This document shows positions 1 through 64,000 of a DNA stretch of 64,000 bases, piece by piece. Each line of letters starts with the position of its first letter. Within the stretch, counting starts at the first letter, position 1. The notes beneath the pieces are model-generated. The model saw nothing but the letters and a program-made list of their open reading frames with translations. It did no database searches and had not been told where the DNA came from. Location: the NCBI GenBank assembly GCA_903909375.1, contig CAIVVM010000020.1, forward strand, positions 62,001 to 126,000. The letters run 5' to 3'. The stretch comes from an uncultured Alphaproteobacteria bacterium. Its GTDB lineage: Bacteria; Pseudomonadota; Alphaproteobacteria; Caulobacterales; Caulobacteraceae. Both the position numbers and the translations under genes were made by a program.

Positions 1-204
1 GAGACGCTCGGCCAGCGCCGCCTGGGTCAAGCCGTCCTGACGTGACAGGTAGGCGAGGGCGCGCCAGGTCGCTGTCGTCAGCCCCAGCTTGCGCATCCGG
101 ACATCAAAGTGGGCCCGGAGCAGGCGCGTGACTTCTGCAAGACCGAACCCGATCTCGTATCGGGCGTTCGGCCCCTCCCGCAGCACGGCTGTCGGCGCGT
201 CCAT
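1..204 (-). CDS. MarR-family transcriptional regulator, N-terminal part (cut by window edge)
   Basis: Reading the minus strand from the ATG at 204 gives 68 codons without a stop, running off the window. The segment starts MDAPTAVLREGP and continues with an amphipathic helix (residues about 20-38, RLLRAHFDVRMRKLGLT) and the start of a winged helix (TWRALAYL, then TQAALAERL). Helix 1 followed by a recognition-domain start of this kind is the usual MarR layout (full length about 140-160 aa). It is divergent from an EmrB-type exporter 100 bp away, the classical arrangement in which a MarR repressor controls a drug pump and itself. The ligand is unknown; the C-terminal two thirds cannot be seen. 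Confidence 0.8.
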   Translation of the reverse strand, partial: MDAPTAVLREGPNARYEIGFGLAEVTRLLRAHFDVRMRKLGLTTATWRALAYLSRQDGLTQAALAERL

Positions 205-304
205 ATCGATCCGTTTTTCAACTAGACGTCATCGCCTTTGAATGTAATGGACCTTATCGTCAAGTGCCTTCCTAGAGAGGCCGTTTCAGGGTCGAGACCG
301 GTTC
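205..304. promoter_or_regulatory. Divergent control region between MarR regulator and MFS exporter
   Basis: The 100 bases separate two divergent start codons, so both promoters and any MarR operator should lie here. The stretch 225-265 is visibly richer in A and T than the flanks. I could not find a convincing perfect palindrome or a well-spaced -35/-10 pair, so no operator is placed. A short reading frame starting at 238 overlaps the exporter out of frame and looks non-coding. Confidence 0.4.
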
Positions 305-1828
305 GTGGCCACCGCGAAGGACATCAAGAACCGGATTCCCATCACCGGCGCCCTGATGCTGGCGACCTTGATGAACACGCTCGACTCCACCATCGCCAAT
401 GTCGCCTTGCCGCACATCCAGGGCAGTGTCTCGGCGGCGCAGGACCAGATCACCTGGGTGCTGACCTCCTACATCATCGCCACGGCGATCATGACCCCGC
501 TGTCCGGCTGGCTTTCGCAGCGGATCGGGCGGAAAAAGATGTTTCTGTACTCGGTCGCCGGCTTCACCCTGGCCTCCGTGCTGTGTGGCACGGCGACCAG
601 TCTGCCTGAGATCGTGATCTATCGCCTGCTGCAGGGCATCGCGGGCGCCTCGCTGATTCCGCTGTCACAGGCGACCATGCTGGATCTCTACCCCCAGCAC
701 ATGATCCCCCGGGTTATGAGCCTGTGGAGTGCGGCGATAATTCTCGGGCCAGTGATCGGCCCCAGCCTGGGGGGCTGGCTGACCGAGACCCTGAGCTGGC
801 GCTGGGTTTTCTACATCAATGTGCCGATCGGCATCCTGGCGTTCCTCGGCATCCAGACCTACATGGACACGGATGAGGGCGGGCGACAGCGGCCCTTCGA
901 CTTTCTGGGTTTCGGGGCGCTCACCCTGTTTGTCGGCAGCTTCCAGCTGATGCTGGATCGGGGTCCGGGTCAGGACTGGCTGGAGTCCAGCGAGATCATC
1001 CTCACCGCCGCGATCACGGCCGCAGGCCTCTATGTCTTTATCGTCCAAAGCCTGACGTCGAAGAACCCCTTTTTCCATCGAGATCTGGCGCGAGACGCCA
1101 ACTTCGTGGGCTCGGCGGTGTTTGGCTTCTTCATCGGCATCCTGCTGTTCTCCACCACCGCGTTGCTGCCGCTCCTGATGCAGAACCTGATGGGTTACTC
1201 CGCGCTGCAGAGCGGTTGGGCCAGCATGCCGCGCGGCCTGGGTTCGCTGATCGCCTTCCTGGCCGTGCCGTTTCTGGTCTCGCGGTTCGGCGCCAGGCAG
1301 GTGCTGGTCGTAGGCGTCCTCGTTTCGGCCTATTCGCTTTGGGAGATGAGCTATTTCGACCTTAGCATGACGGCTACGCCGATCATGGTCACCGGCTTTG
1401 TCCAGGGGCTGGGCACCGGCCTGATGTTTGCCCCGTTGAGCGCGCTCGGCTACGCCACCCTGAGCCCGGTTCACCGCACCGAGGGCACCATCATCGCCAC
1501 CATGGCCCGGACCCTGGGCTCGAGCGTCGGCATCTCGGTGGTCCAGGCCCTGCTGATCAACAACAGCGCGCTTGCCCACGCCCGTATCACCGAGCGGGTG
1601 GCGATCGGCGATCCCGTTCTGGCCGCCGCCCTGCCGCCCGCCTACAGCCCGGCGACGACGGAAGGCCTGCAGATCCTGAACGCCGAGGTAACCCGGCAGG
1701 GCGCCATGATCGGCTACGACAATCTCTTCAGCTGGATGGCGGTGGCCGCGCTGATCCTGCTACCGATGATCTTTGTGATGCGGGCGACCCCGGCAGCCCC
1801 CAGCCGCGCCGAGCCGCCGGCCGACTGA
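305..1828 (+). CDS. DHA2-family MFS multidrug efflux transporter (EmrB/QacA type)
   Basis: This 507-aa integral inner-membrane protein fits the 14-helix DHA2 family, which uses the proton gradient to expel drugs. Diagnostic pieces are MNTLDSTIANVALPHI in helix 1 (the LDxTIVNVALP signature), GWLSQRIGRKKMF in the loop after helix 2 (motif A), RLLQGIAGASLIPLSQA (motif B) and GPVIGPSLGGWL in helix 5 (motif C, typical of exporters). The start is GTG at 305; an in-frame stop at 245 and no ATG/GTG between make this the first usable start, but no strong ribosome site is seen. A MarR gene lies divergently upstream and is its probable repressor. No EmrA membrane-fusion partner is adjacent, so it may work alone in the inner membrane. 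Confidence 0.9.
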   Translation: MATAKDIKNRIPITGALMLATLMNTLDSTIANVALPHIQGSVSAAQDQITWVLTSYIIATAIMTPLSGWLSQRIGRKKMFLYSVAGFTLASVLCGTATSLPEIVIYRLLQGIAGASLIPLSQATMLDLYPQHMIPRVMSLWSAAIILGPVIGPSLGGWLTETLSWRWVFYINVPIGILAFLGIQTYMDTDEGGRQRPFDFLGFGALTLFVGSFQLMLDRGPGQDWLESSEIILTAAITAAGLYVFIVQSLTSKNPFFHRDLARDANFVGSAVFGFFIGILLFSTTALLPLLMQNLMGYSALQSGWASMPRGLGSLIAFLAVPFLVSRFGARQVLVVGVLVSAYSLWEMSYFDLSMTATPIMVTGFVQGLGTGLMFAPLSALGYATLSPVHRTEGTIIATMARTLGSSVGISVVQALLINNSALAHARITERVAIGDPVLAAALPPAYSPATTEGLQILNAEVTRQGAMIGYDNLFSWMAVAALILLPMIFVMRATPAAPSRAEPPAD

Positions 1829-1842
1829 CCAACGAAGGACCC

Positions 1843-2667
1843 ATGACCTCAACGACCACCCACGCCATGCCCCTCACAGCCGTCTCCCCCGGACGGTGGA
1901 CGACAATCGCCGCGCCGGAATGGAACAATCCCGGCGGTGGGCTGTGGGGCGGTTACGCCATCGGCCTGTTCATCCGGGTGCTGGAGGCCGAGCCCGATGC
2001 GGTGGGCGAGGCGCTTTCGCTGACCCTGACCTATGCGGCCGGCATGCCCGCGGGCCCGCTCGATATCCGCACCCGGCGCCTCAGGCAGGGTGGGTCCATC
2101 GGCGTTTGGGAAGTGGAACTGCTGGCGTCGGGTTCGGACCAGGTGGGGGTGCATGGCATCGTCACCCTGGCCAGGCGACCCGAGACCCCGGCTTTCGCCT
2201 TCGCCAGGATGCCGGAGGCGCCGGACCCCGACAGCCTGCCCAGCCCGATCATGCCCGGAGCCTCTCAACACTATGGTGCGTCCGCCTTCGAACGTCGGAC
2301 ACTGGAGGAGTTTCCGCCGCAAGCCAGCGGCGATTCCTACACGCTGGCCTGGGTGCGTTCGCGCAACAGTCCGATGGACAAGGCGCGGCTGGGCATGGTC
2401 ACCGACAATTCCGCGCCGCGCGCCATGTATGCGCTGGGCCGCACGATCATGACCACCACACTGACCCTGACCGCATATCTGCACGCCACCTCCGAGGAGT
2501 TGGCCGCGGTCGGCGAGGACTTCATCCTGGTGGAGTGCGAAGGCCGGGTCGGCGGTGGGGGCGCCTCGGACGAGCGCTCGAGCTACTGGAGCCGCGACGG
2601 CAGGCTGCTGGCCACCAGTGAGCAATTGGCCTGGTACCGACCGCTGACGCGGAGCCCATCCGAATAG
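1843..2667 (+). CDS. Acyl-CoA thioesterase family protein (double hot-dog, 4HBT_3-like)
   Basis: This 274-aa protein has the layout of tandem hot-dog thioesterases. An early WNNPGGGLWGGYAIGLFIRVLEAE segment (residues about 25-48) resembles the GGYxAA helix of TesB-like proteins, followed by a strand-rich half and a second half with SPMDKARLGMVTD and a C-terminal SSYWSRDGRLLATSEQLAWYR strand pair. Family members hydrolyse acyl-CoA thioesters; the substrate here is unknown. It starts 14 bp after the MFS stop and may be co-transcribed with it, giving no obvious functional link. The long reading frame on the opposite strand is a GC-rich shadow. Confidence 0.75.
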   Translation: MTSTTTHAMPLTAVSPGRWTTIAAPEWNNPGGGLWGGYAIGLFIRVLEAEPDAVGEALSLTLTYAAGMPAGPLDIRTRRLRQGGSIGVWEVELLASGSDQVGVHGIVTLARRPETPAFAFARMPEAPDPDSLPSPIMPGASQHYGASAFERRTLEEFPPQASGDSYTLAWVRSRNSPMDKARLGMVTDNSAPRAMYALGRTIMTTTLTLTAYLHATSEELAAVGEDFILVECEGRVGGGGASDERSSYWSRDGRLLATSEQLAWYRPLTRSPSE

Positions 2668-2675
2668 GCGCGGGA

Positions 2676-2837
2676 TCAGACCCGCAAACCGCCGAACAGA
2701 TACAACAACACCAGAACGACGAGGATCAGGCCGAGCACCCCGCCCAGGCCAGGCAGGCCATAGCTGCGGTGCGCATAGTATCCGCCGCCGCCGCCGAACA
2801 GCACAACCAGAATGATGATGATCAGGGTGAGAGACAC
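2676..2837 (-). CDS. DUF3309-type small glycine-rich membrane protein
   Basis: A 53-aa protein begins with SLTLIIIILVVLFGGGGGYY, has a short polar middle with aromatic and proline residues, and ends with a second hydrophobic run (GGVLGLILVVLVLLYLFGG). Two hydrophobic stretches around a G/Y/P-rich linker are the pattern of the DUF3309 family, widespread as very short proteins in alphaproteobacteria, function unknown. I place the start at a GTG (2837) because it is preceded by AGGTGG and matches the usual family N-terminus; the reading frame extends upstream to an ATG at 2864, but those extra residues are polar and atypical. It is convergent with the thioesterase gene, 8 bp apart. Confidence 0.65.
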   Translation of the reverse strand: MSLTLIIIILVVLFGGGGGYYAHRSYGLPGLGGVLGLILVVLVLLYLFGGLRV

Positions 2838-2882
2838 GGGCCACCTGCCGGGATCGCCCCGCACAAGCGCCGGAGCCAGACC

Positions 2883-4229
2883 TTAACCCGAGAGGGCGCG
2901 GAATGTTCCCGAAACGACGACTTGGGTCGCCTTCGCCTTCGGCCAGTCCGGCATGGCGATCTTGACCGGCGCTCCGGCGTCCGTCGTGGCCAGATGTAGC
3001 AGGAAGCTGGCGATGCCCGCCGCGCCCTGCATGTAGCCGGTCTGGGCCTGCAGGAATTCAGGCCGGTCGCGGTGCTCGGCGTGTCGCCAGCTGCGGCCCG
3101 TTTCGCCCTGCTCGGCGTTGGCGACGATGACGTCGGCGCAACGGGCCGCAAGATCACGATAGGCCGGCTCCCCGGTGCGAGCCGCCATCAACAGGGCGAA
3201 GTCGCCCACGCCGGCGTCGCCGCAGCACTGGCCGTGATTGTTCCAGAAACCCTTGGAGCGGGTTTCTGGCGCGCCTGTCGAGACAAGGCCATCCACCAGC
3301 GATCGGGCGGCGTCCAGCCACTGGGTCTCGCCAGTGACGTCGTACAGCTCCAGCAGCAGGCGGCCGGTGCCGGCCGGTCCGTGACAGGCGCCCAGATAGA
3401 AGATCGGCTTGCGGGCCTCTTCGGTATGGCAGACCAGGCGTCCCGAGGGCCCTGCGGCGGTCGCGCGGCTCATCGTGTAGCGGGCAGCCTCGCGGGCAGC
3501 GTCCAGATAGCGGGCCTCACCGGTGGCGCGGTGCAGCTGGAGCAGGAAATAGCCGACGCCGGCGCCGCCATGGGCGAAGTTGGGCGCGGTGAATTCAAAC
3601 GGCATGTCGCTCATCATCCGCCAGCGCAGGCCGTCCGGGTCGGATTCCGAGACTTCAAGCAGGCGTTCGCCGACCGCCACGGCATGATCGAGCGCGGCGG
3701 CATGCAGGCCCTGCTCGTGAGCGTAGAGCAGGATCAGTCCGGCCCCTGCAGCGCCAACGGACTGGTCGTAGATTTCCCGGTCGCCCTTGAGGCCGGTGAT
3801 GTCGGAGAAGGGCATGGGCTCGATCCAGCCGATTCCGGCCCCAAGCCGGGTCGCCTGGCTGTGCAGCCGGTCCAGGCACATGGCGGCGGTGGCGCGGAAG
3901 TCGTCGCGGCCGCTGGCGCGCGCCAGTTCGTTCAGCGCAAACGCGTAGCCGGGCCAGCCTGTGGAAGGGCTGACGGACAGCCAGTCCTTGCGCTGCAGAT
4001 AGGTCTGCACCTCTTCACCCGCGGCGACGGCTTCAGCGAGGGCGTCGGCGTCCTGGCCCGCCGCATGTAGTTCCAGCAACAACAGGATGATGCCGCTTGA
4101 GCCATGATAGAGGCTGTAGTCCGAGCCCGCCTCCGGCGCGTCATGACGCCGCCACTTGGCGCGGCCCTCGATTTTCTGCGCCCGGATGAACCGGACCGCG
4201 TCCAGCGCGGCTGAAAGATGGGCGTTCAT
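2883..4229 (-). CDS. LanC-like alpha/alpha-toroid protein with Cys-Cys-Gly zinc motif
   Basis: This 448-aa protein contains seven helical-hairpin repeats, each closed by a GxxG-type turn: YHGSSG (41-46), GWPG (91-94), VGAAG (158-162), HGGAG (220-224), CHGPAG (282-287), CCGDAG (335-340) and QGAAG (401-405). That is the architecture of LanC lanthionine cyclases and LanC-like proteins, which activate cysteine thiols on a zinc ion. In position, C282 matches the first Cys ligand (WCxG), and C335-C336 replace the usual Cys-His (CHG), giving a possible three-Cys zinc site. Start chosen at 4229, preceded by GAGGGAA; longer upstream codons overlap the acetyltransferase gene. No dehydratase or precursor peptide is nearby, so a role in lanthipeptide synthesis is not supported; glutathione-adduct chemistry as in eukaryotic LANCL is one alternative. 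Confidence 0.8.
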   Translation of the reverse strand: MNAHLSAALDAVRFIRAQKIEGRAKWRRHDAPEAGSDYSLYHGSSGIILLLLELHAAGQDADALAEAVAAGEEVQTYLQRKDWLSVSPSTGWPGYAFALNELARASGRDDFRATAAMCLDRLHSQATRLGAGIGWIEPMPFSDITGLKGDREIYDQSVGAAGAGLILLYAHEQGLHAAALDHAVAVGERLLEVSESDPDGLRWRMMSDMPFEFTAPNFAHGGAGVGYFLLQLHRATGEARYLDAAREAARYTMSRATAAGPSGRLVCHTEEARKPIFYLGACHGPAGTGRLLLELYDVTGETQWLDAARSLVDGLVSTGAPETRSKGFWNNHGQCCGDAGVGDFALLMAARTGEPAYRDLAARCADVIVANAEQGETGRSWRHAEHRDRPEFLQAQTGYMQGAAGIASFLLHLATTDAGAPVKIAMPDWPKAKATQVVVSGTFRALSG

Positions 4230-4306
4230 GGCGACGTTCCCTCGGTTCCGTTGGCCTGTCTGCCGCCGTTGACCGGTCGTGCAGCCTTGAGCGGCCCTGA
4301 GCAATC

Positions 4307-4843
4307 CTAGACCGAACCGACCGCGACGCCCATCATCGAGGTGGCTTCCTCTCGCCAGTCCTTGCGGGTGCGCGCGTAGAGCAGGCAGTCGGCGGGATCG
4401 CCGTCGCCGAAGCCGGCGCTGCGCAGCAGGCCCTCGCGAGTGAAGCCGCACCGTTCGGCCAGCTTCCACGACGCGGTATTCCAGGCCTCGATGATCAGTT
4501 GCTGGCGATAGACCGCGGGACGCTCGGTGAACAGCAGGTCGGAAAACGCCCTCACGGCCGGCGGCGCGAGGCCGTGTCCGCGGTGGGCCGGATCGTGCAG
4601 GATGTAGCCCAATTCGAAGCCATGGATGCAGGGCGCCGCGCGGTAGAACTGGCAGGTGCCGACCATGCGTCCGTCCTTGACGATGGCCATGGCGCCCGCC
4701 TCATCGGTCCAGAAGCCTGTGGCCTCGAAGGCTGTGCTGAGAGCGCCTGCATCGGTCAGCGGCTCGCGGATCGAAACCGTGAACGGGAAGCGGGCGATCT
4801 GCTCAAGGTCATCTGATTGAATGCGGCGCAGGGTCGCGGTCAT
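4307..4843 (-). CDS. GNAT-family N-acetyltransferase (RimJ/RimL-like)
   Basis: A 178-aa protein with the GNAT fold: the acetyl-CoA pyrophosphate loop appears as HRGHGLA (residues about 87-93, matching the RxxGxG/A motif), preceded by the beta-4 strand FELGYILHDPAH. The late IIEAWNTASWKLAERCGFTREGLLR is the helix-strand pair (N..S..L.E.x.GF..EG) typical of the RimJ/RimL ribosomal-protein acetyltransferase branch. The substrate cannot be told. It is 77 bp upstream of the LanC-like gene on the same strand and could share its transcript; acetylation and thiol chemistry might act on a common substrate, but that is conjecture. Confidence 0.85.
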   Translation of the reverse strand: MTATLRRIQSDDLEQIARFPFTVSIREPLTDAGALSTAFEATGFWTDEAGAMAIVKDGRMVGTCQFYRAAPCIHGFELGYILHDPAHRGHGLAPPAVRAFSDLLFTERPAVYRQQLIIEAWNTASWKLAERCGFTREGLLRSAGFGDGDPADCLLYARTRKDWREEATSMMGVAVGSV

Positions 4844-4893
4844 GACAGCCTTGCCAAGGTGAGGACGCGCGTGATGGCGCTTCAGGGCCGGGT

Positions 4894-6162
4894 TTAGATC
4901 AGGCTCAAAAAGAACACCACCGTGGCCATCGCCATAACGCCCGTCGCCGCCCAGCCCAGCACCGCCGCGCCAGGGGAGAGGGTGAGGCGGCCCATCGCCA
5001 GGGGGTTCCGGACGATCAGCATCATCGCCGCCATCAGCGGCGCGGCGAGCACGCCATTGACGACGGCGGCCCAGTAGAGGGCCTTGGCCGGGTCAATCCC
5101 GATGAAGTTGAGCGAGGCGCCCAGCAGGGTGGTGACCGCGATCGTGGCGTAAAACAGCCGGGCTCGCAGCGGCTTGGCGTCGAGACTGCCCGCCACGCCG
5201 ACCATCTCGGTCACCGCATAGGCCGCCGACCCGGCCAGCACGGGCACGGCCAGCATGCCGGTGCCGATAATCCCAAGGGCGAACAGGGCGAATGCAAAGG
5301 GGCCGGCGATGGGCCTGAGCGCTTCGGCGGCCTGCGCCGAGGTCGTGATGTCGGTGACGCCGTTTGCGTTGAGGGTTGCCGCTGTGGCGTAGACGATGGC
5401 CAGCGAGACCAGGGTGGAGAACCCCATGCCCACGAGAGTGTCCAGCCGGATGCGCTTGAGCTCCGGGCCGGCCTCGCGCGGGGTGATGCACAGGGGCTTG
5501 GCGTGGTGGCGGTGTTGTTCCTCGATCTCCTGCGCGGCCTGCCAGAAGAACAGGTAGGGGCTGATCGTGGTGCCCAGGATGGCCACCACAGCCGTGGCGT
5601 AGGCCGGGGTCCATTGGATTTCCGGGATCACGAGCGCCGTCAGGGCCCGTCCCCAGGGCACATCGGCGACCATCACAACGGCGAAGTATGAGAATAGCGA
5701 AAGCGTCGTCCATTTCAGCAACGAGGCGTAGCGGGCGTAGTTGAGGGCGACTTCGATCACGACGCAGATGACGCCGAACAACAGGGTGTAGAGCGCACCG
5801 TTACCGCCCAGCAGCAAGGCCAGCGCTGCCCCCATGGCCCCCAGGTCCGCGCCCAGATTGACGATATTGGCGATCAGCAGCAGCAGCACCGCGCTCCAAA
5901 GCATGGGCCTGGGATAGTGACGGCGAAGGTTGCGCGCGATCCCGGCGCCGGTGACGCGGCCGATCAATGCGGCGACCTCCTGGATCACCACCATCAGCGG
6001 AAAACTCAGGACAAAGGTCCAGGCGAGGCCGTAGCCAAACTCCGCACCTACCTGGCTGTGGGTGCCAATACCGCTGGGGTCATCGTCCGCTGCGCCGGTG
6101 ATCAGTCCCGGCCCCAACTGCGAGAAGAACCGGCGCAGGCGTGATGGCTCGGGTTTGTCCAT
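4894..6162 (-). CDS. Nramp-superfamily divalent cation transporter, atypical metal site
   Basis: A 422-aa polytopic membrane protein with about 11 helices and the Nramp-type N-terminus GPGLITGAADDDPSGIGT. In canonical MntH/Nramp transporters, helix 1 has DPGN and helix 6 has a metal-coordinating Met in MPH. Here helix 1 reads DPSG (28-31) and helix 6 reads ISPYLFFWQ (200-208), so the Asn and Met ligands are both missing. This is the pattern of Nramp-related proteins with altered selectivity; the soft Met ligand selects Mn/Fe over Mg/Ca in classical members, so a harder cation is possible here. A histidine-rich cytoplasmic loop (EEQHRHHAK, about 213-221) follows helix 6. It is divergent from the serine hydrolase gene. 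Confidence 0.85.
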   Translation of the reverse strand: MDKPEPSRLRRFFSQLGPGLITGAADDDPSGIGTHSQVGAEFGYGLAWTFVLSFPLMVVIQEVAALIGRVTGAGIARNLRRHYPRPMLWSAVLLLLIANIVNLGADLGAMGAALALLLGGNGALYTLLFGVICVVIEVALNYARYASLLKWTTLSLFSYFAVVMVADVPWGRALTALVIPEIQWTPAYATAVVAILGTTISPYLFFWQAAQEIEEQHRHHAKPLCITPREAGPELKRIRLDTLVGMGFSTLVSLAIVYATAATLNANGVTDITTSAQAAEALRPIAGPFAFALFALGIIGTGMLAVPVLAGSAAYAVTEMVGVAGSLDAKPLRARLFYATIAVTTLLGASLNFIGIDPAKALYWAAVVNGVLAAPLMAAMMLIVRNPLAMGRLTLSPGAAVLGWAATGVMAMATVVFFLSLI

Positions 6163-6265
6163 GCGACCAGCCTAGACCCCGAACGCTCGTCGCGACTTGA
6201 GAAATGCCAAGGCCGGTTGGGGACGATTGCGAAGGCGACTGACAGCGCGAACTTTTCGCGGCACG

Positions 6266-7303
6266 ATGCCTGTCATGACCCTGCTCGCACTCCCCGACCA
6301 AGCCCCTGACGTCCCCTGGCCGACAAACGACTGGCCGACCGGACCCCTTCCCGCCGGGTTCAACCAAGGCGCCTTCGAGGCGCTGATCTCCGAGGCGTTT
6401 GCCGAGCCTGCCTCTGACCTCCTGGGCGAGACACACGCCTTGTTGGTCGTCCATGGCGGGCGGTTGGCCTACGAGCGCTATGGCGTGACATCGGGTCCCG
6501 ACGCCACCCAGCCATCCTGGTCCATGGCCAAGAGCATGACCCACGCCCTGGTCGGCATGCTGGTCGCCGATGGCAAGCTCGATATCCACCGGCCTGCTGA
6601 CGTGCCTGAATGGCAGGGCGAGGGGGATCCTCGCGCCGCGATTACCCTGGACCAGCTGTTGCGCATGTCGAGCGGGCTTACGTTCGTCGAGGATTATGTG
6701 CCCGGTCACCCGTCCGACGTTATCGCGATGCTGTATGGCGTGGGGAAATCCGATGTGGCCCATTACGCTGCCGATCTGCCGCCAGCGCATCCACCGGGGT
6801 CGTTCTGGAACTACGCCAGCGGAACATCCAACATTGTCGCCCGCTGCGCCGCACAGGCCCAGGGCGGGGATTTTGCCGCCTTCATGCGCGAACGGCTGTT
6901 CGGGCCTCTGGGCATGACCAGCGCCACGCCGAAGTTCGACGCGGCGGGGACGTTTATCGGTTCGTCCTATTGCTTCTGTTCGGCGCGGGATTTCGCCCGG
7001 TTCGGCCTGCTCTATCTGCGCGACGGGGTCTGGGAGGGGCGTCGTCTCCTGCCGCCCGGCTGGGTCGACTATGCACGGACGCCGACCTTCCAGCAGGCCG
7101 GCGTGACCGACGGGCGATACGGCGCCCACTGGTGGCTGGATATCGGCGGCCCGGGATCGTTCTCCGCCAACGGCTATGACGGACAGTTCATCGTTATCGT
7201 TCCGGACCTTGATCTGGTGGTGGTGCGGAATGGCGCGACGCCGCTTGAAAAGAAGGACGCGCTCAGGGCGTGGATGGGCGAGCTGGTGTCAGCCTTCCGG
7301 TAG
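6266..7303 (+). CDS. Serine hydrolase, beta-lactamase class C/ESTHER-type fold
   Basis: The protein (about 345 aa) has the penicillin-binding-like SxxK nucleophile motif S86-M-A-K89 in SWSMAKSMT, a YxN-like motif in WNYASGTSN, and a third conserved segment near HWWLDIGGPG. These mark the class C beta-lactamase/esterase superfamily (COG1680). Such proteins act as esterases, D-aminopeptidases or unknown hydrolases rather than true beta-lactamases. No clear signal peptide follows from the preferred start, so it may be cytoplasmic. The start is uncertain: ATG codons at 6197, 6266 and 6275 are in frame; the first adds a basic, Arg-rich stretch that lies in the divergent promoter region, so I prefer 6266. 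Confidence 0.8.
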   Translation: MPVMTLLALPDQAPDVPWPTNDWPTGPLPAGFNQGAFEALISEAFAEPASDLLGETHALLVVHGGRLAYERYGVTSGPDATQPSWSMAKSMTHALVGMLVADGKLDIHRPADVPEWQGEGDPRAAITLDQLLRMSSGLTFVEDYVPGHPSDVIAMLYGVGKSDVAHYAADLPPAHPPGSFWNYASGTSNIVARCAAQAQGGDFAAFMRERLFGPLGMTSATPKFDAAGTFIGSSYCFCSARDFARFGLLYLRDGVWEGRRLLPPGWVDYARTPTFQQAGVTDGRYGAHWWLDIGGPGSFSANGYDGQFIVIVPDLDLVVVRNGATPLEKKDALRAWMGELVSAFR

Positions 7304-7306
7304 CGC

Positions 7307-7936
7307 TCAACGCCGCTCAAGCGCCAACCGCACCCCGAAGGCCAGAAAGACGCTGCCGGTCAGGCGGTCCAGCCAGCGCACGACCGCCGTGCGCTGCAGC
7401 ACGCCGTAGATCGGACGCGTGGCCCCAATCAGAGCTGCGAACCAGACTGCGCCCATAACGCCATGCAGGGCCGCCAGCAGGAAGATGAAGGGCCCCGCCG
7501 CCACGCCGGCCGGCACAAACTGCGGCAGGAATGAAATGTAGAAGACGCCGACTTTCGGGTTCAACAGATTCGTCAGGAAACCCCGGCGCATCCAGTCGAG
7601 GTCGCCGCCTGATACCGAAGTAGCGTCGCTGGCGATCTCGAAACGCTCGCGCGGCCTGAGGATCAGCCCGACCCCCAGCCAGACCAGATAGGCTGCGCCA
7701 GCCCAACGGATGACATTGAACGCGAGGTTGGAAGCCTCCAGAACCACGCCAAGGCCCAGCGCCACGGCGGCGCCCCAGACGAGACACCCGGCGATCACGC
7801 CCAGGGCCGCCAAAGCGGCGCGCTTTGGGCCCTCGACGGCGGCTGTCCGCAGCACGATGGCGGTGTCGAGACCCGGCGTCATGGTCAGCAAGCCCGCCGC
7901 CAGTGTGAAGGCGAGCAATGCCTCAACGACCGTCAC
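7307..7936 (-). CDS. LysE/RhtB-family amino-acid exporter
   Basis: A 209-aa membrane protein with six predicted helices. The N-terminal [20 protein letters not shown] contains the family motif around TPGPD (here TPGLD), and [22 protein letters not shown] is the second family hallmark (NPK...F..FLPQF). Family members export lysine, homoserine, threonine or related metabolites from the cytoplasm. The start is a GTG whose last two bases overlap the hisI stop (GTGA), pointing to translational coupling; a longer frame to 8110 runs inside hisI and is rejected. Substrate unknown. Confidence 0.88.
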
Positions 7937-8319
7937 TTGCGTACCAGCTTGCCGCCCTCGATGGCGCGATAGAAGCAGGAGACCGCGCCCGTATGGCAGG
8001 CTCCGCCGTCGCCCTGGGGCCGCACCTTCATCCAGACGGCGTCCTGGTCGCAGTCGATCCGGATCTCGTCGACGATCTGCACCTGCCCGGAGGTAGCGCC
8101 CTTGTGCCAAAGCTCGTTGCGGGATCGGCTGAAGTAGTGCGCCTCGCCGGTGGCCAGAGTACGCGCCAGCGCCTCGGCGTTCATCCAGGCCAGCATCAGC
8201 ACCTCACCCGTGATGGCGTGCGTGGTCACCGCCGCGATCAGGCCATGAGCGTCAAAGCGGGGCGTCAGGGCATCGCCCTGTTCAAGGGCGGCCTTCGCAG
8301 GAGAAGAAGCGGCTGTCAT
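7933..8319 (-). CDS. hisI: Phosphoribosyl-AMP cyclohydrolase
   Basis: HisI opens the adenine ring of N1-(5-phosphoribosyl)-AMP in the third step of histidine biosynthesis. The 128-aa protein is the monofunctional form (no HisE domain). It shows the full family signature: [10 protein letters not shown], the [18 protein letters not shown] core (61-78), the metal-binding C90-D91-Q-D93 and the zinc cysteines C108 (ACHTG) and C115 (SCFYR). The cytoplasmic enzyme uses Zn and Mg. It is separated from other his genes here and overlaps the lysE-like gene by GTGA, with folE upstream on the same strand. Confidence 0.96.
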
Positions 8320-8354
8320 GCGCCTAGATATGGCGCCGTTGGACCACGATGCGC

Positions 8355-8385
8355 TACCCCTCCCGGCGTTTCAGAGGGGCGGGTA
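8355..8385 (-). terminator. Hairpin between folE and hisI, possible attenuating terminator
   Basis: Bases 8355-8364 (TACCCCTCCC) pair with 8376-8385 (GGGGCGGGTA) as a ten-pair stem with one mismatch and one G-T pair around an 11-base loop. There is no T-run, so intrinsic termination is uncertain; it lies just after the folE stop (8393) in reading direction. Confidence 0.3.
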
Positions 8386-8392
8386 ACCGCTT

Positions 8393-9025
8393 CTAGCGCT
8401 TGTTCACAAAATCCAGGAACCGCTGGCGCAGCGTCGCGTCGGTCTTGAACACGCCGGTGAACTGGGTGGTGATGGTCGTCACATGGCGGTGGTGCACGCC
8501 ACGGGTGGTCATGCACTGATGGGCGGCGTCGATCAGCACGGCCACGCCGGCAGGGCGAAGGCTGTCGGTGATGGCGTCGCAGATCTGCTGGGTCATGGTC
8601 TCCTGGGTCTGGAGACGGCGCGCGAAGATCTCCACCACCTTGGCCAGCTTGGAGATGCCCACCACCCGGTTGGTGGGCATGTAGGCCACATAGGCCTTGC
8701 CCAGGAACGGGGCCATGTGATGCTCGCAGTGGCTCTCCACCTCGATCTCGCGCAGCATGACGATGTCGTCATAGCCCTGCACGTCCTCGAAGGTGCGCGA
8801 GAGCTCCTTTGCGGGATCCAGCGTGTAGCCCACAAACCATTCGCCGTAGGCGTCAACCACGCGCTTGGGCGTGTCGATCACGCCTTCGCGGCGCGGATCA
8901 TCGCCGGCCCAGGCGATCAGAGTGCGGACGGCCTCCATGGCCTCCTCGCGCGAGGGGCGCTTGAAGGGCTCGAGCGAGCTGTCGTCGGACCCGATCGGGG
9001 TTCGGTCACGGGAAGGGGCGTCCAT
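8393..9025 (-). CDS. folE: GTP cyclohydrolase I
   Basis: FolE converts GTP to 7,8-dihydroneopterin triphosphate, the first step of folate synthesis. The 210-aa cytoplasmic enzyme is of normal length and carries the zinc ligands C100 and H103 in ESHCEHHMAPF and C171 in HQCMTTRG, the family signature block GKAYVAYMPTNRVVGISKLAK, and the C-terminal RQRFLDF segment. The start at 9025 is preceded by GGAAAGAA; an in-frame ATG at 9100 would add 25 Pro/Arg-rich residues unlike the family. It lies upstream of hisI on the same strand. Confidence 0.96.
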   Translation of the reverse strand: MDAPSRDRTPIGSDDSSLEPFKRPSREEAMEAVRTLIAWAGDDPRREGVIDTPKRVVDAYGEWFVGYTLDPAKELSRTFEDVQGYDDIVMLREIEVESHCEHHMAPFLGKAYVAYMPTNRVVGISKLAKVVEIFARRLQTQETMTQQICDAITDSLRPAGVAVLIDAAHQCMTTRGVHHRHVTTITTQFTGVFKTDATLRQRFLDFVNKR

Positions 9026-9195
9026 CGGAGATCGGTTCTTTCCAGGGCCAGAGTTGCGCCGGGACGAAGGCCCCGGAAATGACGCGTGCCACCCTTTCAC
9101 TTCAGACGTGAGGTGCGGTTGGCCTCGGGTCCGGTCCCCCTGTATATGGGTCCAGGCCCAATCCCGGCAACTGTTTCGCAGCGTAAACCTCGACC

Positions 9196-10632
9196 ATGAC
9201 CCTGAGTCTGTACGACACCATGACCCGCAAGAAGCGGGCGTTCACCCCCCGCAATGAGCACCGGGTGACGCTCTATGTCTGCGGACCGACGGTCTACAAC
9301 TATGCGCACATCGGCAATTTCCGGCCTGTTGTGGTGTTTGATCTGCTGTTCCGGGTGCTTCGTGACCTCTACGGTCAGGACGCGGTGCTTTACGCGGCCA
9401 ACGTCACGGACGTGGACGACAAGATCAACGCGAAGGCCGCCGACGAGGGTGTGCCCATCGGCGTGATTTCGGATCGCTACCTGGCCGCCTACAACGCTGA
9501 CGCCGCCGCGCTGGGCGCGCTGAAGCCCACTTTCCAGCCGCGCGTGACCGAGACCATGGAAGCCATCACGGCCTTCATCGCCGACCTGGTGGCGCAGAAG
9601 GCGGCCTACGCGGCCGATGGCCATGTGCTCTTCGACACCCAGGCTTTCCCGGACTATGGCAAGCTGTCGGGTCGGCCGATGGATGAGATGATCGCCGGGG
9701 CGCGCGTGGATGTGGCCCCCTACAAGCGCCATCCTGCCGACTTTGTGCTCTGGAAGCCTTCGAAACCTGGCGAGCCGTCGTGGGACAGCGCCTTCGGACC
9801 GGGCCGCCCCGGCTGGCATATCGAGTGCACGGCGATGATCGAGCAGGCGCTGGGTCTGCCCATCGACATTCACGGCGGCGGCATCGACCTGGTGTTTCCG
9901 CACCACGAGAATGAGCTGGCCCAGGGAGTCTGCGCCGGCCACGGCCACGAATATGCCGACGTCTGGATGCACAACGGCTTCCTCAACATGGGCGACGAGA
10001 AGATGTCCAAGAGCGTGGGCAACGTCGCTCTGGCCCACGACCTGCTGAAGACCTGGCCGGGCGAGGCGCTGCGCTGGGCCCTGCTGGCCGGCCACTATCG
10101 CCAGCCGCTGGAATGGACGGGCGATCTGATCGAACAGGCCAAGAGCGCGCTGGACCGGCTCTATCGGGTGCTGGACGATTCCGCCCGGTTCCTCGAGGGT
10201 GTTCCAACGGCGGCGCGGGCGTCCGGCGGCGAGCATCGCGGGGCCGTCGAGGCTCACGACGCTGTGCTCTCGGCCCTGCGGGACGATCTCAACACGCCGC
10301 TGGCGTTCGCCGCGCTCTTCCAGCTGGCGGACCACGTGCGGTCTTCCACGACGGGCAAGGATGTGGCCGGCGTCGAACGCGGTCGCAGCCTCTTGCTGGA
10401 GGCGGGACAGCTGATGGGCTTGCTGGTCGCCGATCCCCGGGCCTGGTTCCAGGGCGGCGCCGACGACGACATGAAGGCCCAGGTCGAGGCCCTGATCGCG
10501 GCCCGGGGCGAGGCGCGCGCGGCCAAGGACTGGCCCGCCGCCGACCGTATTCGCGACGAACTTTCGGCGTTGAAGGTCGAGGTCATGGATGGCCCCACCG
10601 GCGCCACCTGGCGGATCAAGGAGCAAGCCTGA
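9196..10632 (+). CDS. cysS: Cysteinyl-tRNA synthetase
   Basis: A 478-aa class I aminoacyl-tRNA synthetase that charges tRNA-Cys. The zinc and amino-acid site starts at C29 in YVCGPTVYNYAHIGNFR (the HIGH motif reads HIGN), further zinc ligands lie in WHIECTAM and FPHHENE, and the KMSKS loop is K269-M-S-K-S273 within GDEKMSKSVGN. The DALR-like helical tRNA-binding domain follows to the end. Length is normal. Its stop codon overlaps the next gene's ATG by one base (TGATG), so the two are probably cotranslated although unrelated in function. Confidence 0.97.
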   Translation: MTLSLYDTMTRKKRAFTPRNEHRVTLYVCGPTVYNYAHIGNFRPVVVFDLLFRVLRDLYGQDAVLYAANVTDVDDKINAKAADEGVPIGVISDRYLAAYNADAAALGALKPTFQPRVTETMEAITAFIADLVAQKAAYAADGHVLFDTQAFPDYGKLSGRPMDEMIAGARVDVAPYKRHPADFVLWKPSKPGEPSWDSAFGPGRPGWHIECTAMIEQALGLPIDIHGGGIDLVFPHHENELAQGVCAGHGHEYADVWMHNGFLNMGDEKMSKSVGNVALAHDLLKTWPGEALRWALLAGHYRQPLEWTGDLIEQAKSALDRLYRVLDDSARFLEGVPTAARASGGEHRGAVEAHDAVLSALRDDLNTPLAFAALFQLADHVRSSTTGKDVAGVERGRSLLLEAGQLMGLLVADPRAWFQGGADDDMKAQVEALIAARGEARAAKDWPAADRIRDELSALKVEVMDGPTGATWRIKEQA

Positions 10633-11198
10633 TGCCCATCAAGCCCGAGCCCGACCTGCTGGCCGGCCCCTTCGCCAAACGCGGAACCATGGGCCCGCGG
10701 CTCGCCACGCCCGACGCTGGCTCGCGATTGCCACCGCCCAAGGCGCCCAGCGGTCTGCGCGTAGAGGACCGGATCGGAATCCAGGCTCCTGCCGAGGTGA
10801 TCTGGGAAATCGTACGTGACCTGGATCGATGGTCCGAATGGAACCCGACCTATCCGCAGGCCACCGGCCAGATCAGGATTGGTGAGGTGCTGTCCGTGAC
10901 CCTGGCCCTGCCCGGCCAGTCGCCCCAGATGCTGACGCCAAGGGTACTGGAGTGGGTGCCGAACGAACAGCTTCACTGGCAGTTGAAAATGATGGGCGGC
11001 CTGATCCGGACGCTGCGCTACATCGAGATCGAAACCCTCGCCAACCAGAGCTGCGTGGTCGACAACGGCGAGATCTTCGGCGGGTTGATGGGCCCGTCTC
11101 TGGGCAAGCGGATGGGACGCACGGTCCAGCGCGGGTTCCGGGCCATGAATGAGGCGCTGAAGGCCCGCGCCGAGGCTGAGTGGGCGGCGGGACGGTAA
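10632..11198 (+). CDS. SRPBCC (START-like/polyketide cyclase) domain protein
   Basis: A 188-aa protein. Residues about 45-180 form a SRPBCC domain: RIGIQAPAEVIWEIVRDLDRWSEWNPTYPQ is the characteristic first strand, helix and WxxWNP turn, followed by an antiparallel sheet with LALPGQSPQMLTPRVLEWVPNEQLHW and a long C-terminal helix (FRAMNEALKARAEAEW). The first 40 residues are polar and probably disordered. The fold binds hydrophobic ligands; function is not predictable. It overlaps cysS by one base and ends 2 bp before the sulfatase ATG, so it opens the catabolic-looking run that follows. Confidence 0.8.
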   Translation: MPIKPEPDLLAGPFAKRGTMGPRLATPDAGSRLPPPKAPSGLRVEDRIGIQAPAEVIWEIVRDLDRWSEWNPTYPQATGQIRIGEVLSVTLALPGQSPQMLTPRVLEWVPNEQLHWQLKMMGGLIRTLRYIEIETLANQSCVVDNGEIFGGLMGPSLGKRMGRTVQRGFRAMNEALKARAEAEWAAGR

Positions 11199-11200
11199 CG

Positions 11201-13435
11201 ATGGCAGGCAGGATCGGTCGGACAGTGGCGGACTCGACGCCCTATTGGCCTGAAACACCCCGGCCACCCAGGGGTGCTCCAAACATTCTCGTCGTTCTGT
11301 TCGACGACGTCGGCTTCTCGGACTTCGGCTGCTACGGCTCGCCCATCCGTACGCCCAACATTGACCGGCTGGCCGCCGAGGGACTGCGCTACTCGGGTTT
11401 TCACACGACGGCCATGTGCTCGACGACCCGGGCGGCGCTGCTGAGCGGGCGCAATCACCATTCGGTCGGCGTGGGATGCCTGGCCAATTTCGACAGCGGC
11501 TATCCCGGCTATCGCGGCAAGATCGCGCGGGAGGCGGGGATCCTTCCGGAACTGCTGCGACCCCACGGTTACCGGAACTATATGCTGGGCAAGTGGCATG
11601 TGACGCCGCTGACCGAGACCGGACCCTCCGGCCCCTTCGACGGCTGGCCGCTGGGCCGGGGCTTCGACCGGTTCTATGGCTTCATGGACGCCGAGACCGA
11701 CCAGTACGCGCCGGAACTGGTGCGCGACAACACGCCCGTGTCTCCGCCGGGAATGTTCGCCGACGGCTATCATCTGACCTCGGATCTGGTGGACGAGGCG
11801 ATTCGCTTCATTGCCGATCACACGGCCGACGCGCCGGATAAACCCTGGCTCACCTGGCTGGCGCTGGGCGCCTGTCACGCTCCGCATCAGGCGCCGCCCG
11901 ATCTGATCCGCAGCTATGACGCCGTGTTCGAGCATGGCTGGGATGTGGAGCGCGAACAGCGGCTGGCTCGCCAGATCGCCATGGGGCTGGTCCCGGCGGA
12001 TACCCGCCTGCCGGACCGCAACGACGGGGTCCGCCCCTGGGATAGCTATTCCGCCGACGAGCGTCGCCTGTTTACCCGCCTGCAAAGCGCGTTCGCCGCC
12101 ATGCTCGATCACGCCGATCAGCATCTGGGGCGACTGGTCAGCTTTCTGGAGCGCGCCGGACTGCGCGACGACACCCTGATCCTCGTGATGTCCGACAACG
12201 GCGCCAGTCAGGAGGGTGGCCCTCAGGGCTTCGTCAACGCCATGGGTCCCTTCAACATGCGGCCCGAACCCATGGCCGAGAAGATCGCGCGTATCGACGA
12301 CATCGGCGGACCCGACACCCATTCCAACTTCCCGCAAGGCTGGGCCATGGCGTCCAACACCCCGCTGCGGCGCTACAAGCAGAACACCCACGGCGGCGGC
12401 ATCCGAGATCCGCTGGTGATTTCCTGGCCGGCGAAGGTGGCCGCGCGCGGGGAGGTGCGCACCCGCTTCGCCCACGCCTGTGATATCGTTCCGACGCTGA
12501 TGGACCTGATCGGGATCGAAGGCCTGCCGGAAACGATTGCCGGGGTTCCTCAATGGCCGTTTGAGGGCGAAAGCTTTGCGGCCAGTCTGAGCGATCCTGC
12601 TGCGCCGCCACGCATCAAGCCGCAGTATTTCGAGATGTTTGGACACCGGGGCATGTGGCGAGACGGCTGGAAAGCCGTGGCCTTCCATCCGCCCGGGACC
12701 CCCTTCGAGGATGACCGATGGGAGCTCTACCATCTCGACGACGATTTCGCCGAAACCCGCGATCTGGCTGAACAGGAGCCTGAACGCCTCAAGGCGCTGA
12801 TCGACGCCTGGTGGACGGCGGCCGAAGCGCACAAGGTATTGCCGCTGGACGACCGGTTCGGGCCGCGGTTCGCCGAGAACTCGGCGCGTTTCCACGGCGC
12901 CCGGAAGCACTTTGTACTCCATGCCGGCATGGGTCACCTGCCCACCGATGTTGCGCCGGATGTTCGCGCTCGGAGCTACCGGATCGAGGCAGATGTGGTC
13001 CTGAAACCGGGCGCCGAGGGTGTGCTGATCGCCCACGGCGACGCCACCAGCGGCTACAGCCTCTATCTGCAGGACGGTCATCTCCATCACACCCTCAACA
13101 TCGGCGGTGAGAAGACGACGGCCACCTCGCAATCGCCGGTCCCGCTGAGCGCCACACGCCTGGGCGTGGTGGCCCGTCGGGGCGAAACGGGCCCGCGAAC
13201 CTTCACCCTGACCATCGACGGGGCGCCTGCCGGGGAGGTCACGGCGACGACCGGGTTCGGCAATTTCATCTCCTGGTCGGGTCTGGACATCGGCCTGGAT
13301 CGAGGCAGTCCCGTGGCGGGCTATGCTGCCCCGTTTGCGTTCACCGGAACCCTTCGCAAGGTCACGGTGACCATGGGCGACGATCAGGACCTTGACGGCG
13401 AGGCGGTGGGCGCGGCGGAAATGGCGCGGCAATAG
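11201..13435 (+). CDS. Sulfatase (arylsulfatase family S1), with C-terminal beta-sandwich region
   Basis: A 744-aa alkaline-phosphatase-fold sulfatase. Metal-binding aspartates D35-D36 sit in LVVLFDDVGFSDFG, and the site of formylglycine formation is C73 in MCSTTRAALLSGRNHH, followed by R77. The usual third position of the CxPxR motif is Pro or Ala; here it is Thr (CSTTR). Later motifs include the lysine segment NYMLGKWHVTP, ILVMSDNGASQEGG and the LRRYKQNTHGGGIRDP metal/His loop. The last ~170 residues are strand-rich and may fold as a jelly-roll. I prefer ATG 11201 over a GTG at 11180 because the latter overlaps the previous gene. No signal peptide is seen, suggesting cytoplasmic action. No formylglycine-generating enzyme is in the window. 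Confidence 0.9.
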   Translation: MAGRIGRTVADSTPYWPETPRPPRGAPNILVVLFDDVGFSDFGCYGSPIRTPNIDRLAAEGLRYSGFHTTAMCSTTRAALLSGRNHHSVGVGCLANFDSGYPGYRGKIAREAGILPELLRPHGYRNYMLGKWHVTPLTETGPSGPFDGWPLGRGFDRFYGFMDAETDQYAPELVRDNTPVSPPGMFADGYHLTSDLVDEAIRFIADHTADAPDKPWLTWLALGACHAPHQAPPDLIRSYDAVFEHGWDVEREQRLARQIAMGLVPADTRLPDRNDGVRPWDSYSADERRLFTRLQSAFAAMLDHADQHLGRLVSFLERAGLRDDTLILVMSDNGASQEGGPQGFVNAMGPFNMRPEPMAEKIARIDDIGGPDTHSNFPQGWAMASNTPLRRYKQNTHGGGIRDPLVISWPAKVAARGEVRTRFAHACDIVPTLMDLIGIEGLPETIAGVPQWPFEGESFAASLSDPAAPPRIKPQYFEMFGHRGMWRDGWKAVAFHPPGTPFEDDRWELYHLDDDFAETRDLAEQEPERLKALIDAWWTAAEAHKVLPLDDRFGPRFAENSARFHGARKHFVLHAGMGHLPTDVAPDVRARSYRIEADVVLKPGAEGVLIAHGDATSGYSLYLQDGHLHHTLNIGGEKTTATSQSPVPLSATRLGVVARRGETGPRTFTLTIDGAPAGEVTATTGFGNFISWSGLDIGLDRGSPVAGYAAPFAFTGTLRKVTVTMGDDQDLDGEAVGAAEMARQ

Positions 13436-13451
13436 CCAGGAGTTCACGCTG

Positions 13452-14699
13452 ATGACGCCTTCACGCCGCGCGGTACTTGCTGCCGGAGCCACCGCCATGG
13501 CAGCACCCGCCCTGGCGGCCGATCCTGTGGCCCTGGCCCGCAATGAACGACACTGGGCCAAGGTCGCGGCCCTGTTCGACTCACCGCCGCCCGGCGTCAT
13601 CCAGCTTGAGAATGGCCAGTTCGGGGCGATGACCCGGGCAACGCGGGCGGCCTACGAGCAGAAGCTGGCCAGGGTAAACCGGGAGACGACACTCTACACA
13701 CGTCGCGGCGCCTTGCAGGATGTGCAAGCGGTGCGCGCGAAGGCTGCGGCGTTCCTTGGCGTGGACGTGGACGAGATCGCCTTCACGCGCGGCGGCACGG
13801 AGTCCATGCTGGTCCTGATCGGCGGCTACAGTCGACTGAAACCGGGCGACGCGGTCCTCTATGCCGATCTCGACTATGACAGCATGCAGGTGGGGATGGA
13901 CTCACTGGCCCGGCTCCGGGGTGTTCGGGTGGTGCGGTTCGCCCTGCCTGAGCCGGCCACCCGACAGGGACTGATCGACGCCTACGACCAGGCCCTGAAA
14001 GCCAATCCTGACGTCCGGATGATGCTGCTGACCCACCTCAGCCATCGCACGGGGCTGATCCCGCCGGTGAAGGAGATCACGGCTCTGGCCAAGGCCCGCG
14101 GCGTCGACGTGTTGCTGGATTGTGGCCATGCCCTGGGGCAGACGGAGTTTTCACTGCGTGACATGGGTGTCGAGTTTGCGGGCCTGAACCTGCACAAGTG
14201 GATCGGCAGCCCGCTGGGCGTCGGACTCGTCTACATCCGCAGGGACCGGATTCGCGATATCGAGATCTCGATCCTGGCCGAACCCAGCGACGCCATTGAC
14301 GCGCGGGTCCACACGGGCACCGTCAGTTACGCCAGCGTCCTGACGGTCGCCGACGCGTTCGATGCGCATGCAGCGATCGGCCCTGCTGCCAAGGCGCGGC
14401 GACTTCAGTTTCTGCGAGATCGCTGGGCGGAGACCCTGCGCGATCATCCGCGCATACAGGTGCTGACGCCGCCGGATCCCTCCCTGCATGCGGGAATTAC
14501 GTCCTTCCGCATTGTAGACCAGACCTCGCTGGGCCAGGCTCTGGAGCTCAAGAAAACCCTCTTTGAGCGCTATCGCATTTTCACCGTCGAGCGCCCGGGC
14601 GCGGCCAAAGGGGCCTGCATTCGCGTCTCGCCGTCTTTCGTGAATTCTGTCGACCACATTGATGCGCTGGTCGCAGCCCTGAAGGAGATTGCCGCATGA
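13452..14699 (+). CDS. Class V aminotransferase-fold PLP enzyme with Tat signal peptide
   Basis: The 415-aa protein begins with MTPSRRAVLAAGATAMAAP followed by ALAAD, a twin-arginine signal with a hydrophobic core and an AxA cleavage site. The mature part has a class V aminotransferase/cysteine-desulfurase fold: FTRGGTESMLVLIGG (cofactor phosphate site), LLDCGHALGQTEF (Asp contacting the pyridine ring) and GLNLHKWIGSPLGVG with the Schiff-base Lys. It resembles isopenicillin-N-epimerase-like proteins. Tat export fits a protein folded with its cofactor in the cytoplasm, so the enzyme would work in the periplasm. Start 13452 is supported by CAGGAG upstream. It lies 16 bp after the sulfatase and overlaps the NIPSNAP gene by ATGA. 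Confidence 0.88.
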   Translation: MTPSRRAVLAAGATAMAAPALAADPVALARNERHWAKVAALFDSPPPGVIQLENGQFGAMTRATRAAYEQKLARVNRETTLYTRRGALQDVQAVRAKAAAFLGVDVDEIAFTRGGTESMLVLIGGYSRLKPGDAVLYADLDYDSMQVGMDSLARLRGVRVVRFALPEPATRQGLIDAYDQALKANPDVRMMLLTHLSHRTGLIPPVKEITALAKARGVDVLLDCGHALGQTEFSLRDMGVEFAGLNLHKWIGSPLGVGLVYIRRDRIRDIEISILAEPSDAIDARVHTGTVSYASVLTVADAFDAHAAIGPAAKARRLQFLRDRWAETLRDHPRIQVLTPPDPSLHAGITSFRIVDQTSLGQALELKKTLFERYRIFTVERPGAAKGACIRVSPSFVNSVDHIDALVAALKEIAA

Positions 14700-15019
14700 T
14701 CGTTGAGATGCGCACCTACACGCTGTCGATCGGCGCCACCGGCCGTTACTTCAAGGCCTACGGCGAGAAAGGCCTTGCAGTTCAGAAGCGGATCCTGGGC
14801 CATCTGGTCGGCTACTACAGCGTCGAGGTCGGCGGCCTCAACAAGGTGATCCACCTGTGGGCCTACGAGAGCCTGGATGAGCGGGCACGACGACGTGCGA
14901 CACTCTGGAGCGACCCCGAGTGGCTGGACTACGTCAAGGAGGTAGGCGGTCTGGTGCAGCATCAGGAAAACCAGATCCTGTCGCCTGCGCCGTTCTTCCA
15001 GGTCCCGCCTGCGGTTTGA
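14696..15019 (+). CDS. NIPSNAP-family protein
   Basis: A 107-aa protein with the NIPSNAP signature: the opening MIVEMRTYTLSIGATGRYF (ExRxYTL) and the middle VIHLWAYESLDERARRRA (hlWxYxsldeRxxxR) ending with QENQILSP. The family adopts a dimeric ferredoxin-like alpha/beta barrel; in bacteria it often accompanies catabolic enzymes, function mostly unknown. Its ATG overlaps the upstream stop (ATGA), so it is translationally coupled to the aminotransferase gene. Confidence 0.88.
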   Translation: MIVEMRTYTLSIGATGRYFKAYGEKGLAVQKRILGHLVGYYSVEVGGLNKVIHLWAYESLDERARRRATLWSDPEWLDYVKEVGGLVQHQENQILSPAPFFQVPPAV

Positions 15020-15050
15020 CTTCCCGACGCTGAAGGCAGACCTAGAGGCG

Positions 15051-15485
15051 ATGATCGATGATCTCTATTCGGCGAAACTGCTGCGGCTGGCGGCCGACTT
15101 GCCGCGCACCGGGCGGCTGGCCGATCCGGACGCCACTTCAGAGAAGGTCTCGAAGCTTTGCGGCAGCCGCATTGTCGTTGACGTCAAGGTCTCGGGCGGC
15201 AGGGTGACGGACTTCGCGCAGGACGTGAAGGCCTGCGCGCTGGGACAGGCTTCGGCCTCGGTGTTGGGCGCCCATGTGATTGGCGCGAGTCTGGCCGAGC
15301 TGGAGACGACAAGAGACGCCTTCCGCGCCATGTTAAAGGCGGACGGGCCTCCCCCTGAGGGTCGGTTCGCGGAACTTGGGCTGCTCGCGCCAGTTAGGGA
15401 CTATCCGGCGCGTCATACCTCGACGATGCTGGCGTTCGAAGCCGTTACGGAGGCGGTGGCCGAGGCGGTCACAAGGGAAAGCTGA
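15051..15485 (+). CDS. Iron-sulfur cluster scaffold-like protein (NifU N-terminal/IscU family), two of three cysteines
   Basis: A 144-aa protein of IscU/NifU-N size. It keeps the first scaffold cysteine in KLCGSRIVVDV (equivalent to NPxCGD) and the second in VKACALGQASASVLG (equivalent to CAxSxAS). The third position, normally a Cys near the end (HCS in IscU), reads RHTSTMLAFEA, with Thr in place of Cys. The leading Asp of the first motif is also changed. The protein probably keeps the fold but may bind clusters differently or use another ligand. No iscS, hscBA or suf gene is adjacent. It overlaps the following YCII-like gene by one base. Confidence 0.8.
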   Translation: MIDDLYSAKLLRLAADLPRTGRLADPDATSEKVSKLCGSRIVVDVKVSGGRVTDFAQDVKACALGQASASVLGAHVIGASLAELETTRDAFRAMLKADGPPPEGRFAELGLLAPVRDYPARHTSTMLAFEAVTEAVAEAVTRES

Positions 15486-15775
15486 TGGCCGACTATATCT
15501 TCCTGATGCATGACGATGCGGCGGGTGGCGCAGGCCTCGACTGGGAGCGCTATCTCTCGCGTTTGAGAGAGGCCGGCGTCTTCCAGGGTGGCAGCGCCAT
15601 CGGCAACGGTCAGTGCGAGCGCAAGTCCGGCGCGACCCCCGCGCCGACGGCCCATATCACCGGCTTTATCCGCGTCACCGCCGAGGACATGGCCCACGCC
15701 CGCCTGCTGCTGGCCGGCAATCCGGTGTTCGAGGCGGGCGGCACGGTGGAGATACGCGAGTTGCCGACGGGCTAG
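15485..15775 (+). CDS. YCII-related domain protein
   Basis: A 96-aa small cytoplasmic protein with the dimeric alpha/beta fold of the YCII family: the first strand YIFLMHDD, a helix with a GVFQGGSAIG turn, then ITGFIRVTAEDMAHARLLLAGNPVFEAGGTVEIRELP, matching the common family ending (gG.veiRel). The catalytic role is unknown. The start ATG shares one base with the previous stop (TGATG), and it ends the run of tightly spaced genes that began at 10632. Confidence 0.82.
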   Translation: MADYIFLMHDDAAGGAGLDWERYLSRLREAGVFQGGSAIGNGQCERKSGATPAPTAHITGFIRVTAEDMAHARLLLAGNPVFEAGGTVEIRELPTG

Positions 15776-15860
15776 GGCGCGGTTCCGTTCTTGCCTCGGC
15801 TATGCTATGGGCCTGGGGCCATGTTGACGACAGTTCGTAACGTTTGCGCTTTCCAGGCCC

Positions 15861-15875
15861 CCGCCGTCCCGGCGG
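15861..15875 (+). terminator. Short GC hairpin in the 215-bp gap before yidD
   Basis: CCGCCG (15861-15866) and CGGCGG (15870-15875) form a six-pair perfect stem with a three-base loop, after the run of genes ending at 15775. No T-run follows, so it is a weak terminator candidate. The rest of the gap (15776-15990) shows no convincing gene; it should contain the yidD-thrS promoter. Confidence 0.22.
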
Positions 15876-15990
15876 TCCGGGCTTCGATGACGGTCGAGCG
15901 TGTCACCCGAACTATCCCCGCCGACGCGGCTTGATCCCCCTGGACCCTTGGGCGTAGGCACGGGGTCCGATCCAACAGTCCGCAGTCGGC

Positions 15991-16227
15991 ATGAATCTTT
16001 ACGAGAGCTGCGTCAGAGGCGCCCTTCGCGCCTACAAGCTGACGCTTTCGCCGCTGATCGGGCGGCAATGCCGGTTTGCCCCGACCTGTTCGGAGTATGC
16101 CTGCGAAGCCCTGATCGGCCACGGACCGTGGCGCGGGAGTTTGCTCACCGTGAAACGTCTGTGTCGTTGCCATCCCTGGGGCGGTGCGGGATATGACCCG
16201 CCGCCGCCCCCGCGCAAAACGGGCTGA
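15991..16227 (+). CDS. yidD: Membrane protein insertion efficiency factor YidD
   Basis: A 78-aa protein with the whole family signature: an N-terminal amphipathic helix ([16 protein letters not shown]), then [15 protein letters not shown] and [16 protein letters not shown] with conserved cysteines. YidD sits peripherally on the inner membrane and helps YidC-dependent insertion. Length is normal (70-85 aa). It is usually next to rnpA/yidC in gammaproteobacteria, but in many alphaproteobacteria it is found elsewhere; here it is 29 bp ahead of thrS and probably cotranscribed with it. Confidence 0.95.
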
Positions 16228-16256
16228 ACCCAGGCGCGAACCAGGACGACTGAACC

Positions 16257-18218
16257 ATGATTGATCTGATTTTTCCCGACGGCACGAAACGAGAGTTCGA
16301 AGCCGGGATCACGGGCAAGGCGGTCGCGGCGTCCATCGCGATCTCGCTGGCCAAACGCGCCGTGCTGGTGAAGCTGGACGGCGAGCTGCTGGACGTGGAC
16401 CGCGCGCTGGAGCGGGGCGGCAAGTTCGAGATCCTGTCGCGTGATGCGCCCGAGGCGCTGGAGACCATCCGCCACGACGTCAGCCACATCCTGGCCGAGG
16501 CGGTTCAGGAGTTATTCCCCGGCACGCAGGTGACGATCGGGCCTGCGATCGAGGACGGCTTCTACTACGACTTCGCGCGTGACACGCCGTTCAGCCTCGA
16601 TGATCTGGCCGCCATCGAACAGCGCATGAAGGAGATCGTCGACCGCGACGAGCCGATCGTGCGCGAGGTGTGGAGTCGCGACGAGGCCATCGCGCACTTC
16701 AAGTCCATCGGCGAGATCTACAAGGCCGAGATCATCGAGGGCATCCCCGCCGGCGAGGATGTCACGGTCTATCGACAGGGCCAGTGGAAGGACCTCTGCC
16801 GGGGTCCTCACCTGCCGTCCACAAAGGCGGCAGGCAAGGCGTTCAAGCTGACGAAGCTGGCAGGCGCCTATTGGCGCGGCGATCACCGCAACCCGATGCT
16901 CCAGCGGATCTACGGCACGGCCTGGGCCAGCGAGGCGGACCTTGCGGCCCACCTGCATCGCCTCGAAGAGGCCGAGAAACGCGATCACCGCAAGATCGGC
17001 AAGGCCATGGATCTCTTCCACATGCAGGAAGAGGCCAAGGGCATGATCTTCTGGCACCCCAAGGGCTGGACGCTCTATCGCACGGTGGAGGCCTACATGC
17101 GCCGCCGCCTGGACGCGGACGGCTACGTCGAGGTCAAGGCGCCCCAGATCATGGACCGCGAGATGTGGGAGCGCTCCGGCCACTGGCAGAAGTTCGGCAA
17201 GAACATGTTCACGTGCGAGACGGAGGAGGGCGAGAGCCTTGCCGTGAAGCCGATGAACTGCCCCGGCCATGTGCAGATCTTCAACCACGGCCAGAAGAGC
17301 TACCGCGACCTGCCGCTCAGGATGGCCGAGTTCGGCGCCTGTCACCGCTATGAGCCGTCCGGCGCCCTGCACGGCATCTTCCGGGTGCGCGCGTTTACTC
17401 AGGACGACGCCCACATCTTCTGCCGCGAGGATCAGATCGAGGAGGAGTCCACGAAGTTCGTGCGGCTGCTGAACTCGATCTACTCCGACTTCAACATGCA
17501 TCTGGACAGCGTGAAGCTGGCGCTGCGGCCCGAGGAGCGTTTCGGTACGGACGCTGTCTGGGACGTTGCCGAACAGAAGCTGGACCGCGCCGCTCGTCAG
17601 GCGGTGAACATGCCGGTCGATCCTTTGCCAGGCGAAGGCGCCTTCTATGGGCCGAAGCTGGAGTTCCACCTGAAGGACGCCATCGGCCGGACCTGGCAGT
17701 GCGGCACGTTGCAACTGGACTATGTGCTGCCGGAACGCCTTGACGCCGAGTATACCGCCGAGGATGGATCCAAGCAGCGGCCGGTCATGCTGCACCGGGC
17801 CATTTGCGGGTCGATGGAGCGGTTCATCGGGGTGATGATCGAAAACTTCGCTGGCGCCTTCCCGCTCTGGCTCTCGCCGGTGCAGGTGGTGGTGACGACG
17901 ATTACGTCCGACGCCGACGACTTCGCGCTGAAGGCTGCAGCCACCCTCCGGGCCAGGGGCCTGCGCGTCGAGACCGACCTGCGAAACGAAAAGATCAACT
18001 ACAAGATCCGGGAGCACAGCCTGGCCAAGGTCCCCGTCATCGCCGTCATCGGTCGCCGTGAGGCCGAGGAGGGCAAGCTGGCGTTGCGGCGCTTTGGCTC
18101 CGACGGCCAGCAGATCCTGATGCTGGACGAGGCGGCGAACCTCCTTGCCAGCGAGGCGCAACCACCAGATGTTGCCCGTCAGACGGCGGAGCGGGTCGGG
18201 GAGGTGCAGGCTGGATGA
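16257..18218 (+). CDS. thrS: Threonyl-tRNA synthetase
   Basis: A 653-aa class II synthetase of normal full length with editing domains. Order: TGS domain (about 1-62, [14 protein letters not shown]), the second additional domain with H-motif [16 protein letters not shown] (HxxxH editing site), the catalytic core with [10 protein letters not shown] (zinc Cys), motif 2 [30 protein letters not shown] and motif 3 region [19 protein letters not shown], then the anticodon-binding domain from about 555. It charges tRNA-Thr and hydrolyses Ser-tRNA-Thr. AGGACG upstream supports the start. Its stop overlaps the next ATG (ATGA). Confidence 0.97.
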
Positions 18219-19147
18219 ATGGCGTCGCCGCCCCCAGGCGTACCGCAGAGACCCTGACAGTCGCCGAGGTCGGTGAGCACCCGCGCGCCGTCTCGGTCGT
18301 CATGGTGATCTACTTCCCGGGTGAACCGATGAAGCGCAGCCTCGCCTGCGTTCTGGCGGACCCGGCGGTCAGCGAACTGGTGGTGGTGGACAACGGCTCC
18401 AGCATGGAAGAGGCGGCGCACCTACGGGCCCTGGCCGCCGCCGATCGCCGCGTCGTGCTGATCTCCGGCCAGGGCAACGTTGGCTTCGCGAGGGCCAGTA
18501 ACATGGGTGCGCGCAAGGCCGGCGGCGAAAGGCTGGTGTTCCTGAACCCTGACGCCTTCCTGCAGGCGGGCTGCATCGCCGAACTGCTGCAGGCTATCGA
18601 GGACTGCCCAGTCCCCAGCCTGGTCGGCGCCCGGGTGCTGAACGCTGACGGCACTGAGCAACGCGGTGGCCGGCGGGGCGAGGTCACGCCCCTGAGCGCC
18701 ATGCTGTCCTTAAGCACCCTGGCGGCGCGGTTCCCGGCGCTCAGCCGCTTTGAGGTGCATTGGGAAACCGACGCCTCGCCCGACCATGTGGTGGAGGTGC
18801 CCACAGTCTCCGGCGCCTGTTTCTGCATGCGCCGGGAGGATTTCGAGGCGGTGGGCGGCTTCGACGAGGGCTATTTCCTGCACGTGGAGGACGTCGACCT
18901 GTGCTGGCGCGTGCGCCGCCAGGGGGGTGTGGTCCTGTTCCATCCCGGCGCGGAGGTCATCCACCTGGGCGGCACCAGCCAGACCAGTCCGCTCAAGGTG
19001 GAATTCCACAAGGGCGTCGGCCTGGCCCGCTTCTTCCGCCGTCGGGCCGAGGGCGTGGGTCAGCACCTGACAGCCTGGTTGCTTTGGCCGGTGATAATGG
19101 GCGCGGCGCTGCTACGACCTGTCATTTGGCGATTGCGGCGGAGGTAG
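18215..19147 (+). CDS. Family 2 glycosyltransferase (rhamnosyltransferase-like)
   Basis: A 310-aa GT-A enzyme. [13 protein letters not shown] opens the Rossmann-like fold, [12 protein letters not shown] is the nucleotide-sugar site, [10 protein letters not shown] carries the DxD-equivalent (NPDA), and [23 protein letters not shown] holds the catalytic ED motif. The ED..W.R pattern is typical of WbbL/rhamnosyltransferase-like GT2 enzymes that build O-antigen or cell-wall glycans. The C-terminus has a hydrophobic segment ([16 protein letters not shown]), probably a membrane attachment. ATGA overlap with thrS indicates coupled translation though the functions are unrelated. Confidence 0.88.
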
Positions 19148-19252
19148 GCGGGCGCGCCAGAGTAAACGGGCCGGTTGGCGGCAAGCGCGGGTGTCCTGCC
19201 GCCTGGCTCGCACCCCTTGCACAATCACCCGGCTGAAGCGCTCAGCGATCTT

Positions 19253-21325
19253 TCAGAACTTCACTCGCACCCTTCCGGCAACGCTGCGCGCCGCACCCGG
19301 CGTGATCCAGACGTTGCTGAACGAGCTCTCGAGATAGTAACTGTTGAACAGGTTTTCGACGTCCAGATGCAGGCTTGCCTTGTCGCTTAGCTGATAGGCG
19401 ACGTTGAACCGCGTGGTCACATAGTCCGGCAGTTCGAAGCCGCTGTTGATGTCGTCGCCGGGCCGTTCACCGACGTAGACAACGCCGCCGCCGAGGCTGA
19501 TTGAGCCGGGCTGATCCTCATCTGAGCGCCAGTTGGCATAGAGCGCTGCCGCAGACTTGGGGATGTTGCTGAAACCGCTGCCGACGAACCCGGCTCGGGT
19601 GTCCCGGGTGATCTTCGTGTCAGTATAGGCGTAAACCGCCGTGATCGTCGTGCGCGCGTCCAGCCGGTAGTTCACGTCAATCTCGAAGCCCCGGCTTCGA
19701 CCTTCGCCAACAGGAATCGAGAAACCGCTGTTGGCCGGATCGTTGACCAGGATGTTCTTCTTGGTGATCTCGAAGATCGAGGCTGTCCCGGTCAGGGCGT
19801 TATCCAGCAATGCATATTTGACGCCGGCTTCCAGCGCCTCGCCGCGCTCCGGGGCAAAGGCAGCGCCCGAGAAGCTGGAACCCTGATTGTACCGGAAGGA
19901 GCGCCCCCAACTGGCAAAGACAGACACCTGCTCATTGGGCGCCCATGTTATCGCGGCGCGGGGGCTGGTTGCCGACGGGGACTGTTTGCTGACGCTGTTG
20001 TTGCGGAAGTTGGTGTTGGTCTGCTGGAACCAGTCATGCCGGACACCCAGCAAGACGGTGATCTGCGACCCCAGCGAGACAAGGTCCTGGGCATAGATGC
20101 TCTGGCCCCGCAATTCCTCCAGGATGTTCTGGTTCAGCGTGGCGAGGGGCTTGGGCTGACCGTAGACCGGATTGAAGACGTCAATGAGGTAGGGGTTGGC
20201 CGCTGACGGATTGAAGCGGAAGAAGACCCGCTTCTGATCAAAGGCGAAGGCGTCCGCACCCACCCGTAGTTGGTGTTCAACACCCAGGATTTCCTGGTTG
20301 GCGCTTAGCTCAAGCCGGCCCGAGAGATCATCCCAGTTGTAATCGTGCACCCGAAGCTGGCGGCGAAGCTGGCTGCCGACCAGCAGGGCGTTGTGGGTTG
20401 ACTGACCTTCAAACGATCCCTCGCGATACTGCACGCCGCCTTCGAGCGCGATGCCCTCGGCGATGTCCAGCGTCAGCGAAGCCTGATGCTGGAGTGACTC
20501 CTGCCGCATCTTGCCGTCGTTGGGCTCGCCCAGGAAACGTGACCGGGGGAGCGCCTTGCCATTGCCGGCGACCGCGACCAGGCCGCGATCGTGGGTGAAG
20601 TGAACGAGCGCGCCTTCAAACTGGTACAGGAGCCGCAGGGTCTCGTTTGGCTCCCAGGCGATTGAAGGGGCGACCAGCAGGCGATCGCTGCCGACGAAAT
20701 CGCGGAAGCCGTCGGTCTCCTGATAGACGCCGATCAGGCGCGCCGAAACGCCTGCTCCCAGAGGTCCGCCAACGTCGACGACGCCGCGTCCGGTATTCTG
20801 CGTTCCGTAGGACAGTTCGGTCGACGCGTGAGCGTCCTTCAGGGGCGCTTTGGTGACAATGTTGATCGACCCCCCGGGTTCGCCTTTGCCGGACAGGGCA
20901 GAAGCCGGCCCCTTCAGCACCTGGAACAGCTCGACGGTGGCGACATCGCGTCGGGCGTTGAAGCCGCGATTGGCTGTGAAGCGGTTTACCAGCAGATCGG
21001 GGCCCTGGTTGATGTCGCCCGAAAACCCACGAATGGCATAGGCGTCCCACGCCCCTCCGAAGCTGTTCTGCCGCGCCATGCCTCCTGCATAGTCGAACAG
21101 GTCTGAGAGATTGGCGATTCCGGTTGTCGAGATCAGCGCTTCGTCAAGCACGCGAACGCTTTGTGGCAAGCGCAGGGTCTCGATCTCGATGCCATTGATG
21201 CTGGCGTTGGCCGCCCGCGACCCTGTGACGATGACCGCCTCCACATCGGTCACATCGGCGGCCAGGGCCGGCGTCGCGCTGAACAGCGCTGCGGAGGTCA
21301 TCAGAATGGCGAAACGCTGGCTCAT
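19253..21325 (-). CDS. TonB-dependent outer-membrane receptor (siderophore-receptor type)
   Basis: A 690-aa beta-barrel receptor. The start at 21325 is preceded by GGGGAAA and gives a signal peptide (MSQRFAILMTSAALFSATPA, cleaved near ALAAD). A TonB-box-like segment VEAVIVTG follows, then a plug with LPQSVRVLDEALIS, AIRGFSGD and LKGPASALSGKGEPGGSINIVTK, all typical of FhuA-type plugs. The barrel ends with RVRVKF; a terminal Phe is the outer-membrane sorting signal. The receptor should import a metal chelate or other scarce ligand with TonB-ExbBD energy. It is divergent from an ABC-2 transporter, with a Zur-like operator between, so a zinc-complex substrate is more likely than iron. Confidence 0.92.
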   Translation of the reverse strand: MSQRFAILMTSAALFSATPALAADVTDVEAVIVTGSRAANASINGIEIETLRLPQSVRVLDEALISTTGIANLSDLFDYAGGMARQNSFGGAWDAYAIRGFSGDINQGPDLLVNRFTANRGFNARRDVATVELFQVLKGPASALSGKGEPGGSINIVTKAPLKDAHASTELSYGTQNTGRGVVDVGGPLGAGVSARLIGVYQETDGFRDFVGSDRLLVAPSIAWEPNETLRLLYQFEGALVHFTHDRGLVAVAGNGKALPRSRFLGEPNDGKMRQESLQHQASLTLDIAEGIALEGGVQYREGSFEGQSTHNALLVGSQLRRQLRVHDYNWDDLSGRLELSANQEILGVEHQLRVGADAFAFDQKRVFFRFNPSAANPYLIDVFNPVYGQPKPLATLNQNILEELRGQSIYAQDLVSLGSQITVLLGVRHDWFQQTNTNFRNNSVSKQSPSATSPRAAITWAPNEQVSVFASWGRSFRYNQGSSFSGAAFAPERGEALEAGVKYALLDNALTGTASIFEITKKNILVNDPANSGFSIPVGEGRSRGFEIDVNYRLDARTTITAVYAYTDTKITRDTRAGFVGSGFSNIPKSAAALYANWRSDEDQPGSISLGGGVVYVGERPGDDINSGFELPDYVTTRFNVAYQLSDKASLHLDVENLFNSYYLESSFSNVWITPGAARSVAGRVRVKF

Positions 21326-21403
21326 CGGTTTTCCCCGGCCCGGTTCCACGCGAACCCGGGACTGCTGCCCGGATACGGGTCACAAATTCCAAGGTCAAGA
21401 TTT

Positions 21404-21420
21404 ATGTTACAACATAACAT
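21404..21420. promoter_or_regulatory. Candidate Zur (zinc uptake regulator) operator
   Basis: ATGTTACAACATAACAT is an inverted repeat of ATGTTA and TAACAT separated by five bases. The same 6-5-6 arrangement forms the core of the known Zur box of proteobacteria (ATGTTATAnTATAACAT). It lies between the TonB receptor start (21325) and the ABC ATPase start (21492). On the minus strand a possible -35 TTGACC (21397-21392) with TATCCG 17 bases on is adjacent; on the plus strand TTGACA is at 21425-21430. A Fur box would have a different half-site. The match is by eye. Confidence 0.7.
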
Positions 21421-21491
21421 CGCATTGACATCTGGCGGTCAGGTCTGCGATCAATCCTGTCGATCCATGATCCAGCAGGGGGTTCAGAACC

Positions 21492-22226
21492 ATGGCAGAG
21501 CCTTCAGCGGACGTGCTTCTGCAAGTGAATGACCTGCGTGTTTCATATGGCGACCGGGTGGTGCTTGACGGGCTCTCGCTGTCGGTTCGCAAGGCCGAGA
21601 TCTATGGTTTGCTCGGCGGGAACGGCGCTGGAAAGTCCACAGCGTTACAAGCCCTGCTCGGCCTTCTGAAGCCGCAATCCGGATCCATAGACATTGCGGG
21701 CGTTGATCCGCGGGACCGCCCGGATCTGGCCCGGGAGCGGATTGCCTACATTCCAGAGAATGTGGCGCTTTATGATCACCTGAGCGCAAAGGAAAACGTG
21801 TCGTATTTCCTGAGCCTGTCCGGTGGGAGCCGAACCACCGCCGAACTTGAAGCGGCCTTTGGCGCCGTCGGGCTGGCAAGGGATGCCTGGGGGCAGCGGG
21901 TCGCGGGCTTTTCGAAAGGCATGCGCCAGAAGACGGCGATCGCCATTGCAATCCTGCGCAGGGCGCCGGTTTTGCTGATGGATGAGCCCACGTCAGGACT
22001 CGATCCGGGCGCTGCCGCAGACTTCAACGCCCTGTGTGGTCGCCTTCGCGGTGAGGGTGCTGCGATTCTGGTCGTGAGCCATGACCTGCTGGGCGTTGTG
22101 GATCTGGCTGACAGGATCGGCTTTCTCGATCAGGGCCGGATTGTCGCCGAAGTCAGCGCCAAGGGTCCGGAGCGCTTCGATCTCCGCGCCCTGCATGATC
22201 GTTTTGCCCGGGCGCGTCCGGCGTGA
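21492..22226 (+). CDS. ABC transporter ATP-binding protein (ABC-2 type exporter)
   Basis: A 244-aa single nucleotide-binding domain: Walker A GGNGAGKST, signature-like FSKGMRQKTAIAIAIL in place of LSGGQ, Walker B VLLMDEPTSGLDPG, and H-loop VVSHDLLG. FSxGMxQK is typical of the CcmA/NosF/GldA-like branch that pairs with ABC-2 permeases. It is the first gene of a three-gene operon (GTGA and ATGA overlaps with the two permease genes). A GGGGG tract upstream is the ribosome site. It is divergent from the TonB receptor and probably shares its zinc control. Confidence 0.93.
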   Translation: MAEPSADVLLQVNDLRVSYGDRVVLDGLSLSVRKAEIYGLLGGNGAGKSTALQALLGLLKPQSGSIDIAGVDPRDRPDLARERIAYIPENVALYDHLSAKENVSYFLSLSGGSRTTAELEAAFGAVGLARDAWGQRVAGFSKGMRQKTAIAIAILRRAPVLLMDEPTSGLDPGAAADFNALCGRLRGEGAAILVVSHDLLGVVDLADRIGFLDQGRIVAEVSAKGPERFDLRALHDRFARARPA

Positions 22227-23671
22227 GGCGGGCTTCGGCAATTGCCGCAAACGAAATTCAGCGTCTTGTGCGCAGTCGGGTCGCGTTGACGGGCCTGTTG
22301 ATGGTGCTGCTGCTGACGGTCGCTGCCGCCGTTGCGTCTTCCGCCTACTACCGCGACCAGGGGGCGCTGCGAGAGCGGATGGAAGCCCAGGCGAACGCGG
22401 ACTTCACCCAGCAACCGGACCGCCACCCGCACCGTGTTGTCCACTTCGGACACTTCGCCATGCGCCCGCCCAGCGGGCTGGCCGCCATGGATCCCGGGGT
22501 GGAGCCCTTTACCGGTGTGATGGTCTATCTGGAGGGGCACAGGCAGAATAGCGCCAACTTCGGTGATGCCCGTCAATCCTCATTGCTGGTCCGGTTTGGC
22601 CAACTCTCGCCCGCCTTTGTCCTGCAAGCGGTCGCCCCTCTGCTGCTGATCTTTCTGGGCGCGGGTATGGTGGCGCGTGAGCGTGAGCGCGGGACCCTGC
22701 GGCAGATGATGCTCGCCGGCGCGTCAGGTGGAGACCTGATGATCGGCAAGATGCTGGCCCTGGGCGCCGCGGCGGCTGTCATGGCGACGCCTGCGGTACT
22801 ACTTGTCGGGAACCTCGGTCTCAATGGTCAGGTCGCGGCGATAACCGGCGGCATGATGCTGATGGGCTACGGAGCCTATCTGGTTTTCTGGGTCGTGCTT
22901 ACTGTCCTGGTCTCCGCCTTGACCCCGGGCGCCCGTCCTGCGCTCGTTTTGCTTACGGCGTTGTGGGCATTGAGCGTGGTTGTTGTGCCGCGCGTTGCAG
23001 CAGAAGCCGGCGCCGGACTGACCCAACTGGCCACACGCCTGGAGAACGACGTCGCGATCCAGCGCGACCTGCGCGACATGGGCGACAGCCATGATCCAGA
23101 CGATCCCTACTTCGACGCCTTCAAGCGGACGACCCTGAAACAATACGGTGTGGCGCGGGTTGAAGACCTGCCGGTCAACTATCGGGGCCTGCTGGGCATC
23201 GAGGGCGAACGCATGACCGCCAGCCTGTTCAATCGATACGCCGCGCAGAATTTCGCGGCCATGGCGGACCAGAGCCGGACAATGGATCTCGTGTCCGCCA
23301 TAAGTCCTACCGTGGCCCTGCGTCGTCTCTCCATGACGACAGCCGGTACGGATCTCGCCACCTATCGTCGCTTTATCGATGAAGCCGAGCGCTATCGATA
23401 TGAACTCGTTCAGCGCTTGAACCGGATGCAGGCCGAAAGCGTCACCTTCAAGGACGATGCCGCCAAGAGCAATGATGCCGCCGCCGAGGCAAGAAGTCGC
23501 GTCAGCGCCGACAACTGGCGTGCGACGCCGGCGTTCCGGTTCCCGCAGGAACCTGCTGCGGAGACTGCCGCGCGCGCGACGCCGTCGCTTGTGGTCATTC
23601 TGGTCTGGCTCGCGCTCGCTGCGGGGTTCGCAGGCCTGGCCGCCTCGCGTCTTCAGCGGGTGGCCCGATGA
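22223..23671 (+). CDS. ABC-2 type transporter permease, DUF3526-like (first)
   Basis: A 482-aa membrane protein with one N-terminal helix, a large periplasmic region (about 45-125), a bundle of about five helices (130-265), a second soluble region (265-450) and a C-terminal helix. The first periplasmic region contains RHPHRVVHFGHFAMRP, with four His in ten residues; a PHRxxH-type motif is characteristic of the DUF3526 permeases, so it is not by itself evidence of metal binding. The start GTG overlaps the ATPase stop and its stop overlaps the second permease (ATGA). With the ATPase and second permease it should form a heteromeric ABC-2 transporter; no periplasmic binding protein is encoded, suggesting export or membrane remodelling. 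Confidence 0.82.
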   Translation: MRRASAIAANEIQRLVRSRVALTGLLMVLLLTVAAAVASSAYYRDQGALRERMEAQANADFTQQPDRHPHRVVHFGHFAMRPPSGLAAMDPGVEPFTGVMVYLEGHRQNSANFGDARQSSLLVRFGQLSPAFVLQAVAPLLLIFLGAGMVARERERGTLRQMMLAGASGGDLMIGKMLALGAAAAVMATPAVLLVGNLGLNGQVAAITGGMMLMGYGAYLVFWVVLTVLVSALTPGARPALVLLTALWALSVVVVPRVAAEAGAGLTQLATRLENDVAIQRDLRDMGDSHDPDDPYFDAFKRTTLKQYGVARVEDLPVNYRGLLGIEGERMTASLFNRYAAQNFAAMADQSRTMDLVSAISPTVALRRLSMTTAGTDLATYRRFIDEAERYRYELVQRLNRMQAESVTFKDDAAKSNDAAAEARSRVSADNWRATPAFRFPQEPAAETAARATPSLVVILVWLALAAGFAGLAASRLQRVAR

Positions 23672-24933
23672 GCGCCATGACCCGGGAGCTATTCTTCTTT
23701 CTTCGCCTGCGGTCGGGGATTGCCGCGCTCGCGCTCCTCTTGTTGCTGGGACTGGGCGGCGTCGCGTCGGGTCTGCTGGAAACGCAACGACAGCATGACG
23801 CCATCGCGCGCATGCAGCCGTTGCAGGCGTCGGATGTCTCTGCGATTTCCGCTTGGGTATCGCGCAGTGGCGATCCGGGAAACGCGGCCTACTACACGTT
23901 CCACGCCACCTGGAATCCGCCATCGGATCTGGCCTTTGCGGCCCTTGGCTTGGGCGATGTCGCGCCGTCGATCCTGAGAGTCCGGGCCCTTGGACTCGAA
24001 GCCCAGCTTTACGAAGGCGATATCGTAAACCCCGAAGTCGCGATGCCGGGCCGCTTCGACTTCGCCTTTGTGCTCATCTACGTCGCGCCCTTGTTCGTCA
24101 TCCTGCTGCTGCACGATCTGTTTTCCGCCGAACGGGAGGCCGGGCGCCTGGGTGTCCTTCGGTCGACACCGCAGGCGACGGCGCGGCTATGGGCGCCGAG
24201 GATCGCGGTGCGGCTTGCAGGGTTGCTTGTCGCCCTGGCGCTCCCGTTCCTGCTGGGAGCTTTTATCGCCGGAACCCCGGGGTGGAAGACGGTCGCGGTC
24301 CTTGGATTGATTGCAGCCTATCTGGCGTTCTGGGCGCTTCTTTCGCTGGCCGTCGCCCGGCTTGGGACAACGTCCATCGGGAACGGCATGACACTCGCCG
24401 CGCTCTGGCTTGTACTGGCGCTGGTGGCGCCGTCACTCGCACACGTCGCGATCAACACAGCAGTCCCGCTGCGGCAGGGCGCGGAACTTTCGCTTCTGCA
24501 GCGAAACGCCGTGCATCGAGCCTGGGACATACCGAAAACCGCGACCATGGACCCGTTCTTCCAGTCTCATCCGGAATGGGCGGGTACCGCGCCCGTAACC
24601 GCACCCTTTCACTGGAAATGGTACTTCGCTTTCCATCAGGTTGGCGATGAGTCGGTCGCCACCCTGGCGCAGCAGTATCGCGACGGGATCCTCGAACGGT
24701 CACGCCTGGCCGAGCGGCTTGGCCTGATCCTGCCGACGGTTGGCGTGCAACTGGCCCTCCATCGCCTGGCGGAAACCGATCCACGTGCGCAACTCGCCTA
24801 TCAGGACCGCATCCGGGCTTTCCACAAGCGCCTGCGGACATTCTACTATCCGTATATCTTCAACGAGCTTCCTTTCGGGATGGAGGATTTCGACAAGGCG
24901 CCCCGCTATGCGCCCGAAACCAAACAGCCATGA
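23668..24933 (+). CDS. ABC-2 type transporter permease, DUF3526-like (second)
   Basis: A 421-aa membrane protein with the same plan as the preceding permease: N-terminal helix (SGIAALALLLLLGLGGVASG), periplasmic part with YYTFHATWNPPSDLAFAALGLGDV, then a helix cluster (DFAFVLIYVAPLFVILLLHDLFSAEREAGRL), and a second soluble domain before the end. FHxxxxPPSxLAF and the DxFSxEREAGxL turn are typical of DUF3526 proteins. The long soluble segments may form a periplasmic chamber. ATGA overlap couples its translation to the first permease. The C-terminus has no final helix after about residue 275, unlike the first permease. Confidence 0.8.
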   Translation: MSAMTRELFFFLRLRSGIAALALLLLLGLGGVASGLLETQRQHDAIARMQPLQASDVSAISAWVSRSGDPGNAAYYTFHATWNPPSDLAFAALGLGDVAPSILRVRALGLEAQLYEGDIVNPEVAMPGRFDFAFVLIYVAPLFVILLLHDLFSAEREAGRLGVLRSTPQATARLWAPRIAVRLAGLLVALALPFLLGAFIAGTPGWKTVAVLGLIAAYLAFWALLSLAVARLGTTSIGNGMTLAALWLVLALVAPSLAHVAINTAVPLRQGAELSLLQRNAVHRAWDIPKTATMDPFFQSHPEWAGTAPVTAPFHWKWYFAFHQVGDESVATLAQQYRDGILERSRLAERLGLILPTVGVQLALHRLAETDPRAQLAYQDRIRAFHKRLRTFYYPYIFNELPFGMEDFDKAPRYAPETKQP

Positions 24934-25005
24934 CCGTTTGGTCCCGGCTGTCCCTGTAGCTTCAGTCTGCGCCGTGCGGGCTGGCCACCTTCTGTAGCCC
25001 TTGAA

Positions 25006-25908
25006 TCATCCCGGAACCGGAAACCCGCCCGCCCGGCTGACCGACGCCGCGGGCGTCTTGCCCACCAAGGCTGAAGCCCAGTTCCCGATCTCGATGAGCT
25101 TGCCCAGATCGTAGGTCGTCTCGAACCCGGCGCGTTCCAGCATATAGACCAGATCCTCGGTGCCGATGTTGCCGGTTGCGTTGGGGGCGAACGGACAGCC
25201 GCCCAGGCCGCCGACGCTGGCATCCAGAATGTCGACCCCGGCCTCGACGCCCGCGAAGGCGTTGGCCAGGCCGGTGTTGCGCGTGTCGTGGAAGTGCAGG
25301 CGCAGCGGAATGTCGCCGGTCAGCTTGCGGGCCGCCTCCACGCGGCGGCGCACCAGCCAGGGATCGGCGACGCCGATGGTGTCAGCCAGAGCGATCTCGG
25401 CCACCTTCAGGTCGGCGGCGGCCTTCACGATTTCCATCACACGGGCTTCGGGGACCTCGCCCTCGAAAGGGCATCCGAACGCGACGGAGATCGTCATCGA
25501 GATCGGCGGGTCGCCGGGCGTTCGCATGGCCACGATGGCGGCCAGCGCGTCCACCTGCTCGGCCGTCGAGGCGCCCTGGTTGCGAATGCCGAAGCCGTCA
25601 CTGGCGCAGACCACCACATTGGCCTCGTCGCACCGGGCTTCGACGCAGCGCTCCCAGCCCCGGGCGTTCAGCACCAGGCCGATCCGGGAGCGGCCCTCGG
25701 CGTGGGGCAGGGCAGCCATGATCTCTTCTGCGCCGGCCATCTGCGGCACGCGCTTCGGATTGACGAAGGACACCACCTCCATGCGCCGTGCGCCGGCGGC
25801 CTCGAGCCGGGCGATCATCTCCAGCTTCTGGCCGACATCCAGCAGGGTCTTTTCGTTCTGCAGGCCGTCGCGCGGGCCCACTTCCACGATCTCGATCTTG
25901 CGTCCCAT
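25006..25908 (-). CDS. mvaB: Hydroxymethylglutaryl-CoA lyase
   Basis: This cytoplasmic TIM-barrel enzyme splits HMG-CoA into acetoacetate and acetyl-CoA, the last step of leucine catabolism. The 300-aa protein has EVGPRDGLQNEK (R13, D14), metal ligands H205 and H207 in LHFHDTRNTG, and the flexible catalytic loop GGLGGCPFAPNATGN with C238. Length is normal for bacterial HMGCL. It overlaps the upstream ArnT-like gene by one base (TAATG) although their functions are unrelated. The other leucine-degradation genes are not in the window. Confidence 0.93.
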   Translation of the reverse strand: MGRKIEIVEVGPRDGLQNEKTLLDVGQKLEMIARLEAAGARRMEVVSFVNPKRVPQMAGAEEIMAALPHAEGRSRIGLVLNARGWERCVEARCDEANVVVCASDGFGIRNQGASTAEQVDALAAIVAMRTPGDPPISMTISVAFGCPFEGEVPEARVMEIVKAAADLKVAEIALADTIGVADPWLVRRRVEAARKLTGDIPLRLHFHDTRNTGLANAFAGVEAGVDILDASVGGLGGCPFAPNATGNIGTEDLVYMLERAGFETTYDLGKLIEIGNWASALVGKTPAASVSRAGGFPVPG

Positions 25909-27596
25909 TATGGTGTCTCCCGGGCGTCCATGTCGGGCGCCACATAGACCCTCAACGTCATCGGGTCGCCCTTGGAGTAGTTCAGGCCCTCGATCTTGGC
26001 CACTTCCTCGGCCCGGCCGCCGCGCGCCTTCAGCGCGGCGCGGAAGGCGGCCTCCTCGAGATCCTCGACAATCGCGGGGCGGTTCTCGACCACGGCGCGT
26101 GCAGCTTCATCCGGCCCGTCCAGCTCGGTGGCGGTGCCCAGGGCGAAGACCAGACTGGGCTCGGCGAACCCGGCCACAGCGACGGGCGCCTCGGCCACGC
26201 CCTGTCGCGGCAGCAGCCGGTTGTCGCCCATGGCGCGTTCGAGGCGTGCTGATAGCCATAACGGTTCCAGGCGCGGCGCCAGGCCCGCCGCCAGCGCGCC
26301 ATGACCCAGCGCGCCCAGTGTCAGCGCCGCAGCGGTGGCGGCGACGGGGGCCTTGCGGATGAACAGTCCGGCGCCGACAAGACCCGCACCGGCCAGCAGA
26401 CCCGCCGTCAGGGTCGCGGTCCATAGATCGCCCGGGTCTCCGTACAGGGACAGCAGAAAGACCACCCCGCCAGCCAGCGCCAGGCCAGCCAGAGCGCAGA
26501 GGCCGGCGCCGATCCAGCGTGATACCCGCCCGATTGGCTCAGCCAGGGCGCGCGCCGCCAGCCAGGCCAGGGCGCCATAGGTGGGCAGCGTATAGTGGGG
26601 CAGTTTGGTGGGCAGCAGCTCAAACATGATCCAGGTCGGGATCAGCCAGGCCATTGCGAACCGCACCCCGGGCTCCTGCCGCCAGCGCCAGGCGCCGATC
26701 ACCGCCGCAGGCAGCAACAGGGTCATGGGAAAGGCCAGGATCGGCGTCAGCAGGGTGTGATAGCCAAACGGTGCGCCATGCGTTTCCTGACCACCGGCCA
26801 GCTTGGGCGCCAGGTCGGACCCCACCGCCTGGGACCAGAAGCCTCCGTCGGTGGCGACTGTCACCGCCCCCGCCCAGGGCCCGACCACCGCCAGTACGAT
26901 CATCAGACCCCACCACCATTGCATCTGGCCAAGCCAACCCGCGCGACGGTCGGCAATGATCAGGGCCACGATCGCAAGCAGGGCCACCATCGGCCCGACC
27001 GGTCCCTTTATGAGTGTCGCCAGGGCGATACCGGTCCAGAACAGCCAGACCGCCGCGGAACCTGCCGCCGGTCCGCCATTTCGGGCGGAATAGAGCCTGG
27101 CCAGGGCGGCCATCGCCAGCGTCGTCACGCCGGCCAGCATGGCGTCGGTCTTGGCAATGAAGGCCTCGGTTGAGAGCAGGAAGCTGGCCCCCAGCAGGGC
27201 GCCGGCCACCAGCGCCGTCCGGGCGTTGAAGAACGCCGCCGCCCCCCAGACGCAGGCCGCCGCCGCCAGCATCGCGCCCATCAGGGAGGGAATACGGTAG
27301 GCCCAGATTTCCCGGGCTTCAGGACTTGAGAAGGTTGAGACGCTGGCCGCCTGTAACCAGTGAATGCCCACAGGCTTCTTGAAACGGGGCGCATCCTGGA
27401 ACTGGATGACCACGAAGTCATGGCTCTCCAGCATCTGGGCTGTTGCCTGGGCGAAGCGGGCTTCGTCCCGGTCCAGTGGCGGCATGGCGATCAGCCCGGG
27501 CAAGCCGGCCAGAAAGGCGATCAGGGCCGCAACCGCCGGACCCCGCCAGCCGCCGCTCCATTTCGCCATGATGTCGTCCAGCGTCATGCGACTCAA
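25908..27596 (-). CDS. ArnT-like family 39 glycosyltransferase (polyprenyl-phosphate-sugar dependent)
   Basis: A 562-aa polytopic membrane protein. LPGLIAMPPLDRDEARFAQATAQML carries the first-periplasmic-loop acidic pair (DRDEAR) of GT39/GT83 enzymes, followed by FQDAPRFKKPVGIHWLQA (KPPL/HWxQ-like). About 12 helices and a C-terminal soluble domain (from about 430) match ArnT/PMT-like enzymes, which transfer a sugar from undecaprenyl phosphate to lipid A or protein in the periplasm. The GT2 gene divergent 35 bp away could make its polyprenyl-phosphate-sugar donor, a frequent pairing. Substrate unknown. Confidence 0.87.
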   Translation of the reverse strand: MSRMTLDDIMAKWSGGWRGPAVAALIAFLAGLPGLIAMPPLDRDEARFAQATAQMLESHDFVVIQFQDAPRFKKPVGIHWLQAASVSTFSSPEAREIWAYRIPSLMGAMLAAAACVWGAAAFFNARTALVAGALLGASFLLSTEAFIAKTDAMLAGVTTLAMAALARLYSARNGGPAAGSAAVWLFWTGIALATLIKGPVGPMVALLAIVALIIADRRAGWLGQMQWWWGLMIVLAVVGPWAGAVTVATDGGFWSQAVGSDLAPKLAGGQETHGAPFGYHTLLTPILAFPMTLLLPAAVIGAWRWRQEPGVRFAMAWLIPTWIMFELLPTKLPHYTLPTYGALAWLAARALAEPIGRVSRWIGAGLCALAGLALAGGVVFLLSLYGDPGDLWTATLTAGLLAGAGLVGAGLFIRKAPVAATAAALTLGALGHGALAAGLAPRLEPLWLSARLERAMGDNRLLPRQGVAEAPVAVAGFAEPSLVFALGTATELDGPDEAARAVVENRPAIVEDLEEAAFRAALKARGGRAEEVAKIEGLNYSKGDPMTLRVYVAPDMDARETP

Positions 27597-27631
27597 ATAG
27601 CACGATCCTTTCGCGCGCCGACTTTTCCGCT

Positions 27632-28369
27632 ATGCAGGCAGCCATGGTTTTGGCGCCTGAAATTTCTGTAGTCGTCCCGGTGTTTGACGAAGCCGGCGCA
27701 GCGCCCGGCCTGGCGCGGGAGATCGCGACGGCGTTCGCAGGTCGATCATTCGAAATCCTGTTCGTGGATGACGCCAGCCGGGATGACACCCGGGCGGCGC
27801 TCCATGCCCTGCGCGCCGAGATTCCACAGCTGCGCGTGCTGGCGCACCGGCGTAACTCGGGACAAAGCCGCGCTATCCGCAGCGGCATCCTTGCCGCCCG
27901 TGGCCCGGTGATTGTCACCCTCGATGGCGATGGTCAGAACGACCCTGCGGATGGTCCCGCCCTGGTGGACGCGCTTGTGGCGGGCGGACCAGAACTGGCC
28001 ATGGTCGGCGGCGAGCGTGTCAAGCGTCAGGACAGCCAGGCCAAGAAGCTGGCGTCACGCTTCGGCAACGGCATTCGCAGGCGGCTTCTGCGCGACACGG
28101 CCCGCGATACCGGCTGCGGCCTGAAGGCCTTCCGCCGGGAGGCGTTCCTCAGGCTTCCCTACTTCGACCACATCCACCGCTATCTGCCGGCGTTGATGTT
28201 GCGGGAGGGCTATGAAGTGGCGTTCCGGCCGGTCCACCACCGCCACCGGCAGACCGGGCAGTCGAAATACACCAACCTCGGCCGGCTGATGGCCTCGCTC
28301 TCGGACCTGCTCGGCGTCATGTGGCTACAGTCGCGCTCGCGGAACCCAGGCGGCGTCGACGAACTCTGA
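27632..28369 (+). CDS. Family 2 glycosyltransferase, polyprenyl-phosphate mannose/glucose synthase-like
   Basis: A 245-aa GT-A enzyme without C-terminal membrane helices. EISVVVPVFDEAG, FVDDASRDDT, VTLDGDGQNDPAD (DxD metal site) and the late RHRQTGQSKYTNLGRLMASLSDLL follow the dolichol-phosphate mannosyltransferase pattern. These enzymes load a sugar onto a polyprenyl phosphate on the cytoplasmic side. It is divergent from the ArnT-like gene, which would use the product. ATG codons at 27632 and 27644 are both possible; no strong ribosome site separates them. Confidence 0.87.
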   Translation: MQAAMVLAPEISVVVPVFDEAGAAPGLAREIATAFAGRSFEILFVDDASRDDTRAALHALRAEIPQLRVLAHRRNSGQSRAIRSGILAARGPVIVTLDGDGQNDPADGPALVDALVAGGPELAMVGGERVKRQDSQAKKLASRFGNGIRRRLLRDTARDTGCGLKAFRREAFLRLPYFDHIHRYLPALMLREGYEVAFRPVHHRHRQTGQSKYTNLGRLMASLSDLLGVMWLQSRSRNPGGVDEL

Positions 28370-28384
28370 GTTCACGCGGTCAGG

Positions 28385-28453
28385 TCAGGTCAAGGCGGAC
28401 AGGATCAGGGTCACGACGGCGACATCGATGAAGCGGGACAGAAGGAGCAGCAT
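28385..28453 (-). CDS. Possible 22-aa hydrophobic peptide
   Basis: The minus strand encodes MLLLLSRFIDVAVVTLILSA plus two residues before a TGA. It could form a single membrane helix and fills most of the 150-bp gap between two plus-strand genes. No good ribosome site is seen upstream, and chance alone can give such a frame, so it is listed only as a candidate. Confidence 0.15.
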   Translation of the reverse strand: MLLLLSRFIDVAVVTLILSALT

Positions 28454-28519
28454 GGGCAGGTCCGTGGTCGCGGGATGCAAACACGGTTAAGCAAGAGTTG
28501 CGCCACAGGATGTCCCGGT

Positions 28520-28834
28520 ATGGCCCTCTTCTTCGACGCCCCCTGGTTTGACGGAAAACTCGCTGAGCGCGGCCTGTCCCGCGGCGTAATGGCCGCCATT
28601 TCGGGCTTGAGCGAGGATCAGCTCATCCTGGTCTTCAAGGATCAGATGGAACTTTCCGCCGGGCAGGTGGCGGCCTTTGCCGAGTTGCTGGGCGTTTCGC
28701 CTGCAGAGGTGGCCAACCGTGCAGGCGTTTCTACGCCCACCCCCCGGGCTTCGTCACAGGATGCGCAGATCGCCGCGCTGGAACAACGACTGGCTGTGCT
28801 GGAGGCCGAGGTTGCGCGCCTGAAGGGCGGTTAG
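28520..28834 (+). CDS. Small HTH-like protein with C-terminal coiled coil, function unknown
   Basis: A 104-aa protein. Residues about 1-70 are helical and resemble a divergent helix-turn-helix fold (LSRGVMAAISGLSEDQLILVFKDQ, then QVAAFAELLGVSPAEVANRAGVS, where LGVSPAEVANRAG looks like a recognition-helix pair). The end (DAQIAALEQRLAVLEAEVARLKGG) is a heptad coiled coil with Leu/Ile at a and d, so it is likely a dimer. The start at 28520 has AGGA nine bases upstream. It overlaps by 4 bp tail-to-tail with the next minus-strand gene. A DNA-binding role is plausible but unproven. Confidence 0.65.
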   Translation: MALFFDAPWFDGKLAERGLSRGVMAAISGLSEDQLILVFKDQMELSAGQVAAFAELLGVSPAEVANRAGVSTPTPRASSQDAQIAALEQRLAVLEAEVARLKGG

Positions 28835-29163
28835 ATGTCGCGGCTGCGGCGGCCCTGCCGGGCGCGACGGTCCCAGGATCCGGACCATTCAATGCGGCTG
28901 TAGGCGCTGCGCGCCCGCTCCAGGAGGGAGGCGCCCGCCCGAAGGCCGCGCCGTTCGCCATGCTGACCGAGAAGCTGGGCGACATAGCCGCTGTCCACAT
29001 CGCGGCGCTCCTGACGGAACCCGGCTGAGCCGCTCACCTTTTGGGATGTGGCCGGCAGACCGGTGGGGGAGACCTCGAAGGTCTCGTCGACGGGCGAGTC
29101 CTCGTAGCTCGCCGCTTTTCGCGCCGAGACCGCCCGACGGATGCGGTCAATGCGGGACATCAT
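28831..29163 (-). CDS. Hypothetical basic protein downstream of phaR
   Basis: I do not recognise this 110-aa protein. It starts MMSRIDRIRRAVSARKAASY, is rich in Arg and Ser, has no membrane segment, and has helical stretches (VAQLLGQHGERRGLRAGASLLERARSAYSRI). It lies 32 bp downstream of phaR on the same strand, probably in the same transcript, and the frame is open over the whole interval. A small granule-associated or regulatory role is possible only by context. It overlaps the preceding plus-strand gene by 4 bp at their 3' ends. Confidence 0.5.
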   Translation of the reverse strand: MMSRIDRIRRAVSARKAASYEDSPVDETFEVSPTGLPATSQKVSGSAGFRQERRDVDSGYVAQLLGQHGERRGLRAGASLLERARSAYSRIEWSGSWDRRARQGRRSRDI

Positions 29164-29195
29164 ACCTCACAGGCTGCAATGGACGGGCCACAACC

Positions 29196-29804
29196 TCAGC
29201 CCTTTGCCAGTTTGTCCAGCTGCGCCTGCATGTCGGACATCTGCTTGCGCAACAGGTTCAGCGCCTCGTCGGCGGCAGGCTCAGGTTTTGGCGGCGGCGC
29301 AGGCGCCGGCTGTTCGTTTCGCGCAAGAGGCGCATAGGCGAATGGCGAGAACATTTTCATCGCCTTGTCGAACAGCTGCAGATTCTGGCGGATCTGTTCC
29401 TCGTAGGCGCCTGTCGACTGGCCGAGGCTGGAGAACTGGGTCCGCATCCGCTCCTGCTGTTGGGTGAAGCTTGACAACGACAGCTCCAGATAGCTGGGCA
29501 GAAAGGCCTGCATCGAGTTGCCGTAGAAACCGATCAATTGCCGCAGGAACTCGATCGGCAACAGGCTTTGCCCCTGGCTTTCTTCCTCGAAAATGATCTG
29601 GGTCAGGACCGTGCGGGTGATGTCATCGTTGGTCTTGGCGTCATAGACGACGAAATCGACGCCCTGCTTTACCATTTCCGACAGGTGTTCGAGGGTCACG
29701 TAGCTGGAGGACGCGGTGTTGTAGAGCCGCCGGTTGGCGTACTTCTTGATGACCACGCGTTCCCCCGGATTGACGCCGCCGCCGGTCGCTTGAGTGTCGG
29801 CCAT
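29196..29804 (-). CDS. phaR: Polyhydroxyalkanoate synthesis repressor PhaR
   Basis: A 202-aa protein whose N-terminal domain VVIKKYANRRLYNTASSSYVTLEHLSEM is the highly conserved PHA accumulation regulator DNA-binding domain, followed by VKQGVDFVVYDAKTNDDITRTVLTQIIFEEE and the PHB_acc repeats (LLPIEFLRQLIGFYGNSMQAFLPSYLE). The C-terminal part is Pro/Ala-rich, ending in a short coiled coil. PhaR binds PHA granules and, when free, represses phasin and other PHA genes. It is divergent from phaA-phaB, the monomer-supply genes, with a candidate PhaR site between. Confidence 0.94.
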   Translation of the reverse strand: MADTQATGGGVNPGERVVIKKYANRRLYNTASSSYVTLEHLSEMVKQGVDFVVYDAKTNDDITRTVLTQIIFEEESQGQSLLPIEFLRQLIGFYGNSMQAFLPSYLELSLSSFTQQQERMRTQFSSLGQSTGAYEEQIRQNLQLFDKAMKMFSPFAYAPLARNEQPAPAPPPKPEPAADEALNLLRKQMSDMQAQLDKLAKG

Positions 29805-29852
29805 CGTTGATCCTTGTTCCCGGGCCTGATGGCGCGCCCCGCCGACCCGTTT

Positions 29853-29863
29853 CTGCGGCGCAG
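29853..29863. promoter_or_regulatory. Candidate PhaR operator, CTGC-N3-GCAG
   Basis: CTGCGGCGCAG lies 50 bp upstream of phaR and about 120 bp upstream of phaA. PhaR of Paracoccus denitrificans binds TGC-rich inverted repeats of the CTGC-N3/4-GCAG kind, so this is a plausible autoregulatory site. The motif is short and GC-rich, so it can occur by chance in this genome. Confidence 0.4.
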
Positions 29864-29985
29864 TATCGCGGATGCGAGCGCTTTAGCAAATGCCCTCAAA
29901 TCAATTGCGTGGCGGCCTTGCCCTCTGGGGACGCGCGGTCGATAAATGGTCCAACAAGGCCACAAAAGAACGTCAGGGATCCGCC

Positions 29986-31161
29986 ATGAGCGACATCGTC
30001 ATCGTTTCCGCAGCCCGCACGCCGGTGGGATCCTTCAACGGCGCGCTCTCCGGTCTTCCCGCCCATGAATTGGGGCGGATCGCCATTCAGGCTGCGGTTG
30101 AACGCGCCGGGATCACGGCGGCTGACGTCGACGAGGTGATCATGGGCCAGGTCCTGCAGGCTGGCGCAGGTCAGGGCCCGGCCCGGCAGGCGGCCGTGAA
30201 CGCCGGCATCCCCAACGCCAGCCCCGCATGGAGCCTGAACCAGCTCTGCGGTTCCGGGCTTCGCGCCATCGCACTGGCCGCCCAGCAGATCAGCGATGGT
30301 TCTGCCGACATCGTAGTCGCCGGCGGTCAGGAGAGCATGAGCCAATCGCCCCACGCCGCACACATCCGCAACGGCCAGAAGATGGGCGACCTGGGCTTCG
30401 TCGACACCATGATCAAGGACGGCCTGTGGGATGCCTTCCACGGCTATCACATGGGCCAGACGGCGGAGAACATCGCCAGCCGCTGGCAGATCACCCGCGG
30501 TGATCAGGACGCCTTCGCCGTCGCCTCCCAGAACAAGGCCGAGGCCGCGCAGAAGGCCGGCAAGTTCGCGGGAGAGATTGCGCCGGTCACGATCAAGGGT
30601 CGGAAGGGCGATACGGTTGTCGATCAGGATGAGTACATCCGCCACGGGGCCACGCTGGAGAGCGTCTCGGGCCTGAAGCCTGCCTTCAACAAGGAAGGCA
30701 CAGTCACGGCGGCCAACGCCTCCGGCCTGAACGACGGCGCCGCGGCCATGGTGCTGATGACGGCCGCAGAAGCGAAGAAACGCGGCCTGACACCGTTGGC
30801 CCGGATCGCCTCATGGGCCAATGCCGGTGTTGATCCGGAGATCATGGGCACCGGGCCGATCCCGGCAAGCCGCAAGGCGCTGGAGCGCGCCGGCTGGACG
30901 GTCGCCGATCTGGATCTTGTGGAATCCAACGAGGCGTTCGCGGCGCAGTCGATCTGCGTTGTGCGCGACCTGGGTCTCGACCCGGCCAAGGTAAACGTGA
31001 ACGGCGGCGCCATCGCGATCGGTCATCCCATCGGCGCCTCCGGAGCCCGGATCCTGACGACGCTGCTGCATGAGATGAAGCGCACGGGCGCATCAAAAGG
31101 CCTGGCCACGCTGTGTGTCGGTGGCGGTATGGGCGTGGCCATGTGCGTCGAGAAGATCTGA
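29986..31161 (+). CDS. phaA: Acetyl-CoA acetyltransferase (beta-ketothiolase)
   Basis: The 391-aa cytoplasmic thiolase condenses two acetyl-CoA to acetoacetyl-CoA, the first step of poly-3-hydroxybutyrate synthesis. It has the nucleophile C88 in [13 protein letters not shown], the catalytic His in [19 protein letters not shown] and the second catalytic Cys in [11 protein letters not shown]. Length is typical. The start is at 29986 with AGGGA upstream; the frame is open to 29890 but that extension is atypical. It is followed after 48 bp by phaB; the PHA synthase gene phaC is not in the window. Confidence 0.95.
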
Positions 31162-31209
31162 ACACCTAGACCCGGATCAACCGGCGTCGGCGACAAGGGA
31201 GTTTGAGGC

Positions 31210-31935
31210 ATGGCCAGGGTTGCGTTTGTCACCGGGGGAACCCGGGGCATTGGGCGGGCGATCTGCGAACGTTTGAAGGCGGATGGTATCCTGGTGGCTG
31301 CGGGCTACTCCGGCAACGATGCAGCGGCGAAAGCCTGCGCCCGCGAGCTGGGCGTGATGGTCGTGAAGGGCAATGTCGGTAACTTCGCAGACTGCAAGGC
31401 CGCCGTGGATGCGGTGACCGCTGAACTCGGCCCGATCGATATTCTGGTGAATAACGCCGGCATCACCCGCGATGGTGTGTTCCACCGCATGACCTCCGAA
31501 CAGTGGAGCGAGGTGATCCGCGTCAACATGGACTCCCTGTTCAATATGACCCGTCAGGTCATTGAAGGCATGCGTGAGCGCGAGTGGGGCCGGATCATCA
31601 ATATCTCCTCGATCAACGGTCAGAAGGGCCAGATCGGCCAGACCAACTATTCAGCGGCCAAGGCGGGCGTCATTGGCTTTACCAAGGCTTTGGCGCTGGA
31701 GAACGCGAGGAAGGGCGTTACGGTCAACTGCGTTGCACCCGGCTACATCGACACCGAGATGGTGCAGGCGGTGCCACCCAAGGTGCTGGAATCGATCATT
31801 GGCCAGATCCCCGCCGGTCGCCTCGGCAGCGGGGAGGAGATCGCCGATACGGTGTCGTTCCTGGCCGGTGAACGGGCGGCGTACGTGACCGGCACCACAC
31901 TTTCGCTCAATGGCGGCCAATACCTGGTCGGGTGA
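31210..31935 (+). CDS. phaB: Acetoacetyl-CoA reductase (NADPH)
   Basis: A 241-aa short-chain dehydrogenase that reduces acetoacetyl-CoA to (R)-3-hydroxybutyryl-CoA for PHB synthesis. It has the cofactor motif FVTGGTRGIGRAI (TGxxxGIG), NNAGITRD, catalytic Ser in NISSINGQKGQ (S133-S134), Y147 and K151 in NYSAAKAG. QKGQxGQTNYSAAKAG is typical of PhaB rather than FabG. phaA lies directly upstream, and a 48-bp spacer suggests one transcript. The protein is cytoplasmic. Confidence 0.94.
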   Translation: MARVAFVTGGTRGIGRAICERLKADGILVAAGYSGNDAAAKACARELGVMVVKGNVGNFADCKAAVDAVTAELGPIDILVNNAGITRDGVFHRMTSEQWSEVIRVNMDSLFNMTRQVIEGMREREWGRIINISSINGQKGQIGQTNYSAAKAGVIGFTKALALENARKGVTVNCVAPGYIDTEMVQAVPPKVLESIIGQIPAGRLGSGEEIADTVSFLAGERAAYVTGTTLSLNGGQYLVG

Positions 31936-31990
31936 AGACCGTCGCCCGGTCCAAAAAGCGCCCCGATCAAAGCGCATCTGCTCGTCCGAC

Positions 31991-32755
31991 ATGATGAGTT
32001 CTTGGATGGCGCACGGGCGAACCCTTTGCGCAGTGGTGCTCGGCGCCGCTGCGCTGGGTCTGGCCTTGCCGGCAATTGCCGGGCCGACGGAGCGGGTTCG
32101 CGAGAGCCTGTTCCGCCGTCAGGTTGGCGAGGCGGCGGGACCGCCGCTGGCGCGCTATGTCTCCGAGCAGGGTCGGGTCTTTATTCTTGATCGCAGCCAG
32201 CCGGTCCCGATGCTGAAGTTCGAGGACAGTCCCGAGGTCTGGGCGCTGCAACCTTCGCCCGCGCCGCGCGGTGATCTGATCTACAAGAACGATCTGGGCG
32301 AGCCGGTTCTGCGGGCCACCCGTCTTGGCGGCTACACCCTGTTTACCGATGCTCGTCCCAGTGGGGAGGCGGTGTCACTGATCGGCGGGGCGTCGCCGTT
32401 GCGTCTCATGGGACTCAGCCCCCAGGCATTGGGCGAATGGCTGCTACAGGCATCCGTGCGCTCCGGTCGGGCCGCGCGGCGGCCTGTGATTTTCGAAGCT
32501 GAGGCTACGCCCGCGTCCGCGGCGCTTATCGCTGACGCGGCCACCGTCGTCAGCGTGGCCTTCCTCAAGATGGCTGGACGTGACAAGGACAGGGCCCATC
32601 TTTCCCGGGTCGCCAGGGTGCAGTTCACCTCGGGCAACGCCGTCTCCGCCACTCTGGGCAATGGCGTATTGCAAGTGGTGGTCGCGCCATCCCGGGGCAT
32701 GGCGGGCCGCCCGTCGTCCGACAAGCTGGAACGTCTGCTGCGAAGTGCGAAGTAG
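31991..32755 (+). CDS. Secreted protein of unknown function (possibly DUF4908 family)
   Basis: About 254 aa beginning with a cleavable signal peptide (MAHGRTLCAVVLGAAALGLA, cleaved after AIAG). The mature part has VSEQGRVFILDRSQPVPMLKFEDSPEVWALQPSPAPRG and then strands with TRLGGYTLFTDARPSG; the tail is a stranded region with KDRAHLSRVARVQFTSG. I think this matches a Caulobacteraceae family annotated DUF4908, but the name is from memory. It has no clear catalytic motif. Its neighbours (phaB and gloB) give no hint. The start is uncertain between 31991, 31994 and 32006. Confidence 0.6.
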   Translation: MMSSWMAHGRTLCAVVLGAAALGLALPAIAGPTERVRESLFRRQVGEAAGPPLARYVSEQGRVFILDRSQPVPMLKFEDSPEVWALQPSPAPRGDLIYKNDLGEPVLRATRLGGYTLFTDARPSGEAVSLIGGASPLRLMGLSPQALGEWLLQASVRSGRAARRPVIFEAEATPASAALIADAATVVSVAFLKMAGRDKDRAHLSRVARVQFTSGNAVSATLGNGVLQVVVAPSRGMAGRPSSDKLERLLRSAK

Positions 32756-32758
32756 ACC

Positions 32759-33520
32759 TTAGCCCTTGAAGTTGTCCTTGGCCGCCCGCACTGCCGCGAA
32801 GGCCAGAGCGTCAGGCTGACCGTTAGCCCCGATCCGGTTCGCCAGGGCTGGCGCCCTCAGAAACGGGTTTGTCGCCTTTTCCAGCCCGATGGTGGTGGGC
32901 ACGGTCCACTCGTCACGCTCGCGCGCCGCAAAGATCGCCTCGGCGCGGGTCTTCAACGCGGCCCCATCATCGACAGAGAGCGCGAAACGGGCGTTGGAGG
33001 CGGTGTACTCATGGGCGCAGTAGACCCGGGTGTCATCGGGCAGGGCGGCCAGCCGCTGCAGGCTGTCCCACATCTGCTCCGGCGTACCCTCGAAAAGCCG
33101 TCCGCATCCCAGCGCAAACAGGGTGTCGCCCACGAAAGCTACCCGATCGGTGGGATCGTAGAAGGCGATATGGCCCAGCGTATGGCCGCCGCTCTCGATC
33201 ACCTGAAACCGGGTCTCGCCAAGCTCGACAACGTCGCCACCCGCCACCTCGCGGTCCAGTGGCGCAATCCGCGTGACCTCCGGCGGGCCAACAATCGTGC
33301 ATCCGGTCATCGCCTTGATGTCGGCATTGCCGCCGGCGTGGTCCGGGTGCCAATGCGTGTTGAGGATCATGTCCAGCTCCCAGCCCAGATCGTCCAGCTC
33401 ACGCAGGATCGCGCCCGCGTCGGGGGTATCGATGCAGGCGGTCTTGCCACTGGCCTCGTCGCGGATCAGGAACCCGTAGTTGTCCGAGAGGCAGGCGAAC
33501 TGGTGAATGGTGAGCGGCAT
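32759..33520 (-). CDS. gloB: Hydroxyacylglutathione hydrolase (glyoxalase II)
   Basis: A 253-aa metallo-beta-lactamase-fold enzyme hydrolysing S-lactoylglutathione to lactate and glutathione in methylglyoxal detoxification. The binuclear metal site is H56-x-H58-x-D60-H61 in NTHWHPDHAGG, H113 in GGHTLGHIA, D132 in FVGDTLFALGCGRLFEG and H170 in YCAHEYT. GCGRLFEGT and the C-terminal HEYT...NPFLR segments are the glyoxalase II signature. The start at 33520 has GGGAGA upstream. It is divergent from a methyltransferase gene, a common alphaproteobacterial neighbourhood. Confidence 0.95.
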   Translation of the reverse strand: MPLTIHQFACLSDNYGFLIRDEASGKTACIDTPDAGAILRELDDLGWELDMILNTHWHPDHAGGNADIKAMTGCTIVGPPEVTRIAPLDREVAGGDVVELGETRFQVIESGGHTLGHIAFYDPTDRVAFVGDTLFALGCGRLFEGTPEQMWDSLQRLAALPDDTRVYCAHEYTASNARFALSVDDGAALKTRAEAIFAARERDEWTVPTTIGLEKATNPFLRAPALANRIGANGQPDALAFAAVRAAKDNFKG

Positions 33521-33590
33521 GGCAGGTCTCCCGGAACGTCCATATCGATTTAGGCTGGTCGAGACGCCCCGTCGAGCATAGCCATCACCC

Positions 33591-34355
33591 ATGCGCCGCG
33601 ACGTTCTCGAGCTTCGTCAGTTCTACGCCTCCGACCTGGGCCGTGCGGCCAGGGCCATGGTCGAGCGAAAGCTGAGCGAGGCATGGGGCGACACCCATGG
33701 GCTGGACGTGCTGGCGCTGGGCTACGCCACGCCCTTCATCACACCCTTTCGCGCGCGCGCGCGCCGCGTGGTCGCCGCCATGCCGGCCCAGCAGGGAGTC
33801 GAGGTCTGGCCCGCCGACGGTCCGATCCTGTCGACGTTGACGCCGGAAGATGTGCTGCCCTTCACCAACGCCCTGTTCGACCGGATTCTGGTGGTGCACG
33901 GGCTGGAGGAAAGCACCGATCCTGTCGGCTATCTGCGCGAAGTCTGGCGTGTGCTGGCGCCATCGGGCCGGGCTATCATTACCGTCGCCTCGCGGACCGG
34001 GCTTTGGGCCAACACCGAACGCACCCCCTTCGGCCACGGGAGGCCCTACACCCGTGGCCAGTTGGCCGATCTGATGCGGGAGGCGGATCTGGAGCCCTCG
34101 GGCTGGACGCGCGCCCTGTATGTGCCGCCGGTCGGCTGGATGGCGCGGTGGGCCGACGGTTTCGAGCAGGCCGGGTCCCGGCTGTGGCCGGGGTTTGCCG
34201 GACTGCTGCTGATGGAATGCACCAAACAGACCTTCGCTGTGAAACCAAAAGGCTCCCGATCCGTTGTCCGGACCGTTCGCCCGGTGCTGGCGCCGTCGCC
34301 GGCCGGAACCGCGCGGCGCGGACAACGCTTGGCGCCGCCGCCCGGAAGGTCTTAG
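33591..34355 (+). CDS. Class I SAM-dependent methyltransferase
   Basis: A 254-aa protein with the Methyltransf_11-like core: LDVLALGYATPFITPF replaces the standard E/DxGxGxG loop with LGYATPF, a variant known in the gloB-linked family; FDRILVVHGLEESTDPVGYLREVWRVLAPSGRAIITV is the motif II/III section. The C-terminus is Arg/Pro-rich and probably disordered. Substrate unknown. It lies 70 bp from gloB in divergent orientation and 43 bp upstream of the PII gene, with which it may be cotranscribed. Confidence 0.82.
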   Translation: MRRDVLELRQFYASDLGRAARAMVERKLSEAWGDTHGLDVLALGYATPFITPFRARARRVVAAMPAQQGVEVWPADGPILSTLTPEDVLPFTNALFDRILVVHGLEESTDPVGYLREVWRVLAPSGRAIITVASRTGLWANTERTPFGHGRPYTRGQLADLMREADLEPSGWTRALYVPPVGWMARWADGFEQAGSRLWPGFAGLLLMECTKQTFAVKPKGSRSVVRTVRPVLAPSPAGTARRGQRLAPPPGRS

Positions 34356-34398
34356 CTACACGTCCTGACTTTTCCTCGAACCGGAGGCGCGACGACCC

Positions 34399-34743
34399 AT
34401 GAAACTGATCATCGCCGTCATCAAGCCCAGCCGCCTCGACGCCGTTCTTGATGCGGTCACCCAGGCCGGCGCCTCGGGCCTGACAGTTACCGAAGTCCGC
34501 GGCTACGGCCGCCAGCGTGGCAAGACCGAGGTCTATCGCGGCGCCGAGTACGAGGTGAAGCTGCTGCCTAAGGTGAAACTGGAGATCGCGGTCCCCACCG
34601 ACATCGTCGATGCGGTCATCGAAGCCATCACGCAAAGCGCCAACACCAACAAGATCGGCGACGGCAAGATTTTCGTTCTGGATCTGGAGCGGGCCTTGCG
34701 TATCCGTACCGGCGAGGAAAACGCGGCGGCGATCGCAGGATAA
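34399..34743 (+). CDS. PII-family nitrogen-regulatory protein
   Basis: A 114-aa trimeric signalling protein. The T-loop is intact with Y51 in KTEVYRGAEYEVKLLPK, the residue that GlnD uridylylates; the B-loop GDGKIFV and the C-loop RTGE contact ATP and 2-oxoglutarate. It differs from GlnB in the T-loop (EYEV for EYVV) and TVTEVRGYGRQRGKT. glnA and amtB are not adjacent, so GlnB or GlnK assignment is left open. It senses 2-oxoglutarate and adenylate charge to control nitrogen metabolism. Confidence 0.9.
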   Translation: MKLIIAVIKPSRLDAVLDAVTQAGASGLTVTEVRGYGRQRGKTEVYRGAEYEVKLLPKVKLEIAVPTDIVDAVIEAITQSANTNKIGDGKIFVLDLERALRIRTGEENAAAIAG

Positions 34744-34753
34744 GGCGCTCCCC

Positions 34754-34776
34754 GTCAAGGGCGCGAAATCCTTGAC
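34754..34776. terminator. Hairpin between convergent PII and metW genes
   Basis: GTCAAGG (34754-34760) pairs with CCTTGAC (34770-34776) around a nine-base loop, with no T-run on either side. Placement between convergent ends (34743 and 34791) suggests a shared bidirectional stop signal. Confidence 0.35.
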
Positions 34777-34790
34777 TGGTGGCCTGACGA

Positions 34791-35444
34791 CTACCCGAAC
34801 AGGTCGGATTTCGCTGCCGCCACAACCCCTGCGTCAATCTTCCGGCTCAGCAGAAACAGCGCTGTTTCCGCCCGCCAGTTCTCGATCGGCTGGCGCGGGT
34901 CGATGCTGCGGGCCGGCTTGCCGTCGGCCAGCGACATGCAGGCGTCGATCCTGAGACCCAGATCGTCACATAGCGTGGTGAAGTCGCGCAGGGTGCACAG
35001 GTGAATGTTGGGCGTTGACCACCAAGGCTCGGGCAGGGCGCCTGTTTCCGGCATTCGCCCCCGGCTAAGCAGGGCCCAGCGCACGCGCCAGTGGCCGAAG
35101 TTCGGCACCGAAACCACGGCCTGATCTGCAATCCGCAACAACTCCGACAGGACATGCCGGGGCTCGCGCATCTGTTGCAGGGTTTTCGAGAGGATCGCGT
35201 AGTCAAACGCCCGCGTCGGAAAATGATCCAGGTCGCGGTCGCCGTCGCCCTGCACCACCGCCAGCCCGCGCGCCAGGCAGGCGGCGACGCCCTCGGGGCT
35301 GATCTCCAGGCCCTGGCCGTCGACTCCCTTGTCGCGGGTCAGAAGCTCCAGCAGCGCGCCATCTTCACAGCCGACGTCGAGCACCCGTGCGCCGGGCCGC
35401 ACCAGGCTGAGGATCTCGCGAAAATCCTCGCGGACGGCGCTCAC
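34791..35444 (-). CDS. metW: Methionine biosynthesis protein MetW
   Basis: A 217-aa Rossmann-fold protein related to methyltransferases. The SAM loop is [15 protein letters not shown], followed by [25 protein letters not shown] and [38 protein letters not shown], characteristic of MetW. It is needed with MetX for efficient acetylation of homoserine in many proteobacteria. Its ATGA overlap with metX shows that the two form a translationally coupled operon. Confidence 0.94.
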
Positions 35445-36598
35445 GCAAGACCCCTGGCCTGAGCCTGGGCCGCAAGAAAGCCGTGCAGGGTCTGGTGAAG
35501 TTGCGGGTCGTCCAGGAAGAAGGCGTCGTGGCCCTTGTCGGTTTCGATCTCGGCGAAGCTTGCGCGGCAGCCGGCGCCGTTGAGCGCACGCACCACATCT
35601 CGGCTCTCCGACGTCGGATAGAGCCAGTCGGAAGAGAACGACAGCACGCAGAACTTCACATGTCGCGCCCGCTGGAATGCATTGGCCAGAACGCCGCCGT
35701 GCTGTCCGGCCAGATCGAAATAGTCCAGGGCCCGGGTTATGTAGAGGTAGGAATTGGCGTCAAAGCGGTCGACGAAACTGGCGCCCTGATGTCGCAGATA
35801 GCTCTCCACCTGGAAGTCCGCGTCGAATCCCCAGGACAATCCATCGCGCTGCAGTTCGCGGCCGAATTTCCGCTGCAGGGCGGATTCCGAAAGGTAGGTG
35901 ATGTGCGCCGCCATCCGCGCCACCGCCAGACCCTTGTCGGGCCGCAAACCGGCCGCGAGATAGGCGCCGCCGCACCAGTTCGGGTCGGCCATGATCGCCT
36001 GGCGTCCCACTTCATGGAAGGCGATATTCTGGGCCGAGTGCCGGGCGGCGGCAGCAATACAGACGGCGCTGAACAGTTTCTCGGGATAGTCCGCCGCCCA
36101 CTGCAAGACCTGCATGCCGCCCATGGAGCCGCCGACCGCAGCGAACAGGGTTTCGATGCCCATGGCCTCGATGAGCATCGCCTGGGCGCGCACCATGTCG
36201 GCGATCGTGATGACGGGAAACGTCAGGCCGTAGGCGGCGCCGCTACGGGGATCGGTCGATGCGGGGCCGGTGGTGCCCATGCAGCCGCCGACGACGTTGG
36301 TGCAGATTATGAAATGCCGCGCCGGGTCCAGGGGGCGGCCCGGGCCGACATAAAGGTCCCACCAGCCAGGTTTGCCGGTGATGGGGTGGTTCGAGGCCAG
36401 GTGCTGGTCACCGGTCAGGGCGTGGCAGACCAGCACCGCGTTGGTCTTCTGGGCGTTCAGCGCACCATAGGTCTCATAGGCGACCTCAAGGGGAGCCAGG
36501 GTCGCGCCCGAATCAAGCCGCAGGGGCTGGTTCGCGGCGAAACGCCAGGTTCCGCCGCTGCGCTCGATTTCACCTGATATGGGCGCCTGCGCCGTCAT
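35441..36598 (-). CDS. metX: Homoserine O-acetyltransferase
   Basis: A 385-aa alpha/beta-hydrolase-fold enzyme that acylates homoserine in methionine synthesis. Catalytic S158 lies in [11 protein letters not shown], the Asp in SDWLYPT and the His in DKGHDAFFL. Other family blocks are [21 protein letters not shown] and the DYFDL helix. MetX enzymes may use acetyl- or succinyl-CoA; the substrate was not determined here. It precedes metW. I looked for a SAM-II type riboswitch in the 86 bp upstream and saw none. Confidence 0.94.
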
Positions 36599-36684
36599 GC
36601 CGCCTTGGACCGCCTCGCCCCATCACTGTCAATGGGTTGCAGCCGGCTGCGCGTGGGCTATGAGAGCCTCTTCAGGGAGCGTTC

Positions 36685-37176
36685 ATGGATCGGCTGATCC
36701 TTCTGCGGCACGGCAAGGCCGAACCGGAGTCAGAAACCGGCGACGATTTTGATCGGCGGCTCGCGCCCCATGGGGCGGTCGAGTCGGCGGCCATGGGCCT
36801 GCGTCTGGCTGACATGGGCTTTCGCCCGGATCTGACGATGGTGTCGACCGCCGCGCGTGCGCGCGGCACCTGGGAGGCTGCGGCGGCTGCTTTTCCTGAA
36901 GCCAAGGTCCAATACGAGGACGAACTCTATCACGCCGACATGCAGACGATCCGCCGTGTAGCCCAGCGCGCTGCCGCCGAGGCCGCAACAGTGATGATCG
37001 TCGGCCACAATCCAGGCCTGCAGGAACTGACGATAGCCTTGCTGATGGAGGGCCGCGCGCCTGCGGGGCTGATCGCCAAGGTTCAACGGAATTATCCCAC
37101 GGCCGCAGCCTCGGTGTTCCTGATTGATGGCGCCGGTCGCCCGCACTACGACGGCCTGTTCTTCCCGGAACGCTGA
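36685..37176 (+). CDS. SixA-like histidine phosphatase
   Basis: A 163-aa protein of the histidine phosphatase superfamily: the opening LILLRHGKAEPESETGDDFDRRLAPHGAVESAAMG has the RHG catalytic motif and the D-R.L...G element, and VMIVGHNPGLQELTIALLM has the second His (GHNPG). SixA dephosphorylates phospho-histidine on signalling proteins such as ArcB or the PTS; in alphaproteobacteria the target is unknown. The start has AGGGAG upstream. It is divergent from metX and is followed two bases later by the DUF952 gene. Confidence 0.9.
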   Translation: MDRLILLRHGKAEPESETGDDFDRRLAPHGAVESAAMGLRLADMGFRPDLTMVSTAARARGTWEAAAAAFPEAKVQYEDELYHADMQTIRRVAQRAAAEAATVMIVGHNPGLQELTIALLMEGRAPAGLIAKVQRNYPTAAASVFLIDGAGRPHYDGLFFPER

Positions 37177-37177
37177 G

Positions 37178-37516
37178 ATGCGCGTCTATAAGATACTGCC
37201 CCGCAGCGAATGGACCACGGCGCAGGCGTCGGGACGTTTCGAGGGCTCCGCCATCGACCTTCAGGATGGTTACATCCACCTCTCCACCGCCGCTCAGGCA
37301 GGCGAAACCGCCCGGCGTTACTTCCGGGATCTGACCGGCCTTGTTGTCCTGGAGATCGAGGGCGATGACCTGGGCCCGGCCTTGAAGTGGGAGCCGTCGC
37401 GCGGCGGCGACCTGTTTCCCCATCTCTACGCTGCCCTGTCCGTCGGCGCCGTCCGGGAGGTCCATGACGCCCCGCTCGACGCCGAGGGTACGCCGCAATT
37501 GTCGTTACCGGCATGA
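37178..37516 (+). CDS. DUF952 family protein
   Basis: A 112-aa protein. VYKILPRSEWTTAQASGRFEGSAIDLQDGYIHLSTAAQAGETA is the family core (W..a...g.f.Gs..D..DGyIHlS), and LKWEPSRGGDLFPHLYAAL follows (lkWE.srgg..FPHlY). DUF952 proteins are related to the arginyltransferase-like GGCT folds; function unknown. It is packed between the SixA-like gene (1 bp gap) and pyrD (ATGA overlap), an order often conserved in alphaproteobacteria. Confidence 0.9.
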   Translation: MRVYKILPRSEWTTAQASGRFEGSAIDLQDGYIHLSTAAQAGETARRYFRDLTGLVVLEIEGDDLGPALKWEPSRGGDLFPHLYAALSVGAVREVHDAPLDAEGTPQLSLPA

Positions 37517-38556
37517 TCGACGTCCATCGCCTTGCCACAGGCGCCCTCAGGGGGCTGGATCCGGAAGATGCCCACAACCTGGCGATCCGTGCCCTTAAGC
37601 TGGGGTTGGGTCTCGTGGCGCGAGCCGACGATCCGATCCTGGCCTGTGAGCTGGCGGGTCTGAAGCTACCCAATCCCATCGGTCTCGCACCGGGTTTCGA
37701 CAAGAACGCCGAGGTGTTCGGCCCGATGCTGCGCGCGGGCTTCGGGTTCGCCGAGTGCGGCACCGTCACGCCGCTGCCACAGGTTGGCAATCCCCGACCC
37801 CGCCTGTTCCGCCTGGCCGAGGATCGCGCGGTGATCAACCGGATGGGTTTCAACAACGCAGGTCTGGAGGCTTTCGCCGCCCGTCTGGCGAAACGTGGAT
37901 CCGGCGTGGTCGGCGCCAATCTGGGCGCCAACAAGGACAGCGTAGACCGTCTTGCCGACTACACCAGTGGCTTGAGACGGCTGTGGGGCATGGCGTCCTA
38001 CTTCACGATCAACATCTCCTCGCCGAATACGCCGGGCCTTCGCGCGCTGCAGACCCGCGCGGCGCTGGACGAACTTCTCGGGCGCCTGATGAACACGGCC
38101 CAGTCGCTGCCGTCGGGCGTCGCTGCACCCATGTTCCTGAAGGTTGCGCCGGATCTGGAGGATACCGAGATCGAGGCCATTGCCGAAGTGGTGGCGGGGC
38201 ACGGCATGGCCGGGGTGATCGTCGCCAACACCACCCTGGCCCGACCGGGGCTGAAGTCTGCCCATCGTGACGAGACCGGGGGTCTTTCAGGTGCGCCCCT
38301 GATGGCGCCGTCGACGCAGGTGCTCCGACGGTTCCATAGTTTGACCAACGGCCGGTTCCTGCTGATCGGGGCCGGCGGGATAGGCTCCGGCGCGGACGCC
38401 TACGCCAAGATCCGGGCTGGCGCTCAGGCCGTCCAGCTCTATTCGGCGCTGGCCTACGAGGGTCCGGGCCTTGTCGTCCGCATCAAGCGCGATCTTGCCG
38501 CTCTTTTGCGCGCCGACGGGTTTCGCTCCGTGCAAGAGGCCGTAGGCGCCGAATAG
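37513..38556 (+). CDS. pyrD: Dihydroorotate dehydrogenase (quinone), class 2
   Basis: A 347-aa FMN enzyme that oxidises dihydroorotate to orotate at the inner-membrane face in pyrimidine synthesis. FMN contacts are in PNPIGLAPGFDKNAE, GFAECGTVTPLPQ, NRMGFNNAG, and INISSPNTPGLR (catalytic Ser), with the C-terminal LIGAGGIGSGADAYAKIRAGA and VQLYSALAYEGPGLV phosphate site. Residues 1-40 form the amphipathic membrane-associating helices of the class 2 enzymes. ATGA overlap with the DUF952 gene indicates coupling. Confidence 0.95.
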   Translation: MIDVHRLATGALRGLDPEDAHNLAIRALKLGLGLVARADDPILACELAGLKLPNPIGLAPGFDKNAEVFGPMLRAGFGFAECGTVTPLPQVGNPRPRLFRLAEDRAVINRMGFNNAGLEAFAARLAKRGSGVVGANLGANKDSVDRLADYTSGLRRLWGMASYFTINISSPNTPGLRALQTRAALDELLGRLMNTAQSLPSGVAAPMFLKVAPDLEDTEIEAIAEVVAGHGMAGVIVANTTLARPGLKSAHRDETGGLSGAPLMAPSTQVLRRFHSLTNGRFLLIGAGGIGSGADAYAKIRAGAQAVQLYSALAYEGPGLVVRIKRDLAALLRADGFRSVQEAVGAE

Positions 38557-38617
38557 TCATCTCCCATCGGTGCGCCACGTTGCCGCGCCGGTCAGGCTGC
38601 AGTAACGCGTAGGGACG

Positions 38618-40099
38618 ATGGCCGACGCGTCCCCGCCGACCAAGCCGCCTGAGAGACCCTGGCGCCGCCGCCTGTTCTGGCCCGGGGGCCTTTCGGCACG
38701 CCTGCTGGTCCTGACGGTCGTCATCGCCACTCTGGGCGGCGCGTTGGCGATCCTGCCGGCCATGGCAGCCTATGAGAAACAGTGGTTGCTCGACCGCGTG
38801 CGCGCCGCAGAGCTGGCTTCCCTCGCCGCAGAAGTCGCCCCGGACCGGGTGGTCTCCGAACAGCTCAAGACCCAGTTGCTGGAGGGCGCGGGGGTCGAGA
38901 TCGTGGCGGTTTCCAGTGATGGCGTCCGCAGACTGGTGTTCGCCAGTTCGCGACCAGCCAGGGCGCCCTACCTTGTGGACTTGCGGTCCCGGGCGGCGGG
39001 ACTGGGTCTGTTTGCGCCGTTCCAGACCCTGTTCGGTCCCGGTGATCGCATGCGCGTGGTCGCCGAACCCCGATTCCGTGAGGCCGATTTCATCGAGTTC
39101 GTCGCTACTGACACTGAACTCAAGAAAGCCTTGGCGAGCTATCTCTGGCGGCTGGTGGCGATCGTGGCGGGAGTCTCGGCGCTGGCCGGCCTGATCGTGT
39201 TTCTGGCGCTCAACCTGTTTCTGGTGCGCCCGATGCAGCGGATCACCCACGCCATGGAGCGTTTCCGCGCCGATCCAGACGATCCCGACGCCCGGGTCCA
39301 GCTTTCCGGTCGTCGCGACGAGATCGGCCGCGCCGAGGCGGAACTGGATCGCATGCAGGCGGACCTGAGGGTGGCGCTAAGCTCGCGGGCGCGACTGGCG
39401 GCGCTGGGCGAGGCCGTGGCCAAGATCAATCACGACCTCAAGAACATGCTGACCGGCGCGCAGCTAGCTTCGGAACGACTGGCGGCGCTCAAGGACCCGA
39501 AGGTGAGCCAGGCCTTGCCGAGGCTCGAGCGGGCGCTGGATCGCGCGGTAAAGCTGGCCTCGGGCGTACTGGCCTATGGCAAAACCCAGGAAGCCGCGCC
39601 CGAGACCCAGACACTCGGCCTGGCCGGTGCGCTGGCCGAAGCGGCCGCCGAGGCGCGGCTGGCTGATTCGGGTATCAGGTTCGCCTCCAAGGTGACCGCC
39701 ACTGATCAGGTGATTGCTGACCCCGACCAACTCCACCGCATTCTGGTCAACCTGCTGCGCAATGCCCGTCAAGCCATCGAGCACCAGCCGGACCGCAAGC
39801 TCGCAGGCCGGATCGAGGTGTCCCTTGAGGCGGTAGGCGGAGCCAGCCTGATCCGGATCTCTGACAACGGCCCTGGCGTGCCGGAGCGGATCCGCGAGCG
39901 CCTGTTCCAGCCCTTCGCCGGTTCAGGACGGCCGGACTCTACCGGTCTCGGCCTCGCCATCGCCCGTGAACTGGCTCAGGCCCACGGCGGCGATCTGACC
40001 CTGTCGGTCACCGGCGACGAAGGCACGGTCTTCGAGCTCCGCCTGCCGGGCACGCCTGGTCCACGGGCGCGGACCCGAAAGAACGTCAGCGCGAGCTGA
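38618..40099 (+). CDS. Sensor histidine kinase (orphan, HAMP-containing)
   Basis: A 493-aa membrane kinase. TM1 is about 26-48 and TM2 about 175-200, with a ~125-residue periplasmic sensor domain (about 50-172). A HAMP segment follows (VRPMQRITHAMERFRADPDDP). The phosphorylated His is H272 in AKINHDLKNMLTGAQ (HDLKN box), and the ATPase domain has NLLRNARQAIE (N box), ISDNGPGVPERIRERLFQPF (G1/F) and TGLGLAIARELAQAHGG (G2). The HisKA-type H-box is clear, but no response regulator is adjacent, so the partner is unknown. It starts 61 bp after pyrD. Confidence 0.92.
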   Translation: MADASPPTKPPERPWRRRLFWPGGLSARLLVLTVVIATLGGALAILPAMAAYEKQWLLDRVRAAELASLAAEVAPDRVVSEQLKTQLLEGAGVEIVAVSSDGVRRLVFASSRPARAPYLVDLRSRAAGLGLFAPFQTLFGPGDRMRVVAEPRFREADFIEFVATDTELKKALASYLWRLVAIVAGVSALAGLIVFLALNLFLVRPMQRITHAMERFRADPDDPDARVQLSGRRDEIGRAEAELDRMQADLRVALSSRARLAALGEAVAKINHDLKNMLTGAQLASERLAALKDPKVSQALPRLERALDRAVKLASGVLAYGKTQEAAPETQTLGLAGALAEAAAEARLADSGIRFASKVTATDQVIADPDQLHRILVNLLRNARQAIEHQPDRKLAGRIEVSLEAVGGASLIRISDNGPGVPERIRERLFQPFAGSGRPDSTGLGLAIARELAQAHGGDLTLSVTGDEGTVFELRLPGTPGPRARTRKNVSAS

Positions 40100-40126
40100 G
40101 GCTCGCAGTCCGACAGGTTTGAAGCG

Positions 40127-41833
40127 TCAGGGCGCCTTGGCCACGCCCTCGCGGCGGGGGTCGGCCGCGCCGCGAAGGCCCTGCGGCGTGACCTCGATGC
40201 CGTGCAGGCCCGAGCCCTCGGCGCCGAAGCCGCTCGACATCTTCACCCCGCGCGCCTCCAGGCCTGCTGTCAGTTCCGGTGAGAACTTGGTGGTCTCGGC
40301 GGCGTAGAAGGTTCCACCGGAGATCAGGTTCGGCAGGGCGATGGCGTCCTGCATGGTCATCTTCCAGTCCAGCACGCCCACCAGAGCCTTCAGATTGTAG
40401 GCCAGGATCGACGGTCCGCCGGGCGAACCCACCGCGGCGACAAACCGGTAGTTCCGGTCGAGCACGATGGCCGGCGCCATGGATGAGCGTGGTCGCTTGC
40501 CTGGTCCCACCGCATTGGCCGCGGGGGCGCCATCGCGCTCACGGGGCGTGAACGAGAAATCAGTGAGCTGGTTGTTCAGGAAAAAGCCCCCGACCATCCG
40601 GCCCGAGCCGAATATGCTTTCCACTGTGGTGGTCATCGAAACCACGTTGCCCCATCTGTCGACGATGGAGAAATGGGTGGTGCCGCCTGGCTCCTGGGTG
40701 CGGTCCGGGGCCCGGGGCCCGGCGCCCTTCGGATTGCCGGGGGCGGGCGGGGCGGGGTCGGCGTTGGGGCCGATCAGCTTCGCGCGCGCCGCCACATAGG
40801 CTGGGTCGAGCAGGCCCTTGACGGGTACGTCGATGAAGTCCGGGTCACCGATGTAGCGATCACGGTCGGCGTACATGAGGCGGCTGGCCTGGCTGAACAG
40901 GTACCAGCCCTCCACGTCGTTCGGATGATTGCCGATGGCGGTGTTCTCGAGAATGCCCAGACCCAGCAGGACCGCAGGGCCGCCGGAAGGCGCGCCGGGC
41001 ACGCAAACAATGTAGGCGCGGTAGGGTCGGCAGAGTCCGGCCTCGGCCTTGGGGCGATAGGCCTTCAGGTCCGCCAGCGTGAGAGACCCCGGCATGTCGC
41101 CCTCTCGCACCTTGGCTACGATGGCCTCGGCGATCGGACCTTCCAGCAGCGCCTTCGGCCCCTCGGCGGCGATCTTTCGCACCGTGACGGCATAGGCAGG
41201 ATTTTTGACGATGTCGCCCGGCTGAATTTTGGTCCCGTCCGCCTTGGTGAAATAGGCGACGGCGTCCCTGGTCGCGGCCTGGCCCGCGCGGCTGGAGGCG
41301 GCGGCGGCCATCCGACCCGGCGCCGGGAACCCACGGTCGGCCAGTTGTTCGGCCTCGCCGAACAGGTCCTTCCAGGCCAGCTTCCCGTGTTGGGACTGGG
41401 CCAGCGACAGCATCGCTACCGCGCCGGGTACGCCGGTTGAGCGCCCGCTCAGGATCGCCGCGCCCTTGTTGAGCGGCTTGCCATCGGCGCCGTAAAACAG
41501 CTCCGGCGTCGCCGCCATCGGCGCTGTCTCGCGACCATTGTAGGCAGTCACCTTTTTTGTCTTCGCGTCGTAGTAGGTGAGGAACGCGCCGCCGCCCAGG
41601 CCTGAGCTTTGCGGCTCCACCAGACCCAGTGTCGCCTGCACCGCGACCGCGGCGTCCACGGCGGTTCCGCCGGCGCGCAGAACTTTCAGGCCCGCCTCCA
41701 CCGCCATCGGATTGGCGGCGGCCACCATACCCGTCGACGCCGCCGCCGGCTGCGACACGGCGGCCTGCGGGGTGGCGCAGGCGCTCAGCATCAGGGCAAG
41801 GGCCAGGGGGGTGCAGACGGAAGACAGTTTCAC
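40127..41833 (-). CDS. ggt: Gamma-glutamyltransferase, predicted lipoprotein
   Basis: A 568-aa protein starting at GTG 41833 (GGAG upstream). Its signal MKLSSVCTPLALALMLSACA ends in a lipobox (LSAC), so it should be a lipoprotein of the cell envelope. The mature enzyme is an Ntn-hydrolase proenzyme; the self-cleaved nucleophile is T385 in GGTTHFSIVD, and the large subunit has GLVEPQSSGLGGGAFLTYYD. It hydrolyses or transfers gamma-glutamyl groups, e.g. from glutathione. Ggt in gammaproteobacteria is a soluble periplasmic protein; the lipid anchor is a notable variant. It is divergent from the aminopeptidase gene. Confidence 0.92.
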   Translation of the reverse strand: MKLSSVCTPLALALMLSACATPQAAVSQPAAASTGMVAAANPMAVEAGLKVLRAGGTAVDAAVAVQATLGLVEPQSSGLGGGAFLTYYDAKTKKVTAYNGRETAPMAATPELFYGADGKPLNKGAAILSGRSTGVPGAVAMLSLAQSQHGKLAWKDLFGEAEQLADRGFPAPGRMAAAASSRAGQAATRDAVAYFTKADGTKIQPGDIVKNPAYAVTVRKIAAEGPKALLEGPIAEAIVAKVREGDMPGSLTLADLKAYRPKAEAGLCRPYRAYIVCVPGAPSGGPAVLLGLGILENTAIGNHPNDVEGWYLFSQASRLMYADRDRYIGDPDFIDVPVKGLLDPAYVAARAKLIGPNADPAPPAPGNPKGAGPRAPDRTQEPGGTTHFSIVDRWGNVVSMTTTVESIFGSGRMVGGFFLNNQLTDFSFTPRERDGAPAANAVGPGKRPRSSMAPAIVLDRNYRFVAAVGSPGGPSILAYNLKALVGVLDWKMTMQDAIALPNLISGGTFYAAETTKFSPELTAGLEARGVKMSSGFGAEGSGLHGIEVTPQGLRGAADPRREGVAKAP

Positions 41834-41922
41834 GGGACGGTTCGCTCCAGATTGACAGTCGGCGGGACCATAGACCGGCGGCGGCGTGGACAACAAACGC
41901 CGGGTCGTGCGAGGTCCCTCCT

Positions 41923-42957
41923 ATGGATGCAAATCGCCCCGGTCCAGGCCCGCGCAATCTGATCACCGATGTTCCTGGCCTACGGGTCGGGCAGGCGCAA
42001 GATGCGGGCGTTCGCACGGGCGTCACAGTGATTCTGCCTGATGAACGCGCAGTCGCGGCCTGCGACGTGCGCGGCGGTGCGCCCGGCACGCGCGAAACCG
42101 ACGCGCTTCAGCCCGAGAACCTCGTCGAGGCAGTGGACGCCATCGTGCTCTCCGGCGGCTCTGTCTATGGCCTCGCCGCGGCGGACGGCGTCGTGACCTG
42201 GCTTGGCGCGCGGGGGCGCGGCTTCGGCCTGGTGGCGGGCATCCCCAAGTCCCCGGTAGTTCCGGGGGCGATCCTGTTTGACGTGGCCAATGGCGGCAAC
42301 AAGGGTTGGGACGAACAGCCGCCTTATCGCGAACTGGGCCGGGTCGCTGTGGCTGCGGCCGGTCTCGACTTTGCGCTGGGTACTGCCGGCGCCGGTTACG
42401 GGGCCATGGCCGGCGGCTTGAAGGGCGGCACGGGCTCGGCGTCGGTGATCACCACCGACGGCTTTACGGTCGGCGCGGTGGTGGCGGTCAATAGCTGGGG
42501 TTCTGTGATCGCGCCTGGCGGTCGCACCTTCTGGGCCGCGCCGTTCGAGCTGGGCGGCGAGTTCGGCGGTCTTGGCTCCGCCGGTCTGGCGGCAGGCCCG
42601 GACGCATGGGGTTCCGCCAAACGGCCCGTCGAGACCCGCAATACGACCATCGCCTGTGTGGCCACCGACGCCATCCTGACCCCGGCCCAGGCCAAGCGGT
42701 TCGCCGTCATGGCTCAGGACGGCCTTGCCCGCGCTATTCGGCCTATCCACGCGCCTTTCGACGGTGACGTCGTCTTTGCGCTCGGCACGGGGCTGCGGCC
42801 GCTGGGCGAACAGCCCGATTACATGATCGCCCGTCTTGGCGCGCTGGCCGCCGACACCCTGGCCCGCGCTGTCGCCCGCGGGGTGTTTGAGGCGACCCCT
42901 TGGCCGGGAACGGGAGTTCCTTGCTGGCGGGACCTTCCGGTCGAAGGTTCCCGCTGA
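41923..42957 (+). CDS. P1-family aminopeptidase (DmpA/beta-aminopeptidase-like)
   Basis: A 344-aa Ntn-like autoprocessing peptidase of family P1/S58. It begins NLITDVPGLRVGQAQDAGVRTGVTVI, has LSGGSVYGLAAADGV, and the cleavage junction with nucleophile S191 after N190 in VVAVNSWGSVI. DmpA and BapA release N-terminal D-amino or beta-amino acids. ATG 41923 is preceded by GAGG; longer starts give an Arg/Pro-rich extension and are rejected. There is no signal peptide, so it should be cytoplasmic. It is divergent from ggt. Confidence 0.9.
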   Translation: MDANRPGPGPRNLITDVPGLRVGQAQDAGVRTGVTVILPDERAVAACDVRGGAPGTRETDALQPENLVEAVDAIVLSGGSVYGLAAADGVVTWLGARGRGFGLVAGIPKSPVVPGAILFDVANGGNKGWDEQPPYRELGRVAVAAAGLDFALGTAGAGYGAMAGGLKGGTGSASVITTDGFTVGAVVAVNSWGSVIAPGGRTFWAAPFELGGEFGGLGSAGLAAGPDAWGSAKRPVETRNTTIACVATDAILTPAQAKRFAVMAQDGLARAIRPIHAPFDGDVVFALGTGLRPLGEQPDYMIARLGALAADTLARAVARGVFEATPWPGTGVPCWRDLPVEGSR

Positions 42958-42994
42958 TAACGTCGAACAGGGTTCTGTTCAGGAGATCACGTCC

Positions 42995-44284
42995 ATGGGT
43001 CTGGCTCGCACACTCACCCTGCTTTCCGGCGTCGCCGCGACGGTTACGGTTTCGGGCGCCACGGCGCAGACCGGCCAGGTCGTCCAGAAAGTCACCGGCC
43101 CTGTCGCAGTCTACTGGATGAGCGCCCAGACCCAGACCGGCTTCGGCCTGCCCACCGGCGGCGGCAATCCCGATCCCATGGCGATGATGCGCCAGATGAT
43201 GGGCGGCGGCGGGGCCGGGGCCAACAAGTCGCTCACCCTGCAACTGGGCTCCAGCCAGACCACTGCGGCGCCATCGGCCGAGCACCTGCCTCCGCAAAGC
43301 CTGGCGGTAGGCGCCAGCCTGCCCTTGATAACGCCGAAGCTCGCCCCGCCGGAGCCGCGAGAGCCTGGCCAGATCCCGCGCGATTTCCAGAAACCCCGGG
43401 GGCGCCTGCTGATCTTCTGGGGTTGTGGTGAGAAGGCCAGGCCCGGCCAGCCCATCGTCATCGATTTCGCCAAGCTCGCGGCGGGTCAGATCCCGGCGGG
43501 TCTGTCCGGCCTGAACGGAATTGATTTCCGCAACATGTCGCCGCCCTCGGTCTCGAAGAATCGCACCTATGGCGACTGGCCCAATGAAAAGACCCGCAAC
43601 GCCGGCATCCCCTCCCAGGGTTCGCTGCTGGGCGAGCATACGATCCGCGGCAACTACAGCCCGCAGATGAACTTCACGCTCGAGGAGGACCAGGATTTCC
43701 TCGGCCCGCTCAATCTGACCACCAACGCCAAGGCGGCTGGCGGATGGGCCAATATCGGCTGGAACCTGGTGGGTAACGCCCAGGCCTATTTCGCGACCGC
43801 TGTCGGCGGCGGTGACGGCGAGACCATGGTGCTCTGGAGTTCGTCGGAGTCCCAGACAGTTGCCTTCGTGATGCCAGACTACCTTGCGCCGTCCGAGATC
43901 AACCGGCTGGTGGCCGCCAAGGCCCTGATGGGCCCCGCAACCCGGTCTTGCGCCATTCCCAAGGAAGTGGTCGATGCCGCGCCCCAGGCCATGTTGCAAC
44001 TTGCCGCCTTTGGCGGCGAGGCCAATTTCGTCTACCCGCCCAGGCCGGCCAACCCAAAGATCGCCTGGAACCAGGAGTGGGCCGTCAAGGTGCGCTACCG
44101 GTCCGCCACCGGCGGCCTGCTTGGCATGGACATGAACGAGATGATGGGCGGTCGCGCCGGTCGCAGCAGCGCCAACCCGCCTGCCCAGCAACCCGGCCAG
44201 CCTCAGAAGCCAGCCAAGGCCCCCAGCGCCGCTGACATCCTCCGCAAGGGCATTCTGGGCGGCGGCTTGCCGTTCCCGCGCTAA
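42995..44284 (+). CDS. Secreted protein of unknown function, Met-rich segments and C-terminal PQ tail
   Basis: A 429-aa protein with a signal peptide (MGLARTLTLLSGVAATVTVS, cleaved near ATAQ). After a segment with MAMMRQMMGGGGAG (five Met in eight residues), the central part reads RLLIFWGCGEKARPGQPIVIDFAKLAAG, DFRNMSPPSVSKNRTYGDWPNE and SLLGEHTIRGNYSPQMNFTLEEDQDFLGP; a second MNEMMGG lies near the end. I do not recognise the family; the structured part looks beta-rich. AGGAG nine bases upstream supports the start. Met-rich segments can bind Cu(I), but this is a guess. It follows the peptidase by 37 bp on the same strand. Confidence 0.72.
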   Translation: MGLARTLTLLSGVAATVTVSGATAQTGQVVQKVTGPVAVYWMSAQTQTGFGLPTGGGNPDPMAMMRQMMGGGGAGANKSLTLQLGSSQTTAAPSAEHLPPQSLAVGASLPLITPKLAPPEPREPGQIPRDFQKPRGRLLIFWGCGEKARPGQPIVIDFAKLAAGQIPAGLSGLNGIDFRNMSPPSVSKNRTYGDWPNEKTRNAGIPSQGSLLGEHTIRGNYSPQMNFTLEEDQDFLGPLNLTTNAKAAGGWANIGWNLVGNAQAYFATAVGGGDGETMVLWSSSESQTVAFVMPDYLAPSEINRLVAAKALMGPATRSCAIPKEVVDAAPQAMLQLAAFGGEANFVYPPRPANPKIAWNQEWAVKVRYRSATGGLLGMDMNEMMGGRAGRSSANPPAQQPGQPQKPAKAPSAADILRKGILGGGLPFPR

Positions 44285-44304
44285 GCCTTGAAATTTCAGG
44301 GCGT

Positions 44305-44326
44305 CGGGGCCTTGCGCTCCGCCCCG
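44305..44326 (+). terminator. GC hairpin after the secreted-protein gene
   Basis: CGGGGC (44305-44310) pairs with GCCCCG (44321-44326) around a ten-base loop, 20 bases after the stop codon at 44284 and before the tRNA. No T-run follows, so strength is uncertain. The rest of 44327-44365 holds the tRNA upstream region; no sharp promoter was found. Confidence 0.35.
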
Positions 44327-44365
44327 CCCACGACTAGGTTCCGCGCCCTTGCCGTAAGGCACTGC

Positions 44366-44442
44366 GCGCCCGTAGCTCAGCTGGATAGAGCATCAGACTA
44401 CGAATCTGAGGGTCGGACGTTCGAATCGTTCCGGGCGCGCCA
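44366..44442 (+). tRNA. tRNA-Arg (anticodon ACG)
   Basis: The 77-base sequence folds as a complete tRNA. The acceptor stem is GCGCCCG with CGGGCGC, the D stem GCTC/GAGC, the anticodon stem TCAGA/TCTGA with loop CTACGAA (anticodon ACG, 44400-44402), the T stem GGACG/CGTTC with loop TTCGAAT, and the discriminator G is followed by an encoded CCA. ACG reads CGT/CGC/CGA codons after A-to-I editing of the wobble base by TadA. It is isolated from other tRNAs and has no integrase nearby. Confidence 0.97.
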
Positions 44443-44477
44443 TACTTCCCATTGAAATCAATCAACGTGCTCACCCC

Positions 44478-45641
44478 CTATGCCCGCGGCGCCACCGCTC
44501 GCAGACGATCCGATACAAACTCCGCCAATCGGTTGACTGGGTTCTCGCCCGGGGTCTTCCGGCTCGAGATGAAGGTCAGCAGGCATACGGTCGAGAAGAT
44601 CGCGAAGGGCCAGCCGATCACGGTGGCGGCTGAAGCCGCTCCCTTGTCCGCCAGGCCCTGGCCGAGCAGCAGGGAGGTCTGGAACGCAAACAGCAATAGC
44701 CCGGCGATGGCAAAGGCCGCGCGGGACTGCGCGCGCTTCGCCGAGAGGCCGAACGGCACGGCCAGCAGGGGCATCAGTGGCAGCACCAGCGCCCGCGCCA
44801 TTCGCGAGTAGAGTTCGGCCAGCAGCGTCTCGCGTGGCAGGGCGGGCGTGGGGCCTCCGTAGCCCATCCGGGCCAGTTCTGTAAGGGTGAGCTCGGTTTC
44901 CTCGCCGCTGCCGCGGCTGCGCAGCAGCCGCGCGGCTGGAGCCAGGGGCAGACGCAGCGTCAGCTCCGAGAAGGTCAGGAGATGCGGCGCGCCGGTCGGA
45001 TCGGTGCTGAGTTGCTGACCGTCCCGTAGATCGAGGGTCACACTGAGGCCGTCCTGGTTGTGATGGATGTCAGCGGTCGCGGCCGTCAGCACGTCCTCGC
45101 GGCCGCCGGGCGAAAGCCGGCGCAGGAACACCTTCTGCAGCCGCTGTCCTGTGGGGTCCACGCCCTCGGCGGTCAGTAACAGGCTGGGGTCTGGCGACAA
45201 CAGGGCCCTGGGCTGGATCTGGCCGCTCCAACCGGCGTTCTCAGCGGCATGCAATACGGCGCGATAGCCGTAGCGGCTGTAGGGCTGGATGAAACCGTAG
45301 AGCAACAGGCTGAGCAGCATCAGCATCACACCCAGCGCCACAAACGGCGTTGCGATCCGCCCCAGCGACATACCGCTGGCCAGCATGGCGTCGATCTCGG
45401 ATTCGTTGTTCAGACGGTTCACCACGACGAAGAGCGCGATGAAAAAGCCAACGGGCAGGATCAGGCCCAGATAGTGCGGCGCAAGGTTCATCATCAGCCC
45501 CACAAGGTAGCTGAATCCGTCCTGCGTCTGCGCCAGCAGATCAAACGACCTGAGCACCCGCTCCAGCAGAAAGGCCAGCATGGTGCTGGTCAGGACCGCA
45601 GCCATAGGGCCGAAGGTGCGGCTTAGCAGGTAGCGGTTCAT
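44478..45641 (-). CDS. LptF/LptG-family permease (YjgP/YjgQ)
   Basis: About 387 aa, the usual length for LptF/LptG, with four N-terminal helices (MNRYLLSRTFGPMAAVLTST onward), a periplasmic jelly-roll (about 150-265) and two C-terminal helices. LQAQTQ-like FDLLAQTQDGFSYLVGLMMNLAPHYLGLILPVGFFIALF and NNESEIDAMLASGMS match LptF helix-coupling loops. The pair LptFG with LptB extracts LPS from the inner membrane; lptG and lptB are not adjacent, so this may be an additional paralog. The frame is open to 45851, but the 70 extra residues are polar, Pro/Arg-rich and unlike the family; I start at 45641. The 214-bp gap upstream shows no better gene. Confidence 0.8.
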   Translation of the reverse strand: MNRYLLSRTFGPMAAVLTSTMLAFLLERVLRSFDLLAQTQDGFSYLVGLMMNLAPHYLGLILPVGFFIALFVVVNRLNNESEIDAMLASGMSLGRIATPFVALGVMLMLLSLLLYGFIQPYSRYGYRAVLHAAENAGWSGQIQPRALLSPDPSLLLTAEGVDPTGQRLQKVFLRRLSPGGREDVLTAATADIHHNQDGLSVTLDLRDGQQLSTDPTGAPHLLTFSELTLRLPLAPAARLLRSRGSGEETELTLTELARMGYGGPTPALPRETLLAELYSRMARALVLPLMPLLAVPFGLSAKRAQSRAAFAIAGLLLFAFQTSLLLGQGLADKGAASAATVIGWPFAIFSTVCLLTFISSRKTPGENPVNRLAEFVSDRLRAVAPRA

Positions 45642-45855
45642 CAGGCCGCCTATCCGCGAACGCACCCCTGCTGGCCGCGGGGCGGCCCTGGAGGTCCGCA
45701 CCGTCGAGGTCATCGACGGGAGGCGCCCGGACGTCAGACCCTTGTCCACCGGACGGTGAGCGGGCGCTGCCAGATCCGTGTTCATGTTCGACGCCCGTCT
45801 GTCCGCAGCGAAGGCATCGCCTGTCGCTGTCTGGACCTGGCGATAGTGCAAAACA

Positions 45856-47121
45856 TCACTCGCCCGGCAGCGGACCGGCGGCGGTCAGCCCGCCGTAGGC
45901 TGGTTCCAGCAGACGCCGGCCAACAGCGCGGGCGCGCCAACCAAGCCGCGGCGCAGCCATGGCTTCACGATAGACGCCAACCATCTGGTCCAGAATCCGG
46001 GGCCATAGATAGGCGGCGCTCTCCAGATGCGCCGCCCGGCCCATCGCCATGCGCCTGACCGGGTCATCCATGAGGAAGAGGATCGCATCGGCGTAGGCGC
46101 CCGGGTCGTGTGAGCGGCAAAGGATTCCGGTTCGCCCCGGCTCCACCAGGGCCCGGCAATTGGGCGCGTCGGCGCACACCATGGCCAGTCCCGAGGCCAT
46201 GGCCTCAAGGTTTACATTGCCGAACGTCTCGGTGCTGCTGGGATTGAAGAAGATGTCGCTGCTTGCAATCGCCATCGCCAGGGCGTCTCCGGAAAGAAAA
46301 CCGGTGAACACCGCGTCGGGAAGACGCTCCCGGAACCAGGGCAGGGCCGGGCCTTCGCCGATCACCAGCACCTGGACCGGACCGCGGGCAGCCTGAAGCG
46401 CCTCGATGGTCTCGACGAAGACGCCAAGACCCTTTTCCATAACCACCCGCCCAAGGAACACCACCACCGGGCGATCGTCTCTAAAGCCGTGGGCTCGCCG
46501 CCAGGCGTCGCTGCGTCGTTCCGGATTGAAGAGCTGTGGCTCCACGCCCCGCGCCCAGACCCGCGCCCGCGCGGCCGGCGAGTCGCGCTGCACCTGCTCG
46601 GCTATTGAAGGGTTGGGGGCCAGCACATAGTCGCAGCCGTTGTAGAAGGCGGCCAGACGCCGCTCCATCCAGGGCTTCAGAAGCCCAAGGCCGTAGTAGT
46701 CGAGGTAGCTCTCGAAGTGGGTGTGCAGGCTGGCGACCACAGGCACATCCAGTTTCCGGGCCAGGCTCTGGGCCGCCGATCCCAGCAGGTCCGGAGCCGA
46801 GAGATGAATGATGTCGGGGTTGAACGCCCTGACGTCCCGTTGAATGTGACGCGGCAGACCCATGGCCACGCGGTACTCTGGCCGCAGTGGAATGGCGAAT
46901 GAAGGCACCGAGACCAGATCTCCGACCGGCGCAAATGCAGGCTTCGGCGCGGTCGGCGAATAGATGCGAACCTCGACACCAGCCTCGGACTGAAGGTGGT
47001 CCACCAGCCGGTTGAGGGTCTTGTTTGCCCCATCGAGCGTGCAGTTGTAGTTGCCCGAGAACAGGGCGACGCGCGCCGGTCGCTGCAGGTACGCGCTGCC
47101 TCTGGGCCGCTCCGTGGTCAT
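45856..47121 (-). CDS. Family 4 glycosyltransferase (GT-B, sugar-nucleotide mannosyl/glucosyl type)
   Basis: A 421-aa GT-B enzyme. N-terminal domain: RVALFSGNYNCTLDGANKTLNRLVDHL and IIHLSAPDLLG; H-motif ASLHTHFESY; C-terminal domain: VVVFLGRVVMEKGLGVF, VLVIGEGPALPWF, and the E-x7-E motif in NPSSTETFGNVNLEAMASG. These are the signs of retaining GT4 enzymes such as PimB-type mannosyl- or lipid glucosyltransferases. The start at 47121 has GGGA upstream. It belongs to the glycan region and is divergent from the next GT4 gene. A lipid-linked acceptor is likely but not shown. Confidence 0.9.
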   Translation of the reverse strand: MTTERPRGSAYLQRPARVALFSGNYNCTLDGANKTLNRLVDHLQSEAGVEVRIYSPTAPKPAFAPVGDLVSVPSFAIPLRPEYRVAMGLPRHIQRDVRAFNPDIIHLSAPDLLGSAAQSLARKLDVPVVASLHTHFESYLDYYGLGLLKPWMERRLAAFYNGCDYVLAPNPSIAEQVQRDSPAARARVWARGVEPQLFNPERRSDAWRRAHGFRDDRPVVVFLGRVVMEKGLGVFVETIEALQAARGPVQVLVIGEGPALPWFRERLPDAVFTGFLSGDALAMAIASSDIFFNPSSTETFGNVNLEAMASGLAMVCADAPNCRALVEPGRTGILCRSHDPGAYADAILFLMDDPVRRMAMGRAAHLESAAYLWPRILDQMVGVYREAMAAPRLGWRARAVGRRLLEPAYGGLTAAGPLPGE

Positions 47122-47273
47122 TGCCAGTCCCTCGAACATGAAATCGGCCGTCTGGTGGGTAGACGCCGTGTGAAGGCAACCACCTCAATCATCTGGGTTC
47201 CGCCATTCCGGTAGGGCTTTGCGCGCGACGTCCTGTCACGTAGCGGCCTTACGGAGTGCTGGGCGATTCGCTG

Positions 47274-47293
47274 GCCGCCCGGGCCCGGGCGGC
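47274..47293 (+). repeat. 20-bp perfect palindrome ahead of a GT4 start
   Basis: GCCGCCCGGGCCCGGGCGGC is self-complementary over all 20 bases and ends 16 bases before the GT4 start codon at 47310, immediately before its ribosome site (GGGTGG). As RNA it could fold into a stable hairpin that hides or limits ribosome access, or as DNA serve as a dyad operator. GC-rich genomes give such palindromes by chance more often than AT-rich ones. Confidence 0.55.
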
Positions 47294-47309
47294 AGATCAG
47301 GGGTGGAAG

Positions 47310-48497
47310 ATGCGAATAGTCGATGTGGCGGAGTTCTATGCGCCGAACGGCGGCGGCGTCCGGACCTACATCGATCGCAAGTTCATCGCTGCCGCCGAGG
47401 CGGGCCACGAGCTTTTCGTCATCGCTCCGGGCCCGAAGGACGGGTTCGAGGCGCGCCCGGGTGGCGGAGTGATCTGGGTGCGCTCGCCGGGATTGCCGTT
47501 TGATTCCAACTACTGGATGTTTGTCCATGCTGGCCCGGTGTACGCGCACCTCGACCGGCTGAAGCCCGATCTGGTCGAAGCCTCGTCGCCCTGGCGCGGC
47601 GCATGGATTGTTGCGAGCTGGGCAGGATTCGCTGCGAAGGCGATGTTCTGGCATGCGGATCCTGTCGCCTCCTATCCCCAGCGTTGGCTGGCCCCCCACG
47701 TCGACCCGGACCGAATCGATCAGCTCTTCGCGGGGTTCTGGTCTCACCTCCGCCGCTTAGCGACTTACTTTGACAGTTCGGTTGCAGGCAGCGTCTGGCT
47801 TGGCAGACGGCTGCACGATCTGGACATGGGCCCCCTGGCGACGATCCCTCTGGGCGCCGACTGCAGCGCCTTTTCCCCTGCGCTCCGTGACGATGCGCTC
47901 CACGCCAGGCTGGTCAGCGATCTGGGCCTGCCGCCGGATGGCAAGGTGCTGCTCGGGGTCGGACGGTTTCACCCACAGAAGCGCTGGCCGATGATCGCCG
48001 CCGCCGTTGCTGCGGCAAATGGCCCCGAACAGCCGATTGGATTACTGATTCTGGGCGACGGCATGGACCGCGCGCGGGTGGCCCGGGCGGCGCGGCGCTA
48101 TCCCAACATCCAGCTGATGACGCCCACGCGGGATCGTAGCTATCTGGCCAAACTGTTCGCCAGCGTCGATGGCCTCGTGCACGGGAGCGAATCGGAGACC
48201 TTCGGCCTTGTCGTCGCCGAGGCGTTGGCCTCGGGTCTGCCGGTGGTCCTGCCGGATCGTGGGGCCTGCTCGGAACTCGCCCCGCCGCCGGTGCGCGAGA
48301 TCTATCGGTCGGCAGATGTGCGATCCGCAACGGCGGCGATCCTGCGCCTTTTCGCCCGCGACCCGGTTGCGCTGAGGTCCGCTAGCCTGCAGGTCGCGAA
48401 GGAAGTCCGAAGTGATAGCCAACACTATGTCGAACTGTTTGACCTCTACGATCGGTTGGTCCGGGACAGACAGGCCGAACGCGCCACGGCCGCATGA
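47310..48497 (+). CDS. Family 4 glycosyltransferase
   Basis: A 395-aa GT-B enzyme starting MRIVDVAEFYAPNGGGVRTYIDRKF, the usual GT4 opening. C-terminal domain: KVLLGVGRFHPQKRWPMIAAAV, LLILGDGMDRAR, and HGSESETFGLVVAEALASGLPVVLPDRG with the E-x7-E motif. A GTG in frame at 47256 would add 18 residues but the ATG at 47310 fits the family. Downstream overlap ATGA couples it to the membrane protein gene. It is probably one of two opposing glycosyltransferases of the glycan locus. Sugar donor unknown. Confidence 0.9.
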   Translation: MRIVDVAEFYAPNGGGVRTYIDRKFIAAAEAGHELFVIAPGPKDGFEARPGGGVIWVRSPGLPFDSNYWMFVHAGPVYAHLDRLKPDLVEASSPWRGAWIVASWAGFAAKAMFWHADPVASYPQRWLAPHVDPDRIDQLFAGFWSHLRRLATYFDSSVAGSVWLGRRLHDLDMGPLATIPLGADCSAFSPALRDDALHARLVSDLGLPPDGKVLLGVGRFHPQKRWPMIAAAVAAANGPEQPIGLLILGDGMDRARVARAARRYPNIQLMTPTRDRSYLAKLFASVDGLVHGSESETFGLVVAEALASGLPVVLPDRGACSELAPPPVREIYRSADVRSATAAILRLFARDPVALRSASLQVAKEVRSDSQHYVELFDLYDRLVRDRQAERATAA

Positions 48498-49441
48498 CAC
48501 TGGAAACGCCCGATAGTCCCGCCGGACCTGAAACTGGCAAGGCTCGGCTGAAGCGGATTGCGCTGGCCGGGGCGCCTTGGGCGGGCGGCCTGTTCGCGAT
48601 CGCGCTGTTCATCGTCACTCTGCTGCAACTGAGCCAGGTGTCATCGGAAGCCCTCGCCACCGTTCAGGGGCTGTCGCCCGCTGTCTGGTTGGTGTTCGTC
48701 CTGCTCTATCTGGCTCAACCGGTGGCTGATCAGGTGATCTTCCAGCGACTCTGGCGGCTTCCTGTCCGCAGTTTCGGGGTGATGCTGCGCAAGGTGGTCA
48801 TCAACGAAATCCTGTTCGGCTATAGCGGCGAGCTCTACTTCTACGTCTGGGCCAAAAGCCGGGCAGGCCTCAGCGACGCGCCCTTCGGGGCCGTCAAGGA
48901 CGTCAACATCCTCTCGGCGCTGGGCGGCAACGTCCAGACCCTGATCCTGCTAGTGGTCAGTGCGATCAGCCTGACCCAGATCGATCTGGCGCATCAGCTA
49001 GGTCCCGCACTTTGGCCCGGCCTGGCTATGGTTGCGCTGACCTTCGGTGTGTTGCTGTTCCGCAAACGCGTGTTCTCTCTGAAGCGCCCGGAGTTGGTCT
49101 TTGTCGCTTGGGTCCATGCGGCGCGGATGATCGCGACCACAGGGCTCACGCTGCTGCTCTGGTCGCTGGCGCTGCCGGAGGTCGGGCTGGGCGTATGGCT
49201 GGTTTTGCTGGCCAGTCGCCTGTTGCTGGCGCGGCTGCCGTTCGTGGCCAACAAGGACCTTGTGTTCGCCAATCTAGTCCTGGTGCTGATGGGAGCGGGC
49301 TCACCGGCGGCGCTGCTGCTGGCCACCCTGGCCATTGCAACGCTGATGGCCCATCTGGCTGTAACCCTGATCGTCGGCGCGCCGGATCTGGTTCGTGCGT
49401 TGTCACGGATAACGAGCCGCCGCCGCGAGACACCCACCTGA
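48494..49441 (+). CDS. Polytopic membrane protein, flippase-like (lysylphosphatidylglycerol synthase-type TM domain)
   Basis: A 315-aa inner-membrane protein with seven or eight helices, starting APWAGGLFAIALFIVTLLQL. The pattern of helices with NEILFGYSGELYFYVWAKS and VKDVNILSALGGNVQTLILL resembles the UPF0104/LPG-synthase TM family, known in glycan loci as flippase-like proteins; I cannot assign the family firmly. ATGA overlap with the GT4 gene suggests a function on the same lipid-linked intermediate. There are no catalytic soluble domains. Confidence 0.7.
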   Translation: MTLETPDSPAGPETGKARLKRIALAGAPWAGGLFAIALFIVTLLQLSQVSSEALATVQGLSPAVWLVFVLLYLAQPVADQVIFQRLWRLPVRSFGVMLRKVVINEILFGYSGELYFYVWAKSRAGLSDAPFGAVKDVNILSALGGNVQTLILLVVSAISLTQIDLAHQLGPALWPGLAMVALTFGVLLFRKRVFSLKRPELVFVAWVHAARMIATTGLTLLLWSLALPEVGLGVWLVLLASRLLLARLPFVANKDLVFANLVLVLMGAGSPAALLLATLAIATLMAHLAVTLIVGAPDLVRALSRITSRRRETPT

Positions 49442-49557
49442 GACTTTCAGGTCCGGGAGAACGGGAGAGTCCCGGCGCCATAGCTTGTCGCCTGCCGCCC
49501 CGGGGCCTAACAAAGCGTGGCTTCAGCCTTCCTGCCCCACCGCGAGACCCCCCGCGC

Positions 49558-50292
49558 ATGCGCCAGTTCACCTTCGGAGAGATCACCGAGGCGCTGGCAG
49601 GTCTGCGGGACCAGACGCGCGGGGCGGCAGATGAGCGGCTGGCCTTCATCCACTTCTGCCTGACCCACCTGGCCAGCAGCCGCGCGCAGTTCCTGCAGGA
49701 TCTATGGGTGGCCTGGGAACTTGGGTCGTTGCGCGACGGCTACTTCGTGGAGTTCGGCGCCACCGACGGCGTGAAGTTCAGCAACAGCTGGTATCTGGAG
49801 CATGAGCTGGGCTGGCAGGGCATTCTGGCGGAGCCCGCGCACGTCTGGCAGACGGCGCTGCGACAGAACCGCACCTGCCACATCGACGCGCGCTGCGTAT
49901 GGATCGAAACCGGCCGCACCCTGACCTTCAATCAACCCGAGATCGCCGCCCACGCCACCATCGACAGCTTCTCCGACAGCGACATGCACGCCGAAAGCCG
50001 CCGTACAGGCGCGCGCTATCCGGTGGAAACGGTCTCGCTCAACGATCTGCTGGCCTTCTGGAGGGCCCCGCACCGCATCGATTATCTGTCCATCGACACC
50101 GAAGGCTCGGAGCTCGACATCCTGCAGCATTTCGACTGGTCCGCCCATGATGTGCGGTTGATCACGGTGGAGCACAACCATACGGAACGCCGGGCGCTGA
50201 TCCACGCATTCCTCACCTCGAAGGGCTATGTGCGCAAATTCGAGGCTCTGTCCAACGTCGACGACTGGTACGTCAAGACAGGCGCCGGGTAG
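49558..50292 (+). CDS. FkbM-family methyltransferase
   Basis: A 244-aa SAM-dependent methyltransferase. GYFVEFGATDGVKFSNSWYLEHELGWQGILAEP is the FkbM motif I/post-I block, and RIDYLSIDTEGSELDILQHFDW is its typical motif III section (SIDtEGsE). FkbM proteins O-methylate polyketides and, in many bacteria, sugars of surface polysaccharides; here glycan methylation is the natural reading. The start at 49558 has only a weak ribosome site. It sits seven bases ahead of the MFS gene. Confidence 0.9.
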   Translation: MRQFTFGEITEALAGLRDQTRGAADERLAFIHFCLTHLASSRAQFLQDLWVAWELGSLRDGYFVEFGATDGVKFSNSWYLEHELGWQGILAEPAHVWQTALRQNRTCHIDARCVWIETGRTLTFNQPEIAAHATIDSFSDSDMHAESRRTGARYPVETVSLNDLLAFWRAPHRIDYLSIDTEGSELDILQHFDWSAHDVRLITVEHNHTERRALIHAFLTSKGYVRKFEALSNVDDWYVKTGAG

Positions 50293-50299
50293 GGCGTCT

Positions 50300-51496
50300 A
50301 TGGACCTCAAGCGCAGCGCCCGATTGCTCCTGACCACCAAGGCGATCCGGGGCTATGGCGATGGATTCACCGCACTGCTGCTGCCGGTCTATCTGGTCAG
50401 TCTGGGTCTTGGGCCATTCGAGGTGGGTCTTGTGGCGACAGCCGCCATGCTGGGTTCGGCCATCCTGACCCTAGCAGTTGGCATGGCCGGCCACAGGGTC
50501 AGTGCGCGCGCCCTGCTGATGCTGAGCTGCCTGCTGATGTTGATCACCGGCCTGGCGTTCTCCCAGGCCCAGAGCTTCTGGCCTCTGATAATCGTGGCGT
50601 TTGTCGGTACGCTCAATCCGTCCAGCGGCGATGTCAGTGTCTTCGTGCCGCTGGAACAGGCGATGATGGCCAACGCCGGACCCGACGCAGACCGGACCAC
50701 CCGCTTCGCCATGTACACTGTGGTGGGCGCCTTGGGCGTGGCGCTGGGGGCCCTTTCGGTCGGCCTGATCGATCCGCTGACCCGCCTGCTGGCCCGGCCC
50801 CGCAGCGATATGCTGGAGGCCGCCTTTGCGCTCTACGGTCTGATCGGCGTAGCCGCCTTCCTGCTCTATCGCCAGCTGCCGAAGGAGGCAGCGGAGGTCG
50901 CGGCCCAGCGCACGGCACTTGGCCCTTCGCGCAAGCGGGTGTTCCAGCTTGCCGCGCTGTTCAGCCTGGATTCCTTCGGCGGGGGCTTTCTGGTGCAGTC
51001 GCTGCTGGCGCTGTGGTTGTTCAACCGGTTCGACATGACTTTGGCCACGGCAGGCGTCTTTTTCTTCTGGACCGGGCTGCTGGGGGCGGCCTCGCAGTTC
51101 CTCGCCGGGCGGATCGCGGGAAGGATTGGACTGATCAAAACGATGGTCTTCACGCATGTGCCCGCCAACCTCTGCATCATGGCGGCAGCTTTTGCGCCGA
51201 CACTGCCGATCGCGCTGGGCCTGCTGGTCGTGCGCGCGGCGCTCTCCAGCATGGATGTGCCGGCCCGCACCTCATACGTCATGGCGGTGGTGACGCCGCC
51301 CGAGCGGGCGGCGGCGGCGGGGATCACCAATGTACCACGCAGCCTGGCCGCAGCTTTAAGCCCTGCGTTGGCCGGCGCCCTCTTTACCGCCTTCGTGTTT
51401 CCCTGGCCGCTACTGATCGGTGGCGGCCTGAAGGTGGCCTACGATCTGCTGTTGCTGAACCAGTTTCGGCACGTGAAGCCTCCGGAGGAGCTTTAA
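50300..51496 (+). CDS. MFS-family transporter in the glycan locus
   Basis: A 398-aa protein with 12 helices in two six-helix halves split near residue 205 (central loop with KEAAEVAAQRTALGPSRKRV). The N-terminal half has VGMAGHRVSARALLMLSCLL, resembling motif A, and SLGLGPFEVGLVATAAMLGSAIL. No specific family could be assigned; members of this type are sometimes called sugar or drug exporters. It is directly after the FkbM gene, GGG upstream, and its end overlaps by 4 bp the oppositely directed ABC ATPase. It may export a small precursor or act as a flippase. Confidence 0.85.
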   Translation: MDLKRSARLLLTTKAIRGYGDGFTALLLPVYLVSLGLGPFEVGLVATAAMLGSAILTLAVGMAGHRVSARALLMLSCLLMLITGLAFSQAQSFWPLIIVAFVGTLNPSSGDVSVFVPLEQAMMANAGPDADRTTRFAMYTVVGALGVALGALSVGLIDPLTRLLARPRSDMLEAAFALYGLIGVAAFLLYRQLPKEAAEVAAQRTALGPSRKRVFQLAALFSLDSFGGGFLVQSLLALWLFNRFDMTLATAGVFFFWTGLLGAASQFLAGRIAGRIGLIKTMVFTHVPANLCIMAAAFAPTLPIALGLLVVRAALSSMDVPARTSYVMAVVTPPERAAAAGITNVPRSLAAALSPALAGALFTAFVFPWPLLIGGGLKVAYDLLLLNQFRHVKPPEEL

Positions 51497-52242
51497 GTCG
51501 CCAGGAGCTCGTCCACCCTGCGGATGTCCATGACCTCCGACGCAATTCCGCCGTCCAGCCGCATTACCTTGTTGCAGTAGAGCTTGAGCAGCGGCGCCTC
51601 GTGGGTGGCCAGCACCAGGATGCCCGCCCGCTCCACCAGCTTCAGCAGCCGCTTGTGCGCCAGCTTCTGGAATTCGGCGTCCCCGACGGCGATCCACTCG
51701 TCCATCAGCAGCACATCGCAGTCCACCGCCGTGGCGGCGGCAAAGGCCAGACGGCCCTGCATGCCCGCCGAATAGGTCTTTACCGGCATCGCCAGGAACG
51801 GTCCGAGACCGGTGAACGCGGCGATCTCGTCCATCCGCTCATCGATTTCCTTCGCCGTCAGCCCTGCAATGCGGCCGCGCAGCCGGATGTTCTCATAGCC
51901 AGTCGCCGAGGGGTCGATGCCCAGCCCCAGATCCAGCAGGGCCGCGATCCGCCCCTGCACCTCGATCACGCCTTCATCCGGCTCATAGGCGCCGGACAGG
52001 GCGCGCAGCAGGGTGGTCTTGCCCGAGCCGTTGTGACCGATCAGACCGAGCCGGTCGCCAGCCTCCAGCTTCAGGCTGACGCTCTGCAGGGCGGTGACGT
52101 CGGTGACGCCGGAGTGGCGGCCCAGTCGCCCGCCCACGGCCGCCCGCGCCAGCGCCTTCTTCAGCGACTTGGCGTCGACGCCATAGACCGGAAACCTGAG
52201 CGTCAGGTCCGTACAGGTGATGGAGACGGGGGGCGGCTTCAT
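51493..52242 (-). CDS. Polysaccharide ABC exporter, ATP-binding protein (Wzt/KpsT type)
   Basis: A 249-aa nucleotide-binding domain: Walker A GLIGHNGSGKTTLLRAL, the ABC-polysaccharide-family GAYEPDEGVIEVQGRIAALLDLGLGID block (TxGxxxxxGxxxxLxxLGxG), signature YSAGMQGRLAFA, and Walker B VLLMDEWIAVGD with the conserved E. It ends after the nucleotide domain, so it lacks the C-terminal carbohydrate-binding domain of Wzt of O8/O9a; it is more like KpsT/RfbE forms. ATGA overlap with the permease gene. Confidence 0.93.
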   Translation of the reverse strand: MKPPPVSITCTDLTLRFPVYGVDAKSLKKALARAAVGGRLGRHSGVTDVTALQSVSLKLEAGDRLGLIGHNGSGKTTLLRALSGAYEPDEGVIEVQGRIAALLDLGLGIDPSATGYENIRLRGRIAGLTAKEIDERMDEIAAFTGLGPFLAMPVKTYSAGMQGRLAFAAATAVDCDVLLMDEWIAVGDAEFQKLAHKRLLKLVERAGILVLATHEAPLLKLYCNKVMRLDGGIASEVMDIRRVDELLAT

Positions 52243-53072
52243 AGGTAGTGCACAATCCGGCGGCGCGTCCGGGCGAAGATCAGGAAGGTGACGAGCCAAC
52301 CTGCCACCGCCATGCCGACCAGAAACAGATAGGTTCCAGGCGCGACGGGCGTACCCAGTAACGGGGCGCGTACCGCCTCCAGCAGGTGGTAGAACGGGTT
52401 AAGGTCCAGGAACGCCTGATAGTCCTTCAGCCGCCCCGGTTTCCAGAACACCGGGCTCATAAACAGGGCGAACTGCATCACCGACATCACGATCTGAGGG
52501 ATATCGCGGAACCGCGCCGAGGCAATCCCCACCAACAGCGACAACCAGCTGGCGTTCGCCACCATCAGCACCAGCCCCAGCAGCGCCATGGGCGCATCGG
52601 CGGTCCGCCAATAGCCGTAGAAGATCAGCACCCCCACCACGATCACCAGATGGTGCGCCAGGTTGATCAGGTTGCGAAACACCGTTCGCCAGACAAAGGT
52701 CAGCATCGGAAGGCTGGTCTGGGAAAGAATCCCCGCCGCCTGCACAAAGGTGTCGCAGCCCTCGTTGATCGTGCCGGTCATCACCGCGAAAAACACGATC
52801 CCCAGCGCCACATAGGGCAGGAAGATGTGCAGTTCGATGGCGAAGAGGTTTGCGTAGAGAAACCCGATCCCCAGGGTCATCAGACCCATCGACAGCGTGA
52901 TCCAGAACGGCCCCAGGATCGACCCGCGATAGCGCGAAGACACATCATGCCAGGCCAGCGACCAGGCCAGCCCGAGTCGTCCGAACGAATTGCGCAGGTC
53001 CCGCCCGGCCATCTGTAGCTGGAACAGCGTCCCGCGCTGTCCAGTCCGCAGCATATGGGTGGCGGTATCCAT
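52239..53072 (-). CDS. Polysaccharide ABC exporter, permease (Wzm/KpsM type)
   Basis: A 277-aa ABC-2 membrane protein with six helices. The N-terminal amphipathic segment and HDVSSRYRGSILGPFWITLSMGLMTLGIGFLYANLF is the ABC-2 polysaccharide exporter signature (YRrSxLGpxWxxl), and SPVFWKP plus LNPFYHLLEAVRAPLLG are the late motifs. It forms the export channel with the adjacent ATPase for a lipid-linked glycan from the cytoplasm. Start at 53072 is supported by GGGAGAGG; a 28-residue N-extension is Pro-rich and rejected. Upstream are a perfect inverted repeat and the DUF883-like gene on the same strand. Confidence 0.94.
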   Translation of the reverse strand: MDTATHMLRTGQRGTLFQLQMAGRDLRNSFGRLGLAWSLAWHDVSSRYRGSILGPFWITLSMGLMTLGIGFLYANLFAIELHIFLPYVALGIVFFAVMTGTINEGCDTFVQAAGILSQTSLPMLTFVWRTVFRNLINLAHHLVIVVGVLIFYGYWRTADAPMALLGLVLMVANASWLSLLVGIASARFRDIPQIVMSVMQFALFMSPVFWKPGRLKDYQAFLDLNPFYHLLEAVRAPLLGTPVAPGTYLFLVGMAVAGWLVTFLIFARTRRRIVHYL

Positions 53073-53144
53073 GGCCTCTCCCGAGCGAAGGGCCGGAGGT
53101 AACAGGCGGGGTGGAGGGGCGCAAGGATGCGGGGGCGGTCCTGG

Positions 53145-53225
53145 CAACGGTGACAATGCCTGTAACCGGGCGGCGCTCGCGTCGGATCATGACCCGCTGG
53201 CGAACTGAATGCATTGTCACCGTTG
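53145..53225. repeat. Perfect 15-bp inverted repeat upstream of the wzm-type gene
   Basis: CAACGGTGACAATGC (53145-53159) recurs as its exact reverse complement (53211-53225) 51 bp further on. The outward-reading half-site contains TTGTCACCGTTG. It lies between the DUF883-like gene and the permease start (53072), so it may be a regulator target, a looping pair or a mobile-element remnant. No -35/-10 pair with good spacing was seen in the interval. Confidence 0.6.
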
Positions 53226-53243
53226 TTCCGAACCGGCAACGCC

Positions 53244-53555
53244 CTAGTCTGTGGTCTTCCGACGCGTTGAAGCCAGCAGGCCGATCAGCGCCGCTGCCGC
53301 CGTGAGCAGGGCCGCGGTCGAGGCGATGGGATGGGCCTTGACCTCGGCCACCGCCTTGCGAGCGACCGCCTTGGCAGGCTCCGGTGTGTTATTCCCGATC
53401 ATCGTGGCGGCATCGCGCAATGCCTTGGCCGCAGAGGCGACGGCGTGTTCGGCGTCGTCGGTGAGCCCGTCTGCGGCCTTGTGAAGCGCCTTGGCGAGAT
53501 CCTCGAGGGAGTCTTCAGCATTGTGCTTGATTTCGCGGATCAGTGACTTGGACAT
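53244..53555 (-). CDS. DUF883/ElaB-YqjD-like small membrane-anchored protein
   Basis: A 103-aa protein. Residues 1-75 are helical and rich in Ala, Lys and Asp (SLIREIKHNAEDSLEDLAKALHKAADGL), then AVARKAVAEVKAHP and a C-terminal hydrophobic segment STAALLTAAAALIGLL before RRK. Alpha-helical, C-terminally anchored proteins of this type (ElaB/YqjD) bind ribosomes in Escherichia coli stationary phase. GGAGA upstream supports the start. It is divergent from the GT2 gene and lies 171 bp upstream of the wzm-like gene on the same strand. Confidence 0.75.
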   Translation of the reverse strand: MSKSLIREIKHNAEDSLEDLAKALHKAADGLTDDAEHAVASAAKALRDAATMIGNNTPEPAKAVARKAVAEVKAHPIASTAALLTAAAALIGLLASTRRKTTD

Positions 53556-53705
53556 GAGTTGGTCTCCGTTGGCTTTTGTGGCTCCAGCTGAGGGCAGGCG
53601 GCGGAGATCGGCATTGACGCGTATCAATCGTTGGCCCGTCGCCGCGACCCCAAACCCTCCGCATCGGCTTGGCGCCGCACCGGGGTTGGCTGTAAGCCGG
53701 TTATA

Positions 53706-54779
53706 GTGGCCAAAACCCCGACTCATACGTCCGCGACGCGACAGCCTGCCCAGCCAGGTCTGGCCTATGCGTCGCAGTCGCTCAGCCTTGAGGGCTCGGG
53801 CGTCTGGCTGATCGTGCCTTGCTACAAGGTGGGTGAGCGCGTCCTGCGGGTACTTGCGAAGACGCCAACCTGGATCGAGGGCGTCGTCTGTGTGGATGAC
53901 GCCTGTCCCGACGCCACCGGCGACCTGATCGAGGCTCGAAACACCGATCCCCGCGTCGTGGTGGTTCGCCTGGCACAGAACCAGGGGGTCGGCGGCGCCA
54001 CGCTGGCCGGCTACGCCGAGGCTGTCGCGCGGGGCGCCCGCGTGCTCGTCAAGGTCGACGGCGACGACCAGATGGACCTGGCCTACGCGGCCCAGCTGGT
54101 GGCGCCCATCCTGCTGGGCGAGGCCGATTACACCAAGGGCAACCGCTTCACCTCGATAAGCCACCTGACCGCAATGCCGACCGTCAGGGTGCTTGGCAAC
54201 GCCATGCTCAGTTTCGCCGCCAAGCTCTCCACCGGCTACTGGAACATCTTCGATCCCACCAACGGCTACACGGCGCTGGAAGCCAATGTGGCCCGGCTGG
54301 TGTTGGAAAAGGAGGTGTCGCGCCGGTTCTTCTTCGAGACCGACCTTCTGTATCATCTGGGCACGCTGCGTGCGGTCGTCCGCGATGTCCCGATGCCGGC
54401 GCGCTATGCTGACGAGATTTCCAACATCCGGATCAGGCAGATCGTTGGCCCGTTCGCACTCCAGCACGCGCGGAACTTCGCCCGGCGGGTGGTGGGTCAG
54501 TATTTCGTGCGCGACTTCAACGCCGCCACGCTGGAACTGGTGTTCGGCCTGATGTCCAGCCTGTTCGGGGTGGCCTATGCGCTGAGCTATCTCGCCAACC
54601 GGACGCCGGGTCAGGCCGCGTCGGCCGGTGTGGTCATGCTGGCCGCCCTTCCGGTGATTCTGGGCGCCCAGTTTCTGCTTCAGGCGATGAACTTTGATGT
54701 CCTGAACGCCCCCAGCCGCCCGATCCATCCCTATCTCGCCGTCCTGCGTGATCTTGCGACCGAGGATGAGCCCCGATGA
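53706..54779 (+). CDS. Family 2 glycosyltransferase (dolichyl/undecaprenyl-phosphate sugar-synthase like) with C-terminal membrane helices
   Basis: About 357 aa, starting at GTG 53706 (a TTG at 53631 adds a basic stretch). GVWLIVPCYKVGERVLRVL and VCVDDACPDATGD form the donor site, KVDGDDQMD carries the DxD metal site, and NPTNGYTALE-like FDPTNGYTALEANV follows. The C-terminus has two membrane segments (SSLFGVAYALSYLAN and AGVVMLAALPVILGAQFLL). It should load a sugar onto a polyprenyl phosphate. ATGA overlap couples it to the next membrane protein gene, likely the acceptor-side transferase. Confidence 0.88.
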   Translation: MAKTPTHTSATRQPAQPGLAYASQSLSLEGSGVWLIVPCYKVGERVLRVLAKTPTWIEGVVCVDDACPDATGDLIEARNTDPRVVVVRLAQNQGVGGATLAGYAEAVARGARVLVKVDGDDQMDLAYAAQLVAPILLGEADYTKGNRFTSISHLTAMPTVRVLGNAMLSFAAKLSTGYWNIFDPTNGYTALEANVARLVLEKEVSRRFFFETDLLYHLGTLRAVVRDVPMPARYADEISNIRIRQIVGPFALQHARNFARRVVGQYFVRDFNAATLELVFGLMSSLFGVAYALSYLANRTPGQAASAGVVMLAALPVILGAQFLLQAMNFDVLNAPSRPIHPYLAVLRDLATEDEPR

Positions 54780-56140
54780 CGGCCCGGGGCGCCCCCGCGC
54801 GCTGGGCCCTGCGGCTGGTGCTGGCGTCCGCACTCATCGCAATGCTGGTGCTGAACTGGCCCGGACATATGTCCGTCGACTCGGTGCTGGCCCTGCATGA
54901 GGGACGCTTCCAGGTGCGCGAAACCTGGAACCCCGCCATCTTCGGCTGGCTGCTGGGCGTTCTGGACGGCCTGCATCCCGGCGGCTCGCTGGCGACCGTG
55001 CTCAGTGGCGTGCTGCTCTTTGGCTCGTGGATGCTGCTGCCGTCGCTCAGGCCACGCACCACCTGGCTGGCCCCGGTTCTTGCTCTGGCGGTGATCGTCC
55101 TGCCGCAGGTGCTGATCTATCCGGGCATCGTCTGGAAGGACGTCTGGTTTGCGGTGGCGACGCTAGCCGGTTTCGTGACGCTGGCCTTCAGCATCCGCGA
55201 TCCTCAGCACAAGGTTCCCTGGGTTGGTCTGGCGATCGCGGCGCTTCTCTTCGCGGTCGCAGGCTTGCTCCGCCAGAATGGTCTGATCTTCGCCTTGCCG
55301 GCGGCACTGGCGCTGGCCTGGGCGCGATCCCGCTTTGGCTGGGGGTCGGGCGCGCGCCTTGCGCTGGGCTGGCTGGTCTCCGTGCTTGTGCTGGCGCTGA
55401 TCCTGAGCGCCACCGCCCGCCCACAGGGTGTCGGCGCGCCGGACGACGCGGGCGGCAAGGGTGTGCGACTTCTCCAGAGCTACGACCTGGCCGCCGCAGC
55501 TGCAATCAGCCCGAACCGGCCCACGCCCAGGATCGACGCTGTCGCGCCTGATGTCGGAGCCTACCTTCGCGCCAACGCAGACCGGCTCTATTCGCCTGAG
55601 CGGGTGGATGTGCTGACGGCCGACGCCTGGCTGGGCCAGAATTTGCCGCGTGTGCCACGAGAGGTCGTCCAGGCCGAGTGGCTGGACCTGATCACCAGCG
55701 ATACAGGCGTCTATCTGCAGGGTCGCCTGCTGGCGTTCCAGCAAGTGATGACAACGCCCGCGATAATGCGTTGCCTTCCGGTCCACGTCGGGATTACCGG
55801 CCCGGCCCGGGCGCTGGGCGAACTGGGTATTCCCGGCCGGGCCGACGCCCACGACGGGCGCATCTACAACTACGCCACCTGGTACTTCGACACCCCGGCG
55901 ATGTCACATCTCGTCTACGCCGGGATCGCGTTCATCGTCTTCGTCTGGCTTATGGTCCGGCGAGATCCGGCGGACCTGGTGATCGCCGCGATGATGGCTG
56001 GCGCGCTGGGCTTTGCGGCCAGCTTCTTCGCGATCTCCATCGCCTGCGACTATCGGTACCTCTATGTGCTCGATCTGGCGGCGATCACGGGCGCACTCTA
56101 CCTGGCCATTGATCCTGCGTTGCGCCGCCAGAGATCGTAG
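54776..56140 (+). CDS. Polytopic membrane protein of glycosyltransferase type (DUF6020-like)
   Basis: A 454-aa protein with about 11 helices. The first loop NWPGHMSVDSVLALHEGRFQVRETWNPAIFGW resembles the acceptor-side loop of PMT/GT-C enzymes and of DUF6020 (P-G..S-DS), and VLIYPGIVWKDVWFAVATLAG is a second hallmark (GxxWKDV). A large periplasmic loop sits at about 215-355 with RVPREVVQAEWLDL. GT-C enzymes use polyprenyl-phosphate sugars, and ATGA overlap with the GT2 gene that probably makes such a donor supports that role. DUF6020 assignment is from memory. Product unknown. Confidence 0.75.
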   Translation: MTARGAPARWALRLVLASALIAMLVLNWPGHMSVDSVLALHEGRFQVRETWNPAIFGWLLGVLDGLHPGGSLATVLSGVLLFGSWMLLPSLRPRTTWLAPVLALAVIVLPQVLIYPGIVWKDVWFAVATLAGFVTLAFSIRDPQHKVPWVGLAIAALLFAVAGLLRQNGLIFALPAALALAWARSRFGWGSGARLALGWLVSVLVLALILSATARPQGVGAPDDAGGKGVRLLQSYDLAAAAAISPNRPTPRIDAVAPDVGAYLRANADRLYSPERVDVLTADAWLGQNLPRVPREVVQAEWLDLITSDTGVYLQGRLLAFQQVMTTPAIMRCLPVHVGITGPARALGELGIPGRADAHDGRIYNYATWYFDTPAMSHLVYAGIAFIVFVWLMVRRDPADLVIAAMMAGALGFAASFFAISIACDYRYLYVLDLAAITGALYLAIDPALRRQRS

Positions 56141-56146
56141 GCGCGT

Positions 56147-57250
56147 CTATTCGATAGCCAGAGCCGCATCCATCTGGGCGTCCAGCTGGGACAGCAGGGT
56201 GAGGGCGTCCTGCAGTTGCGCCTGATCGGCCCGCCAGCCAGCCTCCAGCCTTTCAATGTCGGCGCGTAGCTCGGCCTGAAACGCAGTTGCGCCTTCGAGC
56301 TGTTGCCGGGTCGCCAGCAGGTCTGCCCGTGTCGCCGCCAGGTCCCGCGCCGCGGGCGACACAAGCATGCCGAACTCCCGGTTACGGCGCTCCAGCTCCG
56401 CAGCTGCTGCTTCCAGCACAGCGCGATCCGGCGATGCGCCGGCGGCTGCGGCCTCGAACCAGCCCAGGACGTCTGCGGCCAGCCGCCCGGCCCAGCCCAG
56501 CGCCTCAAGCCCGCCCGCGGTGGTGTTGTGCCGCAGGTCCGGGGTCAGGAAGGTGTCGATCTTGCGGGCTGCAGCCTCGGTCAGCCCTGGCAGGGACGCC
56601 CCATGCGCCACCTCGATCCGCGCCGCTTCCTTCCGCCAATCGGCCAGCAACGCGTCATAACCGGTGAAGGCGCGTGGCAGGTCGCGGGTATAGGCCTCCG
56701 CAGCCAGCATATAGGCGCTCCAGACCAGCACGGACTTCTCAAGCGCGAACCCGTCGCGCCGCTCCAGCGAGCCGGCCACATCCAGCGGATGACGCACCGG
56801 GATCACGCACCGCACAGCAATCTGGCGCTCCGCCAGCACCGCCCGCCACATGGGCAAGAGCACGGTTGCGCGCGGATCCTTCATCAGGGGCCAGGTCGTC
56901 CTGCGAAACTCGCCGTCGAACAGCTGGCCCGCCCGCATCTGCCAATCGGCCTCGATCGCCGGGGGCAACGGCCGATAGGGATAGGCAAACACATCGTCCC
57001 AGGCCGAGCCGGCGGCGCGCAGTCGCTCATCGTTGAAGATCGCGATCTTCCAGGGCTCGAAGTAGCCCTTCTGATTGTGCTCATCGCCCGGCATCACATT
57101 GGCCGGCAGCGACGCCCCGGCCAGCGCCAGCAACTGGGTCACCGCCGAGGTGCCCGAACGATGCATGCCAAGCACCAGATAGGCCACGCGCGGGCGCGGT
57201 GTCCTGACCGGTCTGGGCGTCGGCTTTGAGGGTGCGGGTGCGCGGCTCAT
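56147..57250 (-). CDS. Sulfotransferase-like protein with C-terminal coiled coil
   Basis: A 367-aa protein. The PAPS 5'-phosphosulfate loop is LGMHRSGTSAVTQLL (residues about 27-41), and IPVRHPLDVAGSLERRDGF is the 3'-phosphate loop. The middle matches the Sulfotransfer_3-like family (FTGYDALLADWRKE). The last ~100 residues (AAAAELERRNREFGML onward, many Ala/Leu/Glu) form a coiled coil, so it is probably oligomeric or attached to a partner. Start 57250 is preceded by an AGG-containing site. It lies opposite the two GT operons of this region. A sulfated surface glycan is a reasonable expectation, but a sulfate-activating cys gene set is not in the window. Confidence 0.85.
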   Translation of the reverse strand: MSRAPAPSKPTPRPVRTPRPRVAYLVLGMHRSGTSAVTQLLALAGASLPANVMPGDEHNQKGYFEPWKIAIFNDERLRAAGSAWDDVFAYPYRPLPPAIEADWQMRAGQLFDGEFRRTTWPLMKDPRATVLLPMWRAVLAERQIAVRCVIPVRHPLDVAGSLERRDGFALEKSVLVWSAYMLAAEAYTRDLPRAFTGYDALLADWRKEAARIEVAHGASLPGLTEAAARKIDTFLTPDLRHNTTAGGLEALGWAGRLAADVLGWFEAAAAGASPDRAVLEAAAAELERRNREFGMLVSPAARDLAATRADLLATRQQLEGATAFQAELRADIERLEAGWRADQAQLQDALTLLSQLDAQMDAALAIE

Positions 57251-57355
57251 CCTGATGCTGGTGGTACGGTTCAGGCGCGGCCGCCGCAAGCGGTTGATCG
57301 CGCCGGGCAACTGTTGCAAACCAGCAGGGCTGCCCCGAACAGGAACCGTGTCGCC

Positions 57356-59296
57356 ATGGCCGCCCCGGCCCGAGCTCTCTCACGACCGAGCGCCGAGGAC
57401 CTCCATCGGGTGATCGCCAGCGTTTTCGACGAGGCGTTCTATCGGGCGGTTTACGACGACTTGCCGGCCGAAATTGATGCGCTTTGGCACTACCGCGTCC
57501 AGGGATGGCGTGAAGGCCGTGACCCGGCCCCGTGGTTCTCCACGCGCAGCTATACTGTCGAGAACCCCGACGTTAAGCGGCTGCGCCTCGAGCCGCTGTT
57601 TCATTATCTCACTCGAGGCCGCGATGAGGGCCGGGAGGTCGCACCTTCCAGCAATGCGCGCGCCTACTATGCCGCCGTCGCCTGGTCGCCGCAGACCTGG
57701 CGACCGCTGTCCTTTGGCCCCGCCTCCGAATCGCGGGCAGGCGCCATTTCCGAGGCCGAATCAGACGCGGCCATTGCCCGGGAGTTCGACGCCGCCTTCT
57801 ACCTTGCGGCCAATCCGGACGTGGCCGCCTCCGGGATGGATCCCCTCGTGCATTTCCGCCGCACAGGCTGGCTTGAGGATCGCGACCCGACGCCTGGCTT
57901 CTCGGTCCGCGACTATCTGGACGCCTATCCGGACATAGCCGTCAGCGGCCTCAACCCGTTTGCGCACTATGTCATCGCCGGGCGCGCCGAAGGCCGGGCC
58001 GCGCGGCATGACCTGGGGCCCGAGTTTGACGTCATCTCGCGACTGCGCCCGGTCGCGGACCGGATCGACCGCGCCGTGCGGGTCGGCGCCAATCTTTCGA
58101 CTGATCCCGCAGAACGCCTGATTGCCGCCCTGATGGCTCTGCGGCCGGACCTGCACATCACCTTCAGCCACGACAACTACGTCGAACATTCCGGCGGCCT
58201 GCAGCTCTGTGTCCGACGCGAGAGTGTGCGGTTTGCGCAGTTGGGACGGGACCATATGCATCTCTATCCCGCCGCGTGGTGGCCCACTGTGCGTCGGGAT
58301 GATGAGCCGGGGCCTCTGGGTGTCATGTTGAACGGCGTGAACCTGGGCGTGTTCGAGCCACACGCGATTCGTATGGCTCTGGGGAGGCTGCCGCCCGGCG
58401 GCCGTCGTTCCTTTGCGATCCACAGCCTGCTGGGCCACGCGCCCGATGAAACGGCTGACATCCTCGAGGCCGCCGGGTTGCGCGAAGGATTCTTCTGGCT
58501 CCACGACTTCGCCAGTCTCTGCGCGGGTTTTCACCTCCAGCGAAACGATGTGACGGACTGCGGCGCTCCGGCTACCGACAGCGCGGCCTGCGGCGTTTGC
58601 CTTTATGGCGACCACCGCGCACGCCATACCGAGGCGCACCGGCGACTTTTCGAGCGCCTCTCGCTGACGGTCGCGGCGCCTTCACAGAACACGCTCGACT
58701 TCTGGCGCACCCGGACCGGGATCACGCCGCCGCGCGCCGTGGTTCTGCCCCTGGCGCGTCTGGTGTCGGCAGGTCCCGCGCCGGCGGCTTCGGGGGCCAG
58801 GCCCCTGCGCGTCGCCTTTGTCGGCATGCCCGTGCCTTTGAAGGGCTGGCCGGTGTTCAGCGCCCTGGCTCGTTCCTTCGCTACGGACCCGCGGTATGCG
58901 TTTCTTCACCTCGGCGGACGCCCGGATCCTGCGACGCCTGCGACCTTTCACCGCGTCATGGCGACGATGGAACGACCCCAGGCCATGCAGGACGCCGTGG
59001 AAGCGCTCGAGATCGACGTGGCTCTGATCTGGCCGGCCTGCCGCGAGACCTTCTCCTTCACCGCCTACGAGGCGGCAGCCGGCGGCGCCATGGTCGTGAC
59101 CGGCCCGGACAGCGGCAACGTCGCGGCCTTTGCCGCGCAGCGAGGTCGGGGTCTGGTGCTGGACGGAGAGGCGGCATTGAGCCATGCGTTCAGTACCGGT
59201 GAAATCCTGTCTCTCCATCGCCACCGGCGCAAACCCCGGCGCTATCGCCTCGCCTATAGCGGCATGACCGGTGACCTGGTCGGAGCGGGCTCATGA
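57356..59296 (+). CDS. GT-B glycosyltransferase with N-terminal FD-x3-Y repeats (paralog A)
   Basis: A 646-aa protein. Residues about 20-110 and 138-215 hold repeats of FDxAFYxxxxxDxxxxxxxPLxHYxxxGxxEGRDPxPxFS. The catalytic part from ~235 has SFAIHSLLGHAPDETADIL, FWLHDFASLCAGFHLQRN, a Cys cluster (DCGAPATDSAACGVCLYG, three Cys) and the GT4 E-x7-E motif near residue 564 (CRETFSFTAYEAAAGG). The family is not one I can name beyond GT4-like. It is about 50-60 percent alike in the catalytic half to the next gene, with which it overlaps by ATGA. Four genes from here to 63088 are coupled by ATGA overlaps. Start 57356 is preceded by AGGAA. Confidence 0.78.
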   Translation: MAAPARALSRPSAEDLHRVIASVFDEAFYRAVYDDLPAEIDALWHYRVQGWREGRDPAPWFSTRSYTVENPDVKRLRLEPLFHYLTRGRDEGREVAPSSNARAYYAAVAWSPQTWRPLSFGPASESRAGAISEAESDAAIAREFDAAFYLAANPDVAASGMDPLVHFRRTGWLEDRDPTPGFSVRDYLDAYPDIAVSGLNPFAHYVIAGRAEGRAARHDLGPEFDVISRLRPVADRIDRAVRVGANLSTDPAERLIAALMALRPDLHITFSHDNYVEHSGGLQLCVRRESVRFAQLGRDHMHLYPAAWWPTVRRDDEPGPLGVMLNGVNLGVFEPHAIRMALGRLPPGGRRSFAIHSLLGHAPDETADILEAAGLREGFFWLHDFASLCAGFHLQRNDVTDCGAPATDSAACGVCLYGDHRARHTEAHRRLFERLSLTVAAPSQNTLDFWRTRTGITPPRAVVLPLARLVSAGPAPAASGARPLRVAFVGMPVPLKGWPVFSALARSFATDPRYAFLHLGGRPDPATPATFHRVMATMERPQAMQDAVEALEIDVALIWPACRETFSFTAYEAAAGGAMVVTGPDSGNVAAFAAQRGRGLVLDGEAALSHAFSTGEILSLHRHRRKPRRYRLAYSGMTGDLVGAGS

Positions 59297-60909
59297 AAGC
59301 CCGGATCGAGATGTTCGCTGCGCGGTTAGGCTGGAAGGGAAGGCGCCCGGAGCTGGACCCGGAGAGCCGGGTCGTCGCCCGCGCCTTCGACCGAGCCTTC
59401 TATCTGACGCGCTATCCCGATGTCGCGGCGTCTGGCGCCGACCCGCTCGAACACTTCATGGCGCATGGCTGGCGCGAGGGTCGGGATCCCAACCCTGACT
59501 TCTCGGTTCTGGAGTATCTCGCGGCCTTTCCGGATATCGCCGCATCGGGCGCCAACCCGTTCCTCCACCACCTCACTCACGGCCGGCCGAAAACTGCGCC
59601 GCAGGAGGCGCCGCTTGGTTTCCGGTTTGAGCTGATCGAGGGTCTGACGCCCATTGAAGACCGCCTCGCCCGATTGCAATTGATCGACGTGCCGCTTCTG
59701 CCGGAAGACGACCTGCACGCTGTGCTCTCCAAGGCGCCGGACGGGCTGGCGCGGGTCCATGTGACCTTCAGCCAGGACAACTTCGCCACCAATACCGGCG
59801 GCCTGCAGTTCACGATCCGGCGCGAGGCTGCGCGGCTTGCCGAGCTTGGCCGGGACCATCTGCACCTGCACGGTGCGCGACCCTGGACCCTTGTGCGCGG
59901 ACCGGATGACGTCGAAGCCCTGGCCGTCGTCTGGAACGGTCGCGCGCTGGGCGCTGTCGCGCCGGACACGCTGCGGCGGGTTCTGGCACGGGTGGCCAAC
60001 GACGACGCGTCCGGGCGCAGTTTCGCGATCCACAGCCTGCTTGGCCATGCGCCGGATGAGGTCGCCGACATCCTGGCGGCACTGGGTCTTCGACGTGGTG
60101 TGTTCTGGCTGCACGACTTTGCCAGTCTCTGCGCGGGCTTTCACCTGCTCAGAAACGAGGTGGAGGATTGTGGCGCGCCGCCGCCCGGAAGCGCGTCCTG
60201 CAACGTTTGCCTGTTCGGTCCCTGGCGTGACCGTCATATCCAGGGGCACGCACGCCTGTTCGAGCGGCTGGATCTCGAAGTCGCCGCACCATCCCGGAGC
60301 GCTCTGGAACTCTGGCGGCGCGCGACGGATCTGCCGGCGACCCACACCCACGTCCTGCCGCACGCCCGCCTGATGCCGACAGGGCCAGCGCCGGTTCGGC
60401 CTGCCGGCCGCCCCTTCATAATCGCCTTCGCCGGTTTCCCTGCGCCACACAAAGGCTGGGCGATCTTTCGCAATCTCGCGGCGCGGTTCGGGCAAGACCC
60501 GCGCTACGAATTCATCCACCTCGGCGCCCACCCCGATCTGGCCATGCCCCACCGGTTCGAGCGTGTCGAGGCGGGCTCCGGGAATCCTCAGACGATGAAG
60601 ATGGCGCTGGAGGCGGTGCAGGCCGATGCCGTGCTGGTCTGGCCGCTATGTCGGGAGACCTTCTCGTTTGTCGCCTACGAGGCCGCTGCGGCGGGCTGCG
60701 CCGTCATTACGGGCCCGGACAGCGGCAATGTGGCCGCCTTTGTCCGGGAGAGCGGCCACGGCCAGCTCATCGACAACGAGGCGGAGCTGGCCTCGGCCTT
60801 CGACACCGGCGCCATACTTCAACTTGCTCGCGCGAAGCGGCGACCAATGCTCTATGACCTTGTCTACAGCGCCCTCACCCTCGATCTGGCGACCCCGCCC
60901 AGCCCATGA
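59293..60909 (+). CDS. GT-B glycosyltransferase with N-terminal FD-x3-Y repeats (paralog B)
   Basis: A 538-aa tandem paralog of the previous protein, about 108 residues shorter because it has one repeat pair (residues about 32-98: FDRAFYLTRYPDVAASGADPLEHFMAHGWREGRDPNPDF then YLAAFPDIAASGANPFLHHL). The catalytic half repeats FAIHSLLGHAPDEVADIL, HDFASLCAGFHLLRNEVEDCG, the Cys cluster (SCNVCLFG) and CRETFSFVAYEAAAAGC with E-x7-E at ~455. DNFATNTGGLQFTIRREAARLAELGRDHLHL aligns with the equivalent part of paralog A. It overlaps both neighbours by ATGA. Retention of all motifs in both copies suggests two distinct transferase steps. Confidence 0.78.
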   Translation: MKARIEMFAARLGWKGRRPELDPESRVVARAFDRAFYLTRYPDVAASGADPLEHFMAHGWREGRDPNPDFSVLEYLAAFPDIAASGANPFLHHLTHGRPKTAPQEAPLGFRFELIEGLTPIEDRLARLQLIDVPLLPEDDLHAVLSKAPDGLARVHVTFSQDNFATNTGGLQFTIRREAARLAELGRDHLHLHGARPWTLVRGPDDVEALAVVWNGRALGAVAPDTLRRVLARVANDDASGRSFAIHSLLGHAPDEVADILAALGLRRGVFWLHDFASLCAGFHLLRNEVEDCGAPPPGSASCNVCLFGPWRDRHIQGHARLFERLDLEVAAPSRSALELWRRATDLPATHTHVLPHARLMPTGPAPVRPAGRPFIIAFAGFPAPHKGWAIFRNLAARFGQDPRYEFIHLGAHPDLAMPHRFERVEAGSGNPQTMKMALEAVQADAVLVWPLCRETFSFVAYEAAAAGCAVITGPDSGNVAAFVRESGHGQLIDNEAELASAFDTGAILQLARAKRRPMLYDLVYSALTLDLATPPSP

Positions 60910-61934
60910 AGATCCTCTGCTACTCCAGCTTCACCTTCTCGTATCTCAATCGGGCGCGGGTGCTGTTCAAGACGCTTCGCAAGTTCCATCCGGACTGGGA
61001 GCTGGCGGCGCTGATCACGGATCGTCCTCCGGAGGGCTTCCGGTTTGACCCCGCCAGCGAGCCGTTTGACCGCCTGGTGTGGGCGAGCGACCTGGGTATC
61101 CCCGATTTCGACAGCTGGCTGTTCAAGCACGATGTGGTGGAGGTCTGCACGGCGGTGAAGGGTCCCTTCATCCACCAGGCCTGCAGCTGGGGCTTTGACG
61201 CTGTGATCTACATGGATCCCGACACGGCAGCGCTGGGAAGTCTGGCGCCTCTGGAGGAGTGGCTGGAACACCACGACATCCTCCTGACCCCGCATCTGGT
61301 CGATGCCAACGACGATCACGCCGCGATACTCGACAACGACCTTTCGGCCTCCCGAACGGGCATCTTCAATCTTGGCTTCATGGCGATCCGGACGACGGGC
61401 GAGGGCGCCCGGTTCGCAAAGTGGTGGAACGACCGGCTGCTGTCCTACTGCTACGACGACATGCCGAACGGCCTCTTTGTCGACCAGCGGTGGTGCGATC
61501 ACGTGCCGGCCCTGTTCGACCGTCTGAAGATCATCCGCGATCCCGGCTACAATGTCGCCAGCTGGAACCTGTCGACCCGCAAGATCTCTGTTGAGAAGGA
61601 CGGGCGTATCACCGTCAACGGCGTGGACCTGCGCTTCTGGCACTTCACCAAGTTGGGCGCAGTGGGCGACGCCATGACCCGCCGGTATGCTGGCCGCAAC
61701 TTCCCGGTTTACGAGATCTGGGCCTGGTACAAGCGGGAGGTCGCTGCGGCCACAGACCCTGCGATTCCCGACCGGTGGTGGGCTTTCGGCGCTTATGACG
61801 ATGGAACGCCGATCACGAAGGCCGCCCGCGTGCTCTATCGCGAACGCGGCGACCTGCAGACGGCCTTCGCCAATCCTTTTGCGTCCGGCCCCGGCAGTTT
61901 TCAGTCCTGGCTGGACGCCGAGGGTATCCGATGA
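60906..61934 (+). CDS. GT-A glycosyltransferase (GT8-like)
   Basis: A 342-aa protein beginning MKILCYSSFTFSYLNRARVLFKTL, a typical GT8/nucleotide-diphospho-sugar transferase opening. The metal-binding DxD is D104-P-D106 in VIYMDPDTAALGS, and FVDQRWCDHVPALF and NPGYNVASWN-like RDPGYNVASWNLSTRK are GT8-type blocks near the acceptor site. Ending: FQSWLDAEGIR. ATGA overlaps both neighbours. It is the only GT-A enzyme of the coupled block and probably adds a sugar to the same glycan; donor unknown. Confidence 0.82.
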   Translation: MKILCYSSFTFSYLNRARVLFKTLRKFHPDWELAALITDRPPEGFRFDPASEPFDRLVWASDLGIPDFDSWLFKHDVVEVCTAVKGPFIHQACSWGFDAVIYMDPDTAALGSLAPLEEWLEHHDILLTPHLVDANDDHAAILDNDLSASRTGIFNLGFMAIRTTGEGARFAKWWNDRLLSYCYDDMPNGLFVDQRWCDHVPALFDRLKIIRDPGYNVASWNLSTRKISVEKDGRITVNGVDLRFWHFTKLGAVGDAMTRRYAGRNFPVYEIWAWYKREVAAATDPAIPDRWWAFGAYDDGTPITKAARVLYRERGDLQTAFANPFASGPGSFQSWLDAEGIR

Positions 61935-63088
61935 CGGAACAACGGGCCGGGGAACATCCGCAGGCGTCGGGCCTGCTCCACAAGGCGCGCGCCGTCGTCG
62001 AGCGGATCGGCGCCCTGAAGCGTGACTTTGATGGCGCGCACCGCCTCGCCCATGAAGCGGAGGTCCGCGAGGCGCTGACGCGATCCGAGCTGTCCCTTGC
62101 GGTTCAGGAATCGATGATCCAGCGCGCGGAGCTCGAGGCGCGACTGCGCGGCCAGGCCGTGGCGGCCCACGCAGCTCGCTATCCTTCGACGACCCGCCGT
62201 CACAATCGCCTGAACCAACTGGTCGACCGGATTCTCGCCAGGCTGGGGCCGGTGGGCCACGCGATCCTGATCCGGCGCAATGGTCTGGCGAGCCTGCCCC
62301 ACAGCGGCGCAGGTCTTTTCGATGCCGACTGGTACCTTGCTGCAAACCCGGATGTGGCGACGCGGGGGCTCTCGCCTCTGGTCCACTACCTCACCACGGG
62401 CGGCCGCGAGGGACGGTCGCCCGGACCACTGTTTGACGATGCATACTACCGCGCAGGGCACGCGGAAGGGTTGGCGCAGACCAGCCTGACGCCACTGGAG
62501 CACTATCTGCGCGTCGGCGCGGCCGGCGCGACCAGCCCTCATCCGCTGTTCGATCCGCCCCACTATCTGGCGCAGTCGCCGGAGCTCGCCCGGGGCGAGG
62601 ACCCTCTATCCCACTATCTGCGGGAGGGCGGCCGAGAGGGCCTCAGCCCTCACCCTCTGTTTGATGTGGACTGGTATGTCCGCCAGGCGCCCGAGGCAGC
62701 GGACCAGCCGGCGCTTCTGCACTATCTGGCGTCCGGTTGGAGCCGGGGTCTTTCGCCGCACCCGCTGTTCGACACCGCCTGGTATCTTGAGCAATGGCCG
62801 GATGTTGCGGCAGCCGGCATTCCCCCGCTGCTGCACTTTGTAGCGATGGGCGGGTTCGAAGGCCGTAGTCCCAGCCCCTGGTTTGATCTGGCGTACTATG
62901 TCGCCGCCCGGGGCGCGGACCTTCCCGCAGGGGTCAATCCTGTCGTGGACTATTTGCGGGGCGGCGCCTGGAAGGTTAGCCAGGCGCAGCCTGGCGCGCC
63001 CACCGCCGCCTACATAGTGGCGCGTCCGGAGGTGATTCGCGCCGGGCTCACGCCACTTGAGCACTGGGCGCGGCGGGCCGTTCGCTGA
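61931..63088 (+). CDS. Stand-alone FD-x3-Y repeat protein, function unknown
   Basis: A 385-aa protein. Residues 1-110 are helical and polar with a coiled-coil tendency (ALTRSELSLAVQESMIQRAELEARL). From 129 to ~345 there are six ~37-39-residue repeats beginning LFDxxWYL, at 129, 167, 206, 243, 279 and 317, and a weaker seventh from 357. Each unit reads approximately LFDxxWYLxxxPDVAxxGxxPLxHYLxxGxxEGRSPHP. The same unit occurs at the N-termini of the two GT-B proteins upstream. No catalytic domain or membrane helix is seen. It may bind the glycan or scaffold the transferases. It ends 41 bp inside the tail of the convergent DUF6270 gene. Confidence 0.78.
   Translation: MTEQRAGEHPQASGLLHKARAVVERIGALKRDFDGAHRLAHEAEVREALTRSELSLAVQESMIQRAELEARLRGQAVAAHAARYPSTTRRHNRLNQLVDRILARLGPVGHAILIRRNGLASLPHSGAGLFDADWYLAANPDVATRGLSPLVHYLTTGGREGRSPGPLFDDAYYRAGHAEGLAQTSLTPLEHYLRVGAAGATSPHPLFDPPHYLAQSPELARGEDPLSHYLREGGREGLSPHPLFDVDWYVRQAPEAADQPALLHYLASGWSRGLSPHPLFDTAWYLEQWPDVAAAGIPPLLHFVAMGGFEGRSPSPWFDLAYYVAARGADLPAGVNPVVDYLRGGAWKVSQAQPGAPTAAYIVARPEVIRAGLTPLEHWARRAVR
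62315..63073 (+). repeat. Tandem coding repeats, FD-x3-Y units (6 full, 1 degenerate)
   Basis: Six contiguous units of 36-40 codons plus a degenerate one. Bases differ widely between units while the consensus FD, W/YY, P.L.HYL and G..EGRSP is kept, so the repeats are old and under amino-acid selection, not a recent DNA expansion. Confidence 0.75.
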
Positions 63089-63857
63089 ACGCACCGGATA
63101 GCCCAAGCTGGCCGAGCTGACGGCGGACGTCGTCATAGTATTCGGGAATGTAGTGGAAGGGGCTCAGGCCCCACTGGTGATCCGGATCCGCCAACCGGAA
63201 CGCATCGGCGTCGATCCTTGCCATCGGTGGCATCAGGCGCAGGAATTCAGCTTCCTGGCGCTCCAGCAGGGCATTGTACGGTCCAATTTCGGTCGGCCTG
63301 CCGCTCAGGATCTCGACATCCTGGATCTCGGAGATCGCCCCGGAGGTGTCCCGCTGACGGGTCGCCCACCGCGCCGAGTGCAGGATGGGAACGGCCCTTC
63401 GAAGCTCTGATTGCTCCAGCAGCGTCGCGAAGGCGCGCGTCGCGTCGCGCCACACCCGATCGCAGGGCGCCGACAGTCTGGAAATCGGCCGCCAGCTTCT
63501 GAACGGCGCGCGCGACATATAGCCGCTCCGCACCAGCTCGGCGCTGTGTGTCACCAGGGTCCCGCGCGTCGAGATGAGGTCGAAGCGCTCATCGATAAAG
63601 TCAAAGATCAGGTGGGTTGGCTGAAACGCCACCAACCGCGCCAGAGCCGTCTTCTCGAGATCGGCGACCAGAGCCTTGTGTTCGTGCGCATGCAGGTCGC
63701 CCGGCGGGGTCCGGGCCGGCCGAAAGTCCGGGAGCGGCGAGGCCAGCAGGCTGGCAAGCGAGGTCCGCGAAACATAGAGCAGCTGCTCACTGCCGCCGCC
63801 ACGGATCGGCCACAGGTCGCGGGTAATGCAGCTGCCGACGATGGCGATCTTCGGCAT
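63048..63857 (-). CDS. DUF6270-like SGNH-type protein
   Basis: A 269-aa protein starting at 63857 with GGGAAG upstream. KIAIVGSCITRDLW (G8-S9-C10) is the GSCxxR opening of DUF6270-like proteins, which resemble SGNH hydrolases; IFDFIDERFDL follows and QWGLSPFHYIPEYYDDVRRQL near the end fits the late His/Asp block (the D.xxH pattern). Members are found in bacterial polysaccharide loci and are suggested to act on glycan acyl groups; biochemical function is unknown. The gene overlaps the repeat protein tail-to-tail by 41 bp. Confidence 0.75.
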   Translation of the reverse strand: MPKIAIVGSCITRDLWPIRGGGSEQLLYVSRTSLASLLASPLPDFRPARTPPGDLHAHEHKALVADLEKTALARLVAFQPTHLIFDFIDERFDLISTRGTLVTHSAELVRSGYMSRAPFRSWRPISRLSAPCDRVWRDATRAFATLLEQSELRRAVPILHSARWATRQRDTSGAISEIQDVEILSGRPTEIGPYNALLERQEAEFLRLMPPMARIDADAFRLADPDHQWGLSPFHYIPEYYDDVRRQLGQLGLSGAFSERPAAPSAQVA

Positions 63858-63923
63858 CGAACTTCCCGATTGAACCTGACCTGAAATCGTCGACGGCTGC
63901 ATGTTTGTTCCATTGGCGCAGCG

Positions 63924-63936
63924 GTCTTGACAAGAC
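63924..63936. promoter_or_regulatory. 13-bp palindrome upstream of the DUF6270-like gene
   Basis: GTCTTGACAAGAC is complementary about a central A, 67 bp upstream of the start at 63857, and it contains TTGACA on the plus strand and TTGTCA on the minus strand. It may be an operator overlapping a promoter. The neighbouring bases (63858-64000) are less GC-rich than average and hold no gene that I can see. Confidence 0.4.
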
Positions 63937-64000
63937 GCTTCCTCACAAACGCATGCGCTGACAATTTTCAAGGTAGTGTCCTGCGCGCGGTTGTTTTTTG

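What the first reader, a model, noticed from the sequence alone, without database searches (positions are those of the whole stretch)
19253..24933. Zur-box-controlled TonB receptor with an ABC-2 exporter lacking a binding protein: possible zinc-chelator export/import loop
The 166-bp divergent region between a TonB-dependent receptor and a three-gene ABC-2 (ATPase plus two DUF3526-like permeases) operon contains ATGTTA-N5-TAACAT, the exact half-site spacing of the classical Zur operator. Under zinc starvation both units would be switched on together. The ABC system has no periplasmic binding protein and belongs to a branch that usually exports or remodels, so the pair could export a zincophore and re-import its metal complex. 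No chelator biosynthesis gene was recognised nearby, so the ligand would be made elsewhere or be a host or peptide compound. DUF3526 permeases have no assigned substrate in my knowledge, so this would be informative.
Basis: partly seen in the sequence, partly recalled or inferred. Interest (0 to 1): 0.78.

Follow-up and report, generated by a model that had tools for sequence, protein, structure and literature searches.

The report
Zinc-starvation receptor with ABC-2 transporter
A zinc-controlled switch sits between an outer-membrane receptor gene and a three-gene transporter operon; this is the counterpart of a zinc-uptake locus already known in Caulobacter, and related loci suggest the transporter works on the uptake side rather than exporting a zinc-binding compound.

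Summary
ATGTTA-N5-TAACAT lies at 21404-21420 between a divergent TonB-dependent receptor and an ATPase/two-DUF3526-permease operon, with no binding-protein gene beside it. Four genome sites match the pattern with at most one mismatch; the other three precede ZnuD-like, ZigA and DmeF/CobW-type genes, and the genome encodes a Zur-like regulator. The locus is the orthologue (63-70% identity) of Caulobacter znuK/znuGHI, whose Zur control is published (microarray, lacZ, EMSA; znuK mutants fail in EDTA). So the regulation is known in kind. What ZnuGHI does is not settled in what I found in print. New evidence here: the receptor/DUF3526 pairing spans Proteobacteria; Zur-like boxes are about 80-fold denser at its promoters than elsewhere in the loci; carriers mostly lack ZnuB (present in 5 of 21, versus 290 of 377); no ZnuA, ZIP, NIS or NRPS match was found in the window genome; both permeases resemble NosY; permease H carries an invariant His/Glu loop; one genus drives the module with a cobalamin riboswitch (4 of 4 loci); 17 of 96 loci add an M14 peptidase. 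This favours an uptake-side machine for metal complexes over zincophore export. Direction is inferred, not shown.

The parts
19253..21325 (-). TonB-dependent receptor, ZnuK orthologue (siderophore-receptor type); an upstream GTG at 21349 gives a longer frame
21404..21420 (.). Zur operator-like palindrome ATGTTA-N5-TAACAT
   Evidence: sites at the same place in relatives; Zur-bound counterpart in C. crescentus
21492..22226 (+). ABC ATPase, ZnuG orthologue
   Evidence: 66% identity to L046
22223..23671 (+). ABC-2 permease with DUF3526, ZnuH orthologue
   Evidence: AF2 mean pLDDT 87.7; NosY-like fold
22412..22456 (+). first periplasmic loop motif of permease H, residues 64-78, QPDRHPHRVVHFGHF
22532..22540 (+). 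E104-G105-H106 of permease H, second part of the conserved His/Glu set
23668..24933 (+). ABC-2 permease with DUF3526, ZnuI orthologue (short form that ends after the DUF3526 domain)
   Evidence: AF2 mean pLDDT 85.7; NosY-like fold, weak E-values

Best explanation
The locus is the orthologue of Caulobacter znuK/znuGHI, a zinc-starvation divergon. Zinc-loaded Zur sits on the palindrome and shuts both promoters; when zinc runs low both sides are expressed (shown in C. crescentus, inferred here). The siderophore-type receptor ZnuK then takes zinc, probably as a complex with a foreign or environmental ligand, across the outer membrane with TonB energy. ZnuGHI, an ABC-2 machine of two different NosY-like permeases and one kind of ATPase, does the energised step on the uptake side: it moves the metal or complex across the inner membrane, or prises zinc off its ligand at the periplasmic face. 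It stands in for the ZnuABC that was not found, needs no adjacent binding protein, and uses a conserved His/Glu site in the first periplasmic loop of permease H. Regulation is near certain (about 0.95); the uptake-side role is inferred; the exact step and direction are unshown.
For: Regulation; published microarray, lacZ and EMSA data on the orthologous intergenic region (PMC4176598); L059 (C. vibrioides DSM 9893) carries exactly the published 19-bp znuG site. Zur-like sites with 0 mismatches: 24 in 64 kb of promoter DNA versus 0 in 1686 kb elsewhere; 54 of 96 distinct loci have a site at up to 1 mismatch. The 9-row clade that holds the window permease is 9 of 9 Zur-boxed. Uptake role: znuK mutants form no colonies at 850 uM EDTA and zinc rescues them. 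ZnuB absent from 16 of 21 DUF3526 genomes versus 87 of 377 others (Fisher p 1e-6). The window genome shows no ZnuA and no ZIP, and only a weak ABC-3 match, E 7.5e-5. The named control C. vibrioides rings for DUF3526 but not for ABC-3, ZnuA or Zip. The module sits behind a cobalamin riboswitch in 4 of 4 loci of one genus. Fold: NosDFY entries head both Foldseek lists, Z 23.4 for permease H. H70 and H106 are kept in 133 of 133, H74 and E104 in 130 of 133 permease H sequences. An M14 zinc-carboxypeptidase-like gene lies by the module in 17 of 96 loci, which would suit a peptide-like foreign ligand.
Against: ABC-2 proteins are mostly exporters or remodelers (general knowledge). No znuG, znuH or znuI mutant is reported in the sections of the 2014 paper that I read. 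The ZnuB anticorrelation is not corrected for ancestry; within Caulobacteraceae it is 0 of 21 versus 18 of 128, p 0.08, and many genomes lack both; 5 of 21 carriers have ZnuB. The ZIP contrast is not significant. 42 of 96 loci show no box at up to 1 mismatch, among them same-genus loci L038, L039 and L041. 23 of 96 loci show no receptor within 2.6 kb at over 100 bits. In 16 of 17 loci from three genera of another family the ABC-2 genes have no receptor nearby, so the machine can work without one. One locus (L113) has possible biosynthesis genes behind the receptor. E-values of the NosY matches are weak for permease I (best 9.4e-3).
Confidence: 0.58

Rival explanations
1. NosFY-like remodeler: ZnuGHI moves nothing across the inner membrane. 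ATP use at the inner face pulls on the periplasmic loops and drives zinc release from, or loading of, a periplasmic carrier or enzyme.
For: Closest solved folds are NosDFY chains for both permeases; NosFY with NosD is needed for CuZ assembly in the periplasm (review passages); the conserved His/Glu set is in the first loop after the first membrane helix (periplasmic side inferred from the ABC-2 fold).
Against: None of the ten frames scanned at the window locus is NosD-like; the neighbours of other loci were listed but only 30 frames of them were annotated (and parts of 79, 98). A shared fold shows no function; ABCA and ABCG proteins follow at Z 14-20.
Confidence: 0.2
2. One reading: ZnuGHI exports an apo-zincophore and ZnuK brings back its zinc complex.
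For: ABC-2 type, no binding protein, co-regulated siderophore-type receptor. One of 96 loci (L113, Pseudomonas nabeulensis) has a PLP decarboxylase and an ornithine-cyclodeaminase-type frame directly behind the receptor.
Against: No NIS or NRPS condensation match in the genome; no biosynthetic gene beside the window locus; the two L113 genes have no homologue in any other fetched locus searched, and the cyclodeaminase frame runs into a DUF736 domain, so it looks rearranged; cobalamin-riboswitch version; ZnuB anticorrelation. The opine search had no positive control, so an opine or other metallophore is not excluded.
Confidence: 0.1
3. Ligand recycler: zinc is freed in the periplasm or cytoplasm and ZnuGHI pumps the empty foreign ligand back out.
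For: Fits both the ABC-2 export habit and the zinc-starvation phenotype of the receptor mutant; needs no biosynthesis genes.
Against: Leaves open how zinc then crosses the inner membrane in a genome where ZnuA, ZnuB and ZIP searches gave no convincing match. No direct evidence.
Confidence: 0.1
4. The palindrome is a Fur box or a chance match and the genes are iron genes.
For: The receptor matches siderophore-receptor models best.
Against: The other three close sites in the genome precede ZnuD-like, ZigA and DmeF/CobW-type genes; the orthologous region is bound by purified Zur; strong enrichment at promoters of relatives.
Confidence: 0.02

Closest known systems
Caulobacter crescentus znuK (CC1517) / znuGHI (CC1518-CC1520), Zur regulon, Mazzon et al. 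2014 (PMC4176598)
   Same: Divergent receptor and ATPase plus two ABC-2 permeases, Zur palindrome between them; 63-70% identity to the C. vibrioides proteins
   Different: Box differs in spacer and flanks; no experiment exists on the window genome
ZnuABC zinc importer
   Same: Zur-controlled ABC system for zinc starvation (by inference)
   Different: No ZnuA-type binding protein found in the genome and no convincing ABC-3 permease; DUF3526 ABC-2 permeases instead
NosFY of NosDFY (copper, nitrous oxide reductase maturation)
   Same: Closest solved fold to both permeases
   Different: Two different permeases with long loops; receptor partner; Zur control; no NosD-like frame at the window locus
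ZnuD zinc receptor
   Same: Zur-type box before a TonB-dependent receptor; a ZnuD-like one lies elsewhere in this genome (L003)
   Different: The window receptor matches TIGR01783 siderophore receptors; ZnuD was not among its listed matches

Membership tests
znuK/znuGHI divergon | receptor divergent from ATPase plus two ABC-2 permeases | tested here: met
znuK/znuGHI divergon | Zur palindrome in the shared intergenic region | tested here: met
   two matches each; 9-row clade, FastTree SH-like support 100
znuK/znuGHI divergon | repression by Zur with zinc; receptor needed for growth in zinc starvation | not testable with these tools
   published for C. crescentus
Zur regulator in the genome | Fur-family protein of Zur type | tested here: inconclusive
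   L006 frame: only NCBIfam match at 1e-8 is Zur NF008646, 105 bits, under its cut-off of 167; FUR Pfam 39 bits, over its cut-off
ZnuABC | ZnuA-type binding protein and ABC-3 permease | tested here: not met
   no PF01297 match in the genome; only a weak ABC-3 match elsewhere in it
NosFY | NosY-like ABC-2 fold | tested here: met
   VIA-align run for permease H only
NosFY | NosD gene beside the ABC genes | tested here: not met
   ten frames at the window locus; NosD was not sought in the whole genome
zincophore export/import loop | metallophore biosynthesis genes in locus or genome | tested here: inconclusive
   no NIS or NRPS-C match; opine search without positive control
zincophore export/import loop | ABC-2 exports the ligand | not testable with these tools
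   needs mutants and spent-medium analysis

The most novel reading that the evidence does not exclude
DUF3526 ABC-2 systems are a general, binding-protein-free partner of siderophore-type TonB receptors that handles metal complexes on the uptake side. The metal is set by the receptor and by the regulator: Zur for zinc in most lineages seen, a cobalamin riboswitch (cobalt or corrinoid) in one genus. The Q64/H70/H74/E104/H106 loop of permease H would be the shared metal or complex site; H68 and H290 are near-universal in the main group around the window (a group partly selected by motif) and N and E in the cobalamin group. In Sphingomonas- and Xanthomonas-type loci a secreted-looking M14 peptidase joins the unit and may free zinc from a peptide ligand. 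This would be an ABC-2-fold machine working in import, or a metal-release machine, in place of ZnuABC.
Probability: 0.35. Interest if true: 0.8.

Novelty: new member of a known kind. Interest (0 to 1): 0.48.

Why it matters
Most sampled genomes with this module show no ZnuB (16 of 21), so how zinc enters their cytoplasm in starvation is an open question. The Zur-controlled ABC-2 system is the obvious candidate, and my searches (open-licence papers only) found no report of a mutant or assay of it. The comparison gives concrete targets: a conserved His/Glu loop, a NosY-like fold, an M14 peptidase partner, and a natural regulator swap from Zur to a cobalamin riboswitch. An ABC-2-type machine working in metal uptake would be unexpected.

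Tried and rejected
Rejected: a Fur box. I did not score a Fur motif in the window itself; the argument is that the three other close sites are zinc- or metal-type and the orthologue binds Zur. Rejected as evidence: the count of sites at up to 2 mismatches in the genome, which does not exceed the reversed control. The first motif count used a pre-set pattern (33 versus 6 sites, duplicates of five loci included). The second pattern allowed A/T at one position in each half and was chosen after I had looked at the upstream regions, so its enrichment is somewhat favourable to me. Same-genus loci L038-L041 have only degenerate half sites; of them only L040 counts as boxed.

Connected-component clustering of neighbours was dominated by antisense frames and one merged cluster; I did not use it. 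My first reading of the neighbour listing missed a recurrent frame of about 600 residues behind or beside the receptor; on rechecking, 5 of 7 such frames scanned are Peptidase_M14, one had no match and one was a receptor, and BLAST finds the family in 17 of 96 loci. Nineteen frames of that listing, of many more, were scanned with Pfam, and most of ten. The L113 case speaks for the export loop; I raised that rival from 0.08 to 0.10 and lowered my own reading from 0.60 to 0.58.

Led nowhere: promoter scan; viral contigs, no relative; opine dehydrogenase, no positive control. ZIP contrast not significant (1 of 21 versus 23 of 128 over cut-off, p 0.20).

Selection: the 80 named loci (80 kept of 349 confirmed) were found with patterns that include the HPHR motif or YGVxRxEDLP, so conservation of H68, H70 and R71 in them is partly built in. 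Loci from Pfam DUF3526 searches were not chosen that way; in the 33 sequences outside the main group, all from those calls, H70 and H106 are 33 of 33.

Counts: a receptor lies next to DUF3526 in the phylum sample in 15 of 18 loci at over 100 bits and 17 of 18 at over 50 bits. Five duplicate loci (L057, L059, L071, L072, L115) were dropped before the 96-locus counts. Tree labels were typed by hand. Fisher tests were run on counts that I made by hand. Of 23 DUF3526 genomes, G771 and G736 were not fetched.

Literature searches: DUF3526: 0 papers; znuGHI: 3 papers. Of PMC4176598 I read the outline with abstract, passages, and sections 7, 8 and 9; of PMC6103462, PMC7558416 and PMC3621897 passages only; the rest search listings only.
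Full report
Observation. The window holds ATGTTACAACATAACAT at 21404-21420 in the 166 bp between a TonB-dependent receptor on the minus strand (19253-21325, or to 21349 with an upstream GTG) and a plus-strand operon of an ABC ATPase (21492-22226) and two permeases with DUF3526 (22223-23671 and 23668-24933). One site with up to 2 mismatches occurs in the window where 0.20 is expected; 20 of 100 shuffles had one too, so the site alone is modest evidence.

Genome context makes it strong. In the 3.69 Mb genome four distinct sites match RTGTTAYNNNRTAACAY with at most one mismatch: this one, exact; one between a DmeF-type CDF gene (over its cut-off) and a CobW-type GTPase; one before a ZnuD-like receptor (partial frame, under its cut-off); one before a GTPase that passes the ZigA cut-off. 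The genome has two Fur-family proteins; one matches Zur NF008646 alone at 1e-8 (105 bits, cut-off 167), the other Fur models best. At up to two mismatches the pattern is no commoner than its reversed control (11 versus 12).

The locus is known in a relative. In Caulobacter crescentus the Zur-repressed genes include znuK (CC1517, receptor) and znuGHI (CC1518-1520, ABC-2 ATPase and two permeases) with GATGTTATATCATAACAAT as Zur site; fold changes in the zur mutant are 41 for znuK and 12-38 for znuGHI. lacZ fusions respond to zinc and zur, purified Zur shifts the znuK/znuGHI region, and znuK and znuL mutants form no colonies at 850 uM EDTA unless zinc is added. The sections I read report no znuGHI mutant; the paper and a later review call it an uptake system.

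Conservation. DUF3526 occurs in 21 of 149 genomes sampled from the family, always twice, and in 21 of 398 from the phylum, twice in 20 and once in G312. In 20 Caulobacteraceae loci a receptor is found in 19 (L053 none) and a close Zur-type site lies by the module in 14. Over 96 distinct loci (window, 20, and 75 of 80 named loci) a receptor lies within 2.6 kb in 73, most often divergent upstream (38) or upstream on the same strand (25). With the pre-set pattern, close sites number 33 in 943 kb near the module versus 6 in 906 kb further away. With a pattern relaxed after inspection, exact matches number 24 in 64 kb of promoter DNA versus 0 in 1686 kb, one-mismatch matches 33 versus 18, and 54 of 96 loci have one. 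Some others show weaker sites. In 18 phylum loci (one of them, L170, the same record as L116), Zur-type sites lie by the module in L164, L168, L169, L170, L171, L175, L178 and L180, 8 of 18. In L179, which shows no such site, the operon follows a Fur-family regulator (type unresolved) and a type B L36 gene, a ribosomal protein switch typical of zinc starvation by general knowledge. In the permease tree the nine-row clade with the window is all Zur-boxed, support 100.

What replaces ZnuABC? ABC-3 permease (ZnuB) at E 1e-20 or better is in 295 of 398 phylum genomes but in only 5 of the 21 with DUF3526 (Fisher p 1e-6). Within Caulobacteraceae matches at E under 1e-10 are 0 of 21 versus 18 of 128 (p 0.08). 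ZIP over its cut-off is 1 of 21 versus 23 of 128, not significant. None of this is corrected for ancestry. The window genome has no ZnuA match, no ZIP match and only a weak ABC-3 match. No NIS synthetase and no NRPS condensation match was found; the opine search had no positive control.

A regulator swap. In four of four loci of one genus (g33: L165, L166, L191, L192) a cobalamin riboswitch lies directly before the receptor of the same four-gene module (gene positions). The two receptors tested match siderophore-receptor models, with no BtuB model listed at 1e-15. Of 47 loci scanned with Rfam, chosen mainly because they showed no Zur box, these four are the only ones with it before the module; in L112 and L128 a cobalamin riboswitch lies elsewhere in the locus. 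Genes repressed by coenzyme B12 are mostly for making or importing corrinoids or cobalt (general knowledge), so the module there probably works in uptake. In 16 of 17 loci from three other genera of that family the ABC-2 genes have no receptor nearby, so some members do something else.

A recurrent extra partner. In 17 of 96 loci (Sphingomonas-, Novosphingobium- and Xanthomonas-type) a gene related to M14 zinc carboxypeptidases lies by the module; 12 of these 17 have a Zur-type site at up to 1 mismatch. In L101 it takes the divergent place opposite the ATPase. It may free zinc from a peptide ligand (inference). No such frame is among those scanned at the window locus; the rest of the genome was not searched for it.

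A case against me. In L113 (Pseudomonas nabeulensis) the receptor is followed by a PLP decarboxylase and an ornithine-cyclodeaminase-type frame that runs into DUF736; neither has a homologue in the other loci searched. These could be metallophore genes.

Structure. AF2 models of the permeases have mean pLDDT 87.7 (H) and 85.7 (I). NosDFY entries head both Foldseek lists; the matched chains are NosY by length and fold (my inference). E-values are 2.8e-4 for H (two under 0.001) and 9.4e-3 for I (none under 0.001). For H, VIA-align gives NosY Z 23.4 (rmsd 3.3, 242 aligned), then ABCA4 20.2; I was not run. In permease H, H70 and H106 are kept in 133 of 133 rows, H74 and E104 in 130, Q64 in 132. 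H68 and H290 are kept in 99 and 100 of the 100 rows of the main group, but are N and E in all four cobalamin-riboswitch sequences. The named loci were partly found by the HPHR motif, so H68 and H70 are biased there; the 33 rows outside the main group were not, and keep H70 and H106 in 33 of 33. In permease I the best-kept His in the main group are H386 (98 of 100), H315 (86) and H149 (83), and these are not kept outside it to the same degree.

Reading. Zur control is close to certain. Most likely ZnuK brings in zinc, probably as a complex, and ZnuGHI does the energised uptake-side step in place of ZnuABC, by transport or by NosFY-like release. No step of ZnuGHI function was measured in anything I found. 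Searches for znuGHI, DUF3526 and related terms found no later experimental work on it in the library (listings only).

Noticed in passing
L165:8450-8658, L166:5287-5494, L191:9276-9485, L192:9406-9602: Cobalamin riboswitch directly before a siderophore-type receptor plus DUF3526 ABC-2 operon, 4 of 4 loci of genus g33.
   Followed up: partly
L063, L067, L068, L069, L073, L082, L085, L093, L100-L103, L107, L109-L111, L114: M14 zinc-carboxypeptidase-like gene beside the receptor/ABC-2 module, 17 of 96 loci.
   Followed up: partly
L193-L196, L198-L209: DUF3526 ABC-2 operons without a receptor nearby in genera g58, g264 and g266; L201 has a Methylosinus-1 RNA. Function unknown.
   Followed up: no
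L179:6217-7762: Fur-family regulator, type B L36 gene and DUF3526 ABC operon in a row; no close match to the Zur pattern, but an inverted repeat GTTATTG...CAATAAC lies between the first two.
   Followed up: partly
L113:3412-7981: Receptor followed by a PLP decarboxylase and an ornithine-cyclodeaminase-type frame that runs into DUF736; possible metallophore genes, perhaps rearranged.
   Followed up: partly
L164:14655-15236 and L084:5370-6017: DUF1826 gene directly behind the receptor in two loci.
   Followed up: no
L038-L041: Same-genus loci keep the module with a receptor of only 35-37% identity and degenerate boxes; in L038 inside an 11-bp inverted repeat CTGTCAATGCT...AGCATTGACAG.
   Followed up: partly
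L002:1501-1517: Zur-type box between a DmeF-type CDF exporter and a CobW-type GTPase, about 81 kb from the window box on the same contig.
   Followed up: no
window 23668-24933: Permease I ends after the DUF3526 domain; a C-terminal membrane helix was detected in 27 of 96 loci by a crude hydropathy test, not in the window.
   Followed up: partly
window 25908-28369: ArnT-like glycosyltransferase and GT2 gene next door, unrelated to zinc as far as seen.
   Followed up: no
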